Virus record (IMG/VR): IMGVR_UViG_3300022851_000017
Location: 1 to 50,672 of that record
Reading direction: 5' to 3' (one strand)
Length of the DNA stretch: 50,672 nucleotides
Source of the DNA: a virus
A model generated the notes under the pieces. The model made no database searches and was not told the origin of the DNA. It saw nothing but the letters and a program-made list of their open reading frames with translations. Shown here piece by piece: positions 1-50,672 of the stretch. Positions within the stretch are counted from its first letter, which is position 1. The number at the start of each line of letters is the position of its first letter. The position numbers and the translations under genes are program-made.

Positions 1-1
1 A

Positions 2-1192
2 AAATTTACCATTTCTTCGGCACATATTTTAAATGCAAAGGATAATAAGTATAGTATTGAAGATTCTAAATACATAATCGTTAATTATGATTTCTTTAGA
101 AATAAAGACTCCAAGCAGATTGAGAAAAAATTAAAAAAACTAGGTATTGATCTTAGTGAATTTGAATGTGTTATATGTGATGAGTCACATAAACTAAAAA
201 ATTCTCAAAGCAATACATATAAGAACTTTAAGAAATTCTTCTCACATATTGATCGTAAGGTGTTCTTAACAGGTACACCAACACCAAATAGAATTACTGA
301 ACTTTATACTGTACTAAATCAAATTTCACCATTGGAGTTCTCGAATAAGACCTTCTTTTATGATTATTATTGTGGTAAAGAATATCAAAGACTACCATAT
401 GGTCATGACTTTGTAAAGGTAAGAGAACCAAGACTAAAAGAACTTTTCAATAAACTTGAACCATATTCATATAGAGTAAGAAAGGTAGATGTGTTAACCG
501 AATTACCACCAAAGACGTATCAAAAGGTAGTGTTTGAGATGGACACAAAAGATCATAAGAAATATTTAGAGATTGAAGAGGGGGTAGCTAAAGAAATATT
601 GGGAATGAAAAAACCCAATTCAGCCAACGCACTTACAATTATGCTTAGATTAAGACAGTTTACAGCAGAACTAAAAATTGATTATTTAAAAAATCTTATT
701 AGTGAGGTAATTGATGTTGATGAGAAGTTCATTATTGTGGACTCCTTTAAGGATACACTAAAAATACTTCATAAATATTATCCAGATGTTTCGGGTCTTC
801 ATACTGGTGATCAGAATTTGGAGGAGAGAAATGAAATAAAAAGACTTTTCCAGAATAAAGAGTCATATTTGAAAATATTTTTAGGTTCAATACAGACGTG
901 TAATTATGGGCTTACACTAACTGCTGCCTCTAAGATGTTCATAATATCACTACCGTACTCGGTGGGTGAATATGATCAGGTAGCCGATAGGATTTTCAGA
1001 ATTGGTCAGGAGAATCCAGTAAATATATATCCCCTTATATTTAGAGACACAATTGATGAGTATGTGTTTAATTCAATCGAGAATAAAAGAAAAGAAATTA
1101 CGAAAGCAATTGATAATATTGATTATAAGTCCGATATTGGCGAATCCGTTATTGGTGAGATAATAAAAACATTCAAAAGAAAATATGGTTAA
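2..1192 (+). CDS. SNF2-family helicase/ATPase, 5' end outside window
   Basis: C-terminal part of an SF2 helicase of the SNF2 class; the reading frame is open to the left edge, so the gene is partial here. Visible motifs are the Walker B variant DESHKLKN (about 190-215), motif III LTGTPTPNR (about 266-292), and a C-terminal helicase lobe with an SNF2 motif V/VI block (TCNYGLTLTAAS, then DQVADRIFRIGQ). The RIGQ signature and the 'ELP-K' stretch after the linker resemble SMARCAL1-like fork-remodelling ATPases. ATP-driven DNA translocation or branch migration in replication or recombination is the likely role, comparable in job to T4 UvsW but from another subfamily. The gene ends inside the start of the next gene (8-base overlap). 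Walker A is off the window. Confidence 0.88.
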   Translation, partial: KFTISSAHILNAKDNKYSIEDSKYIIVNYDFFRNKDSKQIEKKLKKLGIDLSEFECVICDESHKLKNSQSNTYKNFKKFFSHIDRKVFLTGTPTPNRITELYTVLNQISPLEFSNKTFFYDYYCGKEYQRLPYGHDFVKVREPRLKELFNKLEPYSYRVRKVDVLTELPPKTYQKVVFEMDTKDHKKYLEIEEGVAKEILGMKKPNSANALTIMLRLRQFTAELKIDYLKNLISEVIDVDEKFIIVDSFKDTLKILHKYYPDVSGLHTGDQNLEERNEIKRLFQNKESYLKIFLGSIQTCNYGLTLTAASKMFIISLPYSVGEYDQVADRIFRIGQENPVNIYPLIFRDTIDEYVFNSIENKRKEITKAIDNIDYKSDIGESVIGEIIKTFKRKYG

Positions 1193-1529
1193 TACCTCAA
1201 GCCCAAGAAAATTACTCATTGAACATGCAATGAAATATAATATGAGTGAAAAGGAAAATATACTTAAATTTTATAATGATGTAAGTGAGTTTGTGAGATA
1301 CCATCCGACTGTTAGTGGGTATGGAAATGATTTGGATTTTGGGATTATAACCTCTGAAGATGGCACGTATATAGAACTCCAAGGCGTTAATCTAATAAGT
1401 GCGTTAGCCATGTGTGATGTTTTTCCAGAGAATTTTAATGAAGTAATATTAGAAAACGTATACGTGGACAAAGAATTTAAGTACACATTCAATAGTGAAG
1501 AAAAGTTTTTAGTAAAAGAAAAGATATGA
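1185..1529 (+). CDS. Hypothetical protein between helicase and polymerase
   Basis: A 114-residue protein I do not recognise. It overlaps the helicase stop by 8 bases and its own stop overlaps the polymerase start by 4 bases (ATGA), so the three genes look translationally coupled. It has no signal peptide, membrane segment or cysteine motif. The middle is acidic and ends in a Lys/Glu-rich tail (KFLVKEKI). An internal ATG about 15 codons in could be the real start. Its position suggests a replication-associated accessory protein, but that is inferred from context only. Confidence 0.7.
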   Translation: MVNTSSPRKLLIEHAMKYNMSEKENILKFYNDVSEFVRYHPTVSGYGNDLDFGIITSEDGTYIELQGVNLISALAMCDVFPENFNEVILENVYVDKEFKYTFNSEEKFLVKEKI

Positions 1530-4500
1530 GTATAAAAAAAGATATGGGTATAAAATCAACAATTGGTGAAATTCAGAAGTTTATTGAAGGTAAGGGGGGT
1601 ATAAAGTATTTAGTTAATGTTGAAACTTCTAGAGATAGTAAATATGCTGAATGTATTATACATGATCCACACACACTTGAGAAGAGAATTGACAAGGTAG
1701 AATACGAACCATTCTTATATATTAAGGACTTTAAATCTAAGGGCTATAAACTCTATGGTGGTGATCAACAAAAACTAAAGACGAAGATGTTGTTGTATGG
1801 CATTACCATCAAAAAGATGAAGACTGGTAATCAACCTAGACTTGAAGACGGATTTTGTTACAAGGTTACTTCTAACATATCATTTGAGGCAATTGAAAAA
1901 TTCTTCAGTGATGGTCATATGGGTATCTACGATAAGATGTATAATGATAATGGTAGGGTCATGAAGGATCAGAATGACAGACCATTATATAAGTATAAAG
2001 ACCTGTATTATACAATATCAACAAACGATCAATTCTTTATTTCAACTGGTAATAGACTTTTCAAAGGTATGGAAGAGTATAGTATGGTTCATAAGGCTGT
2101 ATATGATATTGAGACAACTGGCTTAAGATATCAACATGCTAGAATTTTTGCTATTGGTGTTAGGGATAATAGAGGGTTTGAAAGGGTTATTGAGGTAAAT
2201 GAAGACGATAATGACGAGGAAGAAATTCGTATAATTAAGGAGTTTTTTGAGGCTATTGATGAAATAAAACCTGCGGTAATATCAGGTTACAACTCTGAAG
2301 ACTTTGATTATCCTTTTATCTTGGAAAGAGCAGAAATTCTTGGTTTTGATATCACAACAATTAAAACTACCCTAAAAAAGGGTCAAAACATAAAAAGAAG
2401 ACCCAATTCTAGTGTAAAGATTGGTAATTCGTCTCATAGATATACTTCAACTATGTCATGGGGTTATAGTATAAATGATATTATGTTTGCAGCTAAGAAG
2501 ACCGAGGCGATTAATAGTGATATTAAAAATACTAGACTTAAATATATCTGTCAGTTTGAGAATATTACAAAACCAAATCGAATGTATATCGATGGTGAAA
2601 ATATTGGTAAATTCTGGAAGGAAGATATGGTATTCGTAATAAATCCAGAGAACAATAATTACAAACAAATGCCTGATGAATTTCAGGAGAGTGGTGTTAG
2701 GTTCTATAAGATTCAAAAAAATAAAGAAAATTTAGGGGATGAGAAATATGATCATTTTAAGAAATCTATTTTTAAATTAGAAAAAAATCCACAGGGCTTA
2801 ATTGAGTTTTTTAAGGAACAACAAAAAAATCTAAGCACATATAAATTTATTACTGGTAAGGAAATCTTAAGAAGATATTTACTTGATGATCTTTGGGAAA
2901 CTGAGCAGGTAGATGAACTATATAACTCAGCATCCTTTGCGATGGCAAAACTAGTACCAACTACGTATAGTAGAGTAACGACAATGGGTAATGCATCTGT
3001 ATGGAATTTACTTATGACTGCATGGAGTTATGAAAACGATCTTGCAATACCAGATAACGATGTTTCATTAAATTTTGGTGGAGGTCTTACTAGATGTTAT
3101 AAGAAGGGTTACACAAAAAGGGTAATTAAGATTGATTATGCGTCACTTTATCCAATGATTCAATTAACATATGATATTTTTCCTATGTTTGATGTTACTG
3201 GGGTAATAAAAAAGATGCTTACTTATCTTACAACTACTCGTAATATATATAAGAAGCTTGCTAGAAATAAATCTCTTAATGATGAAGAAATTGATCTATT
3301 ATTAACTACTGGTCAAGAAGATACATATAATAAAATTAAAGCGGGAATTGACTTTACACCAAAAGAAATGAATCTATTTGATGTGAAACAATTACCAATT
3401 AAAATTATTAATAACTCACTTTTCGGTGCCTTGGGAGCAGGAGTTGCTTTTAATTGGTCAGATAATAGATGTGCATGGAGAATTACTTGCTACGGTAGAC
3501 TTTATTTGAGAAGGGCAGTTTCTTATTTTAAACCATATGATTGTGAGCCACTACTTGCAGTTACTGATGGTGTTAATTTTTCTGTACCTAATAAAACTAC
3601 AATTAAGATCGATGAGACTGGGGTATATTATGACCAACCAGAGGGGTTGATTGAAGATATGTGGAAATATGGTGGTCAATTAGGTATTAATGCTCTAATT
3701 GAGAAATTCAATCGAGAGGAAATGACATCTCAATACATGTCTGTTGATAATGATGGTGAGTTTGATTCTTGTCTTAATCTTTCTAGAATTAACTATGCGT
3801 TAATGAGTGATAAGGTCGATAAAAAAACCAATAAACCCGTTATGGAGATGGTTGATGGTGTGGAAGTACCTGTTAAAAAAATTAAATTAACTGGTAATAC
3901 AATAAAATCAAAAATTAAGGCGATCTATATTGATAACTTTAATGAGATTGGACTTGACATGATTCTTAAAGGTAAGGGTGAGGAATTCATTGAACACTAC
4001 TACAAGACCGTTGAAGATATTTTCTATCAAAGAGTACCTCTTAGTAAGATAGCAACTAAGAAGAGATACAAAATGAGTATTAAGGAATATATTAATCGAG
4101 GTACAGATAAGAATGGTCGTAAGAAAGCTAAGATGGCGCATATGGAACTCATAATTCAAGATAGAATTAATAAGGCAAAGATTTGTTATGGTGAATTATA
4201 TCCCGAAGGTGAATTGACTGATCCAATGGAAATATATGATAAGGTTGAAACATATCTTGATCCTGAACCTGATCTAGATAGTTATATTTATTTTATAAAC
4301 GTGGGCGATGTCCAATCTAGGGGCGATAGTGCTATGATGGTAGAAAAGAAAGTAATCATAAACGAAGAAACTAAAGAAGAAGAGGTAGTTGAATATGAAA
4401 GACTTGCTTCTGAATTAATTAGTAAGGAAGATTTTGAGGATAATGCTAATGCAACAGGTAAGTATAATGTAGCAAAATACATTGCAGCATTTAATATGAG

Positions 4501-5230
4501 TGTTAAATCAGCAATGCTTGATGGGTTTATACCAGAAGTTAGGGAAAGGCTATTGATTAAACTTAAAAAGGATAGAAAAACAAAACAATATACATTTGAA
4601 AGAGAGTATTTTGATGAAGACCAAATGTATCTACAGTCTTTTGATTTGGATAATTTCGAAGATTCAATGGCATTAGAGACTAAAGAGGTTTTATTTTATA
4701 ATAGATATGGATATAAGCCAGAAACAGTTTGGAGTGGTGTTAGAAAGGATGCAGTTTGGAGTCCAACCGCAAAACAATGGGATACTGAATTAAGACTATA
4801 TGAAGAAATCTATGAAAATGCACTACAACATGTTAGAGATACAATAAATCCAAATATTAAGTCTATTGATGATCAATTAAATGCTGGTGATTATGTTCTA
4901 ATAAAGGATGATAAAATATATGATTTAGGGTATAATACTGGTGATTTTATTCAAATAAAAGAAAGGAACATTAAAATACCTAAATTAGAAATTGAATTAC
5001 AATTAGAGGAGATTGAGCGATCAGAAAATGATGACTCAGATAAAGAGGTTAGTAGTGTTAATATTTTAGGTGATGAAGAAATAAAAAATGTTAGTGATGT
5101 AGGAAATCTTTTTATTGAATTTTTAAATAAGTTTGGAATGCCACCTAACACAGATTACGATGAACTAATGAAACTTGAAGAAGCTAAAAATGCATTTGAT
5201 AATTTTATTGAGGATAATTCGAATACATAA
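1526..5230 (+). CDS. 43: Family B DNA polymerase (T4 gp43-like), extended
   Basis: Replicative DNA polymerase with 3'-5' proofreading. The exonuclease domain shows ExoI DIETTG at residues 194-199 and ExoII YNSEDFDYP at 255-263. The polymerase domain shows motif A DYASLYPMIQ (Asp537) and motif B KIINNSLFGALG (Lys626). Motif C reads VTDGVNF with Asp681. In the usual DTD triad the first Asp is therefore Val, while the second, the essential metal ligand in RB69 (Asp623), is kept. At 1,234 residues it is about 330 longer than T4 gp43, with extra sequence between exonuclease and palm and a C-terminal extension of unknown role. No intein or frameshift is seen. It is coupled to the upstream small gene by a 4-base overlap. 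Confidence 0.95.
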   Translation: MSIKKDMGIKSTIGEIQKFIEGKGGIKYLVNVETSRDSKYAECIIHDPHTLEKRIDKVEYEPFLYIKDFKSKGYKLYGGDQQKLKTKMLLYGITIKKMKTGNQPRLEDGFCYKVTSNISFEAIEKFFSDGHMGIYDKMYNDNGRVMKDQNDRPLYKYKDLYYTISTNDQFFISTGNRLFKGMEEYSMVHKAVYDIETTGLRYQHARIFAIGVRDNRGFERVIEVNEDDNDEEEIRIIKEFFEAIDEIKPAVISGYNSEDFDYPFILERAEILGFDITTIKTTLKKGQNIKRRPNSSVKIGNSSHRYTSTMSWGYSINDIMFAAKKTEAINSDIKNTRLKYICQFENITKPNRMYIDGENIGKFWKEDMVFVINPENNNYKQMPDEFQESGVRFYKIQKNKENLGDEKYDHFKKSIFKLEKNPQGLIEFFKEQQKNLSTYKFITGKEILRRYLLDDLWETEQVDELYNSASFAMAKLVPTTYSRVTTMGNASVWNLLMTAWSYENDLAIPDNDVSLNFGGGLTRCYKKGYTKRVIKIDYASLYPMIQLTYDIFPMFDVTGVIKKMLTYLTTTRNIYKKLARNKSLNDEEIDLLLTTGQEDTYNKIKAGIDFTPKEMNLFDVKQLPIKIINNSLFGALGAGVAFNWSDNRCAWRITCYGRLYLRRAVSYFKPYDCEPLLAVTDGVNFSVPNKTTIKIDETGVYYDQPEGLIEDMWKYGGQLGINALIEKFNREEMTSQYMSVDNDGEFDSCLNLSRINYALMSDKVDKKTNKPVMEMVDGVEVPVKKIKLTGNTIKSKIKAIYIDNFNEIGLDMILKGKGEEFIEHYYKTVEDIFYQRVPLSKIATKKRYKMSIKEYINRGTDKNGRKKAKMAHMELIIQDRINKAKICYGELYPEGELTDPMEIYDKVETYLDPEPDLDSYIYFINVGDVQSRGDSAMMVEKKVIINEETKEEEVVEYERLASELISKEDFEDNANATGKYNVAKYIAAFNMSVKSAMLDGFIPEVRERLLIKLKKDRKTKQYTFEREYFDEDQMYLQSFDLDNFEDSMALETKEVLFYNRYGYKPETVWSGVRKDAVWSPTAKQWDTELRLYEEIYENALQHVRDTINPNIKSIDDQLNAGDYVLIKDDKIYDLGYNTGDFIQIKERNIKIPKLEIELQLEEIERSENDDSDKEVSSVNILGDEEIKNVSDVGNLFIEFLNKFGMPPNTDYDELMKLEEAKNAFDNFIEDNSNT

Positions 5231-5240
5231 AGTATTTATA
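5231..5240 (+). promoter_or_regulatory. AGTATTTATA motif, putative phage promoter
   Basis: Exact AGTATTTATA starting one base after the polymerase stop and ending 4 bases before the next ATG (5245). One of about 15 such sites; see the finding on this motif. If it is a -10 element the transcript would be nearly leaderless. Confidence 0.55.
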
Positions 5241-5244
5241 TAAA

Positions 5245-5904
5245 ATGAAGAATATGAGTTTTTCGAAAAAGGAAATAAGTGAAATTATTGATGGTGACGA
5301 TAATATTATCGGGGTAAAGGGGACTCCTGAGTTTGATAATAATCAAGTGACTAAATCTAATGGCACTACCGATAAGAATGTGATGATTGGTACACAAAAC
5401 TATAAGAATGATTTTCTTGGTAGGTTTGGTTTTTCATTCTACGAGTCGGAGGAAGATAATAAAAATCTTGTTGATGGTTTAGCTAAAATAATGTATAGTA
5501 AGTATCTTGAGACGCTTGATCACTATAAAAATAATCCAAATAAATTAGAGTCTGATTGGAAACTACATCAAAATCATAATTTTGAAAATCAACCAGAAGA
5601 TTCAAGAGAACATGATTATGAATGGGCTAGTGATATTATGAAATATCTAGAGCCACATTTAAAGAAAGATATAAATGAAAGTGTAGTTGTTGAAGATAAA
5701 TTGAGTAATAAAAAAGATAGCGACAAATCTGTTGGTGAAAAAAATAAAAAAGATGACCTGAGTAAGAAAGATAAAATCGAAATGGTTGCCGATCTTTTAT
5801 CTAAATTACCACCTACTGAGATAAATAAATTAACTAATTTGCTTGAGGCAAAAAGGGAGCTTGATGAATTTGCATCAACAATAGTAAAAGAAAATAAGTC
5901 GTAG
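5245..5904 (+). CDS. Hypothetical protein with Lys-rich linker
   Basis: A 219-residue acidic, hydrophilic protein not assigned to a family. The N-terminal two thirds is mixed. Around residues 145-180 there is a low-complexity Lys/Asp/Ser linker (KKDSDKSVGEKNKKDD), then a C-terminal predicted helical hairpin (LSKLPPTEINKLTNLLEAK) suitable for oligomerisation. There are no membrane segments. It starts right after an AGTATTTATA motif; an alternative ATG lies three codons in. It heads a run of genes up to about 8.5 kb, possibly virion or assembly proteins, but nothing in the protein proves that. Confidence 0.72.
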   Translation: MKNMSFSKKEISEIIDGDDNIIGVKGTPEFDNNQVTKSNGTTDKNVMIGTQNYKNDFLGRFGFSFYESEEDNKNLVDGLAKIMYSKYLETLDHYKNNPNKLESDWKLHQNHNFENQPEDSREHDYEWASDIMKYLEPHLKKDINESVVVEDKLSNKKDSDKSVGEKNKKDDLSKKDKIEMVADLLSKLPPTEINKLTNLLEAKRELDEFASTIVKENKS

Positions 5905-5905
5905 T

Positions 5906-6691
5906 ATGAATAAGGAACTATATGATAATACGTATCTAATACCAAAGCCAATACTTAAGAATATAAATTCTGCATTGGTTAAATATCCTAATTCAGAAGG
6001 AATAAAAAGAGCAAAAAACTTACTTAGATCAGGTGATTGTACATATCAAAATCTCAAGAGATTAAAAAACTTTTTTGAAACCACAAATCAAGATTCTCCA
6101 GAATATTTTCTTTCTGGTGGTGATGATATGAGGAGTTTTGTGAATGATACATTAACGAAACAAAGAAATGAGGTTTCAAAAAGCCAAGAAGTAAGAAGAG
6201 ATGCTGGTGTTAATTCGTCAAGAGATTCTAAAATTATGCCACAAACAGGTATTGTTAATTTAAAGGAAGGGATTGAATATAGTGATGATTTAAAAAAGAA
6301 TGCCCTTGGCGTTATTTTTAATGATGGTAGGGTTTTAATACTAAAAAGATCATCATACGGTGAACAATGGTGTCCAAATAAATGGGGATTAGTTGGTGGC
6401 GGTGTTGAAGAGGGTGAGGAGCCTATCGATGCTTGTAAAAGAGAAATTTACGAAGAAACAGCAATAAAGGTAGATTCCTTTATTGAGAAAGTAATATTAC
6501 AAAGAAGTAATGAGAGTATTGAGCATATTTTCATTGGTAAATATGATGGTGAGCCATTTGACATAAAACTTGATAGAGAACATCAAGGGTACATGTGGGT
6601 AAATGAAGAAGAATTAAAATTAATGGATGCTAGAATTTGTGTACCAAATTTACATGACTATATCGGCATTGCAATACAGAAATATGATTAA
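5906..6691 (+). CDS. Nudix hydrolase with extra N-terminal domain
   Basis: Residues about 128-261 form a Nudix domain. The Nudix box is complete: a GGGVEEGEEP start, then REIYEET with the catalytic Glu pair, at about residues 163-187. The family hydrolyses nucleoside diphosphates linked to another moiety, using Mg2+ bound by the Glu residues. The N-terminal ~125 residues are a separate Lys-rich helical region (IPKPILKNINSALVKYP, then FLSGGDDMRSFVN) that I do not recognise. Such a fusion suggests the hydrolase is tethered to a particle or partner. Substrate is unknown: 8-oxo-dGTP clean-up, (p)ppGpp or cap/NAD removal are all possible. It is separated from the upstream stop by 1 base and from the next gene by 2. 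Confidence 0.88.
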   Translation: MNKELYDNTYLIPKPILKNINSALVKYPNSEGIKRAKNLLRSGDCTYQNLKRLKNFFETTNQDSPEYFLSGGDDMRSFVNDTLTKQRNEVSKSQEVRRDAGVNSSRDSKIMPQTGIVNLKEGIEYSDDLKKNALGVIFNDGRVLILKRSSYGEQWCPNKWGLVGGGVEEGEEPIDACKREIYEETAIKVDSFIEKVILQRSNESIEHIFIGKYDGEPFDIKLDREHQGYMWVNEEELKLMDARICVPNLHDYIGIAIQKYD

Positions 6692-6693
6692 CT

Positions 6694-6930
6694 ATGGGAC
6701 TATTAGAAAATTCAGGACAATTTAGAAAAAATAATTTAACAAAGAACACCTATACAACAAAAAAACCATATAGTAAGGGTAATACGAGAGCATTATCTGA
6801 TGGTGATGAGTTTGGTAAGGGTGAATTTAATGGGTCAGTTGGTGGTAAGACTGACATCAACCAGAGAAAAACCTCAATGTCAAAAAACAAATACTCATTA
6901 AAAAAGCCTTACGGTGAAAGTAACGTATAA
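6694..6930 (+). CDS. Small Lys/Gly/Asn-rich protein
   Basis: A 78-residue basic protein of unknown function. It contains two similar segments, NTYTTKKPYSKGN near residue 18 and NKYSLKKPYGESN at the C-terminus, separated by SDGDEFGKGEFNG. The duplicated 'N-x-Y-x-x-K-K-P-Y' pattern suggests a short repeat that binds a partner or packs on a capsid or tail surface. It has no cysteines or hydrophobic segments. It follows the Nudix gene by 2 bases and precedes the WYL-like gene by 6, so it is almost certainly co-transcribed. Confidence 0.7.
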   Translation: MGLLENSGQFRKNNLTKNTYTTKKPYSKGNTRALSDGDEFGKGEFNGSVGGKTDINQRKTSMSKNKYSLKKPYGESNV

Positions 6931-6936
6931 GATATA

Positions 6937-7767
6937 ATGAATGAAAATAAACTGCTTCATAAGAATCTCAAGAAAACAAGATCGCTCAACGAATGGGTTG
7001 ATAGAAACCTTATTCTTGACTCAATAAAGGAGCATGATATTCTTTATATTTATTATGCTGGTGACGAAACAGTAAATAGAGGGTATAGAACAATCGAACC
7101 GTTTGTTTTAGGTAAGCATGTGAAAACAGGAAATCTTGTCTTAAGAGCATGGCAACAAGCAGGGAGTTCAGATTCTGCTAAGGGGGTTAAAAGAACACCA
7201 AGAGAAAAGGATAAGTTAGCTGGTTGGAGACTATTTAGATTAGATGGAATTACAACGGCAATGAAAACCTCAAAAAAGTTTAAAACCGACTCGGCATTTA
7301 TTAGTTCAAAAAGACCGAAGTTTAATCCAGAAGATAGGGATATTGACATTATGTTCGGTATAGAACCTGATCATGAAATAGGTGTTGATGATGTTGGTAC
7401 AAGTACTAGCATTGATAGTCCTAAAACAACAAGAGACTTTAAAGGTCAGGACGATAAATTTAAGTCATTCTTTCAGAGTGATAAAAATAAAGATACTATT
7501 AACAATGAGAACATTAGAAATATTTATGAACTAATAACAAAATATCATAAAAAAAATCCAAGAGATTATTCTTTAATGAAAAGAGGTGGTGATTTTTTTG
7601 CAGTTAAAAATAATAATGTTGCTAAATATCCACAAAATAATGTTGTTGGTAATTTAAAGGATATCTTTAATGATAGGTTTAATGTTGATTCGTCTAGATT
7701 AAAACCTAATTTTCTAAAAAAGGAAAAGGATGATTTCTTTAATAAAATGAAAAATTATAGTGAATAA
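6937..7767 (+). CDS. WYL-like domain protein
   Basis: A 276-residue protein. Residues about 20-120 resemble a WYL/Sm-like beta barrel: LYIYYAGDETVNRGYRTIEPFVLG, split around Gly, is followed by LVLRAWQQAG and then WRLFRLDGI. This matches the order seen in WYL domains (Tyr-Tyr-x-Gly, Arg, Pro, the W-Y-L-like strand, and a closing R-x-F-x-L-D-R/G-I). WYL domains usually bind nucleic acid or a nucleotide and control transcription or defence enzymes. No helix-turn-helix partner is visible. The C-terminal half is a hydrophilic linker plus a Lys-rich helical tail with KYHKKNPRDYSLMKRGGDFF. The role is inferred from weak fold resemblance; a structural role cannot be excluded. Confidence 0.6.
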   Translation: MNENKLLHKNLKKTRSLNEWVDRNLILDSIKEHDILYIYYAGDETVNRGYRTIEPFVLGKHVKTGNLVLRAWQQAGSSDSAKGVKRTPREKDKLAGWRLFRLDGITTAMKTSKKFKTDSAFISSKRPKFNPEDRDIDIMFGIEPDHEIGVDDVGTSTSIDSPKTTRDFKGQDDKFKSFFQSDKNKDTINNENIRNIYELITKYHKKNPRDYSLMKRGGDFFAVKNNNVAKYPQNNVVGNLKDIFNDRFNVDSSRLKPNFLKKEKDDFFNKMKNYSE

Positions 7768-7788
7768 CCTGTTTTTAGGATTAAAATC

Positions 7789-7798
7789 AGTATTTATA
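7789..7798 (+). promoter_or_regulatory. AGTATTTATA motif, putative phage promoter
   Basis: Exact match in the 53-base gap between the WYL-like gene and the Gln-rich gene; it ends 22 bases before the ATG at 7821. Confidence 0.55.
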
Positions 7799-7820
7799 AA
7801 AAACCATAAAAAATTATAAA

Positions 7821-8522
7821 ATGCCTAATATAGATTTAAGTAAATTAGAGGGAACAATTAAGGAGAGAAAAGAGCAGATGATGGAACAATCATCTACTTT
7901 AGGTGAAAAAAGAATTGCACCTAAAGACGGTAATTTTCTTAATGAAATCCAAACTGCACTTCATACTCGAAGTAACACCCCAACAACAGATAGAATGAAT
8001 GCAATTAATAAAGTTAGTGAAGCGAAGATTAAGGCTAAGAATAGTGGTGGGAATACTCGTGATGTAGGTGCAGAACAAATACTTAGTGAAGCACCATCAC
8101 AAAGACCACAACAACAAAGACCACAATACCAGCAACAACCACAAACACAACAACCACAAACACAACAACCACAAGCTACTAGTGGTTCAGATAGAGACCA
8201 GACACTTTATAGTGAAATGCAAAAAATGCAGAGCATGTATCAACAAAATTATGGATTTGATATGAATCAAAACCAACCACAAAATATGAGTGAGGGGTAT
8301 CAGCAACCAACTGGTGGTATGCTCAATGAGCATCAAGTGAATGAGATTGTTAACAAACAACTACCAATGATGGTTGTTGAAACAATGAAAAACGTAATAT
8401 TAGAACAATATGCAAATGAAAAATTCGTAGCTACTCTTCTTGAGAATAAGGATGTTATTGAAAAAATCATGAGGGAGCATCTTAGAGCGTTACAAGAAAG
8501 AAAAAAGAGTAAAACTACTTAA
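7821..8522 (+). CDS. Gln/Pro-rich hypothetical protein, possibly structural
   Basis: A 233-residue protein with three parts. The N-terminal region (1-90) is charged (DLSKLEGTIKERKEQMMEQS). A Gln/Pro low-complexity linker (about 93-118) carries short repeats of the QQPQT type. The C-terminal region (about 165-233) is predicted helical and ends in a basic tail (LRALQERKKSKTT). No enzyme motif is visible. Hinge-like Gln/Pro linkers are common in phage assembly and scaffold proteins, but the family is not recognised. The gene follows an AGTATTTATA motif and is followed by a second motif and a strong terminator, so it may be a single-gene unit. Confidence 0.75.
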   Translation: MPNIDLSKLEGTIKERKEQMMEQSSTLGEKRIAPKDGNFLNEIQTALHTRSNTPTTDRMNAINKVSEAKIKAKNSGGNTRDVGAEQILSEAPSQRPQQQRPQYQQQPQTQQPQTQQPQATSGSDRDQTLYSEMQKMQSMYQQNYGFDMNQNQPQNMSEGYQQPTGGMLNEHQVNEIVNKQLPMMVVETMKNVILEQYANEKFVATLLENKDVIEKIMREHLRALQERKKSKTT

Positions 8523-8527
8523 TAAAT

Positions 8528-8537
8528 AGTATTTATT
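8528..8537 (+). promoter_or_regulatory. AGTATTTATT motif placed before a terminator
   Basis: Motif copy 6 bases after the Gln-rich gene stop. Unlike the other sites, a perfect terminator hairpin (8547-8577) sits between it and the next start (8593), so a transcript starting here would meet the hairpin at once. This suggests attenuation or read-through control of the large gene. Confidence 0.45.
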
Positions 8538-8546
8538 GATATGCAG

Positions 8547-8577
8547 CCCATAGTAGTTTTCTGCTATGGGTTTTTTT
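8547..8577 (+). terminator. Intrinsic terminator
   Basis: Perfect 7-bp stem CCCATAG (8547-8553) and CTATGGG (8564-8570), 10-base loop, then seven T. An ATG inside the 3' arm (8566) opens a frame into the next gene, but a start in a terminator stem followed by a poly-Phe/Ile run is unlikely. Confidence 0.88.
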
Positions 8578-8592
8578 ATTATTATTATTATT

Positions 8593-11500
8593 ATGACTAA
8601 AATTAAAGTATCAGAATTACAGAAAATAATAAATCTTGATGAGGATATAAACAATCAAGTAAAGGTCAGAGGATTATGGGCACTCCAACCCCAATCGGTT
8701 TCTGATATGAAGGAAGACCTTACATATAATCACGTAAGTGATGCAACACAAGACGAATATACTATGGGTGGTGAATCAATCACGGAAGATTACCCAGAAT
8801 CGTTTAATCATGAAGAGTTTAAAAAATTGAATTCATATGCAGCAAGAAAAAGATATTGTGAGGAACATTTAAGTAGATTAGGTAGTGGAAGTGCAAGGAT
8901 TGTTTATGAAATTGATAATGAAACAGTATTAAAACTAGCAAAAAACAAAAAGGGATTAGCACAGAATAATGATGAGATCAATATCTCTATTAGTAATTGG
9001 CATGAAGATATTGTGACTAAGGTGCATGAGTATGATCATGATAGTTTTTGGATAAGATGTGAAAAAGCAATTAGAATAACAAAATCTAGATTTAAAGACT
9101 TAGTTGAGTATTCATTTGACGATATTGCTAGTTTTATTAATGATTATGGGTATAGAAGAAAAGGACAAAGATCACCATTTGGTCAACGAGTAACTCCTGA
9201 AATGATAGATGAATTACAGGAATTAGAGTTCATTACAGATATATTGAGTGTAGTTGATAATTGGAATATTGCAGTTGGTGATTTTGAACGCATATCATCT
9301 TATGGTGAGGTAGTAAGAAATGGTAAGTCACAAGTAGTTTTAACTGATTACGGATTAACATCAGGTACTTATAGTACACACTATACGAGGGAATTTGTGG
9401 AAAACCAAACCGATAATATTATTCTTGAAAGTGTTGAGAACATTAATCCAGACACCTCCCAACACCTTGCTAATTATGTAGCAAAAATTAATGGGTTGTC
9501 AGAACCTCAATTAATGGAGAATGGGTCTGGTGAGTGGGGTCATGCGTATAAGTCAGGTAATAAAGTAATAAAAATAACTAGTGATTCTTCGGAAGCAAAT
9601 AATAGTGAAAAAATAAAAGGTAAGAAAAACAAAAATATAGCAGATATATATGATGTTTTAAAGGTAGAAAATTTACCAAATAATGAAGATGGGGTTTATG
9701 TTATAATTTTAGAATTATTAGACACCAATCCCAATTTAGTTAAAGAAAAAATAAACAACCTAAGTGATTTCTTTAGTTCTGAAATTGGGGTTTCATTTGA
9801 TGAGGTATTTGTTTATGAAGTAGGAAGTTCAAGTTGGTCTGAAACATATGAAATAATAGAAGAAGCATTTATTGAAAAAAATGAAATTGATCTAAAAAAC
9901 TTTTTCCACTCAATATTAGATATTAATAATGAACTCAAATCAAATAATATTGATAGTATGGATTTCTTAAACTATCTAAATTTGGGTTATAAAAATGGTA
10001 ATTTAGCGTTTTTTGATTTAGGTGGTGCCAACAATACTAGCGAGAATTCAGAATCAACCACTAATTTATTGGAAAATAAACAAAAGTTTGAAAAGGAGTT
10101 TGTAAAAAAAGGATATGTTAACGATGAGGATATTAAGAACATATTAGATATCACTGGAGGTGATGAAACGACTTGGCTTGTTGCAGACGGGTACAGTAAA
10201 CTAAGGTCAATAAAACCTAATGATTGGGGTAGTGAGCGACCATATGATAAATACATTAAAGATGAACTTGTAAGATACAGTAAATTCATAAAGGACTATA
10301 AAAATACAAAAAATCTATTCCCAATAAAGGATTTTGACCCAATAAATGTTAATATGGGGAAATATGATTTTTTCGATATTAATGGTGCTCTTAAAGCTAG
10401 ACAATCTGCGATTGTAATATTCAAAAGAATACCAGAAAAATACAGAAGGAATATTAAGGGGATTTATAGAGAACCCTTAACAATGGATGAGTTTAGATAC
10501 CATGAAAATGTAGCTGGAGACAGTATAAGAACATTAAGCGCATTCTTGGGACGGGTTAGTGAAATGCAAAATGAAAAGAAAGCAACAATACTTATGAACA
10601 AAGTGTTTTCTTCAAAGAATGATACAATGAAAAAAGTATTACATCATATAGAGAATTCTAGACCTACCTATCTTAATCATGACAATGAAATGAAAGGATT
10701 CTTAGAAATGGTTGAGTATGAAGAGGAATATAACGAGGCAAAACTCCTCTATAAATCTGAGTCCGTTGTAGTTGTTGATATTAAATCTTCAGACGCAATG
10801 AAAAGTTTAGGATGTGGTTCTCAATGGTGCTTTACAACAGAAACAGGAGGATCATCTCACTGGGAAAACTATGCTGAGGATTCTCATGTTAATATGGTAA
10901 TAAATTTTGATGAAGAGCCTGATTCATATGATAGAATGGTAGTAGTTTTACCAACAGGAGGGGTTTATAACATGTATAACGAGTATATCGAAGATGGTTA
11001 TGACTATATCGAAGATTTAGGGGTTATACAATATATAAATGTTATGGAATCAGTAGAAGAAAAAATCGAAAGCAATAGAGTTCTTGACGAGTCAATTGTT
11101 TTATTGGAAAGACTTCTTTCATGGATGCCAAAGGCACAAGCGGTAAGTGTTAAAAAGGAATGTACTTTAGGCGGTAATGGTGATGGCACTTCAAAGGCAT
11201 GTAATCAAGGGGATATGGATGCGATTCGTTTGGAAGATATTAAGGATGAGAACTACAAAAAACCCAATGAACCAAATGTTGCCGAGGACGAACTCAAAGA
11301 TAGACACTACTTCAAAGGCATTGAAGGATTTATCAGTGAAGAAGTATTACCTTATTCGGACGAAGACCATGAAGAAGATGAAAATAGACTAGATAGTTAC
11401 GAGATATATGATCAAGCAATTACTATTGCAAGAGATAATAATATTCGTATAGGAAATAACAAAGAATTAGTAGGTTACATTATCGAAGGAACCGCTGTTG

Positions 11501-12729
11501 TTGGTGGGCTATTTGAATCAGTTAGTAATGAAGAGTATTCTTTTGATGTTGTGATAGATAGAAATTTCCAGAGAAAAGGATATGGAAGGGAATTGGTTGA
11601 ATATGCATTAGACCAATTTAATTATTATAAAGATATTTATGGCGATGACTTAAAACTAGACGTTTATGTGGTAAATCCAAACATGAGAGATTTACTAAAA
11701 AAATATTTCAACTTTAATGATCTCGAAAAGACTGGTGATGATAGATATAGAATGACTAAGGAAGGACTACATGAGGGACTAAATACATCGCCCCTGAACG
11801 AACTTCTAGTAAAGAATGAGTCTATACCTCCGTTTATAATTAAGGACAATAGGCTCTATTTAAATGGCATTGAGGTTGGTGATATATTTATATCACAAAA
11901 ACAGTTTGGTGATGATAAATATATGGATTTAAGTGAAATTCAAATTCATCCAGACCAAAGGGGTAATCATATTTTTACTAGATTTATGAATGCATTAGCT
12001 AAGTATACCGATAAAAATAACATAATATTATCACTTACGCCAGAAGCTAAAGAGGGTGGTGGTCTCACAACAAACCAATTAATTGATAAATATAGAAAGA
12101 TTGGGTTTGTTAGGAATACAGCATCGAACAGTGACTTCAGGGTATCTAATTCTTGGATTAGGTATCCTAAGAATAATAATATTTCCGAATCAACTAACAC
12201 AGGCAAGGTTGAGTTTGGTTGCTTAATGCTAGGTCTTAAAATTCCTATGTGGGATAAATTAATAAATAGAATAGAAGAAAATGATTTATATGACGATGGT
12301 TCAGATACATTTGGTAGAGAAGATGAAATGCATATTACTATACTTTACGGTTATCACAATAATGTTAGTGCTGACGATGTGTTTGGCGTTTTGGGAGATA
12401 TTGAAGAAAATATTTCAGTTAATGCAACAGGTATTAGTTTATTTGAGAACAAAGAAATGGGGTTTGATGTAGTAAAAATAGACATAGAACCAAGTGAAGG
12501 TTTAATAAAATTAAGAAAGTCTGCTGAAAGTGAAACACTTGATAAGACTTTAACGTATAATGATTATAATCCACATATGACAATGGCATATGTTAAGTCT
12601 GGTGAGGGTAAAAAATACGTGGTTGAATTTAAAGAACCAATTTCTTTAAATGTTAGTACTATTTACTATTCAAATAAAGATAATGAGAAAAAAATTATAC
12701 AATTAAATGGAAGCGATAAGGAATCTTAA
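8593..12729 (+). CDS. Giant multi-domain protein: kinase-like x2, GNAT x2, 2H phosphoesterase
   Basis: A 1,378-residue fusion with the organisation of phage polyvalent proteins. Residues ~97-255 look protein-kinase-like (GSGSARIVYEI, VLKLAK, later TDYGL in the DFG position). Residues ~307-480 are a second, diverged kinase-like unit (GSGEWGHAYKSGNKVIKI, later FFDLGG). Residues ~500-820 hold an unassigned domain with SLGCGSQWCFTTE. Residues ~938-1058 are a GNAT acetyltransferase with the acetyl-CoA loop QRKGYGRELVEYAL. Residues ~1078-1198 are GNAT-like (HPDQRGNHIF). Residues ~1205-1366 are a 2H phosphoesterase with HIT (His1247) and HMT (His1328). I chose 8593 because the ATG 9 codons upstream lies in a terminator hairpin. 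It overlaps the nucleotidyltransferase gene by 23 bases. It could be an injected host-modifying protein; that is inference. Confidence 0.82.
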   Translation: MTKIKVSELQKIINLDEDINNQVKVRGLWALQPQSVSDMKEDLTYNHVSDATQDEYTMGGESITEDYPESFNHEEFKKLNSYAARKRYCEEHLSRLGSGSARIVYEIDNETVLKLAKNKKGLAQNNDEINISISNWHEDIVTKVHEYDHDSFWIRCEKAIRITKSRFKDLVEYSFDDIASFINDYGYRRKGQRSPFGQRVTPEMIDELQELEFITDILSVVDNWNIAVGDFERISSYGEVVRNGKSQVVLTDYGLTSGTYSTHYTREFVENQTDNIILESVENINPDTSQHLANYVAKINGLSEPQLMENGSGEWGHAYKSGNKVIKITSDSSEANNSEKIKGKKNKNIADIYDVLKVENLPNNEDGVYVIILELLDTNPNLVKEKINNLSDFFSSEIGVSFDEVFVYEVGSSSWSETYEIIEEAFIEKNEIDLKNFFHSILDINNELKSNNIDSMDFLNYLNLGYKNGNLAFFDLGGANNTSENSESTTNLLENKQKFEKEFVKKGYVNDEDIKNILDITGGDETTWLVADGYSKLRSIKPNDWGSERPYDKYIKDELVRYSKFIKDYKNTKNLFPIKDFDPINVNMGKYDFFDINGALKARQSAIVIFKRIPEKYRRNIKGIYREPLTMDEFRYHENVAGDSIRTLSAFLGRVSEMQNEKKATILMNKVFSSKNDTMKKVLHHIENSRPTYLNHDNEMKGFLEMVEYEEEYNEAKLLYKSESVVVVDIKSSDAMKSLGCGSQWCFTTETGGSSHWENYAEDSHVNMVINFDEEPDSYDRMVVVLPTGGVYNMYNEYIEDGYDYIEDLGVIQYINVMESVEEKIESNRVLDESIVLLERLLSWMPKAQAVSVKKECTLGGNGDGTSKACNQGDMDAIRLEDIKDENYKKPNEPNVAEDELKDRHYFKGIEGFISEEVLPYSDEDHEEDENRLDSYEIYDQAITIARDNNIRIGNNKELVGYIIEGTAVVGGLFESVSNEEYSFDVVIDRNFQRKGYGRELVEYALDQFNYYKDIYGDDLKLDVYVVNPNMRDLLKKYFNFNDLEKTGDDRYRMTKEGLHEGLNTSPLNELLVKNESIPPFIIKDNRLYLNGIEVGDIFISQKQFGDDKYMDLSEIQIHPDQRGNHIFTRFMNALAKYTDKNNIILSLTPEAKEGGGLTTNQLIDKYRKIGFVRNTASNSDFRVSNSWIRYPKNNNISESTNTGKVEFGCLMLGLKIPMWDKLINRIEENDLYDDGSDTFGREDEMHITILYGYHNNVSADDVFGVLGDIEENISVNATGISLFENKEMGFDVVKIDIEPSEGLIKLRKSAESETLDKTLTYNDYNPHMTMAYVKSGEGKKYVVEFKEPISLNVSTIYYSNKDNEKKIIQLNGSDKES

Positions 12730-13891
12730 GTACAAAAAATTCATACAACACCTAATATCGTTAGGTGGTGATGTCTATGTTGTTGGTGGTGCAGTAAGGG
12801 ATCAGCTTTTAGGTAAGCAAAATAAAGATATTGATCTTGTTGTGAGAGAATTACCACTAGAGAAGTTGGTTTCTGAATTAAAACAATTTGGTAAGGTAGA
12901 TGTAGTTGGTGAATCTTTTGGAGTAATTAAACTTCAAGCACATGAAGATAACGATGAATATGATATTGCTCTACCTAGAACAGAAGAAAAAATAGGTAAC
13001 GGTCACAAAGGTTTTGATGTACAATCAGATAAAGACCTACCAATTGAAACGGATTTAACTAGACGTGACTCAACTATTAATTCAGTTGCATTTAGTTTAA
13101 ATAGGGGAAAATTGGTCGATCCGCTTGGTGGACTTGAAGATATGAAGAAAAAACAAATGAGAATGACTAATCCTCAAAGTTTTTCTGATGATCCATTAAG
13201 AATGCTTAGAACTGTTGGGTTTGCTTCTAGATTTGGTTTTGATATTGAGGAAGAAACTATGAGAGTAATTAGAAGTAATGCATCTTCAATAAGTGAAATA
13301 TCACCAGAAAGAATTCTAATAGAATTTGATAAGATAGTAAAAAAGGGTAATAAACAAGAAGCAGCAATACTTCTTAAATCCACTGGATTAATGTCACACA
13401 TATTTGGTAAAGATTCTGGGGTATTAATATCACCTGAATGGGAAAAAATCGGTACAATGGGAGAGTTTATCTTTTTATTGTCTAATAATTTAGTGGAAAA
13501 ACCATCTGAATTTTTTAAAACCCACCTAAAAGGTGATTTAGAAAACATGAAGTTAATTGAGGCGTTAGAGATATTTGATTCAAACGATGTAAAAAACATT
13601 AATGAAGCTAGAGTATTAGTTCAAATGATGCTTGGTAAATCCAAAAGTTCCTTATCGAGTCAATTACTTCAAAGGGATACCTTAATAAGTCAAGCAATTG
13701 AAGAATTTAGAAACCAAAAAATGCCTAAAGGTATGGGTGACCTAGATATCAATGGTAATGATTTAATGTCATTGGGTCTTAAAGGTAAAGAGGTTGGCGA
13801 TATGTTAAAGTCATTGCTTATTAGAATTTATTTTGATAAGATTGAAAATAGAAAAGAAGAACTATTAAATTTTGTGAAGAATGGAAGATAA
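12707..13891 (+). CDS. CCA-adding-type tRNA nucleotidyltransferase / poly(A) polymerase
   Basis: A 394-residue class II nucleotidyltransferase of the Pol-beta superfamily. Motifs are GGAVRD at residues 27-32, the metal-binding pair DID at 41-43, TRRDSTINSVA at about 117-127 (ribose/ATP recognition), and DDPLRMLRTVGFASRFGF at about 162-180. The C-terminal half is helical, as in bacterial CCA-adding enzymes. The family adds CCA to tRNA 3' ends or A tails to RNA; sequence alone does not separate the two. It lies between two 2H phosphoesterase units and near a HAD phosphatase, which points to repair of damaged tRNA. It overlaps both neighbours (23 and 11 bases). No tRNA gene is seen in the window. 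Confidence 0.9.
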   Translation: MEAIRNLKYKKFIQHLISLGGDVYVVGGAVRDQLLGKQNKDIDLVVRELPLEKLVSELKQFGKVDVVGESFGVIKLQAHEDNDEYDIALPRTEEKIGNGHKGFDVQSDKDLPIETDLTRRDSTINSVAFSLNRGKLVDPLGGLEDMKKKQMRMTNPQSFSDDPLRMLRTVGFASRFGFDIEEETMRVIRSNASSISEISPERILIEFDKIVKKGNKQEAAILLKSTGLMSHIFGKDSGVLISPEWEKIGTMGEFIFLLSNNLVEKPSEFFKTHLKGDLENMKLIEALEIFDSNDVKNINEARVLVQMMLGKSKSSLSSQLLQRDTLISQAIEEFRNQKMPKGMGDLDINGNDLMSLGLKGKEVGDMLKSLLIRIYFDKIENRKEELLNFVKNGR

Positions 13892-14273
13892 GAATATTTT
13901 ATATACGGCAGTTGTTTTGGATAGTGAATCACATAATAAACTAGTGACATATTTTAAACAACATATTCCAGATAATTGGAAGATATTTGCCCATCATATG
14001 ACTATTCATTTTGGCGGTAAGGCACCTGATAAGTATTTGGGGGATATCGGTACGATACAAACATTGAACGTTACTCATTTCGGCATGTCCGATAAGGTTA
14101 TGGCAGTGAGGGTTAATGGGTATTCAACTGAAAACAAGATACCTCACATTACTTTAGCGGTAAATATTGACCAAGGTGGAAAGCCATTCATGTCTAATCA
14201 GATTACTGACTGGAAACAAATTTCATTTGGTCTAGGCTTAAGTGGAGAGGTAGTAGAAATAAAAAGAGGATAA
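13881..14273 (+). CDS. 2H phosphoesterase (RNA-ligase CPD-like)
   Basis: A 130-residue stand-alone 2H phosphoesterase. Both signature His-x-Thr motifs are present: HHMTIHFGG near residue 37 and PHITLAV near residue 89. The family opens 2',3'-cyclic phosphates or related phosphodiesters. The second motif (HITLAV) resembles the cyclic phosphodiesterase domain of fungal and plant tRNA ligases. The start overlaps the nucleotidyltransferase stop by 11 bases, so the two proteins are likely made together. Inference: it processes RNA ends before the nucleotidyltransferase acts. The preceding giant protein carries a second, diverged 2H domain. Confidence 0.82.
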   Translation: MEDKNILYTAVVLDSESHNKLVTYFKQHIPDNWKIFAHHMTIHFGGKAPDKYLGDIGTIQTLNVTHFGMSDKVMAVRVNGYSTENKIPHITLAVNIDQGGKPFMSNQITDWKQISFGLGLSGEVVEIKRG

Positions 14274-14314
14274 ATTTCTTTTTATTATTAATATTTCTTT
14301 ACTTTTGTTTTCAT

Positions 14315-14806
14315 ATGGAATATGACAAATCAAAAAGTTTTGGTGATATAATTGAATCCGAAGTACTTAGTGTTTTAAAGAAGGTGTACCCTGAAGCGTA
14401 TATAGATAATACGGGTAGGGTGAATAGTGATAGAGATATCCATATACCCGAAAAAAATATAAGTATCGAAGTTAAGGGAGACTATAAATCTAAAGAAACT
14501 GGTAATATTGTAGTTGAAGTTGAATTTAATGGTAAACCATCTGCATTATCAGTAACAAAATCTGATTACTGGGTTTTTATTGATGGTGAAAGAATGATTT
14601 GGTTAACACCATTAATGATATATAGGTTCTTAGAGCAGAACGAATATAGAAGAACCAGTTTTGTTGGTAGTGGGGATAGTGTAGCTAAGTTTGCATACTT
14701 GGTTAGTCATGAAAGTTTAGTATTATATACGTATGATCACGGTAAGGTCAAAATGATCGATAAGGGTTCAAAAATGCATTATGATAACATTTTTAAGTAT
14801 TTATAA
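14315..14806 (+). CDS. PD-(D/E)XK nuclease-like protein
   Basis: A 163-residue protein with a PD-(D/E)XK-like core: an acidic stretch DRDIHIPEKN (about residues 40-48), then the strand ISIEVKGD with Glu52 and Lys54. Further on is YWVFIDGERMIWLTP, the hydrophobic core strand. This order is typical of small Holliday-junction resolvase-like or restriction-like nucleases. A substrate cannot be read from the sequence. Given the neighbours it could act on nucleic acid damage or on host DNA. A 41-base gap with an AT-rich leader precedes the ATG. Its last codons and stop contain an AGTATTTATA motif serving the next gene. Confidence 0.62.
   Translation: MEYDKSKSFGDIIESEVLSVLKKVYPEAYIDNTGRVNSDRDIHIPEKNISIEVKGDYKSKETGNIVVEVEFNGKPSALSVTKSDYWVFIDGERMIWLTPLMIYRFLEQNEYRRTSFVGSGDSVAKFAYLVSHESLVLYTYDHGKVKMIDKGSKMHYDNIFKYL
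14796..14805 (+). promoter_or_regulatory. AGTATTTATA motif overlapping a stop codon
   Basis: Exact match that overlaps the last codons and stop of the nuclease-like gene and ends 3 bases before the ATG at 14809. Because the coding sequence constrains it, this copy is weaker evidence than the intergenic ones. Confidence 0.4.
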
Positions 14807-14808
14807 TT

Positions 14809-15657
14809 ATGATAACAAGAATATTATTTATTGATTTTGATGCTACGTTAGCAGATAGTCCTATGCCTGATGTTGGTAAAAACATATGGTTAAAAAAAAC
14901 AGGTCAAGAGTATCCACATATTGGATGGTGGGGTAGAAAAGAAAGTCTAAATAATGAAGTCTTCGATATTAAACTTTTTGATGAAGTAAAAAGGGTTTTA
15001 GATGAAGGTAATCGTGATCCAAACACTGTATCAGTATTACTTACGAGTAGAGTGAGTAAGTTACTACCTGAAATACTTACTGTTTTAGAGGCTAATGATG
15101 CTAAGTTTGATCATTACTCACTTAAAGAGAACAATAAGGATAAGAATGTAAGAATTAAGGAATTTATTAAACAATACCCGTCTGTTAGTCAAATTGATAT
15201 ATATGATGATAGGGATAAGGAATTTGCTGTTTTTAAAAACCTAGAAAGTGAGATTGGTGATTTGTTTGAAATTAATATCTTTAAATGTATTAACGGTTCT
15301 GTTAGTCTCTTTGATGGTGTGACTGTCAATGAGGCTGTTGAGATTATAAAAGAAGTGATTAGTGAGGGGATGTCCGAAATAAAGAAACAAGTACTTAGGG
15401 CAAGAGGTATATCCGATCCAATGAAGGATAAGATTCTAAAATATTTAACCTCTTCAACCGAATACAATACTGGTTTAATTAAACCTTTGAGAAAGGAAGA
15501 AAAATTCATATCTAAAACCAAAAAATCATCAGGTGTTAGTGTTGGTGGAGATAAGAAAGGGTTTTATGTCTATACCCATAGAAGTAGGAGCAATTCTTAC
15601 CCTACTCAATTGGAAATACCTAAAGAAGTAATAGAAAAAATAGAAGCAACTGGATAA
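14809..15657 (+). CDS. HAD phosphatase, RNA-repair (SAK) type
   Basis: Residues 1-~170 are a HAD-superfamily phosphatase. Motif I is FIDFDATLADS (Asp9, Asp11), motif II is VLLTSR, and the acidic motif IV is IYDDRDKE. The insert after motif I, with PMPDVGKNIW followed by GWWGRKESLN, is the pattern I associate with the HAD_SAK family (Swiss Army Knife RNA repair), proteins linked to 2H phosphoesterases. Predicted activity is removal of phosphate from RNA or nucleotide ends, as the phosphatase half of T4 Pnkp does. The C-terminal ~100 residues (ARGISDPMKDKILKYL, later PTQLEIPKEVIEKIEATG) are basic and unassigned, perhaps RNA-binding. A 2-base gap follows the nuclease-like gene. Confidence 0.78.
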   Translation: MITRILFIDFDATLADSPMPDVGKNIWLKKTGQEYPHIGWWGRKESLNNEVFDIKLFDEVKRVLDEGNRDPNTVSVLLTSRVSKLLPEILTVLEANDAKFDHYSLKENNKDKNVRIKEFIKQYPSVSQIDIYDDRDKEFAVFKNLESEIGDLFEINIFKCINGSVSLFDGVTVNEAVEIIKEVISEGMSEIKKQVLRARGISDPMKDKILKYLTSSTEYNTGLIKPLRKEEKFISKTKKSSGVSVGGDKKGFYVYTHRSRSNSYPTQLEIPKEVIEKIEATG

Positions 15658-15673
15658 ATAATTACAAATTATT

Positions 15674-15682
15674 GTATTTATA
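15674..15682 (+). promoter_or_regulatory. GTATTTATA motif, putative phage promoter
   Basis: GTATTTATATAAA runs straight into the ATG at 15687 (4 bases after the core). A TTG inside the motif extends the frame upstream, but I reject it as the start. Confidence 0.55.
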
Positions 15683-15686
15683 TAAA

Positions 15687-16514
15687 ATGAGCATAGATTT
15701 AAGATATAAACCAAGTTGGTTACCTCAAATTTCAAAACCATATACTGATGTTTTAAAAAAACTAAAGGAAGAGGGTGTGAAATTTAAATTAGTGAAAGTG
15801 AACCCACTTGCACTTAAACCACTTCAAGGAATTGTTTTTACTAATGAAATAACTCCAAAAGAAACTGTAGAACCGATATGGTTGTCTAATAATAATGATA
15901 TTTTAGATGGTCACCACAGGTATTTTAATGCCTTATCAAATATTAAGGGATTACCTGCTGTTAGGGTTGATGCTGAAAAGAAAGATGCTGCAAGGGTCTT
16001 AAATAAGATAATGGACTTATTTCAATTTGAAGAAATGAATGAAGTTCTTGCTCAAAACCATTTAAATACACAGAATGACCCAGACTCAGTATTCTATGAT
16101 AGTCAGTTCCTTGAATCATTAAGAAGAGAAGCATACGAAGAAATAGACGAAGATTCGATTGGTGGTGAAAAAACAGTAGTCAATGGATATAGAAAGGTAC
16201 CACCTCACTCCAATTCGAGTGTTGGTAATTTTTTTATGTTGAACCCAGTAAGGGGATATAAAGAATATGAGTTATCGATAAGTAAGTTACTCGATACAAA
16301 TAAAATGAATATAAATTTCTCATCATCACAATCACCTGTCGAGGTGTTGGCAACGTATTGGTTTCCTGAATATGATTTCTCAAAACTAGAGAAGAAATTA
16401 TCTAACAGTAAGGCAACAAAGGGAAATTTAATAAATAAAGCAGTCACCGAAAAGGCAAAATCAATGGGATTTGATGCAATAAAATTTGGTGATATAATGA
16501 TACTAGCATTTTAA
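15687..16514 (+). CDS. ParB/sulfiredoxin-like domain protein, ART-like C-terminus
   Basis: A 275-residue protein counted from the ATG after the GTATTTATA motif. Residues ~25-110 match the ParB/Srx-like fold: the strand ...EPIWLSNNNDILDGHHRYFNAL carries the DGHHR core. In this fold the loop binds a nucleotide and may give nuclease or kinase activity. The middle is unassigned. The last ~30 residues (AKSMGFDAIKFGDIMILAF) resemble the C-terminal strand of ADP-ribosyltransferase-like domains in phage polyvalent proteins (G-[YF]-D-[AG]-I ... v-v-F), but the ART catalytic residues are not clear. It may act on host targets early in infection, or be a virion protein. ParB-like domain fairly sure, ART weak. 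Confidence 0.6.
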   Translation: MSIDLRYKPSWLPQISKPYTDVLKKLKEEGVKFKLVKVNPLALKPLQGIVFTNEITPKETVEPIWLSNNNDILDGHHRYFNALSNIKGLPAVRVDAEKKDAARVLNKIMDLFQFEEMNEVLAQNHLNTQNDPDSVFYDSQFLESLRREAYEEIDEDSIGGEKTVVNGYRKVPPHSNSSVGNFFMLNPVRGYKEYELSISKLLDTNKMNINFSSSQSPVEVLATYWFPEYDFSKLEKKLSNSKATKGNLINKAVTEKAKSMGFDAIKFGDIMILAF

Positions 16515-16515
16515 G

Positions 16516-16854
16516 ATGAAATATTTAAAAATTACAAACATTACCGATTCTCTCAATAAGAAAGATAAAAATTTCAATAAGATTTTTGATATCAATATTG
16601 GTGGGACAAACATAAAATTATTCCCTAAACTTGATGCTATCGTATCTACTCCTAGTATTGGTGCCGAACTAAGAAGAATGAGTATTGAAAAACTTCTAAT
16701 ATTCTCTCCAGTATCAAAGAATGATTACTTGAAATATGAAAGACTTCAAAAGGAAAGAGTAAAAACTGACTTAGATAGTTTTAATAATCCAAAAAAAACT
16801 GTTAAGAAATCTACTAAAGTAGGTAATTCCAAACCCACCCAAAATAAATCATAA
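16516..16854 (+). CDS. Hypothetical protein with basic tail
   Basis: A 112-residue protein not recognised. Residues 1-~75 look globular (FDINIGGTNIKLFPKLDAIV, then AELRRMSIEKLLIFSPVSKNDYL). The last ~25 residues are a Lys/Thr/Ser-rich disordered tail (KKTVKKSTKVGNSKP). It starts 1 base after the ParB-like gene stop and ends the unit before an AT-rich gap with a motif copy. The basic tail suggests nucleic-acid or capsid contact; that is a guess. Confidence 0.68.
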   Translation: MKYLKITNITDSLNKKDKNFNKIFDINIGGTNIKLFPKLDAIVSTPSIGAELRRMSIEKLLIFSPVSKNDYLKYERLQKERVKTDLDSFNNPKKTVKKSTKVGNSKPTQNKS

Positions 16855-16890
16855 TAATTTATAGTTTTTTATATTTTTTTATTGTTTCTT

Positions 16891-16900
16891 AGTATTTATA
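16891..16900 (+). promoter_or_regulatory. AGTATTTATA motif, putative phage promoter
   Basis: Exact match in the 61-base AT-rich gap before the glycosyltransferase, 15 bases before its ATG (16916). No clear terminator hairpin is seen upstream. Confidence 0.6.
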
Positions 16901-16915
16901 AGAAACGTACCTAAT

Positions 16916-18313
16916 ATGAAAGACAAGATTAAAATTTTATTCTATAATAGAGATTCTGCTGGTGTAAATTACTACAGAACACAAACCCCTGCAATGCAAT
17001 TACAGAGGGATTATCCAGACAAATTTGAAGTTGAAATAAATTCAACAATAGATTTTAGTGATTTTGATAAGACAATTGAATATTTAGCATCATTTGACAT
17101 TATCCATTATCACAAAAAAATTGTAGATACTGTTATGGGTCAAAGAAAATTAGTTGAAAGACTAAAGAAAGAAGGTGTCACTATTGTGGTTGATATTGAT
17201 GATTATTGGGAACTCCATAAAACACATCTTTTATATGGTAAGTTTAAGAAAGAAAAAAGAGATAAAGAAATCCTCGCTAACTTAGAATTAGCTGATTATG
17301 TTACCACCACCACTGAAGTATTCGCTAAGGAGTTAAGAGCTAAACTAAATAAGGATAATGTTTTTGTATTACCCAATTCAATCGATCCAGAATGGATGGA
17401 TCAATTTGTTGATAGAAGAAAGCCAAGTGAGGATGGTAAGGTAAGAATTACCTATATGGCAGGTTCATCACATAAATACGACCTTGAGCAATTAGAGGGT
17501 ACTGTTAACCTTTTAAATGGTGATCCACAGACAAGAGGTAAATTTAAAATTATTGTTGCTGGTTGGGATATTGAAGGTAGAACAACTAAATATACTTTTA
17601 ATGAGGACTTACATAAAGAACTAATTGATAGAGGTCTATGGGGTAAAAATATTGTAAAGGAGATCAATAGGGCTGATGGTAATGTTAATATGGTACCATC
17701 CATGCCTAATGACTTAAAGACTAAGTATTCAGGTAATATGATTGAAAAAAATGAAGAATCAATTAGACCTGAAGAAAGTGTATATAATGTTTATGAAAGA
17801 ATACTGACTGATAATTATAAAATTATTGATGACGAAAAGCATATTAAACATCTTGGGGATTACTCGAAAGAAAAGTATGAAAATGAAGTAACTTATTCTA
17901 GGAGGTGGACACAACCCGCAAATAAATTCGCAAAGGTTCTTGATGAAACTGATATTAGTATCGCACCACTTGCAGATCATAAGTTCAACAATATGAAGTC
18001 AAATCTTAAGGTTGTTGAGTGCTGGTCAAGAAAAATCCCTGTTGTTGTGAGTGATATTGAACCATATAATGTAGATGTGGTGAATTGGGAGGAATGTGTT
18101 TTAATACCAAATAAAAAGAGAAATTATAGTGATTGGTATAAGGCACTTAAAAAGCTAATTCTTGATGAGGAACTAAGAAATAAAATAGGTACAAATCTTT
18201 ATAATTTATATTCGGAAAAGTATAATCTCAAGAATGTAACTGCTAAACGTGCTGATTACTACGAACATATGGTCAAGATCAAAACCGAAGAATTAGAAAA
18301 AATAGAACAATAA
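16916..18313 (+). CDS. Glycosyltransferase, GT-B fold (GT4-like)
   Basis: A 465-residue GT-B glycosyltransferase. The N-lobe starts with KILFYNRDSAGVNYYRTQTP, followed by FDIIHYHK and TIVVDIDDYWEL. The interlobe region has VFVLPNSIDPEWMD, a typical GT4 segment. The C-lobe has ITYMAGSSHKYDL and then DISIAPLADHKFNNMKSNLK with VVECWSRKIPVVVSDIEPY, the donor-binding part, where the usual E-x7-E is loosely kept. It would move a sugar from a nucleotide-sugar donor; the acceptor is unknown (DNA base, host glycan or a virion protein). It lies just before the tail genes. A separate GT-A-like enzyme lies by the Thr-rich fibre gene. Confidence 0.85.
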   Translation: MKDKIKILFYNRDSAGVNYYRTQTPAMQLQRDYPDKFEVEINSTIDFSDFDKTIEYLASFDIIHYHKKIVDTVMGQRKLVERLKKEGVTIVVDIDDYWELHKTHLLYGKFKKEKRDKEILANLELADYVTTTTEVFAKELRAKLNKDNVFVLPNSIDPEWMDQFVDRRKPSEDGKVRITYMAGSSHKYDLEQLEGTVNLLNGDPQTRGKFKIIVAGWDIEGRTTKYTFNEDLHKELIDRGLWGKNIVKEINRADGNVNMVPSMPNDLKTKYSGNMIEKNEESIRPEESVYNVYERILTDNYKIIDDEKHIKHLGDYSKEKYENEVTYSRRWTQPANKFAKVLDETDISIAPLADHKFNNMKSNLKVVECWSRKIPVVVSDIEPYNVDVVNWEECVLIPNKKRNYSDWYKALKKLILDEELRNKIGTNLYNLYSEKYNLKNVTAKRADYYEHMVKIKTEELEKIEQ

Positions 18314-18325
18314 TTTTTTTTGATT

Positions 18326-18334
18326 GTATTTATT
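18326..18334 (+). promoter_or_regulatory. GTATTTATT motif, putative phage promoter
   Basis: Motif copy in the 39-base gap after the glycosyltransferase, 18 bases before the ATG at 18353, preceded by a run of eight T. Confidence 0.55.
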
Positions 18335-18352
18335 ATATAAATAGATGTATAT

Positions 18353-19072
18353 ATGAAAAATAGAACATATGAAGAACTACTAATACCAAGGGTTGAGGAT
18401 AGTTCGTTAATGAAGGTAATAAAGACTTTATTTGGAAATAAATTAACTGAAAGGGAGATAATAATTAATAAGATTTTATCTAATACTTATCACAATAGTG
18501 AAATAGAGCCAAATTATTTTATTGAGCATAGTGGATGGTTCAAAATGTTTTTTTCTTGGATTAGAAAGACTACCAATGATGTATTTCATTTAACTTATTT
18601 CCAAATAAAGACTTTATTTGGAAATAAATTAACTGAAAGGGAGATAATAATTAATCGGTTTTTATCTAATACTTATCACAATAACGAAATAGAGCCAAAT
18701 TATTTTATTGAGCATAGTGGATGGTTCAAAATGTTTTTTTCTTGGATTAGAAAGACTACCAATGATGTATTTCATTTAACTTATCGAAATACAATTGGGT
18801 TGTTATTATTTAAAATAAGAAAAGCAAATAAAAAAAAATCAGTCAAATTAAAAATTAAAGAACTTAAAGAATTTGAGGATTTTAATAAAACACATCGTAC
18901 TCAGAATACAACAAGAATACAAGTCCCTCATAATGAATTTTTTTCATTATTGAAAGACTTAAAACATGAAAAGAGTGATAGTTATTCTCTAAAAAAGTAT
19001 TCTGGTTATTATGATAGTGTATTGAAGAAGGCTGATAGTATTCAGAAAAACAAATATGAAAAACAGAATTAA
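18353..19072 (+). CDS. Hypothetical protein with 62-residue internal duplication
   Basis: A 239-residue basic, aromatic-rich protein with no recognised family. Residues ~23-83 and ~85-145 are near-identical copies of one unit, each starting KTLFGNKLTEREIIIN and ending TTNDVFHLTY. The unit contains FKMFFSWIRK, an amphipathic or membrane-touching stretch. The C-terminal part is Lys-rich and may be helical (KLKIKELKEFEDFNKTH). The DNA copies are almost identical, so the duplication is recent. A single-copy form would be ~177 residues. It overlaps the next gene by 17 bases. Context is between a glycosyltransferase and tail genes. Confidence 0.7.
   Translation: MKNRTYEELLIPRVEDSSLMKVIKTLFGNKLTEREIIINKILSNTYHNSEIEPNYFIEHSGWFKMFFSWIRKTTNDVFHLTYFQIKTLFGNKLTEREIIINRFLSNTYHNNEIEPNYFIEHSGWFKMFFSWIRKTTNDVFHLTYRNTIGLLLFKIRKANKKKSVKLKIKELKEFEDFNKTHRTQNTTRIQVPHNEFFSLLKDLKHEKSDSYSLKKYSGYYDSVLKKADSIQKNKYEKQN
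18421..18784 (+). repeat. Tandem duplication, two ~178-bp copies, 186-bp period
   Basis: Copy 1 begins at 18421 and copy 2 at 18607. The copies are almost identical, differing at a few positions (for example ATTAATAAG versus ATTAATCGG, and AATAGTGAA versus AATAACGAA). The period is a multiple of three (62 codons), so the frame is kept. Confidence 0.92.
18595..18627. repeat. 33-bp perfect palindrome at the duplication junction
   Basis: Arms TTATTTCCAAATAAAG (18595-18610) and CTTTATTTGGAAATAA (18612-18627) are exact reverse complements around a single A. The left arm spans the junction between the two tandem copies. Confidence 0.9.
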
Positions 19073-20060
19073 ACATTTTTTTATAATATTAGGTATTAGG
19101 ATTGGTATTCTACTTGCGAGACTTGAATTTGATCTTACAACATCTCATAGGGCTGTTAGTTATAATGAAGGTAAGTTTGAAATAGCCATAGTTCAAAAAA
19201 GTGCTCAAGAACAGCTTATTGATAAGTTAGTTGCAGGTGACAGGGATCAGCAATTTGTAAAGGATTTTTATGAAATACTAAAAAAAGCAGACGAATATGT
19301 AATGAATTCATCTGCCGAAAAAATGAGTGCTGACATGTCAAAATGGGGTATGTCTAGGTCTGATGAATATACATGGGGTGATAAGGAGTATTGGGAAAGT
19401 GGCGAAGTTGTTAAGTATGTTAATAAAAAAGGCAAAACAATCAGAAGAAGAGTCAAAAAGAAAAAGAAGCTTGGTGATGGTAAAATAACAACACATGAGG
19501 GATACTTTGATCCTAAGAGTAGGAACTATGGTAAAACACTAAGGGAGGCAATGAAGAGTCAGGTTGTGGATAGGGTGGATGATGAGTTTGATTATGAGGT
19601 TGAATTTATGGTTTCAGCAAAATCAACCAGAGTATCTCAAGGGTTTACAGATTTATCTGATGATTTTCTGTCTTATTCTAATCCAGATGATTCTACACCA
19701 GAAAGTATTAATCTCAAAAAGGTAGATCACAATAAAAAGAGAGCAATTTCTGTCTATAGGGAAAATAAAGAAATAAAAAATAAAATAGAAGACCTTACCG
19801 ATTATCTTCATATTAAAAAAATGGGTTTAAATGTTAAATTACTTGAATTTTTCATACCTTTAAAGTATAAGGTTTTTGAACTTGAAGAAAATTCTACTAT
19901 ATTTAAGGAGTTAATCGAAAACACCAATATTGTCTATATTTATGGTGAGTATGGTGAGAATTTTGGTTATAAGGTAGGAAAATACCACAGTAGAAAATTA
20001 GAATCAAATGAACATTATGGAATAATTAGATTTACTGCTGAGTTAATTGAAAAAATTTAA
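19056..20060 (+). CDS. Hypothetical protein, tail-region, basic centre
   Basis: A 334-residue protein not recognised. The N-terminus has a short hydrophobic stretch (HFFIILGIRIGILLARLEF), possibly a membrane anchor or buried helix. The centre carries a very basic run (TIRRRVKKKKKLG) after a Trp-rich acidic patch (YTWGDKEYWESGEVV). The C-terminal third looks globular (IYGEYGENFGYKVGKYH). The start overlaps the upstream gene by 17 bases, so the two are coupled. Its place just ahead of the baseplate genes suggests a tail or head-tail protein, but no motif proves it. Confidence 0.72.
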   Translation: MKNRIKHFFIILGIRIGILLARLEFDLTTSHRAVSYNEGKFEIAIVQKSAQEQLIDKLVAGDRDQQFVKDFYEILKKADEYVMNSSAEKMSADMSKWGMSRSDEYTWGDKEYWESGEVVKYVNKKGKTIRRRVKKKKKLGDGKITTHEGYFDPKSRNYGKTLREAMKSQVVDRVDDEFDYEVEFMVSAKSTRVSQGFTDLSDDFLSYSNPDDSTPESINLKKVDHNKKRAISVYRENKEIKNKIEDLTDYLHIKKMGLNVKLLEFFIPLKYKVFELEENSTIFKELIENTNIVYIYGEYGENFGYKVGKYHSRKLESNEHYGIIRFTAELIEKI

Positions 20061-20069
20061 ATTAAAAAT

Positions 20070-20462
20070 ATGAGTGATTTTTTAAAAAAGATGAAAGAAA
20101 ATCTAGATACTGGCAAGAAGCTATCTGATCTAGATGAGGTAAAAAAAATGAATGATATCCATACGATGGTGGAGACTGATCAATATAAAAAGGGGGAAGT
20201 AGAAAAAAACAATGAGAAAATCGAACGACTTACCGAAGATGAAGTGCTAACGATGGATTCAATTGAAGAATTTGATGTTGAAATAAGTAATGAAGAAGAA
20301 AAACTAAAATTGTTTGCTTCAATTATGAATTGTAAGTTGGCTTATTTACAAACTAAACAAGCACTTAAAGATCATGAAAATGCCTTTAATGTAGAAAAAG
20401 ATAAATTCATCGGTGAGTTTGGTGAAGAAGAATTTAATAAACTTAGAGATTTAAATATATAA
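20070..20462 (+). CDS. Acidic helical hypothetical protein
   Basis: A 130-residue, strongly charged protein, predicted mostly helical (DFLKKMKENLDTGKKLSDLD, later YLQTKQALKDHENAFNVEKD) with coiled-coil potential in the second half. There are no cysteines or enzyme motifs. It starts 9 bases after the previous stop and ends 1 base before the next start, in the run that leads to the baseplate genes. It may be a chaperone or assembly factor; the evidence is context only. Confidence 0.72.
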   Translation: MSDFLKKMKENLDTGKKLSDLDEVKKMNDIHTMVETDQYKKGEVEKNNEKIERLTEDEVLTMDSIEEFDVEISNEEEKLKLFASIMNCKLAYLQTKQALKDHENAFNVEKDKFIGEFGEEEFNKLRDLNI

Positions 20463-20463
20463 T

Positions 20464-20919
20464 ATGAGATATTGTGAATTAAGCCAAGACCTTCAAGTTG
20501 AATTTGATAATGTATTGGATTCAACTTCATTACCACATTGGATGGAGATAAAGGTTATCGATGACATTAAATTAAAAACAGACCTTTATCAGGTTAAGAA
20601 AGCTAATGATCTAATTTCTTTCTTTGCTGATAGTGATGTGAATATTGTTATTGTTGTATCTGAGGATACATTATATGAATTACCTATTGAATATAGGGCT
20701 TTAGCATTTGAAGAGATGTTGACTGGTATTAGTGTTGATGAGAATGATAGAATAAAAATCAGCAGCCCAGATATTTCAACTTTTAGTGGTATGCTAGTAA
20801 AACATGGTAATGAAAAAGTAATACAACTTAAAGAGTCTGTGAAGTCAATCTTTCAACAAAGAGACGAAAAAGAAAAGCAAGAAAAGGCATCAGCAAAATT
20901 AGTTAAGAAAAAAAATTAA
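20464..20919 (+). CDS. Hypothetical protein upstream of baseplate genes
   Basis: A 151-residue protein of unknown function. A compact N-terminal domain (YCELSQDLQVEFDNVLDSTS, then VNIVIVVSEDTLYELPIEYR and LAFEEMLTGISVDENDRIKI) is followed by a Lys/Glu-rich helical tail (FQQRDEKEKQEKASAKL). The core pattern L-P-x-E-Y-R ... F-E-E-x-L-x-G-I looks conserved-domain-like, but I cannot name it. It is the last gene before a terminator (20944-20969) and therefore closes its operon. Confidence 0.72.
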   Translation: MRYCELSQDLQVEFDNVLDSTSLPHWMEIKVIDDIKLKTDLYQVKKANDLISFFADSDVNIVIVVSEDTLYELPIEYRALAFEEMLTGISVDENDRIKISSPDISTFSGMLVKHGNEKVIQLKESVKSIFQQRDEKEKQEKASAKLVKKKN

Positions 20920-20943
20920 TTACTAATATTGGTCTATAGTTTG

Positions 20944-20969
20944 AAATCCGTCATTTGACGGATTTTTTT
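20944..20969 (+). terminator. Intrinsic terminator before baseplate operon
   Basis: Perfect 9-bp stem AAATCCGTC (20944-20952) and GACGGATTT (20957-20965), 4-base loop, T run to 20969. It separates the preceding unit from the gp25-like gene and its motif. Confidence 0.9.
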
Positions 20970-20976
20970 GTTAAAT

Positions 20977-20985
20977 GTATTTATG
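20977..20985 (+). promoter_or_regulatory. GTATTTATG motif, putative phage promoter
   Basis: Motif variant 8 bases after the terminator and 13 bases before the gp25-like start (20999). The terminator-motif-gene order is the clearest argument for a rightward promoter. Confidence 0.6.
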
Positions 20986-20998
20986 TGTAAGGTATATT

Positions 20999-21370
20999 AT
21001 GAAGAATATAAATATTAAATTTCCATTAGTTGATGATCCAGAAAAAAATAATTTTTGGGGCTTAAATACAATTACTAAGGATGCATTAAAATCAAACCTA
21101 CTATTTTTGTTGATGACAGAGAAGGGTGAAAAATATTATGACCCTGAGTTTGGTACAAATCTATCTAGGTTTATTTTTGAACCTAACGATCAAGTCACTG
21201 ATTCTGATATTCAAAAGGATATTAATAATTCAGTTAGGAACTATATACCTCAATTAACAATAACAAGAGTTAAAAGCACTGCTAATGAACATGATCTAAT
21301 TATAGATATTGGTTTTAGTTATGATGAAGGTGTTTTCAGCGACAGTGGATCAATTCAAATAACATTCTAA
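20999..21370 (+). CDS. 25: Baseplate wedge protein, gp25-like
   Basis: A 123-residue T4 gp25/GPW-family protein. The family signature is the helix NLLFLLMTEKGEKYYDPEFG followed by TNLSRFIFEPND, the E-P-x core of gp25-like sheath initiators. In contractile tails gp25 sits in the baseplate wedge and nucleates the sheath. Its length is close to T4 gp25 (132). The start at 20999 was chosen over a longer frame beginning inside the promoter motif (20975), because only this one leaves the motif intergenic. The gp6-like gene follows after 1 base, the same neighbourhood as in many contractile phages. Confidence 0.9.
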   Translation: MKNINIKFPLVDDPEKNNFWGLNTITKDALKSNLLFLLMTEKGEKYYDPEFGTNLSRFIFEPNDQVTDSDIQKDINNSVRNYIPQLTITRVKSTANEHDLIIDIGFSYDEGVFSDSGSIQITF

Positions 21371-21371
21371 C

Positions 21372-23198
21372 ATGGCGAATCAAATAAATTATACTAAAAG
21401 AACATTTTCTGAAATTAAAGAGGATTTAGTAAATTATGTAAAGGATTTTTATCCTGAAATCTATAGAGATTTTACTGATGCTAGTGTTGGTTCTATGTTA
21501 CTAGACCTAAATGCAGGTGTTTCAAATAATCTTCAAATGAACCTCGATAGGGTTTTTCAAGAAACACAATTAAATAATTCTCAACAAAGAAGATCACTAC
21601 TCAATATAGCTAAGACGTATGGATTAAAAATTCCAAATAAAAGACCTTCAGTAACAGTAGTTGACTTTAGTATAGAGGTACCAGTTAATGGTGACCAACC
21701 TGATTCATCATATTATCCAACAATTTCACCTAGTTCACAAGTAGTTGGCGGTGGGGCTACTTTTGAAACAATCGATATTATTGATTTTTCTTCCCCCGTT
21801 AACGCACTTGGTTCACCCAATAGGGCGATAATACCAATTAAGAATAGTAATGGTATTATTACTTCATATAGTATCACTAAAAGTGAAATAGTTGTTAATG
21901 GTGAAACTAGAATTCATAAAAGAATAATTAGAGGTAACGAAAGTAGAGAGTTTTTTAATTTTATCTTACCTGATCCCGATGTTCTATCGATAGATAGAAT
22001 AATTCAATTGGAGGGTACTAATTACTCAAATAATCCTGATGAATCACAATTTCAAGATATTGAAAATATTTTTTATGAGGTGGATACTCTTTCAGATCAA
22101 AGGGTATTTGTGGAAAATAGAAACGCCCAATCGGAAGACATTGTTTTAAAGTCAGGTAGTTGGATTGATATCACAAAAAAGTTTACAAAAGAATTTACAG
22201 ATAGTGGATTATGTAAGATACAGTTTGGTAGTGGTGACAATACACTTAATATCCTTGAAGATGGACTAATAAAGCAAGGGGTTACTTCAAATAGAATATT
22301 CCTCAATAACCTACTAAACAATACATCACTCGGTGAAAAACTTAAAAGAGATAGTACTGTATTTGTAAGGTACAGAACAGGTGGTGGTAGTAGATCAAAC
22401 GTTGGTACTGATGTACTTACAAAAAAGGGTATAATTACAATGACCGTTAAGGGTAGTAGAGACGATATTAATAGAAACGTTAAAAATAGTTTATCGATAA
22501 CAAACACAATACCTGCAATCGGAGGTAATGATGGTCTTTCTATTGAAGAAATAAGGAACCTTATTTCATACAACTATTCAAAACAAAACAGAAATGTAAC
22601 ATTAAATGATTATCTAACTCAGGTATATTTAATGGACGGTAAGTTTGGTGCACCGTTTAAAGTTACGTCATCTAAAGAAAATAATAAGGTTGTAATTTCG
22701 ATTCTTGGTTTAGACTCGGAAGGTAAACTCAACAATACTTCTAACTCACTACTTAAGGGGAATATTGCAGAATACTTAAGTAATTTTAGAACAATCAATG
22801 ACTATATTGAGATTAGAGATGGTAGAATTTATAATTTAGGTCTGAATGTAGAGTTATTCGTATCTAATGAGAATGAAACAACTATTGCCAATAATGTTAT
22901 TAGAGCAATTGCAAACTTTTTTGATATTAATAAAAATAGAATTAATGAAGATATATTATTGGATGAGTTAAGAGGTAATATATTGGATGTTGAGAGTGTT
23001 TTAAATGTACTCAACATTAGTGTTTATAATAATGTTGGTGGTGTATATTCACAAAACACTACGGAACAAGAAATTATAGATACAACCACTGGTGAGATAA
23101 AAATCATCAATAATACCCTCTATTCGTCAAATGACTCGATGTTTGAGATTAAATATCCAAACAAAGATATTAGGGTATCTCTGAAGAAAAGAAAATAA
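21372..23198 (+). CDS. 6: Baseplate wedge protein, gp6 / baseplate J-like
   Basis: A 608-residue baseplate wedge protein. The N-terminal region is typical of gp6/J proteins: FSEIKEDLVNYVKDFYPEIY, then DASVGSMLLDLNAGVSNNLQ, and RRSLLNIAKTYGLKIPN. The J-like core is supported by VFVRYRTGGGSRSNVG (the 'V.Y..GGG.GNV' signature) near residue 325 and by the NRNVTLNDYLTQVY segment. T4 gp6 (660 residues) links wedges into the baseplate ring. It is preceded by gp25-like (1-base gap) and overlaps the next gene by one base. Confidence 0.9.
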   Translation: MANQINYTKRTFSEIKEDLVNYVKDFYPEIYRDFTDASVGSMLLDLNAGVSNNLQMNLDRVFQETQLNNSQQRRSLLNIAKTYGLKIPNKRPSVTVVDFSIEVPVNGDQPDSSYYPTISPSSQVVGGGATFETIDIIDFSSPVNALGSPNRAIIPIKNSNGIITSYSITKSEIVVNGETRIHKRIIRGNESREFFNFILPDPDVLSIDRIIQLEGTNYSNNPDESQFQDIENIFYEVDTLSDQRVFVENRNAQSEDIVLKSGSWIDITKKFTKEFTDSGLCKIQFGSGDNTLNILEDGLIKQGVTSNRIFLNNLLNNTSLGEKLKRDSTVFVRYRTGGGSRSNVGTDVLTKKGIITMTVKGSRDDINRNVKNSLSITNTIPAIGGNDGLSIEEIRNLISYNYSKQNRNVTLNDYLTQVYLMDGKFGAPFKVTSSKENNKVVISILGLDSEGKLNNTSNSLLKGNIAEYLSNFRTINDYIEIRDGRIYNLGLNVELFVSNENETTIANNVIRAIANFFDINKNRINEDILLDELRGNILDVESVLNVLNISVYNNVGGVYSQNTTEQEIIDTTTGEIKIINNTLYSSNDSMFEIKYPNKDIRVSLKKRK

Positions 23199-23803
23199 TG
23201 GAAAAAATTAGAAAACAATTTAAACAGTATGTAAAGCTGGAGACTGTTAGTGGTAGCACGTCCATTGTTCCTGATTTAGAAAAATTCTATAATTTTAATG
23301 TATTATTAGTAAATAATAATAAAGATTTTGGTATATTCACTAGTACTGATATTGATGATAGTGATGTTGATCTAGGTATTATCAATAACCAGATTACTGG
23401 GGAAACCAGAAGTAGACTTTATGAGATACAAAAAGCCAGTGGCAATTATTTTACTAGTGTAAGTATAAATGTAAATGGGCTTGATAATACACTTTCAACT
23501 GAGACAAGAAAAGTTTATTATATTGATGGTGCTGAATATATTGACGATTTAATCGAAAATAAAACCTATATAACATTACTTAGTGACGGTTTACATGATA
23601 CGAATAATTTCAATAGTAAATTCTACTATATGGAAGATTCGTTAATTGGGAAATCGGAAAGACCTAGAATTAAGAAGGATGTATTTATAGATAGACAAGA
23701 AATATCAATATCTGAAGGTCACTATAGACTAACAGATATAACCACAATTGCTGATTTTAGTTATTATGGTGGAGGCAAGTTTTTTAATATAAAAGAAAAT
23801 TAA
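23198..23803 (+). CDS. Putative baseplate component
   Basis: A 201-residue, beta-rich, Asn/Asp-rich protein with no recognised domain (YNFNVLLVNNNKDFGIFTST; C-terminus FSYYGGGKFFNIKEN). The start overlaps the gp6-like stop by one base and the next gene begins 1 base after its stop, so it belongs to the baseplate operon. Its size and position would suit a wedge or wedge-peripheral protein, but T4 gp53 or gp8 equivalence cannot be shown from the sequence. Confidence 0.68.
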   Translation: MEKIRKQFKQYVKLETVSGSTSIVPDLEKFYNFNVLLVNNNKDFGIFTSTDIDDSDVDLGIINNQITGETRSRLYEIQKASGNYFTSVSINVNGLDNTLSTETRKVYYIDGAEYIDDLIENKTYITLLSDGLHDTNNFNSKFYYMEDSLIGKSERPRIKKDVFIDRQEISISEGHYRLTDITTIADFSYYGGGKFFNIKEN

Positions 23804-23804
23804 T

Positions 23805-24719
23805 ATGAGTATAGGTAGTTATGGTACGGTTAGGGCATCAGATATAGACGTGAACGATCTTGAAATCTTTTTCACGTATACGCCAGATAGGAGCAGTGCT
23901 CCCACCGAAGTTTTTAAAATAGAAGACCCAACTGAGGTTTTAAGTGAATTACAGTTACCTGTTAATGATCAAGTTTCTGGAAGGGATAACATTTTGGGTG
24001 GGATGTATAATTTAAGATTACCTGCATCAACATTTAATGAAATTGGTATCTATAATATTTATGTTAGACCAAGAGTTATTGAGACATCATTAGTTGATTG
24101 TGGGGTTTTATCTGCACTACCAAAAGTTAAAGGATTAATAGTTAGTACAACAACTGGAGACTTACCTACTTCCTTCAGTGCGAATAACGCAATACAAGGT
24201 TATAAGATCGAATATATTGACGATAATGGTAATAAGGTTAGGAATCTAGCTAGGTACGTTGTAACGTCAAACAAAGTGGTTCCAGTGACCGAGAACATTG
24301 GTGATACTTCACAAACAGCAGTTAGATATAGATTTGATGATGCAGGTACACTACTTTTCTTACAGGTAACACCAAGTGCGTCTTCTACAAGTAAGCCGAA
24401 CACACTTCCATTTATCGGTAAACCAAATCAAACTATTTTACTACAAAATACATTTGTAAACCCAATTTCTATTGAGGTAGAATTAGTTGAGAATGACATT
24501 GAAAGTCTAGTAAGCTATATTGCAGGTGAGCAAATAAAAGATAATAAAAAAGGTATTGTCACTTATTATGATAGTAATAGGGAGATTCTTAAGCAGTTTA
24601 ATCTTTATCAGATCGATGATGATACCAATAACTCAGTTGAAACATTATATGAGGTTAAAGAAGAAAGAACAAACATCGACTTAACTCAAGATTTTGACGA
24701 CATAACATCAGAAGTTTAA
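23805..24719 (+). CDS. Putative baseplate/tail structural protein
   Basis: A 304-residue predominantly beta protein. Near residue 85 is a structural-protein pattern, FNEIGIYNIYVRPRVIETSL, followed by repeated Gly/Asn turns and an acidic C-terminus (NIDLTQDFDDITSEV). Only one cysteine is seen (VDCGVLS). It lies between the gp6-like and gp7-like genes, the place where T4 carries wedge genes, so a baseplate role is likely. No homologue is recognised and no enzymatic motif is present. Confidence 0.7.
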   Translation: MSIGSYGTVRASDIDVNDLEIFFTYTPDRSSAPTEVFKIEDPTEVLSELQLPVNDQVSGRDNILGGMYNLRLPASTFNEIGIYNIYVRPRVIETSLVDCGVLSALPKVKGLIVSTTTGDLPTSFSANNAIQGYKIEYIDDNGNKVRNLARYVVTSNKVVPVTENIGDTSQTAVRYRFDDAGTLLFLQVTPSASSTSKPNTLPFIGKPNQTILLQNTFVNPISIEVELVENDIESLVSYIAGEQIKDNKKGIVTYYDSNREILKQFNLYQIDDDTNNSVETLYEVKEERTNIDLTQDFDDITSEV

Positions 24720-24727
24720 TTTAGGCT

Positions 24728-27700
24728 GTGGCAAAAAGAAAAATTATAAATCGTAGTAATAGTGATTTAATTGGTAATAATTTCACTAATGTATCATCCG
24801 AAACTATTTTTAGTTTGGGTGATTTTAGTGTTGGTACTAATTTCAGTAAAAAAGTAACAAAAGATTTTTCGGAGTCACTTAGTTCATTCACCAAGACATT
24901 TACTCTTGATGAGTTAGAGTTAACTGACGACCAATCAGTAAAACTTAATAGCTTTACTACCAGTTTAAAACTTAATATTGACAGGGGTGATTTGGGGTCA
25001 TATGTTAGATTTGGTTCGACATATGATAGGTTGAATAGTGCAATTGGGGGGGTAATAAAAAAATACCCAGCTAGTTTATTTCTATATGAAACGACCAATG
25101 TTGGTGTTCAAAACACCATAATTGACTATGATTATAATTTTAAGACAGATATTGCAACATTCAAAGTCCCATCTATTTATATTGTAAATAAATTTGGATT
25201 AAGTATTGACGATGGTAATTTCTCTGTTGGAGATGATGAAACCGAACTTTCAAACTTAAATCTATCCTTTAGGGACTATGTAATTTGGAGAAAAGATGAT
25301 CCTAGCAACAATAAACATTCAATTATTGAGTTTACTGGTGATACTGCTAGTAAGGCATGGTTGGACGTTAAGGTAAAGGGTAACCCGTTCCCAACTGCTG
25401 CAACTAGCTCCGAATCTTTCTCATATCACATAAAACCATCTCCATTGAAATATAATGAAGTTAGGGAGGGTTTAGGTGATTTAGAGTCTTTTCTTATAAA
25501 AGAAAGACTAGAGGGACAAACTGGTTTCACAATAAGAATAAAGGAACCAGTTATTTATGAGAACGGTAAAATCAAGTATAATTATAGAAATCTAAAATGG
25601 TCTACAACTGATGGCTACAATTTAGATACAACTGGTGGTGAATTTGAAAGATTCGTTAAAGCAATGCTTGGAATTGGGAGTAATTTTGACAATGTAAAGA
25701 CTGATCTAATAAATAGAATGTTGGTGCCTAAGTCATTTCTAAAGTATGACCAAACTGACGAACAAAAAGCAGAAAAACTACTAAGAATATATGGTAGGGA
25801 GTTTGATAATGTGAGAGAATTTATTGATGCATTAGCTGATATTAATACTGTGACATATGATAAGATAAATAACGCTCCTGACCTTCTTATAAAGAATTTA
25901 GCTGCTACCCTTGGATGGGAGTATTTTGATATTGTAAGTGAAAAGGAGTTTATTGGGGACGTATTGAACCCACAAGAGAAAAATGATTCACTTGATCTTA
26001 GTATATCAGAAATAAATATTGAATTATGGAGGAGAATACTAATAAACACTATCTCCATATGGAAGGGTAAGGGAACTAGAAATGCGTTAAGGTCAGTACT
26101 AGGTATTATTGGTATCCCAGACCCCTTCATTAATATAAGTGAATATGTTTATGTTGCTGAAAATGTAATTGACCCAACGGAACAAACACTAACCCTTGAA
26201 GATTTACCTTCAGCATCGTTACCATATAGTACAGGGGGTTATCCAATCGCACCACAAGAGAGTAATAGTTTCTACTACCAGAGTTCGGGCGATAGTGATA
26301 ACGGTCAGACCTATATAAATCTCTATAGAAATGTAGGGTTTAATTTATCACAATATGTTGATAATAAAAAGTCATGGGTTTATGAAGAGGTTATAACGGA
26401 AAGAGCACATAGTACAACACCTAATTATTTTCAAAATGATAGTAGGTTAATTGTTAATACAAAAGAAATTGAAGCAACGTTAGATACCTCAAGAGGTTTA
26501 GAATGGGATGTGTTTAAATACAATAAGGATATTGATTTCCCAATTAGTTCAAGTGGTTTCACTAGACCAAATATATATATTAATATTGCTATTGATTATG
26601 GTCAGTCTTCTGACACATTCACAATACCAGAAGACCCATTAGGTGATATACAAGTAAGTTATAATGGTCTTACTTTAAATAAAGGAGTTGGTGAGAATGA
26701 TGGTGACTACTATATTAATGGTAATAACTCTAGGGAAGTAATATTAAATAACGACATTTTAGCGTATAATAATGGAGGTACTGATATTGATTACATAACA
26801 TTAACATACTTGAATGATCAAGATGATGGTGTGAATGGTGATTTTAGTGAGGTTTCATATGTTATACAAAAACCAGTTGTTTCTTCTGGGGGTACGTTAA
26901 TTACATTACCCGAAGAACCAAGAGGTGATATACAATTAGTTGTTGATAATGTCACTTTGACTAAGGGTACTGATCTTATTAATGGTGATTTCATTATTAA
27001 CCCAGTCAATAGAACCCAAATCTTAGTAAAATCACAGGGTTTGGCAGAATACTTACAAACAAACGATAATATTAGAATAAGTTATATTGTTGCAGGTGAT
27101 GACGATACTATTAGTACTAGATCAGAGGCACATAGAGTTGATAATTTATCAAGTAGTAAATTTTATTACAATGTTGGTATAAATAGAAATGTTTACGTCT
27201 TGGATTTCAAGGCAATCGATATAAATTCAATAAAGATTACAGTAAATGGACTTACATTGCAGAATGGGAGTGACTTTGTATTGGATGGATCGAATAAATC
27301 ATTAGTTATATTACCACCTAATATTAGTTTTGGTGATATTATTGGTGCTTACTATGTTATTGGTGATTCTAATTACTCACCACCATTGATTCCTGAGAAT
27401 AGTGGAATTCCTGATATTACTGGTTTAAGTTTTCTAGAATATTTAGAGTTAATAACTAGAAAACTTATAAATGTAAAAACAACAAAAACTGTTACTAATC
27501 ACGAAGGTGGTTTCTATCCGACAGTACTAAAGGTTTATGAGGATTATCTTAAAAGAAGCAAATTAGAAGAAGGAAGCTCACTTAAAAGTAATGGCTATGT
27601 ATTTAACGATTTGAATCTTTTTATTGAGAGATATAGCTCTCATTTCCAGAAATTTGTTGATCAATTATTACCGACTACTATCATACAAAGAAAGAGTGGA

Positions 27701-27868
27701 GTACTTATTAGAAATAGTGCATTTACACGTCAGAAACACAAATACTTGAGAGGTGTTAATTTTGATCCAGAATTGGGATATTTGGGTGATGACGGTCAGG
27801 AATTTGTTAGAAAGATAACGCCTTCAGAATTTGAATGGAAAAATGATACTATATGTAAAATAGAATAA
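24728..27868 (+). CDS. Large baseplate protein, gp7 / tail protein I-like with repeats
   Basis: A 1,046-residue protein starting at GTG. Residues ~350-470 match the P2 gpI-like tail domain shared with T4 gp7: LLIKNLAATLGWEYFDI, then LWRRILINTISIWKGKGTRN and ALRSVLGIIGIPDP. Length and position (after gp25-like and gp6-like) agree with T4 gp7 (1,032 residues). The C-terminal half carries three related beta modules near residues 632, 726 and 831, each with a 'D-I-x-[VL]-x-V/Y-x-[NG]-[GL]-T-L-x-x-G' pattern (for example GDIQVSYNGLTLNKG and INSIKITVNGLTLQNG). These look like carbohydrate-binding or fibre-type repeats and are not expected in T4 gp7. The C-terminus returns to tail-like sequence. Confidence 0.82.
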   Translation: MAKRKIINRSNSDLIGNNFTNVSSETIFSLGDFSVGTNFSKKVTKDFSESLSSFTKTFTLDELELTDDQSVKLNSFTTSLKLNIDRGDLGSYVRFGSTYDRLNSAIGGVIKKYPASLFLYETTNVGVQNTIIDYDYNFKTDIATFKVPSIYIVNKFGLSIDDGNFSVGDDETELSNLNLSFRDYVIWRKDDPSNNKHSIIEFTGDTASKAWLDVKVKGNPFPTAATSSESFSYHIKPSPLKYNEVREGLGDLESFLIKERLEGQTGFTIRIKEPVIYENGKIKYNYRNLKWSTTDGYNLDTTGGEFERFVKAMLGIGSNFDNVKTDLINRMLVPKSFLKYDQTDEQKAEKLLRIYGREFDNVREFIDALADINTVTYDKINNAPDLLIKNLAATLGWEYFDIVSEKEFIGDVLNPQEKNDSLDLSISEINIELWRRILINTISIWKGKGTRNALRSVLGIIGIPDPFINISEYVYVAENVIDPTEQTLTLEDLPSASLPYSTGGYPIAPQESNSFYYQSSGDSDNGQTYINLYRNVGFNLSQYVDNKKSWVYEEVITERAHSTTPNYFQNDSRLIVNTKEIEATLDTSRGLEWDVFKYNKDIDFPISSSGFTRPNIYINIAIDYGQSSDTFTIPEDPLGDIQVSYNGLTLNKGVGENDGDYYINGNNSREVILNNDILAYNNGGTDIDYITLTYLNDQDDGVNGDFSEVSYVIQKPVVSSGGTLITLPEEPRGDIQLVVDNVTLTKGTDLINGDFIINPVNRTQILVKSQGLAEYLQTNDNIRISYIVAGDDDTISTRSEAHRVDNLSSSKFYYNVGINRNVYVLDFKAIDINSIKITVNGLTLQNGSDFVLDGSNKSLVILPPNISFGDIIGAYYVIGDSNYSPPLIPENSGIPDITGLSFLEYLELITRKLINVKTTKTVTNHEGGFYPTVLKVYEDYLKRSKLEEGSSLKSNGYVFNDLNLFIERYSSHFQKFVDQLLPTTIIQRKSGVLIRNSAFTRQKHKYLRGVNFDPELGYLGDDGQEFVRKITPSEFEWKNDTICKIE

Positions 27869-27898
27869 CTATATTTAACGTATTAATGATATTATAGT

Positions 27899-28816
27899 AT
27901 GAAATTTTTAATTGCAACCCCCGATGTCGAAAGATTTCTTTGGCAGATGTTAGTCCAAATAAATTCATTTGAAAAAATGGGTTACCTAAATGATCTTATT
28001 TATGTTGTGGGTAAACAACCCAACGTAGATATTAGTGAAAATCTAAAGATAATAATAGAAAACACAAAAGCTGAAATTTATATATATGATGATACTAGAG
28101 GTAGGGTTAATTACACACCCACCTTAAGACCTCATATTCTAAAGAAATTTTTTATTGAAAATTCCGACATATCAAATGATTGGTTTTATACTGATCCTGA
28201 CGTACTATTTACACAAAAAATTGATTTTAGTAAATACTTGGGGGACGATAAATGGTATTTAAGTGATACTAGGTCATATATTGACTCAAGATATATAAAA
28301 AGTAAGTCTGAAGAATTATTCAGGGAAATGTGTAATATTGTTAATGTTGATCCTGTTGAAATTGAGAATATGGATGACTCGGCAGGCGGTGCACAGTATT
28401 TAATGAAGGGTATTGATTATGAGTTTTGGAATAAAGTAGAACGAGATTCTGAATTATTATATAATCATATGGTAACCACAAAACATATATACTCTCCTGA
28501 TCACCCAATACAAGCATGGACAGCAGATATGTGGGCAGTATTATGGAATGGTAAATATTTTAAAAATGAAATTAGTATTGCAGATGAATTTGATTTTTCT
28601 TGGGCTACAGATTCAATAACAAAATGGGAAGAGAAAAAAATATTTCATAATGCGGGTGCTACAGATCAGAGTGATTTTTTTGTAAAAAATAGTTATGATA
28701 CAATAAAAAAGGTTTTTAGTGATGATTTTTCATTTGTTAATGAAAATAATATCACATTTAATTATGTAAAGGAAATAATGGATACTAAATCCAAATATGG
28801 TGAATTGTTTAAGTGA
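27899..28816 (+). CDS. Glycosyltransferase, GT-A-like with DPD motif
   Basis: A 305-residue protein resembling GT-A glycosyltransferases of the hydroxyproline/serine galactosyltransferase type. Cues are the start FLIATPDVERFLWQMLVQIN, the nucleotide-sugar region TLRPHILKKFF, and the metal-binding DXD motif in YTDPDVLF. Acceptor-side residues include MDDSAGGAQYLMKG and the C-terminal FHNAGA (a His typical of metal-assisted GT-A enzymes). It is adjacent to the Thr/Pro-rich fibre gene, overlapping it by one base, so the fibre may be its acceptor; that is an inference. It follows the baseplate protein by 30 bases without a motif copy. Confidence 0.72.
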   Translation: MKFLIATPDVERFLWQMLVQINSFEKMGYLNDLIYVVGKQPNVDISENLKIIIENTKAEIYIYDDTRGRVNYTPTLRPHILKKFFIENSDISNDWFYTDPDVLFTQKIDFSKYLGDDKWYLSDTRSYIDSRYIKSKSEELFREMCNIVNVDPVEIENMDDSAGGAQYLMKGIDYEFWNKVERDSELLYNHMVTTKHIYSPDHPIQAWTADMWAVLWNGKYFKNEISIADEFDFSWATDSITKWEEKKIFHNAGATDQSDFFVKNSYDTIKKVFSDDFSFVNENNITFNYVKEIMDTKSKYGELFK

Positions 28817-29844
28817 TGAGTAAAGTTAATACAGGAGAATCTAGAAAATATTTAATAATAAAAACAGCAACAGTTGATAATGGTACTACTGGTATCACAA
28901 CAACACAGGAATATAGTCTACTTAATGCATTTACAGGGACAACCACTACGTTTTCTAGTATAACGCAACAAGAACTAAGTGAATTGGTTGATGGTGATTA
29001 TAACCATAGAGTGGAAGAATTTTTAGGACTTCTTGATATTGATGACGAGACAAAAGTAGCATCATTAATATCTCAATCTACAGAAGAAAACATCACTTCA
29101 TGTCCAATACCAATAACCACCACAACTACTACCACAACACCACCAACTACTACCACAACACCACCAACAACTACTACCACAACAACCATACCGCCAACAA
29201 CTACTACAACTACTACGACCACAACAACAACAATTGCACCAGTAAACCCAGTTATTTTCCCTTCTGTTACAGATGCAGGGAATTTATTGGGAGCTAATAG
29301 GATTTTAATTGATGATACTAACTCCAGCTCATTAATTCCAAGCGGAAACTTATTTGCAGTTAGTTTTACTACTGATAGTATTAATACACAACAAGGTAAT
29401 TCAGCATCACCATTAATTGCAAGTGTACCATTTTCTATTAGTGTTGAGAGTAATGGAAATTTAGTTGATTTTAATATTCAAGCATCTAATAATGTTAATA
29501 ATATATCGAATAACCCAACATTTGTGGATACGATATTATTACAAAACTTAAGTCTATCTTCTGGTTTTAATGGTGACGCATATATTATTTTTGGTGTAAA
29601 TGCAGGTTCGTCATTAGGTCAGCAATTCGGAATAACAATAACTTCACAGAATGGTGACTTAGCTATCCTCTCAGATGGGAGTGATACTGCATATCAATTA
29701 AACAGTAGTGCAGGTACCACGTATGGTTACACCACTATAAGCGCAACATCGGTAACAGTCTTAAAAGCAGCACAAGATACATTAATCCCTAGTGAGGGTG
29801 AGGGTGAAGGTGGTAATCCTGCACTTATTGGGGATGTAGTCTAG
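28816..29844 (+). CDS. Thr/Pro-tract surface or fibre protein
   Basis: A 342-residue protein with three parts. The N-terminal ~95 residues are compact (ESRKYLIIKTATV, later VEEFLGLLDIDDETKVASL). A 39-residue mucin-like tract at residues ~101-139 consists only of Thr, Pro and one Ile. The C-terminal ~200 residues are a beta-rich Ser/Asn domain (FSISVESNGNLVDFNIQAS), likely the exposed tip, ending in a Gly/Glu-rich stretch. There is no signal peptide. I chose the ATG overlapping the upstream stop (TGATG) over the adjacent GTG. The layout fits a decorated tail fibre or head decoration. The Thr tract is a candidate O-glycosylation site, with two glycosyltransferases nearby. Confidence 0.72.
   Translation: MSKVNTGESRKYLIIKTATVDNGTTGITTTQEYSLLNAFTGTTTTFSSITQQELSELVDGDYNHRVEEFLGLLDIDDETKVASLISQSTEENITSCPIPITTTTTTTTPPTTTTTPPTTTTTTTIPPTTTTTTTTTTTTIAPVNPVIFPSVTDAGNLLGANRILIDDTNSSSLIPSGNLFAVSFTTDSINTQQGNSASPLIASVPFSISVESNGNLVDFNIQASNNVNNISNNPTFVDTILLQNLSLSSGFNGDAYIIFGVNAGSSLGQQFGITITSQNGDLAILSDGSDTAYQLNSSAGTTYGYTTISATSVTVLKAAQDTLIPSEGEGEGGNPALIGDVV
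29116..29232 (+). repeat. ACN triplet tract encoding Thr/Pro
   Basis: 39 codons, almost all ACN or CCN, arranged T8-PP-T5-PP-T7-I-PP-T12. The coding strand has almost no G, so the tract is prone to slipped-strand change and its length may vary between isolates. A Tyr/Asn/His frame in the same place is a by-product. Confidence 0.92.
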
Positions 29845-29874
29845 TGGAATAGAAATAATATAATAATCTATAGT

Positions 29875-29883
29875 GTATTTATA
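29875..29883 (+). promoter_or_regulatory. GTATTTATA motif, putative phage promoter
   Basis: GTATTTATATAAAATAAAA in the 53-base gap before the tail-fibre-like gene; the core ends 14 bases before the ATG (29898). Confidence 0.6.
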
Positions 29884-29897
29884 TAAAATAAAAGATT

Positions 29898-31196
29898 ATG
29901 TCATTTATAAACGATGAATCAGTAGTAAGGGTTAAGCTTACTAACAAAGGTAGAGACCTATTATCAAGAGGAGAACTAACGTTTAAGAAATTTGCTGTTG
30001 GGGATAGTGAAATTGATTACGAATTCATAAAGAATAGCGGTCTCCCTATTTCAGAGACATCAATTTTAAGACCAAAGGATAATAATCCGTCTATTGTGTC
30101 TTTTATTTATAAGACAGAAAACACCATAACAATTAATGACCTACCAAGTGTTTCTACAATACCTGCAACAATTTCTAATAGTACAACAGAAAGAGGATTT
30201 TTTAATTTAAATGAAGACGAAAATTTCTCAATAAAGAACGATGTACAGTATATAAAGCAATTTGATTGTAAGTTTATTTTAGCGGATTGTGATGGTACTG
30301 AAACCATTAATCTTTATAAGTCTTCTAGTTATTTAGTAAATAGTGTTGAACCTGTTATTGGTGACTATATTTTAGTTAAATGGGCATCACCAATTAGTAG
30401 TGGCTCAACAGTGGGTGATTTTAGTATTGATAAAAATGATCCATATTTATGGTATAAAATAGAAGACTCAACTGGATCACTAACTGCAAATAATTTAATT
30501 GTGACATTAGATAGAAATCTACCTAATTATAGTGGTGCAACTAGTGGTTCAAGTGCAACTGAGGCTCAGGTGATGGTTTTCCCTAATTCAAATAACAGGG
30601 AGACTGAGGGTGATAGCGTGAATAATTACTATGGCAAGCCTTACATTACTGACTTTATTGATCAAGCAACATTAGGGTTTTTTGAAAATTCAATTCCTGT
30701 TGTCGATGTACCAGTTTGGAACATGCATATTATTCATACTAAAGAAATATTAGGTATTGATCTTAATGACATTAAATATAATAATCTAAAAAGTAGAAAT
30801 TACGCTGGGTTTGTGTCATATATTCAAAACCAAAATAAAATATATGATAATTTAGGTATTGTCCACTACACCAATCTCTCTCCAAATAATCATTATGGTG
30901 AGAGTCTATTAGAATCAACACCAGTTTTAGAATTACCCACAATTATGTGGCATAAGAATACCTCGATTGGCTTAACGTTATCTTGTGATATAACACCTAA
31001 ATATCTTAGTGGTATTAATATTCTTTATTATGATTTAATTGAGGATAATGGTAATGTAGTAGGAAAAATGTTTAACGATTTAAAATTATTTGTAATTGAG
31101 GATCAGGAATTATTAAAAGCAATGTCCTATAAATCAAATCGTAACTGGACTCTACCTAGAATAAGTGGTGGGTTGAATATTGTAAAATGTGATTAA
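29898..31196 (+). CDS. Tail fibre/collar-like protein (DUF3751-type N-terminus)
   Basis: A 432-residue protein. Its N-terminus, VVRVKLTNKGRDLLSRGELTFKKFAVGDSEIDYEF, split as two segments, resembles the start of phage tail-collar fibre proteins (L-T-x-x-G-R-x-[LI] ... F-A-[IV]-G-D). In those proteins it attaches the fibre to the baseplate. The rest is a long beta-rich region (LFVIEDQELLKAMSYKSNRN) without enzyme motifs. The C-terminal half contains YNNLKSRNYAGFVSYIQNQN and LPTIMWHKNTSIGLTLSCDI. A motif copy and an AT-rich gap separate it from the Thr-rich gene. Probably a baseplate-distal fibre or short-fibre equivalent. Confidence 0.65.
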   Translation: MSFINDESVVRVKLTNKGRDLLSRGELTFKKFAVGDSEIDYEFIKNSGLPISETSILRPKDNNPSIVSFIYKTENTITINDLPSVSTIPATISNSTTERGFFNLNEDENFSIKNDVQYIKQFDCKFILADCDGTETINLYKSSSYLVNSVEPVIGDYILVKWASPISSGSTVGDFSIDKNDPYLWYKIEDSTGSLTANNLIVTLDRNLPNYSGATSGSSATEAQVMVFPNSNNRETEGDSVNNYYGKPYITDFIDQATLGFFENSIPVVDVPVWNMHIIHTKEILGIDLNDIKYNNLKSRNYAGFVSYIQNQNKIYDNLGIVHYTNLSPNNHYGESLLESTPVLELPTIMWHKNTSIGLTLSCDITPKYLSGINILYYDLIEDNGNVVGKMFNDLKLFVIEDQELLKAMSYKSNRNWTLPRISGGLNIVKCD

Positions 31197-31198
31197 AA

Positions 31199-31921
31199 AT
31201 GGCGAATAAAATATATTATACATACCAATTAGAAAGCGATCCATATGAAGATAATATTTCTTTAGGATATATGGATGCAATACATTGTGATTATGTGGGA
31301 GTAATTAATACTGAATCATTATCAGGAGTAAGCATTAGTTTATTTTTTGATAATATTGAATTTCCATTTTTAAATGACACAATTAGCGGTGCAACTAATC
31401 AAGGTTGGTCAGCAAACAGATTAAATGCATTAATACAAATTGTTGAAGACGGAAATGAGTTATTATCTAATGCGTGGAAAACAATGGATATTACTAGCCA
31501 AATTCCCAATCATACTGTGGGTAATCCAATAAGTCCCACTAATCTAACTGGTGTCTTGTTTAATATTAAAATAGAGGACTATGATGCATCAGAAATATAT
31601 AATTTGGACTATCTATCGTATCCATCAGATAATGTCTTAGACTCCAATAAAATGGCACTAGGAGAAGAGGTTTTTTTCTTTGGGAACGTAAAGACAGATA
31701 TTCAAGCAACAATCTATACAAGCGATATTCCAATAGTATTGCCATTGAGTGAATTTAATCAGACAACTAATCCAACATGGGATGGTAATAGTGAAGTTGC
31801 AATTAGTGAAATTGGAATTTATGATGATAATAACAATCTTGTGGCTATCGCAAAGCTCTCAAATCCAATAACAAAAGACAATAATACAGCAAGAACAATA
31901 TTGGTTCAGTTAGATTTCTAG
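31199..31921 (+). CDS. Putative tail fibre or tail structural protein
   Basis: A 240-residue beta-rich protein with no recognised catalytic residues. A segment close to the C-terminus, EVAISEIGIYDDNNNLVAIA followed by KLSNPITK, is a pattern seen in tail-collar/fibre proteins (I-[ST]-E-I-G-[LI]-[YF]-D), so it is probably a partner of the preceding gene, 2 bases away. N-terminal part: YYTYQLESDPYEDNISLGYM. It ends the fibre unit; a poly-T gap with a motif copy follows. Confidence 0.66.
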   Translation: MANKIYYTYQLESDPYEDNISLGYMDAIHCDYVGVINTESLSGVSISLFFDNIEFPFLNDTISGATNQGWSANRLNALIQIVEDGNELLSNAWKTMDITSQIPNHTVGNPISPTNLTGVLFNIKIEDYDASEIYNLDYLSYPSDNVLDSNKMALGEEVFFFGNVKTDIQATIYTSDIPIVLPLSEFNQTTNPTWDGNSEVAISEIGIYDDNNNLVAIAKLSNPITKDNNTARTILVQLDF

Positions 31922-31958
31922 TTCAATTATAAAAATTTATTTTTTTTTCCAAAAAAGT

Positions 31959-31968
31959 AGTATTTATT
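31959..31968 (+). promoter_or_regulatory. AGTATTTATT motif, putative phage promoter
   Basis: Motif copy 37 bases after the fibre-gene stop and 14 bases before the ribbon-helix-helix gene (31983). Confidence 0.58.
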
Positions 31969-31982
31969 ATAAAATACCCATT

Positions 31983-32174
31983 ATGGAAACAATGAATCAA
32001 ACAAAGCCGAAGTCAGTAATAATTAATGGTGACTTACATCAGCAATTAAAAAATCACTGTAAAGAGAGGTCTCTAAAAATAGGAAGTATAATTCAAGAAC
32101 TTATTAGGTTATATTTATATAAGCCTAAGCAACTAAGAGATATGATAGAAGAAATGCATAGAAACAATGACTAA
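31983..32174 (+). CDS. Ribbon-helix-helix-like DNA-binding protein
   Basis: A 63-residue protein that fits an Arc/MetJ-like ribbon-helix-helix fold: a short N-terminal strand (KSVIINGDLH), then helix A (QQLKNHCKERSL) and helix B (IGSIIQELIRLYL). Such dimers bind DNA with the strand and often repress their own operon. No specific operator is identified; the gap upstream is AT-rich. It overlaps the RuvC-like gene by 8 bases. It could regulate the replication block that follows or act as a nucleoid-type protein. Confidence 0.65.
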   Translation: METMNQTKPKSVIINGDLHQQLKNHCKERSLKIGSIIQELIRLYLYKPKQLRDMIEEMHRNND

Positions 32175-32802
32175 TAATTACTACATATCATTCGACATAT
32201 CTACAACTAACGTAGGAATATCCCTATGGGATGAATCAGGAGTATTGGTTGAGCTTAAACACCTTGCATTAATAGTAAATAAAAGCGTACCACAAGAGGA
32301 AAGAGATATAGAAAAGGCAGTATTATTTACTGAGTACATATCTACACTAAAGAAACAAATAGAAGAATTATATGATGCTAATATTATTGAAGTTTTTGTT
32401 GAAGCACCACTAAGTAATACACCGAAGAATATAAATACTACAGCACTATTATTAGGGTTTAATGGTATGTGTAAGCTAAAATTATATGAGGTGTTTGGCG
32501 TTAAACCTAAATTAATTTCAATATATGACTCAAGAAGGTTATTTTGTCCAGAATTAATTGTTTTTGATAAGAGAACAAAAAAACATGTCCTTAGATTCCC
32601 AGAAGGATATAAAAGCAAAGAGAAAAAAGAATATATAAGACAAAAAGTTGCTACGTTAGAACCTAATATCGAATGGTTCTATACCAGAAATAACACAATA
32701 AAAGATTCCTCATATGATATGAGTGATAGCTACTGTGTTGGTATTTCTGGGCTAATAACAATGGGTATTATTGATCAAGAGAAAGTTTTTTTTAATCCAT
32801 AA
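32167..32802 (+). CDS. RuvC-like Holliday junction resolvase
   Basis: A 211-residue RNase H-fold resolvase. Acidic residues fit the RuvC set: Asp10 in YISFDISTTNVG, Glu79 in VFVEAPLSN, and Asp/Ser-Asp in YDMSDSYCVGISGL (about 180-185). RuvC-type enzymes cut four-way junctions during recombination and DNA packaging; T4 uses the unrelated gp49 for this. The region between is family-like (ALLLGFNGMCKLKLYEVF). It overlaps the RHH gene, and a 71-base gap without a motif copy follows. Confidence 0.8.
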   Translation: MTNNYYISFDISTTNVGISLWDESGVLVELKHLALIVNKSVPQEERDIEKAVLFTEYISTLKKQIEELYDANIIEVFVEAPLSNTPKNINTTALLLGFNGMCKLKLYEVFGVKPKLISIYDSRRLFCPELIVFDKRTKKHVLRFPEGYKSKEKKEYIRQKVATLEPNIEWFYTRNNTIKDSSYDMSDSYCVGISGLITMGIIDQEKVFFNP

Positions 32803-32873
32803 GTTTGCATTAACCAATAATATCAATAGATTTGTAGAACATTAAATAATTATTTAGAACAAGTTAAAAATTT

Positions 32874-34346
32874 ATGATAGGAAATGAAAGAATTGAAAGT
32901 GCAATCGAGATCATTAATTGTGCAATCGAAAATAATATTTCTGTGGGTGATGCTTCCGTTAAATGCGGTAAGGGCTATACCTACTTCAAGAATACTAAGC
33001 GTGAAATAAAAAACCAAGTAGAAACTCTTCCTGAGAATTTATATTTGGAGTTTAGTGATAAATTAAAATTTTATAATGATTTGAGGACTACAGCAACATA
33101 CGTTGGTAGCAACCCCAAATTAATTAATAATACTCTAAGTTTAGAAAGGGATGATTTCTCAAAAGACAAAATCCCACTAAACTCCACCTCAATTAAAGAG
33201 GATGAAAAGGGGATAAATATTTCTATTGTTGAAGGTAATGCACAGAGAATTAAATCTCTGGGTGATTTACTAACTCAAATGAATGTTGATACTAAGCAAT
33301 GGGATATAAAGGGGCACATCGTAAATACTTGGGAAACTGCTGCTGTAATTGATGGTGAGTGGTCACCACATACGAACTACCAAGTAAAAGCAAGATTAGA
33401 GAAGTATAAGCAGGTGAAGGATGCCGAAACGTTTGCAGATGCATTTAAGAGACTAATAGAGGGGTATACACCACCAAAGGTGAGTGCAGATATTGTTCAA
33501 GGTATCAATAACGATCCAATGTCAGATAACTTACTTGAAATATCACTATTTGATTTACATATCGGTAAATTAGGGTGGTCTGGTGAAGTTGGTGAGAATT
33601 ATGATAGTGGAATTGCTAGAAAAAGGTTTATCGGTACGATTGAGACCTTACTTAGGCAAGCAACTGGATTTGGCTATAAAGAAATCCTATTCCCAATAGG
33701 TAATGATTTTTTCAACTCTGATAATCAATTCAATACAACAACTAAGGGTACGCCACAAGACGAAGATGGTAGATGGCAAAAAACATTCAACCTTGGTCAC
33801 ACACTAATTACTGATGCTGTAACTATTTTAAAAGCAACGGGTGTTCCCGTTAAGGTTATTGTAATACCGGGTAATCATGATCAGGAAAGATCATTTTATT
33901 TAGGTGAGGTAGTAAGTGCGTTTTTTAAGGATGATAATCAAGTCGATGTTAATAACTCCGCAATGACTAGAAAGTATATTAAGTGGGGTGAGGTACTTTT
34001 AGGATTTACACATGGTAATGAAGAAAAAGAAAACGCACTACCTATGCTTATGGCTAAAGAAGCTAAACAAGAATGGTGTGATTCTAGATATCATGAATGG
34101 CACTTAGGTCATTTTCATAAAAAGAAAACAAGTAAGTATACCATATTGGATAAGTCAATCGTGATGAATGAAGAGTTTGGGGTGATTGTTAGATATCTAT
34201 CTTCATTGTCTGGTACTGAAGAATGGCACTATAAGAAGGGTTATGTTGGATCACATAAGGCAGGTGAAGCATTTGTATGGAATAAAAGATTCGGTATGTT
34301 AGGACATCTAAATGCCAACTGGATTATTAGTGGTGATGAGCTATAA
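32874..34346 (+). CDS. Metallophosphoesterase with N-terminal HTH-like region
   Basis: A 490-residue calcineurin-like phosphoesterase. All metal-ligand blocks are seen: DLH (Asp227, His229), a G-N-D in FPIGNDFF, GNHD (333-336), GFTHGNEE and GHFH (412-415). This Mre11/SbcD-like core suggests a DNA exonuclease or a phosphatase acting on nucleotides. The ~200 residues before it include IINCAIENNISVGDASVKCG, which looks like a helix-turn-helix and may bind DNA, plus a linker. It is distinct from the Mre11 domain at 37.2 kb. The preceding gap contains no Shine-Dalgarno sequence or motif, and a strong terminator follows. Confidence 0.83.
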   Translation: MIGNERIESAIEIINCAIENNISVGDASVKCGKGYTYFKNTKREIKNQVETLPENLYLEFSDKLKFYNDLRTTATYVGSNPKLINNTLSLERDDFSKDKIPLNSTSIKEDEKGINISIVEGNAQRIKSLGDLLTQMNVDTKQWDIKGHIVNTWETAAVIDGEWSPHTNYQVKARLEKYKQVKDAETFADAFKRLIEGYTPPKVSADIVQGINNDPMSDNLLEISLFDLHIGKLGWSGEVGENYDSGIARKRFIGTIETLLRQATGFGYKEILFPIGNDFFNSDNQFNTTTKGTPQDEDGRWQKTFNLGHTLITDAVTILKATGVPVKVIVIPGNHDQERSFYLGEVVSAFFKDDNQVDVNNSAMTRKYIKWGEVLLGFTHGNEEKENALPMLMAKEAKQEWCDSRYHEWHLGHFHKKKTSKYTILDKSIVMNEEFGVIVRYLSSLSGTEEWHYKKGYVGSHKAGEAFVWNKRFGMLGHLNANWIISGDEL

Positions 34347-34363
34347 ATAGTGAATTTATTACA

Positions 34364-34401
34364 TAAAAAAAGGGATAAACTAATTGTTTATCCCTTTTTT
34401 T
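34364..34401 (+). terminator. Intrinsic terminator, symmetric
   Basis: Perfect stem GGGATAAAC (34372-34380) and GTTTATCCC (34386-34394) with 5-base loop, flanked by A run on the left and T run on the right. It could work in both directions; here it ends the metallophosphoesterase gene. Confidence 0.92.
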
Positions 34402-34421
34402 ATTCTTTTTTATAATTACTT

Positions 34422-34431
34422 AGTATTTATA
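34422..34431 (+). promoter_or_regulatory. AGTATTTATA motif, putative phage promoter
   Basis: Exact match 20 bases past the terminator and 20 bases before the ATG at 34452. Confidence 0.6.
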
Positions 34432-34451
34432 ATAAATAATTATAAAGTATT

Positions 34452-34850
34452 ATGGCTAAAGTAAAAGTAAATAACGAGTTTAGTGAACTAGATGATTTAA
34501 TTGGTAAAACACCTAAATCAAGTACACCAAAAAAAGAAACACCTGAAATAAGGAAAAATAGTAATGAATGGTTGAAAACCGAAAATAAAAGACTAGCAAA
34601 TGAAGTTTCTAGACTTAGAAAAGAGTTGGTAGGTAAAACACAGCAATTAAATGCAGTGGCAGCACCTGTCGGATCGGTAGATTCACAGGTTGAAAAACTA
34701 TTTCTTGTATTTTTTAATAATTTCAGAGGGAATAATAAAACAAAGACACCTTATAAATTTATACAAATGACACACCCTACTGGTACTGGTATTTTGGATG
34801 AATTTGTAAAAACTTTTCCGTTTTTGAAGAAATATAGTGACAAAAAGTAG
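34452..34850 (+). CDS. Hypothetical protein with coiled coil
   Basis: A 132-residue basic protein. Residues ~40-70 are a heptad-rich helix (NEWLKTENKRLANEVSRLRK), a likely dimerising coiled coil. The first 35 residues are a Ser/Thr/Lys/Pro linker. The C-terminal ~50 residues form a compact end with VDSQVEKLFLVFFNNFRG and GILDEFVKTFPFLKK. No family recognised. It lies between a terminator plus motif and the primase gene, so a replication-complex bridge or a transcription accessory are both possible guesses. Confidence 0.7.
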   Translation: MAKVKVNNEFSELDDLIGKTPKSSTPKKETPEIRKNSNEWLKTENKRLANEVSRLRKELVGKTQQLNAVAAPVGSVDSQVEKLFLVFFNNFRGNNKTKTPYKFIQMTHPTGTGILDEFVKTFPFLKKYSDKK

Positions 34851-34858
34851 TATTTAGG
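34849..34858 (+). promoter_or_regulatory. AGTATTTAGG, weak motif copy
   Basis: Shares AGTATTTA with the consensus, overlaps the stop of the preceding gene and lies 24 bases before the primase start (34883). It is degenerate at the end, so it is the least sure site. Confidence 0.25.
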
Positions 34859-34882
34859 AGTGCTATTCTTTATATTTGTGAT

Positions 34883-35920
34883 ATGCAAATTAAAGGAAAG
34901 GAGTTTCATCACATCATCAAGAAGATTTTTGGTGATGTGAGAAACTACGTTACTTCTGAACAGATACAAGTAAATTGTCCTAAATGTCAAGAAAGGGCAG
35001 GACTTAACGTACCTGATGGTAAATTTAATCTTGAGATTAATACGGCTAAAGGTATGTTCAGGTGTTGGAAGTGCTCTCCTAATTTTTCTGGTAGCTTAGG
35101 TAAGCTAATAAGAATATATGGCACCAGTGATAATATTGATGAATTCAAAGAGTACGGTTCATTTGTATTTACTGATGATAGCTACGATACCGAGGAAGTC
35201 ATTAAGCAAATACTACTACCTAAAGAGTTTGTTAAGTTAGTTGATATTGACACCACCAACCCATCCCACATGGAGGCATATTACTACGCCACCCAAGATA
35301 GAAAAATACCTTACGAATTTATAGAGAAATATAATATTGGATTTTGTGCCAGTGGTCGCTATAAGAATAGATTAATTTTACCATCATATGATTTTGAAGG
35401 GAAACTTAATTATTTCATAAGTAGAGCAATTCATAAAAAGATGAAACCTCCATATTTAAATCCAAAGTTAGCGGAGAAACAAAAAATATTATTTAATGAA
35501 TATTATGTTGATTGGGATAGAACCATTATCTTAGTAGAAGGTGTTTTTGATGCCATTAGTTTAAATATTTGTGGATTAAATGCGGTACCACTTCTAGGTA
35601 AAACACTATCAAATGCATTTTTTGATCGTGTAATTGAAAGAGATTTAGATATTATTATCGTGTTTGATCCCGATGCAATGAAAAACGCAATTGAGGTGTT
35701 ACAAACATTAACAAATATCTATTATGATAGGTTGGATAAAGTTAGAATTGTAGAACTACCTGACGATTCTGATGATATTGATAAAATTAGAATCGAGGGA
35801 GGTAAAAAGGAAATACTGAAGTACTTATATAGTGCTAGAGAAATAAACAATAAGGATTATTTATTACATAACAAGTTTCATAACTATAAAAATGTTGACA
35901 GATTATATACAAAATGGTAA
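34883..35920 (+). CDS. DnaG-type DNA primase (T4 gp61-like)
   Basis: A 345-residue primase. The zinc-binding domain has Cys32/Cys35 (NCPKCQ) and Cys61/Cys64 (FRCWKC). The catalytic TOPRIM domain shows the Glu motif VEGVFDAISL (about 215) and the Asp motif IIVFDPDAM (about 260). It synthesises RNA primers for lagging-strand DNA. T4 gp61 is of similar length (342). The C-terminus is Asn/Asp-rich and may contact the helicase; no helicase of the gp41 type is in the window. The end overlaps the sigma factor gene by 29 bases. Confidence 0.92.
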   Translation: MQIKGKEFHHIIKKIFGDVRNYVTSEQIQVNCPKCQERAGLNVPDGKFNLEINTAKGMFRCWKCSPNFSGSLGKLIRIYGTSDNIDEFKEYGSFVFTDDSYDTEEVIKQILLPKEFVKLVDIDTTNPSHMEAYYYATQDRKIPYEFIEKYNIGFCASGRYKNRLILPSYDFEGKLNYFISRAIHKKMKPPYLNPKLAEKQKILFNEYYVDWDRTIILVEGVFDAISLNICGLNAVPLLGKTLSNAFFDRVIERDLDIIIVFDPDAMKNAIEVLQTLTNIYYDRLDKVRIVELPDDSDDIDKIRIEGGKKEILKYLYSAREINNKDYLLHNKFHNYKNVDRLYTKW

Positions 35921-36494
35921 AATAATAAATGAGAATTCTTTCTATGACGAAATAAAAAATGTTATCGAGGTCTTTTTGAAATCAAAATTTATGTGGAACC
36001 AAACCACTGAGGATGATATATCTGAAATTATTACTAAGATTTTCTTAAAAATACATACGTTTGATGAAAGTAAATCAAACATAAAAACATGGTCATGTAC
36101 GATTGCAAAGAACCATATTTATGATAAACAAAGAAAAAATATAAATCAAACAACATTTCTTACCACTGTAGGTGAGGTAAATTTAGATACGATAATTACT
36201 GGGTCGAATACTCTTACTGGGTCGAATACTCTTACTGCGTCATCAACCAACACAACATCTAGCTACACATTATATAATTACACAACATCAAATACTTGTC
36301 TAGATATTACACTAGACGACATTAAAAGTCAAGTATCTACAACAGCCAGTATTAGTAGTGAGGATTTTCATATGATGAGTATGAAATATTATTATGGTTA
36401 TAGTTATAATGAGATTGGTACTGAATTTAATGAAGAGCCAGAAAAAATCAGTAATAGAATAAATTATATAAAGAAAAAAATTAAGGGGGCTTAA
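35892..36494 (+). CDS. Sigma-70-family factor, candidate late sigma (gp55-like role)
   Basis: A 200-residue two-domain sigma factor. Residues ~35-85 match region 2: DDISEIITKIFLKIHTFDES, then NIKTWSCTIAKNHIYDKQRK (the -10-recognition helix area of ECF-like sigmas). Residues ~150-198 match region 4: MMSMKYYYGYSYNEIGTEFN, then EEPEKISNRINYIKKKIKG. The linker (about 95-135) is Ser/Thr/Asn-rich and contains an 18-bp tandem repeat. A phage-encoded small sigma next to the replication genes fits the job of T4 gp55, directing host RNA polymerase to late promoters. It may read the AGTATTTATA sites; this is inference. It overlaps the primase by 29 bases. Confidence 0.8.
   Translation: MLTDYIQNGKIINENSFYDEIKNVIEVFLKSKFMWNQTTEDDISEIITKIFLKIHTFDESKSNIKTWSCTIAKNHIYDKQRKNINQTTFLTTVGEVNLDTIITGSNTLTGSNTLTASSTNTTSSYTLYNYTTSNTCLDITLDDIKSQVSTTASISSEDFHMMSMKYYYGYSYNEIGTEFNEEPEKISNRINYIKKKIKGA
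36198..36241 (+). repeat. 18-bp tandem repeat in sigma linker
   Basis: Two exact 18-base copies (36198-36215, 36216-36233) of ACTGGGTCGAATACTCTT plus a partial third copy. Each encodes TGSNTL; copy number could change linker length in frame. Confidence 0.88.
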
Positions 36495-36502
36495 CCCCTT
36501 AA
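36481..36502 (-). terminator. Terminator of hsp20, shared by convergent genes
   Basis: Perfect stem TTAAGGGG (36481-36488) and CCCCTTAA (36495-36502), 6-base loop. Read leftward it is followed by a T-rich tract, so it should end the hsp20 transcript. Both the sigma stop and the hsp20 stop lie in it. Confidence 0.75.
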
Positions 36503-36641
36503 TTGATCTCAATTTTCTTAGGTTTATTTTTATTACTTACCTTCAATTGAATTGATAATATTCCGTCCCTGAGAATAACTTCATTAAGGCTATAAACGTT
36601 TTGCTTAGATTTAGCAACATACTCAGATAGGGTATTAAGAT

Positions 36642-36749
36642 TTATTGTGAACTACCCACTGACAGCAAGCTGATCAGATGGGCTTCAAGTTTCATAGACT
36701 CGCCTAATGGCAACGCCTCCACTTGTTTTTGTTTATCCTCCGATTGCAT
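36642..36749 (-). pseudogene. C-terminal remnant of tnpB
   Basis: 35 residues beginning MQSEDKQKQVEALPLGESMK and ending SVGSSQ. EALPLGESMKLEA is the common C-terminal end of IS200/IS605 TnpB proteins. The ATG is probably fortuitous because the same frame stays open for several codons upstream. The stop codon uses bases of hsp20. The rest of the nuclease is deleted, so it has no function as a protein. Confidence 0.75.
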
Positions 36750-36871
36750 CCCAAAACCAGAGTTAATTATTGCAAATATATATTAAATATAATTAATATA
36801 CAAATTACTTATTAGTAAATATTTTTTGTCGCTTACATCCCATCGACTAAAGATCGATGGGTTTTACGCTC
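36647..36871 (-). mobile_element. IS200/IS605-type mini-element (TnpB remnant, non-autonomous)
   Basis: A 225-bp element within hsp20. One end carries a perfect 8-bp hairpin (arms 36839-36846 and 36854-36861). The other carries a hairpin with a bulge (36655-36662 and 36674-36682), in a sequence typical of IS605-family ends (GTGAACTACCCA, GGGCTTCAAG). Near the latter, the minus strand still encodes a TnpB C-terminal tail including EALPLGESMKLEAH. No tnpA and no TnpB catalytic part are left, so movement would need transposase in trans. No target duplication is seen, as expected for single-strand transposition. The TnpB-derived end may hold the 3' part of an omega RNA. Confidence 0.82.
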
Positions 36872-37237
36872 CTTTTTATAAATTTATCATTTTTTATTGA
36901 ATTAAAATTCCTTATTAATGTTTCGTTCTTGTTTCTTGGTTTGGGTTCTTTTATGTTAAAAGCGATTTCGTTATTCTCTAATAAAACCTCAATATCATCT
37001 TTTTTGATACCAGCTACGTTAAAATTAATCTTTAGGTCATTATTTTCGTTTTTAATAATTTCATGATCAATTTCATGATTAGTCATTACCTCTTGAAAAA
37101 GAGAATTAAATGGGTGATTGTTTAGTATATGTCTCATAATTTTGTATTTTTACAGCATATAAGTAAAATTCATACCAATAATTATAACAAGTAATTTTAT
37201 CAGAATTTCATAAGAAATAATAATAAATAAAGACATT

Positions 37238-40200
37238 ATGGCAGTAGACATATCAAAAATTGCTCATTTAGCAGACATACACATAAAAAAATCACCATCA
37301 AGACACGAAGAGTATAGAGAAGTATTTGGAAGAACATATAAATCATTAGAAGAAAGAAAACCAGATAGAATACTTATTGCAGGTGACTTGGTACATGATT
37401 ATATTGATATGCAACCAGAACTTATGATCTTGGCAAGTGAGTTTCTAAATAACCTTGCCAAAATCACTAAAGTTATTATCACTAGGGGTAATCATGATAT
37501 AAGAAAGAATAATCTAAAAAGAGTTGATGCTATCGAAGCTATTGTTAGATCAATGGATAACGAAAATATTCTATATCTTAATGAAACTGGATTTTTTGAA
37601 GATGAGAATATTGTTTGGTGTGTTTGGAAACATGGAACTAAAAAGAACTCCCCTTGGGAAATAGTTGAACACACAAAAGATAAGACCAAAACATATATTG
37701 ATATATTTCACGACCCAATAAATGGTGCTAGGTCACCAGATAACTTTGAATTTAAATCAAAAGTATATAAAGGATTAAGTCAATTTAAGGGTGATTTTTT
37801 ATTTGCTGGTGATATTCATAAAAAACAATTCTTAGATAAGAATAAAGCATATTGTGGATCATTGGTTTGTCAAAACTATGGTGAGGGTGATGGTGATTTT
37901 CATGGGTATTTATTTTGGGATATTAAAACAGGTAAGGTTGAGGAAGTAGAAATAGAGAATAATTATTCTTTTAATAATGTTGCGGTAAATAGATTTACTG
38001 ACTTTAATGACCTAGATATTGAACTGGATAGTAAGACTAAATTCAATAGAATTCGTGTAGTATGGAAAACCCTACCAGAGACTAGAACAACACAAAACGA
38101 AAGAGCAGTAGACGACTATTTGAATGTAACACATAGTCCAATTGAAATTAAACACAAGTCAGAATTCATTGAGGGTGATAAAATAGAAGAGCAAACAGAC
38201 GAAATTTTAGAGTCAATTACAACTCAAACAACGCAACATAAAATATTTAGAGAATATCTAGGGGAGATTGGTTCTGATGATGATATAATTGAAGAAGTCA
38301 TTAAACTAGATGATGAAATATCTCAAATGACAGAATTGGAAGAACTAACCAATCTAACGTGGACGATACATAGAATTACTGGTAAAAATTTCATGTCATA
38401 TGATGAATTTGATGTTGATTGGTCAGGTAATGATGGGTTATATCAAATAACAGGTCAAAATACAGCGGGTAAAACCACTTTATTGAAAGCCATCTCATAT
38501 GCACTTTATGGTAGGTCATTAGAAACAGAGAGGAGAGTTAAATATGGAGACAGTAGATTCATTAATAATAGAACCAATGATGATAAGTGTATTGTTAGTG
38601 TATTATTTGAATGTAATGGAAGATATTATCGTATTGAAAGATCAACAAGCATAGGTAGGAATAAAGAAAGGGAAATAAACAAGGCAACAACAACAGTTTC
38701 CTACCATACCCTTCAAAATTTAGATGATGTAATCAGTGATGAAACCAATGTAGATAACTTAACTGATGAAAGAAAGGAATCAACACAAAGGGAAATTGAT
38801 ATGGTGCTTGGTTCCTTTGATAATTTCAAGAGAACAGTACTTACAACATCAGACACATTAAATGAATCACTTTCAACAGACCCTGCAATATTCACGGACT
38901 CATTATTATATGATTCTGGTTTGGATGTGTTTGATAAGAAATTTGAATCATTTAAAAATTATGAGAAAGCAATAAATAGTGGTGCTAGACTTAAAGTAGA
39001 CCTTGATAAGGTTAAGGCAAACATTTTAGATATTGAGGGGATAGTTGACGAAAAAAAGGATAGTCTCAATGACCATAGGGATAATATTTTGGTGACCTTA
39101 AATGAGAGACGAAAAAAGGGTCAAGAATTCATAGAAGAATTGTCTGAGACATTGTTTCAAATAAATGATGTTGATGAAAATTTTGATCTGGACTCTGTGG
39201 AAAGATCAATAACCACATACAAGAACGAAATTATATCTCTAGAGGAGAATAAGCGTAAGTTAGAGACACAAATAGATATATTACCTAGTTCATATGAGGA
39301 AGAGAAACTAAGTGCCTTAGAACTCAAAAAAGAGGTTATAAAGAATACAGAATTTGAACTTAGGTCGGAAAATAGGACAATTGAATCAAATATTATTGTT
39401 GATAGAAATTCTATTGAGGTGATAAACGGTAATATTAAAAGATTAAAGCAAGATGGTGTAAAGATTAAAACCGAGATTAACGATCTAAAAAATAGTACCA
39501 ATTGCCCAACTTGTAATCAATCACTGGGTGATGATCATATTACACACATTACTAAAGGCATCAAAGGTAAGGTGGTTGAGGCTAAATCTATTGCAGAAAA
39601 AATATATGCAGAAGAAAACAAGAAACCATCTATTGAAAATAAAATTCAAGAACAAAGAGATACTATCAATAGTAATGAAGAAAAAATTCACAATAATAGT
39701 CTCAATTCTGAGAGTCTTTTACTTGAAATTAGTGAGATTAAAGAAACAAAAGACGGTGTAGATAAAAGGAGAACACTTGAATATGAGATTGCTACTGTTG
39801 ACCCTAAAATGGAGTCTCACAGAAGTAAAATAGAAGTTCAAGAAAAGGATATTAGTATTTTTAAAAATAATGAAATCAATATTACCAAAAATAAAAAAAC
39901 AAAGGAAAGAATTGCTGCGGGAAAGCAAAAACTTACTGACATTGAATTAAGGATAAGATCGATAGAGTCTGAAATTGGTTTTTTTGAGATGGATATTAAA
40001 TTAAAGGAGAATGAAATTCAATTATATAGAAACGAGGTTGAGGAATTTCTTATTCAAGAAAGAGAAGATTTAATAAGGTCAACCTATAAGAAATGTATTC
40101 ATAGAAGTGGATTACCTACACAACTACTAAAGAAATATTCAATACCAAAAATCAATAAAGGGCTAACAGATTTATTATCGGGTTTAAATTTTGACGTATG

Positions 40201-40546
40201 GATAGATTCTACCGAATTAAAACCTAAACTAGCATATAAGAATAGAAGAGATTCTGTTATTGATAGTATTAGTTCATCAGGTAAGGAGAGAACATTTGCT
40301 AGTGTGGCATTGAAATATGTATTAACATTAATTAATGTTAAATCAAAACCCAAACTATTTTTGTTGGATGAGGTAATGGGTAAATTAGATGAAGAGAGTG
40401 TGATTGAATTTAAGGAGTTATTACACACAATTAAAAACTATAAAGATAAAGTAATTATAATTGAGCACAATCATGAGGTCGATCCAGATTTCATAATTGA
40501 AGTGAGTAAAAATCAAGATGGTATTTCTGAATTAGTAATTAAATGA
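37238..40546 (+). CDS. 47-46: Fused gp47-gp46 (SbcD-SbcC / Mre11-Rad50-type) nuclease-ATPase
   Basis: A 1,102-residue fusion. Residues 1-~350 are the Mre11/gp47 phosphoesterase: Asp13/His15 (LADIHIKK), AGDLVHD (49-50), GNHD (84-87) and GDIHKKQ (about 190). From ~375 the Rad50/gp46 ATPase begins: Walker A GQNTAGKTT (406-414), long coiled coils with a CPTC zinc hook (Cys756, Cys759), signature SSSGKERTFAS (about 1012), Walker B LFLLDEVMGKLDEE and an H-loop His in IIIEHNH. T4 makes gp47 and gp46 separately, in that gene order. The complex resects DNA ends for recombination-dependent replication. One continuous frame with no stop or slippery site, so it is a true fusion. It starts a unit after a 100-base divergent gap with hsp20. 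Confidence 0.93.
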   Translation: MAVDISKIAHLADIHIKKSPSRHEEYREVFGRTYKSLEERKPDRILIAGDLVHDYIDMQPELMILASEFLNNLAKITKVIITRGNHDIRKNNLKRVDAIEAIVRSMDNENILYLNETGFFEDENIVWCVWKHGTKKNSPWEIVEHTKDKTKTYIDIFHDPINGARSPDNFEFKSKVYKGLSQFKGDFLFAGDIHKKQFLDKNKAYCGSLVCQNYGEGDGDFHGYLFWDIKTGKVEEVEIENNYSFNNVAVNRFTDFNDLDIELDSKTKFNRIRVVWKTLPETRTTQNERAVDDYLNVTHSPIEIKHKSEFIEGDKIEEQTDEILESITTQTTQHKIFREYLGEIGSDDDIIEEVIKLDDEISQMTELEELTNLTWTIHRITGKNFMSYDEFDVDWSGNDGLYQITGQNTAGKTTLLKAISYALYGRSLETERRVKYGDSRFINNRTNDDKCIVSVLFECNGRYYRIERSTSIGRNKEREINKATTTVSYHTLQNLDDVISDETNVDNLTDERKESTQREIDMVLGSFDNFKRTVLTTSDTLNESLSTDPAIFTDSLLYDSGLDVFDKKFESFKNYEKAINSGARLKVDLDKVKANILDIEGIVDEKKDSLNDHRDNILVTLNERRKKGQEFIEELSETLFQINDVDENFDLDSVERSITTYKNEIISLEENKRKLETQIDILPSSYEEEKLSALELKKEVIKNTEFELRSENRTIESNIIVDRNSIEVINGNIKRLKQDGVKIKTEINDLKNSTNCPTCNQSLGDDHITHITKGIKGKVVEAKSIAEKIYAEENKKPSIENKIQEQRDTINSNEEKIHNNSLNSESLLLEISEIKETKDGVDKRRTLEYEIATVDPKMESHRSKIEVQEKDISIFKNNEINITKNKKTKERIAAGKQKLTDIELRIRSIESEIGFFEMDIKLKENEIQLYRNEVEEFLIQEREDLIRSTYKKCIHRSGLPTQLLKKYSIPKINKGLTDLLSGLNFDVWIDSTELKPKLAYKNRRDSVIDSISSSGKERTFASVALKYVLTLINVKSKPKLFLLDEVMGKLDEESVIEFKELLHTIKNYKDKVIIIEHNHEVDPDFIIEVSKNQDGISELVIK

Positions 40547-41163
40547 GAGACTTAAAAATCGATAAAAAAAGTAGAAGACTAGACGGTAAAAAGTACTATA
40601 AGACAAAGTACACAAAGACCCAAATAATACTTGGGTCAACCAATAGGTATGATAATTTCTATTACCTAAATCAGAAGTCTAAAATAGGGGGAGGGTCAAA
40701 AGATAGTAATGCATATACTATCTCTAGAGAAGGTATTATTTACGAACATTTTGATCCTAAGTATTATACCGACTTTATGGGTGATAAGAGTATTGATAAG
40801 GGATCAATTAGTGTAATGCTTGAGAACATGGGTGGACTTACTTATAATTTTCTTACTGATACGTATAGAAACTGGGAAAATAAGGACTGTGATGATAACC
40901 TAAAATACGAAAAAAGATCAAAGGGATTTCAGTATTGGGAATCATATACTGAGAAACAAATAAAATCAACATTTGACCTTTCTAGATATTTATTGGATGA
41001 GTTTTCCATTGAGAATTCGTGCATTGGTAATAATAAAATTGTTGCAAGTGATAGTATTGAGTTTTTTAATGGTGTTGTTTGTAGATCGAACTACTCTGTT
41101 GATTATCTTGATCTTAACGATTCTTTTGATTTTAGGGAATTGATGAATGTAATAGAAATTTAA
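40543..41163 (+). CDS. Amidase-like pseudoenzyme, paralogue of the endolysin
   Basis: A 206-residue paralogue of the endolysin's catalytic domain at 45.9-46.8 kb. Aligned blocks: TISREGIIYEHFDPKYYTDF to SIDYDGNIYEHYDPEFWAYH; GSISVMLENMGG to ESIGIELVNEGQ; YTEKQIKSTFDLSRYLL to YSEKQVQSTIWLTNYLC; and a DLNDSFDF to DLSPAFDY end. The zinc ligands are gone: the endolysin's LHHTNGW is LGSTNRY here (Gly31-Ser32), and the late His (THINVRK) has no equivalent; one Asp remains. It lacks the peptidoglycan-binding domain. Catalysis is unlikely; a tail-associated sugar-binding role or regulation of the endolysin is possible. It overlaps the gp47-gp46 stop by 4 bases. Confidence 0.8.
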   Translation: MRDLKIDKKSRRLDGKKYYKTKYTKTQIILGSTNRYDNFYYLNQKSKIGGGSKDSNAYTISREGIIYEHFDPKYYTDFMGDKSIDKGSISVMLENMGGLTYNFLTDTYRNWENKDCDDNLKYEKRSKGFQYWESYTEKQIKSTFDLSRYLLDEFSIENSCIGNNKIVASDSIEFFNGVVCRSNYSVDYLDLNDSFDFRELMNVIEI

Positions 41164-41173
41164 AGTATTTATA
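41164..41173 (+). promoter_or_regulatory. AGTATTTATA motif, putative phage promoter
   Basis: Exact match overlapping the end of the pseudo-amidase stop region, 12 bases before the ATG at 41186. Confidence 0.58.
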
Positions 41174-41185
41174 TAAAAATATATA

Positions 41186-41647
41186 ATGGATTATAACGAT
41201 ACTAGAAAGATGCTTAGGTATATGAGGGGTAAAGAGAAACCTCAAAACCAAACTAATGAGTCCCCAGAAAAGAAAGAATTGTCAGTAAGAGACATGCTTT
41301 CAATTACTAGGCATAAAAGAATAAACGAATCTCAATTACCAATCGATGTTCCTGAATTAGATCAGAAGACTGAGGAGGAGAAAATGAATAACGCATTTAG
41401 AGAGTTTCAGGTTTCAATAGAATATGATGATCTTGTATTATTTAGAAATGCGGTTGCTTTTAGTGGTAAAATAGATGAAAAAATAGGTTTTCTATTTACA
41501 GTATCTCCAGATGAGGATCAATCAAAATCTAGCTATGAATTTACTGAGGACTTCGATGACTCAAACCCAGAGAATCAAAAAGTTATAAATAAATTGGATA
41601 GTTATTATGATGAATTTTATGTCTATTGGAGGGATGAAAAATTATAA
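41186..41647 (+). CDS. Hypothetical acidic protein
   Basis: A 153-residue protein, not recognised. Its N-terminal half is hydrophilic with two short similar stretches, MLRYMRGKEKP and MLSITRHKRINES. The C-terminal half looks globular and acidic (FQVSIEYDDLVLFRNAVAFS, then IGFLFTVSPDEDQSKSS). No cysteines or membrane segments. It is preceded by a motif copy and followed after 16 bases by the membrane coiled-coil gene. A virion or assembly role is only a guess. Confidence 0.7.
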   Translation: MDYNDTRKMLRYMRGKEKPQNQTNESPEKKELSVRDMLSITRHKRINESQLPIDVPELDQKTEEEKMNNAFREFQVSIEYDDLVLFRNAVAFSGKIDEKIGFLFTVSPDEDQSKSSYEFTEDFDDSNPENQKVINKLDSYYDEFYVYWRDEKL

Positions 41648-41663
41648 AATTAATTTAAATATT

Positions 41664-42488
41664 ATGAAAAATAAACTAGAAAAAGCAACAGTAATCGTAA
41701 ACACAATAAAATCAAGACTAGGTGAGAGAGTAATAATGATTCTCTTGTTACTAGTTGTTGGATTCCTATTATATAAAGGACAGGTAAGAAAAGATAAATT
41801 TAAGGCTGAACTTCAACAAGAAAAAAACCTATCAACGGCATTGGCTGATAGTATTAATACCTATTCAAATAGAAATGGTGAACTTGTTATAGAGAAAAGA
41901 ACCCTTCAAACTGATCTTAGGAGACTTGAAGATGGTAATTTTGATTTAACACAAAATCAAGAAAGGTTAGTTGATTTAGTTAATGAGAAGGAGAAAGAAA
42001 ATTCGGTATTGGCAGCAGCGGTTGCAGAGGGTGGAATATTAATCGATTCATTAAATAGTGAATTAGGCGAACTGAATGTAATAGCAAACAATAGTAATGT
42101 TACTATTGACGATGCTGGTTCAGATGTAAATTTTAAAAACAATTCAGATGTTGATTTCCAATTCGATATTACTATTAATAATGTAAAATCAATTCCTTCT
42201 TTAGAACCCCAATTAAACTTCAATAGTATTAATTTTCCAAATACACAGGAGATTTCTTTTCAGTGGGAAGATAATAGAAGAGAAGGATTTCCAATAACAT
42301 TTAACATATCTAATTCGAATAGATTTTATAAGACATTAAATATTGATAGTTATGCTATTCCAGAACTAAATAAGCAAGACCTAAAAAGAAGTACTTTTGG
42401 TAAAGTATGGGACTTCCTGAAGGGTAATGGTAAGTATATTGCCGTAGGTGGTGTTGGGTATTTACTTGGTAATGCAATAGGAAAGTAA
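41664..42488 (+). CDS. Membrane-anchored coiled-coil protein, spanin-like
   Basis: A 274-residue protein. An N-terminal membrane segment (VIMILLLLVVGFLLYKG, residues ~25-42) is followed by a coiled coil (~45-130, including LRRLEDGNFDLTQNQERLVD), a beta-rich part and a glycine-containing hydrophobic C-terminus (YIAVGGVGYLLGNAIGK). The topology resembles inner-membrane spanin subunits and the poorly known membrane proteins of Bacteroidota phages, so a role in lysis is possible. The pseudo-amidase lies two genes upstream. I chose the ATG at 41664 because the longer frame would overlap the upstream gene. A terminator follows. Confidence 0.7.
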   Translation: MKNKLEKATVIVNTIKSRLGERVIMILLLLVVGFLLYKGQVRKDKFKAELQQEKNLSTALADSINTYSNRNGELVIEKRTLQTDLRRLEDGNFDLTQNQERLVDLVNEKEKENSVLAAAVAEGGILIDSLNSELGELNVIANNSNVTIDDAGSDVNFKNNSDVDFQFDITINNVKSIPSLEPQLNFNSINFPNTQEISFQWEDNRREGFPITFNISNSNRFYKTLNIDSYAIPELNKQDLKRSTFGKVWDFLKGNGKYIAVGGVGYLLGNAIGK

Positions 42489-42513
42489 ATAGATATGATT
42501 TGAATTAGGAATA

Positions 42514-42536
42514 GAGGGAGTTTACTCCCTTTTTTT
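42514..42536 (+). terminator. Intrinsic terminator
   Basis: Stem AGGGAGT (42515-42521) and ACTCCCT (42524-42530) with a two-base loop, T run to 42536. Tight loop but strong T tract. Confidence 0.85.
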
Positions 42537-42545
42537 ATAATATTG

Positions 42546-42555
42546 AGTATTTATA
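42546..42555 (+). promoter_or_regulatory. AGTATTTATA motif, putative phage promoter
   Basis: Exact match 9 bases after the terminator and 10 bases before the ATG at 42566. Confidence 0.62.
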
Positions 42556-42565
42556 ATTAAAAGTA

Positions 42566-42778
42566 ATGGCTAAAGATTTAACCCAAAAAGAAGTAACCGA
42601 TATAGTGAAAGACGAAATTAAGTCATTCGCTAGAAATGAGTTAACTAAAGAAATCGAAAAAATACTAACATCTGGTAAGGGTAATGATGTCATGAAAGAT
42701 GAAATAAAAGCAGCACTCTCTTCACTATATAAGTTTATGTGGACAAAAAGAGATGTATGGAAAAGTAACATAAGATAA
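42566..42778 (+). CDS. Small helical protein
   Basis: A 70-residue protein that is probably entirely helical (KEVTDIVKDEIKSFARNELT, then IKAALSSLYKFMWTKRDVWK). The middle carries a short Gly/Lys-rich turn (TSGKGND). No known family. It is the first gene after a motif and lies 6 bases before the 1,013-residue gene, so it may be a partner, chaperone or a small virion protein for it. Confidence 0.7.
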   Translation: MAKDLTQKEVTDIVKDEIKSFARNELTKEIEKILTSGKGNDVMKDEIKAALSSLYKFMWTKRDVWKSNIR

Positions 42779-42784
42779 AGTATA

Positions 42785-45700
42785 ATGGATAATCCAATCA
42801 GAAAAGAACCAACAGAATTAGGTAAAAGCTTTGAAACTCAAACTAAGTTTGCTAATACTAATGCACAATTTAATATTAATGAAGTGGACAGGGCACTTAA
42901 TGAGAAAGAGGAGTCATTAAAGAAAAAAATCTTTAGTCTTGATAGAATGGAAGCTCTGGTTCATACTGATCCTAAATTATCATCAATATATGCTGATATG
43001 TCTGAAGATGGGGAAGAAAAATATGGTTATCATCATAATGAAACCGTTATGAATATCATATTCAATGACCATGTACTGAACGATGCAACATATCTACGGA
43101 AATATAAAAAAGCTACACCTCAAGAGAAAAAAAGAAGAGACCAAGCAGGTATAGATAAACTAAAAAAAGATTTAAATCCTGATTCAGAGAAAGAAGAGAA
43201 AAATGAAGTAAAAACTCATGGTAATTTTTCTGTTGTTGATGGGTTTGGTTATGATCAAGAAAGAGACGGTACTATGGAAACAAAAAGAAAATATGACGTT
43301 GATGAAACAACAAGTGCTGGCGGTGCCCCTACTGCTGGTGGCGGTGCTCCTGCAAGTGGTAGTGGTTCATATGAAACTCCCTATGCTTTTAGGGGCAATA
43401 AAAAACACGCAGTTCTTGATAAACCTTTATGGCAAGGTGGTGAAATTCTAGAAAATCATATTACTGACCCTAAGTTATTTAAAATGATTTTTGAGTCATT
43501 AGATAATGAGAATGAATTAGATGAGGCTGAGATTGTTGAAACTCAAGGAGTACATCGGCTTAAACCTGATGAATTAATGGGATTAGCTAATGAAGTTGGT
43601 GACTCTGAGAATCCAGAAAGAATTTTGAAGTCTTTTATTGGGGCAAGAGTCGAGACTAAGGGAAATGTTGATGAATATGGTAATTCACTTTTACTTGGAT
43701 ATAAAGCGATATACGAACAGGTAAAAACACTTATTGATTCTTATAGATATCAAGAGGGTACTGATGAATTTTCTAATTTGTATGATTTATTTCAGGTACT
43801 TGGAAACGGGATTGGTGATATGACAAAAACTAGTGGAATCACTACGCCTGAAACATTTTCTAATGTTCATGAAACAGACGATACTCCCAAAGAGGAAATT
43901 CATGAGGCTATTGACGGAAGTGCAGTTAGAGAATATCATTCACAAAGAAGTGGTGAAGAGCCATTCGAAATCAGAGGAGAAAAATGGCAATATGTAAATG
44001 TTATCGATAACGGTAAGGTTGATATTGGTGTATATAAATTTAATCATGACATCGCATATTCATATGAATGGTTTAGAGAAAACGTTTTAGGTGAATCTAA
44101 TGGTGGTGTAAATGAGAATCCAATTGTTGGTGCTATGGCTAGAGGTGCGGGTATGGCAGTAGCAAATAAGATGATGGAAGATGAGGATGTTAATGAAGTT
44201 AGCTTTAACACAGCACATGGTGCAGTAAATAAAGCAGTAGATTACCGTCAGATAGGTAGAGGAGAAGATTTAAGTAATACATATTATAGAGAATATCTAG
44301 GTGCTGAAGTAAATGATTACGGTGGTACAATTAAATCAATAATTGCAATGCAAGATACTATTACCGTAGTTATTAAGTATGATATGAGTCACTATAATAG
44401 TGATGATCTAAGAGGTATGGTTACACGTCTAATGTATGACATTAGTGATGATGAATGGCAATACAAAAAGGGTAACACAATTGATGATATAAGAGATATA
44501 TCGTTAAGCAGGAAAGTAGCGAGGTTACTCTCAAAGATTAGTGTTGATGCTAATCCAGAAACGAAATATTCACACATTAATGCAAATTTTATGGTTGAAT
44601 CAATAATTGATGAAAAACCAGATTCAATGGCAAGAGAAAGAGATGGTGGTCAAATGGGTATGATGGGAGAATCTGAAGAAGTGAACGAAGATGGATTCTG
44701 TAGATCAGATGAGCTTCCTGTTATCGGAAAATTCAAAGGCGAAGATGGTGCTTGTAGGAAAAAGAGCACACAAAAAGATGAAATGATGAAAGGCTCTGGT
44801 GATCGTAATCTAAAACAAAGAAAGAAGAGAGAAACAGAAGACCAAGAAAGAAGAGACAATCAATTCAAAAAATCAACAAAAAAGAAAGAAGAATTACAAA
44901 ACGAAAATATTATGATGGACGAGCTACAAGAGAGTGAAAACCAAATGAATAAACTTAAAGATTTATTATTTGAAGATAGAAAACCTTCAAGCATGGTAAA
45001 TGTTGATAGAATTGGTAAAGAAAACGAAAAGAATAGAAAGCAAGATATGGGCAATAGTGCTCTTGGTGACTTAGTTGACACGGGTGAAATGGCTGTTGAC
45101 CAATACGAAGAAATAAAAGACCCTAAAAAAATGAGTGCTGACTTAGAAAAAGCATCAGAAAAGGAGAGCTTCGAAAATGTGGGTAATTCTGCCAACGAAA
45201 AGGGTGATGAAATACCAAAAAGAAACCACACTGACGATGAAAAGGGAAATGTTGATCTTACTAGATTGGGTATGGAAGACATTACTTATGATAACAAACC
45301 AGATGAAAAATTCGAAGAAAGAATGAAGCAAGACATGGGTGAGGATATCTATAAGTTAAGACAAGAAAAAATGAAACATAGAGCAGGTGCCCCTATGTAT
45401 AATAAAGACACTACTCCTATTGAAGATGGTGATGATAAAGAACAATACAATAAATTTAAGAATGAGTCATATGTTTCTGGTAAATATATGGACGGCTTAA
45501 ATAGAACGCATATAACGAACTTTAAGTTATCTGACACTAAAATAGTCGAGAGCGTAGATGAAAGTGCGGTACTGATCAACACAGACGGTATGGGCAATAC
45601 ATATACGCATACAGTCAATGAGGATGTTGGAATGAGAAACATTATGGACTCATTTAAATTTTATATGCAATCTGGAAGTGTTGTTTCTGTTAAACAAAAG

Positions 45701-45826
45701 CAAGGATTATTAAGTGAGGGTAAGGAAATACAACAATCATCAGTTGATATTGATAAAATCAAGAAACTTACTAACTACAATCCAAACAATGCAATGGGTA
45801 CGAAGAAAAATAGACAAATAAAGTAA
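42785..45826 (+). CDS. Large putative virion protein, multi-segment, unassigned
   Basis: A 1,013-residue acidic protein without a recognised domain. It reads as several segments: a helical N-terminus (~1-140), a linker of Gly/Ala/Pro (SAGGAPTAGGGAPASGSG, ~180-200), two globular stretches (~205-345 and ~380-610, the latter with FNTAHGAVNKAVDYRQIGRG), a Lys/Glu/Arg-rich stretch around 660-720 including GFCRSDELPVIGKFKGEDGA, and a C-terminus (DGLNRTHITNFKLSDTKIVE). Such size, acidity and linkers suggest an internal or structural virion protein. A strong terminator follows, so it is the end of its unit. Confidence 0.72.
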   Translation: MDNPIRKEPTELGKSFETQTKFANTNAQFNINEVDRALNEKEESLKKKIFSLDRMEALVHTDPKLSSIYADMSEDGEEKYGYHHNETVMNIIFNDHVLNDATYLRKYKKATPQEKKRRDQAGIDKLKKDLNPDSEKEEKNEVKTHGNFSVVDGFGYDQERDGTMETKRKYDVDETTSAGGAPTAGGGAPASGSGSYETPYAFRGNKKHAVLDKPLWQGGEILENHITDPKLFKMIFESLDNENELDEAEIVETQGVHRLKPDELMGLANEVGDSENPERILKSFIGARVETKGNVDEYGNSLLLGYKAIYEQVKTLIDSYRYQEGTDEFSNLYDLFQVLGNGIGDMTKTSGITTPETFSNVHETDDTPKEEIHEAIDGSAVREYHSQRSGEEPFEIRGEKWQYVNVIDNGKVDIGVYKFNHDIAYSYEWFRENVLGESNGGVNENPIVGAMARGAGMAVANKMMEDEDVNEVSFNTAHGAVNKAVDYRQIGRGEDLSNTYYREYLGAEVNDYGGTIKSIIAMQDTITVVIKYDMSHYNSDDLRGMVTRLMYDISDDEWQYKKGNTIDDIRDISLSRKVARLLSKISVDANPETKYSHINANFMVESIIDEKPDSMARERDGGQMGMMGESEEVNEDGFCRSDELPVIGKFKGEDGACRKKSTQKDEMMKGSGDRNLKQRKKRETEDQERRDNQFKKSTKKKEELQNENIMMDELQESENQMNKLKDLLFEDRKPSSMVNVDRIGKENEKNRKQDMGNSALGDLVDTGEMAVDQYEEIKDPKKMSADLEKASEKESFENVGNSANEKGDEIPKRNHTDDEKGNVDLTRLGMEDITYDNKPDEKFEERMKQDMGEDIYKLRQEKMKHRAGAPMYNKDTTPIEDGDDKEQYNKFKNESYVSGKYMDGLNRTHITNFKLSDTKIVESVDESAVLINTDGMGNTYTHTVNEDVGMRNIMDSFKFYMQSGSVVSVKQKQGLLSEGKEIQQSSVDIDKIKKLTNYNPNNAMGTKKNRQIK

Positions 45827-45854
45827 TTATTCATAATATTATTTTATTTATCAT

Positions 45855-45886
45855 AAAGAGGGTTTTTAACCCTCTTTTCTTTTTTT
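45855..45886 (+). terminator. Intrinsic terminator before endolysin
   Basis: Stem AAAGAGGGTT (45855-45864) and AACCCTCTTT (45868-45877), three-base loop, then a T-rich run to 45886. Confidence 0.92.
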
Positions 45887-45889
45887 GGT

Positions 45890-45898
45890 GTATTTATT
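45890..45898 (+). promoter_or_regulatory. GTATTTATT motif, putative phage promoter
   Basis: Motif copy 3 bases after the terminator T run and 19 bases before the endolysin ATG (45918). Confidence 0.6.
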
Positions 45899-45917
45899 AT
45901 TAAAGGATTTAATAATT

Positions 45918-46832
45918 ATGGGACTCCTAAAAAAAGGTAAGAAAGGCAAACGTGTAGAAGCATTGCAGAAACTTCTTGTTGAAAATGGAGTACTTACACC
46001 AGTAAACGGAATCTTCGATTCTACTACTGACTATTCAGTAAGATTATATCAATCACAATTAGGTTTAACGGAAGATGGTATTGTGGGTCAAACCACATGG
46101 CAATTACTTAATAAAAATTCCATCAACCAACTTGAATCACATAATAAGATTGATAAGACATCATATGTTCTCACAACTGAAAAGTACTTTCCATTCAAAC
46201 ACAACAAAAAGAGTATTGTATTGCACCATACTAACGGGTGGACAGTAAAAAGAGATGGAACACCATCAATGAATCATTTCGATTGGTGGAATCAAACTGA
46301 TGGTCAAATTTCTACACCATACAGCATCGACTACGATGGAAATATATATGAGCATTACGATCCAGAATTTTGGGCGTATCATTTAGGGCTTGGTAGTGCG
46401 AATAAAAAAAGAGACCAAGAATCAATTGGTATTGAACTAGTCAATGAAGGTCAAATGAGCTTAGACGGAGATCAGTATTATTGGCATCTAGACAGTAAAA
46501 AACTTAAATATAATAGACCAGCAGATAAACCAGTGAATATCCCGTATGGATGGAGAGATCACTATTATTTTGCGCCATATAGTGAAAAACAAGTTCAATC
46601 AACAATATGGTTGACTAATTATCTATGTGAAAAATTCTTTATTGAAAAAGAAACAACAAACTCATTTGGGTTTATGAGAGATATAATTTATGATGGATTT
46701 GAGGGAGTATATACCCACATTAATGTGAGAAAGTACTATCCCGAAAAGGTAAAAGGTAATAAGTGGGACTTATCACCTGCGTTCGACTACGAAAAATTTA
46801 CCGATCAATTGAAATCAGATTTTATTTTCTAA
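45918..46832 (+). CDS. Endolysin: peptidoglycan-binding domain plus N-acetylmuramoyl-L-alanine amidase
   Basis: A 304-residue endolysin. Residues 1-~66 are a PG_binding_1 domain (KGKRVEALQKLLVENGVL, NGIFDSTTDYSVRLYQ, LTEDGIVGQTTWQLL). Residues ~95-300 are an Amidase_2 (T7 lysozyme/PGRP-type) domain: zinc ligands His103/104 (IVLHHTNGW) and His267 (YTHINVRKYYP), and the Asp of KWDLSPAF (Asp284). It cleaves the amide between MurNAc and L-Ala in host peptidoglycan. No signal peptide, so release needs a holin or other membrane protein. The start at 45918 was chosen over an upstream frame because that one opens inside the terminator. A catalytically dead paralogue lies at 40.5 kb. Confidence 0.92.
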   Translation: MGLLKKGKKGKRVEALQKLLVENGVLTPVNGIFDSTTDYSVRLYQSQLGLTEDGIVGQTTWQLLNKNSINQLESHNKIDKTSYVLTTEKYFPFKHNKKSIVLHHTNGWTVKRDGTPSMNHFDWWNQTDGQISTPYSIDYDGNIYEHYDPEFWAYHLGLGSANKKRDQESIGIELVNEGQMSLDGDQYYWHLDSKKLKYNRPADKPVNIPYGWRDHYYFAPYSEKQVQSTIWLTNYLCEKFFIEKETTNSFGFMRDIIYDGFEGVYTHINVRKYYPEKVKGNKWDLSPAFDYEKFTDQLKSDFIF

Positions 46833-46847
46833 CATAAACTAAAAACA

Positions 46848-47342
46848 ATGAGTGATTTATTATACATGTATGACCACACTAATGGTGATGATCATATACT
46901 TAAAGAATTAGATATTTTGAAAAGAATTAAGAGAGAAAATATTGATCACGAAAGATGTAGTCTTTTTAGAGATTTCGTTGTAAATCTAACTCATATTGTC
47001 TACGACACATATCTGGGTGAGGAGTATATAGTAACCCCACATGACATTGAAGGACACTACAGGTGGTGCTTCATTGAAACGTGTAATATCTATTTCGAAC
47101 AGGATTTTCTTTTCTATAGAAACGATGATATTTATGAATTTTTCTTGGAATTCTTCCTTGAATCCTTTTACTTAGAAAAGAAAAAGAAAAATCTTAGTTT
47201 TTGGATTAAACACTGGGATAATCTTTTCAATATTAAGTGCGAGGAAAAGGAAGAAAAAAATATGAACTATTTAATTTCCATTTATAAGTTTTTTAACTTA
47301 TCTTTGGAGGAAGATATGATCATATATAATTTAGAAAATTAA
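46848..47342 (+). CDS. Hypothetical aromatic, acidic protein
   Basis: A 164-residue protein rich in Tyr, Phe, Asp and Glu, not recognised. It has a helical look (LYMYDHTNGDDHILKELDIL, DIYEFFLEFFLESFYLEKKK). Four Cys residues are spread singly through the chain without a CxxC motif. It follows the endolysin by 15 bases and is 3 bases before the next small gene. It may belong to the lysis cluster or be a host-takeover protein; there is no direct clue. Confidence 0.66.
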   Translation: MSDLLYMYDHTNGDDHILKELDILKRIKRENIDHERCSLFRDFVVNLTHIVYDTYLGEEYIVTPHDIEGHYRWCFIETCNIYFEQDFLFYRNDDIYEFFLEFFLESFYLEKKKKNLSFWIKHWDNLFNIKCEEKEEKNMNYLISIYKFFNLSLEEDMIIYNLEN

Positions 47343-47345
47343 TCA

Positions 47346-47582
47346 ATGCAAGAGGATATATTACAATTAAAAGCGGATTTATTAGAGTCAGTTGAAACGA
47401 ATAAGCGTTATTTACATACTGACATAAAGAAATTAGTTCTCCAAGAACATACAGAAATGAGTTATGAGGACAAGTTAGGTTTGTTAATCTCCAAATTTAG
47501 GGGACTTGCCGAGTTGGATGCAGTAAAGGCATATGTTGAATCATATATAAACATCCCACCTAAAGAAAATTCAGATGGATAA
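47346..47582 (+). CDS. Small helical hypothetical protein
   Basis: A 78-residue protein that is predicted mainly helical (EDILQLKADLLESVETNKRY, then YEDKLGLLISKFRGLAELDA). The start is 3 bases after the preceding stop and its end overlaps the next gene by 8 bases, so the order 46848, 47346, 47575 is a coupled set. Function is unknown. Confidence 0.68.
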   Translation: MQEDILQLKADLLESVETNKRYLHTDIKKLVLQEHTEMSYEDKLGLLISKFRGLAELDAVKAYVESYINIPPKENSDG

Positions 47583-47769
47583 TTTATTTTTGTTTTTATT
47601 TCTATTTTTTTCATTATATTTGTTAAGATATTTATCTATAACTATATGGAACTTTATTAGTTTTTACAAAGACTCCACTAGTGGAAAATCAAAAATAATT
47701 GATAGTAAAAATCAATTATTACTGTTTTGGGTATCGATTAGTTATTTTATATTTTACTTAATTAAATAA
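47575..47769 (+). CDS. Small membrane protein, possible holin
   Basis: A 64-residue protein with two likely membrane segments: residues ~4-24 (LFLFLFLFFSLYLLRYLSI) and ~47-63 (QLLLFWVSISYFIFYLI), joined by a short polar loop (SFYKDSTSGKSKIIDSKN). Size and topology fit a small class II holin, and it lies 0.7 kb downstream of the endolysin. No holin family is recognised, so an unrelated membrane protein is also possible. The start overlaps the preceding gene by 8 bases. Confidence 0.6.
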   Translation: MDNLFLFLFLFFSLYLLRYLSITIWNFISFYKDSTSGKSKIIDSKNQLLLFWVSISYFIFYLIK

Positions 47770-47775
47770 AGAATT

Positions 47776-48282
47776 TTGAAAAAGAATATAGTTGAAGAAA
47801 GTCTAAGTGGACTATTGGGTTATTTATTGGAAATCACAAGAAACACATCTGAGGGTTACTATGAAATTAAAATTGCATTCCCAGAAGACTGGGTTTGTGA
47901 TGGATTAAAAGGGGTAATTACTTGTGAAGTGGTAGAAGAAATTTCTGGTGCTCAAATTATTGTAGTTAAACCTGAAAAGGAACCTATTGATATTGATATC
48001 TTAATTGAGTATGCTAAAGCGTTAATTCAATTAAACGAGGACATCATCAAGGAGGATAAGGAGTTTAGAAAAAGAGTTGAAGATCAGAAGGACATTCTGG
48101 CAAAGGAAAAGAAGGAGATGGAGAAAAAGAGGAAGGAAAAACTTTCTGTCTTTATTAACGGTCTAAATAAAACAACAGAACCTTCAACAAAAATCACCAC
48201 CCCAGAACCAGAAGAATCTAAGGAAGAATCTAAGGAAGAGTCTAAAATAGATGAAGACATAGAGAATGAACTCAAAGGATAG
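47776..48282 (+). CDS. Hypothetical protein with acidic/basic coiled-coil tail
   Basis: A 168-residue protein that begins with TTG, the only plausible start for this domain. Residues ~1-75 look globular (LSGLLGYLLEITRNTSEGYY, then YEIKIAFPEDWVCDGLKGVI). Residues ~85-130 are a charged helix (KEDKEFRKRVEDQKDILAKE), followed by a disordered acidic tail with three EESK repeats. The last 17 bases overlap the next gene. The first domain may bind a partner, but I do not know it. Confidence 0.68.
   Translation: MKKNIVEESLSGLLGYLLEITRNTSEGYYEIKIAFPEDWVCDGLKGVITCEVVEEISGAQIIVVKPEKEPIDIDILIEYAKALIQLNEDIIKEDKEFRKRVEDQKDILAKEKKEMEKKRKEKLSVFINGLNKTTEPSTKITTPEPEESKEESKEESKIDEDIENELKG
48211..48246 (+). repeat. 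12-bp repeat, three copies (EESK)
   Basis: GAAGAATCTAAG twice (48211-48222, 48223-48234) plus one variant copy (48235-48246). Each encodes Glu-Glu-Ser-Lys in the tail of the preceding protein. Confidence 0.88.
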
Positions 48283-48508
48283 TAAGTTTGAAGAAGACCT
48301 AAAGAAGGATATTGATGATATACAAAATGTCACAATAAAAAAACTTGACAAGGACATCGAAAAAATCGGAAGAATAGGTCAACATGACTTAGAGTTATAT
48401 GTTGATTTCATTTATGATGAGGGTGAGTCTGAGTTATTAAAAACAAAAGAGAAAAGAAAGTTCAATGAAAGTTTCATTGGTAAATTATTAAAATTTATAT
48501 TTAGATAA
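48266..48508 (+). CDS. Small charged hypothetical protein
   Basis: An 80-residue, acidic-then-basic protein (FEEDLKKDIDDIQNVTIKKL, ending FNESFIGKLLKFIFR). The C-terminal amphipathic, positively charged stretch could touch a membrane. It overlaps the upstream gene by 17 bases and its TAA overlaps the next ATG by one base. No family recognised. Confidence 0.66.
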   Translation: MNSKDSKFEEDLKKDIDDIQNVTIKKLDKDIEKIGRIGQHDLELYVDFIYDEGESELLKTKEKRKFNESFIGKLLKFIFR

Positions 48509-49218
48509 TGTCATTAGGTAAGATTAAAGATTTTGAGTTTCGGGAGAAGGTAATGTTTGTTGAAATAGATACGGTAAACGAGTATTCTAGCCTTTCTGAA
48601 TTTAAAGAGAATAATTCAGTTAAGTATGATAATTGGAGAGACGTTTTACATGATACGTTTCCAAACTATAGTGATGATGATTATTGTGGAAGACATTCAT
48701 ACTCATATACAGTATCCAAAATAGCGAGCATTACTCTTGGTTTTTATTATGAAAATGAATATAAGACACATAGTATTGTTGGTGATGAGGTTAGTATATT
48801 AAAGGAGTTTGTTAATATGATTAATAGGTCTGCAAAAAAATATCCTAATCTATGTGGATTCAATTTAAATACCTACACACTTCCCTTTATTTTTAAGAGG
48901 TTTGCAGTGAATAGATCAAGTATGTTGACACCCAAACAAGAGCCATTATTTTTCCCTGAGTCAATAATTAGACAATCAGATGCGAAACCTTGGGAAAAAA
49001 CATTTATTGATATTGGCGATGCATGGAGTTTTAGTAGTAAATATAACTCCAACCCCAAAACAATTTCAATTTTACTTGGTATTGGCGATCCTGATCTTCT
49101 TACTGAAAAGGATTTAAGAACCCATTACTATAATAATGATGAAGATTTAATTAAGGAAAACGGAATGAAAAAACTAAAAAATTCAATAGGATTAGCATCT
49201 TTTCTAAAGATGATGTAA
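48508..49218 (+). CDS. PolB-exonuclease-like protein, degenerate DEDD residues
   Basis: A 236-residue protein resembling stand-alone 3'-5' exonucleases related to PolB. The ExoI equivalent is FVEIDTVNEY (Glu-Ile-Asp instead of Asp-Ile-Glu). The middle follows the family order (KIASITLGFYYENEYKTHS, then LCGFNLNTYTLPFIFKRFAV), but the usual F-D-x-P of ExoII reads Y-T-L-P, replacing the catalytic Asp by Thr. A Tyr-x3-Asp in HYYNNDED may be ExoIII. Residues needed for two-metal catalysis are thus partly lost. It may still bind DNA ends, or be inactive. It is coupled to the preceding gene by a one-base overlap. Confidence 0.62.
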   Translation: MSLGKIKDFEFREKVMFVEIDTVNEYSSLSEFKENNSVKYDNWRDVLHDTFPNYSDDDYCGRHSYSYTVSKIASITLGFYYENEYKTHSIVGDEVSILKEFVNMINRSAKKYPNLCGFNLNTYTLPFIFKRFAVNRSSMLTPKQEPLFFPESIIRQSDAKPWEKTFIDIGDAWSFSSKYNSNPKTISILLGIGDPDLLTEKDLRTHYYNNDEDLIKENGMKKLKNSIGLASFLKMM

Positions 49219-49235
49219 GTATTCAATCTTCGTTA

Positions 49236-49245
49236 AGTATTTATA
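49236..49245 (+). promoter_or_regulatory. AGTATTTATA motif, putative phage promoter
   Basis: Exact match in the 41-base gap before the membrane protein gene; it ends 14 bases before the ATG (49260). Confidence 0.6.
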
Positions 49246-49259
49246 TAAAAGACGAAGAT

Positions 49260-49625
49260 ATGGAAATCATCAATACCATTATTACATTTATAGAAACTCA
49301 CGAATCATTTTTGATTGAATGGGGTGCTTATTTTTTATTATTGGGGTTTTTATTGAAAAACCTAAAATACTTAAAGCCAACTATACTATGGATTAAGGGT
49401 GGTATTGAAAATGGTGATGGTGTTTTACAAAATAAAGACCTTCAGTTAATGATTTTTACTGGTCTTTGTATATTTATAGTACTTAGTATTACTATATTTC
49501 ATGTAACTTACCCATCGGAGGTTATTTATTCTTGTTTTGGTGGTGCTTTGGGTTCTTATGGGGCTAATGCATTATCTAAGGGCAATTCCAAACCACCAAA
49601 GGACAAAGATATAGGTGAGTTTTAA
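49260..49625 (+). CDS. Membrane protein, holin-like
   Basis: A 121-residue protein with about three hydrophobic segments: ~20-35 (WGAYFLLLGFLL), ~62-81 (QLMIFTGLCIFIVLSITIFH), and a weaker one around 88-103 (VIYSCFGGALGSYGANAL). The tail is hydrophilic (GNSKPPKDKDIGEF). A small multi-pass protein driven by a late-type motif and next to a secreted wall-active-like gene suits a holin or lysis regulator; no family is recognised. It is the alternative holin candidate to the 64-residue protein at 47.6 kb. Confidence 0.62.
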   Translation: MEIINTIITFIETHESFLIEWGAYFLLLGFLLKNLKYLKPTILWIKGGIENGDGVLQNKDLQLMIFTGLCIFIVLSITIFHVTYPSEVIYSCFGGALGSYGANALSKGNSKPPKDKDIGEF

Positions 49626-49666
49626 ACTTTTTCCATATTTTCACGTATTAACATAAAATTTACATT

Positions 49667-50167
49667 ATGAAAAGACCTCATTTATTAATTTTGGGATTAC
49701 TATTCACGTTCATAAATTTTGGTGGTAGTAAAATGGTATCAGGAAAAGATAAAGTTCTTGACACTAGTATGGTAAACTTATATTATGGAATCACAGGTAC
49801 TGTTTATCATGCAGTTACAGATCAAACCGATTCAACACCACTAATAACTGCTGACCTTTCTTTAATTGATACATTAGACGTTGGTGGTCTAAGATGGGTG
49901 GCATTAAGTCGTGATTTAATTTACAATAGGGATATTTGGGGTAGAAATTGGGATGGGAAAATTGAGTTCGGTGATTCAATTTTCATCGATTCTCCATATC
50001 CACAAATAAATGGATGGTGGATTCTCCATGACGTAATGAATAAAAGATACACCAATAGGATTGACTTTCTACAACCAGTCGATGGTCTATATGACAAATG
50101 GACTGGAATTGTAATAAAAGCAAAAAACAGTATTAAATCAAATGAAGTTCATTATGTTGAACCTTAA
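49667..50167 (+). CDS. Secreted 3D/RlpA-like domain protein
   Basis: A 166-residue protein with an N-terminal signal peptide (KRPHLLILGLLFTFINFGGS; no lipobox Cys). The remainder matches a 3D-type double-psi beta barrel: VYHAVTDQTDSTPLITADLS, WVALSRDLIYN, EFGDSIFID, then GWWILHDVMNKRYTNRIDFL. The Asp residues in TDSTPLITAD, the loop GD and HDVMNKR..IDF correspond to the three-Asp signature. The family is linked to peptidoglycan cleavage or binding (RlpA, MltA). It may help degrade the wall from the periplasmic side at lysis. It converges with the last gene, overlapping it by 4 bases. Confidence 0.72.
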   Translation: MKRPHLLILGLLFTFINFGGSKMVSGKDKVLDTSMVNLYYGITGTVYHAVTDQTDSTPLITADLSLIDTLDVGGLRWVALSRDLIYNRDIWGRNWDGKIEFGDSIFIDSPYPQINGWWILHDVMNKRYTNRIDFLQPVDGLYDKWTGIVIKAKNSIKSNEVHYVEP

Positions 50168-50672
50168 AAAGGAATACAACCGAAGAATTTTATTTTGATA
50201 AAGTCATTTCCAACTGGAACAATTCTATCTTGACTCAATTCATAATCAGTTCCATTGATTCGTATTCCGAAGAAACTATAGGATGATGTATTAAACCAAT
50301 TACTTGTTGTACCACCGTCAATAGTATTCTCTCTTTGTCCTGACTCACCGATTTCCCATATGAAATTTGATGAACTTACATTTGAACTCACAACACCTGA
50401 CCAGTTAAAGCAATCTACGGAAGTAAACCCATCAATACCTAAATTGGTGATCACTACTCGCTCACTTAATGGCTCACCTAATGTTAATCTTGCTCTCTGA
50501 ATTGGAAAGGAAGAATTATCCGTTCCTTTAATGAAAATCATATTTAAGTCAGTTATTACTGGTGGAGGTAAAACAATAGGAGGTATTTCTAGCTCGGTGT
50601 TTATTGGTGTTACAATTGGCTCTGGTCTAAAAAAGATATCACCAATACTATATGGGGACACATTAACCTCAC
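50164..50672 (-). CDS. Putative fibre or surface protein, 5' end outside window
   Basis: A minus-strand frame open to the right edge, so the start is not seen; 169 residues fall in the window, ending FGCIPF. It has a Pro-rich hinge (EIPPIVLPPPVITDL) followed by a beta-rich, Ser/Asn/Gly domain (NWSGVVSSNVSSSNFIWEIG). Such a hinge-plus-beta pattern is typical of fibre or other surface proteins, but the family is unknown. It is the only intact-looking leftward gene in the window and converges on the 3D-domain gene, which suggests a new, oppositely oriented block starts here. Confidence 0.6.
   Translation of the reverse strand, partial: EVNVSPYSIGDIFFRPEPIVTPINTELEIPPIVLPPPVITDLNMIFIKGTDNSSFPIQRARLTLGEPLSERVVITNLGIDGFTSVDCFNWSGVVSSNVSSSNFIWEIGESGQRENTIDGGTTSNWFNTSSYSFFGIRINGTDYELSQDRIVPVGNDFIKIKFFGCIPF

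Follow-up and report, generated by a model that had tools for sequence, protein, structure and literature searches.

Gene content of the locus

The window, that is, the whole stretch of DNA that was analysed, is the 50.7-kb IMG/VR virus record IMGVR_UViG_3300022851_000017. Genes for DNA polymerase, baseplate wedge, primase, an SbcC-like protein, and endolysin mark it as DNA of a large tailed phage, and it probably covers only part of a larger viral genome. A DNA-level search against named phages gave one 353-base match, to a 636-kb huge phage, and two short matches. PADLOC gave no matches, and no tRNA genes were found in the record. Positions 8566–16514 held six ORFs, all on the + strand and overlapping or almost abutting, which encode a giant protein, a CCA-adding enzyme, a small 2H protein, a PDDEXK-like protein, a HAD_SAK phosphatase, and a ParB-like protein, in this order. 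The CCA ORF shares 23 bases with the giant ORF and 11 bases with the small 2H ORF (intergenic distances of −23 and −11), and the following distances are 41, 2, and 14 bases. An earlier note on this DNA had described six neighbouring genes here as an RNA-repair island. All six were found on the + strand within the interval given by that note; its start at 8593 turned out to be an internal ATG, and the giant ORF itself begins at 8566.

The second ORF (12707–13891, +, 394 aa) encodes a class II CCA-adding enzyme (tRNA nucleotidyltransferase), and domain matches together with invariant columns make this family assignment secure, with CCA addition as the predicted activity. Pfam domains PolyA_pol (3.7e-24), RNA-binding (1.9e-14), and tRNA_NucTran2_2 (1.4e-6) were all matched above cut-off, and the motifs GGAVRD, DID, and RRD (GGxVRD, DxD, RRD) were invariant in the alignment. 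The closest PDB profile matches were CCA-adding enzymes (3.5e-26), and poly(A) polymerases matched as well. Pfam gave no HD domain match in this protein. A single-sequence scan of the viral contigs with the window protein recovered no relative, so alignments were required.

The fifth ORF (14809–15657, +, 282 aa) encodes a phosphatase of the HAD_SAK_1 type with a C-terminal extra domain (phrog_3666), a family assignment that is likewise secure from its sequence. The Pfam match was 1.7e-10 (41.4 bits against a cut-off of 25.6); D9 and D11 of the DFDAT motif and D134 were invariant, and T79 and K112 were conserved in at least 90% of the alignment. In bacterial and archaeal genomes, the HAD was found at only two loci, a Bacteroidota MAG (on a phage-like contig) and a Prochlorococcus single-cell genome, and we therefore no longer pursued descent of the cassette from cells as a leading idea.

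The third ORF (13881–14273, +, 130 aa) encodes 2H protein "b" (2Hb), which is of the CNPase/tRNA-ligase-CPD type and is a predicted 2′,3′-cyclic phosphodiesterase on the basis of PF08302, fold, and conservation. Its match to PF08302 (tRNA_lig_CPD; 23 bits, 6e-5) lies exactly at the Pfam cut-off, and the same family was matched by 37 of 48 relatives of 2Hb. In the two HxT motifs (H39xT41 and H89xT91), T41, H89, and T91 were invariant in the alignment and H39 was conserved in at least 90%. A sequence search of 2Hb against the PDB gave no match; matches came instead from fold comparison of the structure model (pLDDT 96.5), in which the best PDB fold matches were CNPase (6e-4). AAA_33 kinase domains are fused to 2Hb relatives in L113 and other loci. 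This is the PNK-CPD layout of tRNA-healing enzymes of the Trl1/CNPase type (PMC5434554), and from family, fold, and these fusions we assign 2Hb to RNA end healing as a predicted function. Pfam and fold place 2Hb in one 2H branch with the Trl1/CNPase enzymes, but in the window it is a standalone protein beside the CCA enzyme and the HAD, with no kinase or ligase. Domain searches thus assigned the 2H and HAD_SAK families that the earlier note had named from the letters.

The first ORF (8566–12729, +) encodes a giant polyvalent-type protein of 1387 aa, as judged from its Pfam and PHROG domains. Its N-terminal domain (8803–9465, +) is weakly protein-kinase-like: a profile of 22 relatives matched SteC kinase 8jbi at 3e-4, and Pfam gave no match for this N-terminus. 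A GNAT acetyltransferase domain (residues 934–1048; 11365–11709, +) matched Acetyltransf_1 (1.7e-6) and Acetyltransf_7 (7e-7), both above cut-off, and the C-terminus is a second 2H domain, "a" (2Ha; 12181–12726, +), of Acb1/Usb1/LigT-like type. The giant, with kinase-like, GNAT, and 2H parts, is thus like other polyvalent proteins in joining many conflict-type domains in one polypeptide, and ART-PolyVal was found in 5 of 33 related CCA-bearing ORFs.

2Ha shows a sub-threshold sequence likeness to the anti-CBASS phosphodiesterase Acb1 and a likeness in fold that it shows about equally to other 2H enzymes. Its best Pfam matches stayed below the cut-offs (Acb1, 4.9e-4, 20.3 bits against 27; 2_5_RNA_ligase2, 5.3e-4), the PDB profile match was Acb1 7t26 (5e-4), and its HxT motifs, at domain positions H51 and H132, were both conserved in the alignment. 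The model (pLDDT 87.8; three rows from annotated phage records were left out of its alignment) matched Usb1, Acb1, LigT, and viral 2′-5′ phosphodiesterases about equally in Foldseek. It differs from Acb1 in falling below the Pfam cut-off and in being embedded in a polyvalent-type protein. The Acb1 family was also matched by 10 of the 33 CCA-bearing ORFs. Such data would fit 2H domains that degrade cyclic or 2′-5′ nucleotides of host defences, for example those of CBASS, with the neighbouring genes incidental. For the 2H domains of polyvalent proteins, RNase or 2′-5′ oligonucleotide roles have been proposed, and it was noted that these domains were never seen with RNA ligases (PMC5512222). An anti-signalling role is plausible for 2Ha, but as an explanation of the locus it is improbable, since it is limited to 2Ha: the matches of 2Hb are to tRNA_lig_CPD and CNPase rather than to Acb1, and 2Hb-type domains occur in fusions with kinase domains, CCA, and HAD. 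One shared job for both 2H domains was rejected on the same profile and fold differences. Both 2H phosphoesterases of the earlier note therefore exist, but they are not of one type. For the 2Hb type, the association with CCA and HAD described below offers an alternative reading of the 2H domains discussed in PMC5512222.

The two remaining ORFs gave weaker matches. The PDDEXK-like protein (14315–14806, +, 163 aa) had DpnII-MboI (0.018) as its sole Pfam match, and its D41, K54, and E68 were invariant. The ParB-like protein (15672–16514, +), with an invariant DGHH motif, matched phrog_2859 (5.8e-8) and phrog_620 (0.08); it had no Pfam match in the window, and one of 16 relatives matched ParBc_2 at 0.018.

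Conservation of the cassette and its fusions

To recover related loci, 2.9 million viral contigs were scanned with alignment-guided searches seeded separately on HAD, 2Hb, and CCA, and near-duplicates were removed, which left 54 CCA loci. The three separate scans recovered many contigs in common. Within 7 kb of CCA, 2Hb was present at 46 of the 54 loci, HAD at 42, and both at 41, on the same strand without exception. The usual order was CCA > 2Hb > (PDDEXK) > HAD > ParB, and it recurred at only ~40–57% CCA identity to the window, so the gene order that the earlier note had wished to see checked is conserved across many divergent phages. The ParB-like protein was present at 42 and the PDDEXK-like protein at 24 of the 54 CCA loci.

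However, the window's flanking genes were shared by 45 of the 54 CCA loci, which means that common descent accounts for part of the conserved order. Outside the window lineage, 2Hb was present at three and HAD at two of nine CCA loci, and no CCA was found near 14 of 18 HAD loci. Clustering was kept in many relatives, but not everywhere: two huge phages, LR756504 and LR756502, had more than 350 kb between CCA and HAD, and at the corresponding place of L002, a syntenic relative, 2H and HAD stood with no CCA. The wide spacing in the two huge phages would suit a fast-shuffling polyvalent-domain region with no functional unit, whose genes are neighbours by descent; fusions in the region do vary widely, and most of the conserved order lies within one lineage. 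We consider this very improbable, because the trio also comes together in contexts unrelated to the window's, as single polypeptides among others, and beside dedicated RNA-repair genes. A single ORF combined 2H, CCA, and HAD in L233 (694 aa), L246 (708 aa), and L075 (1031 aa, with an insert), and the window's flanking genes were absent there. Partial fusions, again away from those flanking genes, were 2H-HAD in L092 (298 aa) and CCA-2H in L190 (503 aa); the three were adjoining separate genes in L011 and L082, and CCA adjoined HAD in L172, L176, and L182. On a CCA tree of 77 rows built with a quick method, at least four state changes were counted for the association with 2H and at least four for that with HAD.

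The kinase-like, GNAT, PDDEXK, and ParB parts showed no tie to RNA repair and 2Ha is of another 2H type, so the six genes did not hold together as the single repair island of the earlier note. We treated the giant, PDDEXK-like, and ParB-like proteins as frequent neighbours rather than proven parts of a module. The core claim of the earlier note, that 2H, HAD, and CCA form an RNA 3′-end repair set, fared better: conserved order, three-domain fusions, family assignments, and ligases elsewhere are all consistent with it. Combining these data, we give a probability of about 0.62 that the CCA enzyme, 2Hb, and HAD_SAK act as one module that would heal and rebuild tRNA 3′ ends.

RNA ligases, repair genes, and tRNA genes in related records

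Neither an RNA ligase nor an AAA_33 kinase was found within the 50.7-kb window, in agreement with the remark of the earlier note that no ligase is visible. The ligase that it proposed to look for elsewhere was present in most large related records: among 28 large cassette-bearing or related records, PF09414 was matched at E ≤ 0.001 in 18 (14 above cut-off) and PF09511 in 11. Those found in the window lineage sit tens of kb from the cassette. In the fusion lineage, G013 (the record of L233) and G027 (that of L246) had RlaP and a PF09414 RNA ligase at most 11 kb from the fusion, and the ligase protein of G027 carries a PHA02142 OB domain. G013 additionally had an AAA_33 kinase, a cREC_REC protein, and a further protein without Pfam match that we read as Pth2-like. 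RlaP was close to the trio in G021; in G020, ligase and RlaP lay at the contig end opposite the trio and would adjoin it only if the genome is circular. RlaP, RNA ligases, and cRec are among the RNA-repair families recognised in section 3.4.9 of a jumbo-phage inventory (PMC7824862).

Ligases in the same genomes raise the reading that 2H and HAD ready cleaved anticodon-loop 3′ ends for a distant ligase and that CCA is a mere co-located translation gene. The ligase families of the large records and the nearby ligase and RlaP of the fusion lineage speak for it. However, the ligases of the window lineage are distant, neither ligase nor AAA_33 kinase was found in the window, and 2H and HAD are fused directly to CCA in three proteins, which speaks for CCA as their partner. 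We regard this reading as rather unlikely.

tRNA genes bear on another explanation, in which the module finishes phage tRNAs instead of repairing them and 2H and HAD clean ends left by processing nucleases. In two cassette-bearing records, most tRNA genes (31 of 33 and 23 of 27) were without an encoded CCA, and a tRNA island starts ~2 kb downstream of the fusion gene in G013. On the other hand, the cassette of G003 is distant from the tRNA island and the window record was without tRNA genes, normal tRNA processing leaves a 3′-OH, which would make 2H and HAD superfluous, and hosts possess a CCA enzyme already. The RlaP, RNA ligase, cREC, and kinase neighbours also suggest damage repair. We hold maturation to be a real but less likely possibility, as both the enzymes that clean ends and the nearby repair genes tip the balance towards damage repair. 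The part of the earlier note that had the cluster countering host nucleases did not stand as stated, since maturation of phage tRNAs without encoded CCA explains the CCA enzyme equally well.

Discussion

The trio of enzymes with intact catalytic residues, kept in a conserved order and elsewhere joined in one polypeptide, was read directly from the sequences, and from knowledge of these families we infer the catalytic steps, substrates, and biological trigger of the proposed repair module. Metal-independent RNases leave 2′,3′-cyclic phosphate or phosphate ends. A cut or trimmed tRNA 3′ end would carry such a group; 2Hb would open the cyclic phosphate to a 2′-phosphate, by analogy with CNPase and the CPD of Trl1, the HAD would strip the leftover 2′- or 3′-phosphate to give a free 3′-OH, and the CCA enzyme would then re-add A, CA, or CCA without template. 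Host tRNAs harmed by defence systems or toxins may be substrates, and so may phage-encoded tRNAs, most of whose genes do not include the CCA. Tail repair of this kind would need no ligase, and the distant ligases could take healed ends for anticodon breaks.

Among the nearest parallels is the E. coli-type Cca, whose HD domain has 2′,3′-cyclic phosphodiesterase, 2′-nucleotidase, and phosphatase activities (Yakunin 2004, cited in PMC10673834). CCA addition is coupled there, too, with removal of cyclic phosphate or phosphate at tRNA 3′ ends. The phage set differs in using 2H and HAD, which are unrelated folds, in separate genes or differently ordered fusions, and no HD was found in the window enzyme. 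We read the module as a candidate non-homologous counterpart of the Cca HD domain. Strict exclusivity of HD and 2H/HAD held only partly: among eight CCA proteins without 2H/HAD, HD was present in two (L254, L257) and absent in six, and L158 had HD and 2H together. This partial exclusivity weakly favours 2Hb and HAD as a stand-in for HD.

The T4 Pnkp-Rnl1 system is likewise a phage-encoded RNA end-healing system with a HAD-fold phosphatase, but the cassette is without ligase or 5′ kinase and would act on the 3′ tail, not the anticodon. The jumbo-phage inventory names 2H, SAK-family HAD, CCA enzyme, RlaP, RNA ligases, and cRec as RNA-repair parts; in its section 3.4.9, however, 2H and HAD serve ligases, the CCA enzyme is separate, and that section describes no 2H-CCA-HAD operon or fusion. 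In the literature consulted, we found no earlier description of a widespread 2H-HAD-CCA module, and a 2016 NAR review on RNA repair (10.1093/nar/gkw722) may mention some of the fusions.

A more specific proposal is that 2H, HAD, and CCA, sometimes as one trifunctional protein, form a ligase-independent counter-defence for the tRNA 3′ tail, which would reverse host cleavage of the acceptor end and would be convergent with the bacterial Cca HD domain. We advance it only tentatively. Tail cutting is a real defence, as Cas12a3 cuts tRNA tails with a RuvC site (PMC12851939). That cut probably leaves a 3′-OH, however, so 2H and HAD should not be needed there, which counts against the module reading.

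Cleavage of tRNA is a major bacterial anti-phage strategy. To our knowledge, the phage answers known so far are ligation or spare tRNAs, and a 2H-HAD-CCA cassette or fusion would add a route of tRNA-tail repair to this repertoire. The SAK-type HAD and the large phage 2H family would gain a concrete, testable substrate, and the 2H-CCA-HAD fusion would be a trifunctional enzyme ready for assay. By cleaning and rebuilding damaged or unfinished tRNA 3′ ends, the module would probably let the phage keep making protein, and, if this is true, a module dedicated to the tail would be the means by which phages respond to immunity that cuts tRNA tails, a kind of immunity for which Cas12a3 is the published example.

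The CCA-adding enzyme gene of the cassette was found as two ORFs in the contig L084 (4166-8510), and it was likewise split in L088, L259, L262 and L130. In L084, a 331-aa nuclease-like ORF sits inside the gap of the split gene and a 334-aa homing-endonuclease-like ORF precedes the HAD phosphatase gene, and this arrangement suggests that the module was invaded by mobile insertions.

Among the tRNA genes in the islands of the large cassette-bearing records G003 and G013 (L299-L300, L318-L319), an encoded CCA was rare, and the table of tRNA 3' ends showed a C directly after the discriminator in 30/33 and 27/27 genes, respectively. Both genomes are AT-rich; this C was almost constant, and tRNA-finder bias may be its source.

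The motif GGxGDGTSKACNQGD was present in both giant proteins, that of the window (8566-12729) and that of the syntenic relative L002 (7099-9990), the latter carrying two versions of it. In other contigs, many unrelated ORFs shared an N-terminal leader, which was MSWxDILK-like in L011 (1-15561), MKHIxxF/MKHLKRFNE-like in L026/L028 and LTEKDLRRIVKK-like in L003; these leaders recall the T4 capsid-targeting leader.

A glycosyltransferase gene lies a short distance downstream of the cassette (window 16916-18313) and is kept across the lineage. The Bacteroidota MAG contig L278 has a window-like cassette with a GIY-YIG-like ORF, 2H, PDDEXK-like, HAD, ParB and glycosyltransferase genes, hinting that the hosts are Bacteroidota.

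Proteins of about 315 aa fusing an AAA_33 kinase to a 2H domain were found in L113, L120, L132 and L142, and in L113 a CCA gene lies about 1.2 kb upstream of the fusion. These are apparently phage healing enzymes of the PNK-CPD (kinase plus cyclic phosphodiesterase) layout.

Follow-up and report, generated by a model that had tools for sequence, protein, structure and literature searches.

Short derivatives of IS605 elements without transposase, known as PATEs, have been described in Haloquadratum and Halanaerobium (PMC3119063, PMC7290912). They have palindromes near both ends, produce no target duplication and are moved in trans; the Halanaerobium PATE has in addition kept its right end in full, together with the 3' end of tnpB. 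ISDra2 and IS608 carry both tnpA and tnpB, have hairpin ends and are pasted as single strands 3' of a short target, TTGAT or TTAC (PMC8612924). The guide RNA of ISDra2 TnpB (reRNA), about 150 nt long, spans the 3' end of tnpB and the right end and extends about 16 nt into the flank; the cut by TnpB falls beside the transposition target, which serves as TAM (PMC8612924). In virulent T4-like phages, the IS200/IS605 elements ISCaje1-4 of the Campylobacter phages CP220 and CPt10 are protein-coding and mostly tnpB-only, and the sections of that report drawn on here mention no guide-RNA-only minis (PMC2853527). Finally, a TnpB gene drive of IS200/605 elements was reported for plasmids, in which the guide RNA of an element encoding its own TnpB cuts element-free copies and thereby spreads the element (PMC11870625).

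The window analysed here, a stretch of 50,672 nt, resembles a fragment of a T4-like phage, with a B-family DNA polymerase, a primase, a sigma factor and a baseplate wedge protein. No end repeats are recorded for the contig, so genes absent from the window may be elsewhere in the genome. On the minus strand, hsp20 is interrupted by a 231-bp element which is, in its anatomy, a PATE: it is too short for a transposase and has IS605 ends. It resembles the known PATEs in its subterminal palindromes, the lack of target duplication and a probable movement in trans, and the Halanaerobium element in its retained tnpB 3' end and right end. In contrast to them, it occurs in phages as a recurrent lineage, carries a promoter-like sequence and a covarying putative guide-RNA scaffold, and, in the window copy, interrupts a phage gene. 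Its hairpin ends and presumed single-strand pasting 3' of a short target are shared with ISDra2 and IS608, and a reRNA from the right end with the target as TAM is predicted as well; unlike them, it has neither gene, and its target is TTTAT. As in the plasmid drive, we propose that element-free copies would be cut, except that here TnpB would be supplied in trans, during co-infection by phages. That an IS200/IS605 element was inserted is close to certain; the complete statement, a PATE-like insertion into hsp20 that homes by guide RNA only, appears to us evenly balanced between right and wrong.

Boundaries of the element within hsp20

The features of the interrupted gene are as follows.

36878..37137, minus: 5' part of hsp20 (86 codons + 2 nt; PF00011, 8.8e-6 alone)
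36499..36646, minus: 3' part of hsp20 (148 nt; in frame once the 231 bp are removed)
36647..36877, minus: non-autonomous IS200/IS605 (PATE-type) element, 231 bp, boundaries from relatives
36878..36882, minus: TTTAT target site and expected TAM, from family left ends
36647..36651, minus: TTCAC right cleavage site, kept across the family and seen at the L147/L101 junction

A first-pass annotation of this DNA had recognised two parts of one minus-strand Hsp20, and the profile searches bear this out. The joined protein matched Pfam HSP20 with 31.7-33.8 bits over positions 2-102 of 102 (the range reflects two boundary choices) and spanned positions 43-147 of 148 of the PHROG Hsp20 family. The first half alone scored 26.2 bits over positions 2-53 and the second half alone gave no match; the whole profile was covered by the joined protein only.

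The in-frame rejoining, which had been taken as strong evidence of insertion, was confirmed: 231 bp being 77 codons, the joined frame stays open over 135 codons. As a proof it is weaker than claimed, since several neighbouring placements of the two breakpoints likewise leave the frame open, and the boundaries therefore had to be taken from relatives. Comparison with about 30 of them left the right edge of the proposed 225-bp insert (36647-36871) in place and moved the left edge by 6 bp. Directly after TTTAT and before the hairpin, AAAAAGGAGCG is identical in the window and in the phage contigs L002 and L031, and the sequence further left differs; as copies in different contexts have AAAAAGGAGCG in common, the element starts after TTTAT. 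Throughout the family, the left end consists of TTTAT, a spacer of 4-8 nt and (G)AGCGTAAAACCC; TTTAT was found in 24 of 29 elements and TTTA[CT] in 27 of 29, 4-8 nt before GAGCG/AGCG. The joined protein thus has 135 aa and reads ..FIINLN.., replacing the 137 residues (..FIKRINLN..) given before. The longer version was not adopted despite its higher HSP20 score (33.8 versus 31.7 bits): according to the copies in unrelated contexts, AAAAAG belongs to the element.

At the other end, the element, lying 3' of TTTAT, terminates in TTCAC, whose conservation in the family comes from a search that itself selected for TTCAC. Furthermore, a filled and an empty site could be compared: L147, with tnpA and tnpB, and L101, which joins TTTAT directly to the right flank, are 98.7% identical over 304 bp. 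This join is uncertain by up to six bases owing to a short repeat, 5-8 nt of the right flank recurring at the left end, and the pair fits an insertion 3' of TTTAT with no target duplication, as in the family. Insertion is thus demonstrated at the family level and is very likely at the hsp20 locus. In L147 and L077, the spacer between TTTAT and the left hairpin equals the start of the right flank (ACGACGAG and ATAAAC, respectively). Two of the 29 elements show this, where shuffling gives an expectation of 0.31 (p about 0.03), and it reflects either chance or conversion of the left spacer.

As it stands, the 5' frame of hsp20 enters the element and stops at 36847, giving 96 aa. Cut after residue 86, the gene has probably lost its function, except in any genomes where excision restores it. 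The predicted empty site is TTTAT joined to AATAAATC. Distant blastn and tblastn searches of 50,697 phage records found no close relative of the phage with an empty or intact site, a peptide-pattern scan of IMG/VR found no close relative, and the HSP20 profile, run on 28 records, found no intact hsp20 of a close relative; one distant intact hsp20 was found, in the 245-kb phage L158.

Ends, relatives and mobility

Both ends of the element carry a subterminal hairpin with unpaired T, as in IS200/IS605.

36839..36861, minus: left-end hairpin CCCATCGA-T-CTTTAG-TCGATGGG, one unpaired T, supported by covariation
36655..36682, minus: right-end hairpin CCCA-T-CTGA-T-CAGC..GCTG-TCAG-TGGG, two unpaired T's, supported by covariation

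In the alignments, 99.1% of the cells of the left hairpin were paired, with 16 both-side changes and an invariant unpaired T; for the right hairpin, the values were 97.6% and 19. By inspection, TAAA near the 5' foot of the left hairpin (36863-36866) complements TTTA of the TTTAT target, and GAA at the 5' foot of the right hairpin complements TTC of the TTCAC end; both tracts are fixed in the alignments, as expected of guide nucleotides. At both ends, therefore, the unpaired T's and the short foot tracts are fixed or nearly so and the stems vary in a compensatory manner.

Relatives were collected with a right-end 34-mer (which gave L002), a left-end 35-mer (L002, L031 and L032) and a gapped right-end pattern (105 stretches from viral contigs, 21 from genomes). 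Pattern and profile searches then served to match the two ends of each element to one another. The complete relatives, about 1.8 kb long, contain divergent tnpA (PF01797, 6.9e-35 in L086) and tnpB (PF01385, PF07282, PF12323); others, of about 1.3 kb, contain tnpB only. The Y1 transposase domain PF01797 was found between the same ends, inside the L086-, L033-, L055- and L147-type elements. Neither TnpA nor a TnpB nuclease domain was detected in the window or in the L002 and L032 records; the L031 contig holds one tnpB, and a tnpA fragment lies at its extreme end. As tnpA and tnpB are absent from all 50.7 kb of the window, movement needed TnpA in trans.

L002 starts inside a right end identical to that of the window (108/108 nt) and breaks off within a left end that is likewise identical (107/107 nt), as is the left end in which L031 starts (119/119 nt). 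Both copies sit in contexts other than hsp20. Their identity over the parts present indicates that the spread was recent, and the breaking of both contigs inside the element suggests several copies in those metagenomes. Mobilisation in trans is very probable from these identical copies. Thus the earlier reading of a non-autonomous IS200/IS605-type insertion with hairpins at both ends, no transposase and movement in trans holds: ends and target fit the family in hairpins, TTTAT and foot complementarity, and relatives with tnpA and tnpB exist.

Further copies illustrate the range of the lineage. L032 contains a complete copy, 79% identical, just 3' of a GOLLD RNA and a tRNA, and a motif scan revealed further insertions, several of them in phage contig 3300025839_000011, which also has copies with tnpA and tnpB. 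L126 simply joins 210 nt from the left of an L086-type element to 142 nt from its right. Some minis share the right flank and differ in the left flank, or the reverse (L175 around 5050, L178 around 257, L179 (reverse) around 183, L068 (reverse) around 9697), which points to either recombination among the copies of related phages or chimeric assembly.

A virus-dedicated family, as the counts of 105 and 21 might imply, was dropped as a quantitative claim, as the collections differ and the genome of Algoriphagus resistens alone accounts for 26 BLAST matches, mostly missed by the exact pattern. In this genome (strain NH1, L033), a Bacteroidota chromosome rich in the IS family, the 26 matches are to the 231-bp element, and there are also five to the tnpA family; it is a possible source of TnpA and TnpB.

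A candidate guide-RNA scaffold

The right side of the element contains more than the end needed for transposition.

36647..36766, minus: candidate reRNA/omega-RNA scaffold (tnpB 3' end + right end)
36642..36749, minus: 35-aa ORF, remnant of a TnpB C-terminus (..DKQKQVEALPLGESMKLEAH..), resembling the tails of complete TnpBs, e.g. DKQKRSKALPLGESMTSEAHPI in L044
36700..36713, minus: internal scaffold stem-loop TTGCC-ATTA-GGCGA, outside the transposition hairpin
36773..36804, minus: promoter-like TTTG-N20-TATATTTG, just upstream of the scaffold
36627-36646, minus: candidate guide, the first 16-20 nt of the hsp20 3' part

The TnpB tail had been noted in the first-pass annotation and is indeed present. 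What is new is that the mini-element appears to be more than two ends: the roughly 120 nt before the right boundary match a TnpB guide scaffold, sharing 81% identity with the 3' end of the complete tnpB element L044 over 124 nt, and the minis themselves also show compensatory changes here. The hairpin of the window copy has one base fewer than that of most relatives. As a result, the tnpB frame is shifted and its stop is lost, so that coding no longer constrains the scaffold. The internal stem was 100% paired in 16 sequences with 23 both-side changes, and among minis it was paired in 6/6 with five both-side cells, a small sample. Covariation of the right hairpin is no proof of an RNA role, since this hairpin is needed for DNA transposition anyway, and the compensatory changes in minis may come in part from exchange with tnpB-bearing copies.

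Upstream of the scaffold, TTTG-N20-TATATTTG has what we take to be a Bacteroidota-type promoter pattern. The window contains three matches against 1.55 expected by chance, which is not significant alone; a full match also occurs in the insertion shared by L068, L069 and L182, and the pattern is degenerate in other minis. The predicted guide, AATAAATCTTAATACC, and the predicted TAM, TTTAT, together make up the empty hsp20 site. In sequence and structure, the locus therefore has the parts of a reRNA gene (tnpB 3' end with right-end scaffold, conserved structure, TAM equal to target), and by analogy with ISDra2 a reRNA with an hsp20 guide would be expected. We give such a guide-RNA role a probability of about one half.

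The strongest alternative is that the element consists functionally of two TnpA-recognised ends, the tnpB 3' end being a functionless leftover of deletion, with the same insertion into hsp20. PATEs derived from IS605 by core deletion are already known (PMC3119063, PMC7290912), L126 has just this simple structure, and the L055 mini at 5239 has no scaffold; since TnpA mobility requires the ends only, the guide role is less secure. However, most minis retain about 115-140 nt at the right, where hairpin and end occupy only about 40 nt, and the internal stem, outside the transposition hairpin, still pairs through changes in minis. We put this alternative only slightly under an even chance. Two separate genes or an assembly artefact, with no insertion, are very improbable: the element is repeated between phages and assemblers break in it, as the ends of L002 and L031 show, but the two parts match a single Hsp20 that continues in frame beyond the element, and Hsp20 homology breaks at the boundaries given by the relatives. 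Least probable of all is a self-splicing insertion: group I introns end in G, whereas the last base of the element is C, and Rfam searches, at permissive thresholds for the element, matched no group I or group II intron there or in the relatives. Such an IStron or minimal intron would maintain hsp20 expression at the RNA level, in keeping with the in-frame interruption of a coding gene and with the known combination of IS elements and group I introns in IStrons (PMC4227781).

A possible homing mechanism

According to the guide-RNA reading, a host or co-infecting phage with another copy would have supplied the TnpA (Y1) that pasted the single-stranded element 3' of TTTAT in hsp20. Transcription may start at the promoter-like sequence, and the scaffold would run off the right end into hsp20, so that the reRNA guide AATAAATCTTAATACC, with TTTAT as TAM, would target the empty hsp20 site. 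Where excision has left an empty site, or a co-infecting phage has one, TnpB acting in trans would cut it, and the element would be copied back during repair, which would make it a guide-RNA-only homing element. The ends, target, complete relatives, anatomy and covariation are observed; transcription, TnpB binding and homing are inferred from the conserved anatomy.

More broadly, there may be a lineage of phage minis encoding only a TnpB guide RNA, each insertion reprogramming the guide to its own locus. With borrowed TnpA and TnpB, such minis would home into co-infecting phages with an intact site, here hsp20, as a protein-free RNA-guided gene drive; this extension is tentative and falls short of an even chance. 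If true, the RNA component of a TnpB (OMEGA) system can be selfish by itself, parasitising TnpA and TnpB, and RNA-guided homing would take place between co-infecting phages. The sequence predicts the guide, the TAM and the target.

Other nucleases appear to lie between the same IS605-type ends in relatives (reverse-complement coordinates): GIY-YIG/NUMOD3 proteins (PF01541, PF07460) in L134 3174-4037 and L121 10052-11156, and an HNH/endonuclease VII-like protein (phrog_1035, 1.2e-19) in L112 7426-8368. In L134, the nuclease ORF is fused to a TnpB tail. Homing endonucleases seem to have replaced tnpB between the same ends, of which no report was found in the literature searched, and this suggests that different nucleases can fill the same retention role. 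In L100 (8437-10332), a 288-aa endonuclease-like ORF (DUF1064; Phage_endo_I weak) lies in an element beside 3' tnpB sequence.

GOLLD RNAs occur in phage contigs with the IS family (L032 4081-4493, L112 5582-6008), and L112 also has a tmRNA and >20 tRNAs. Elsewhere in the window, 8566-12729 encodes a 1387-aa ORF with a GNAT domain and a weak, below cut-off C-terminal match to 2'-5' RNA ligase/Acb1-like (anti-CBASS) proteins.
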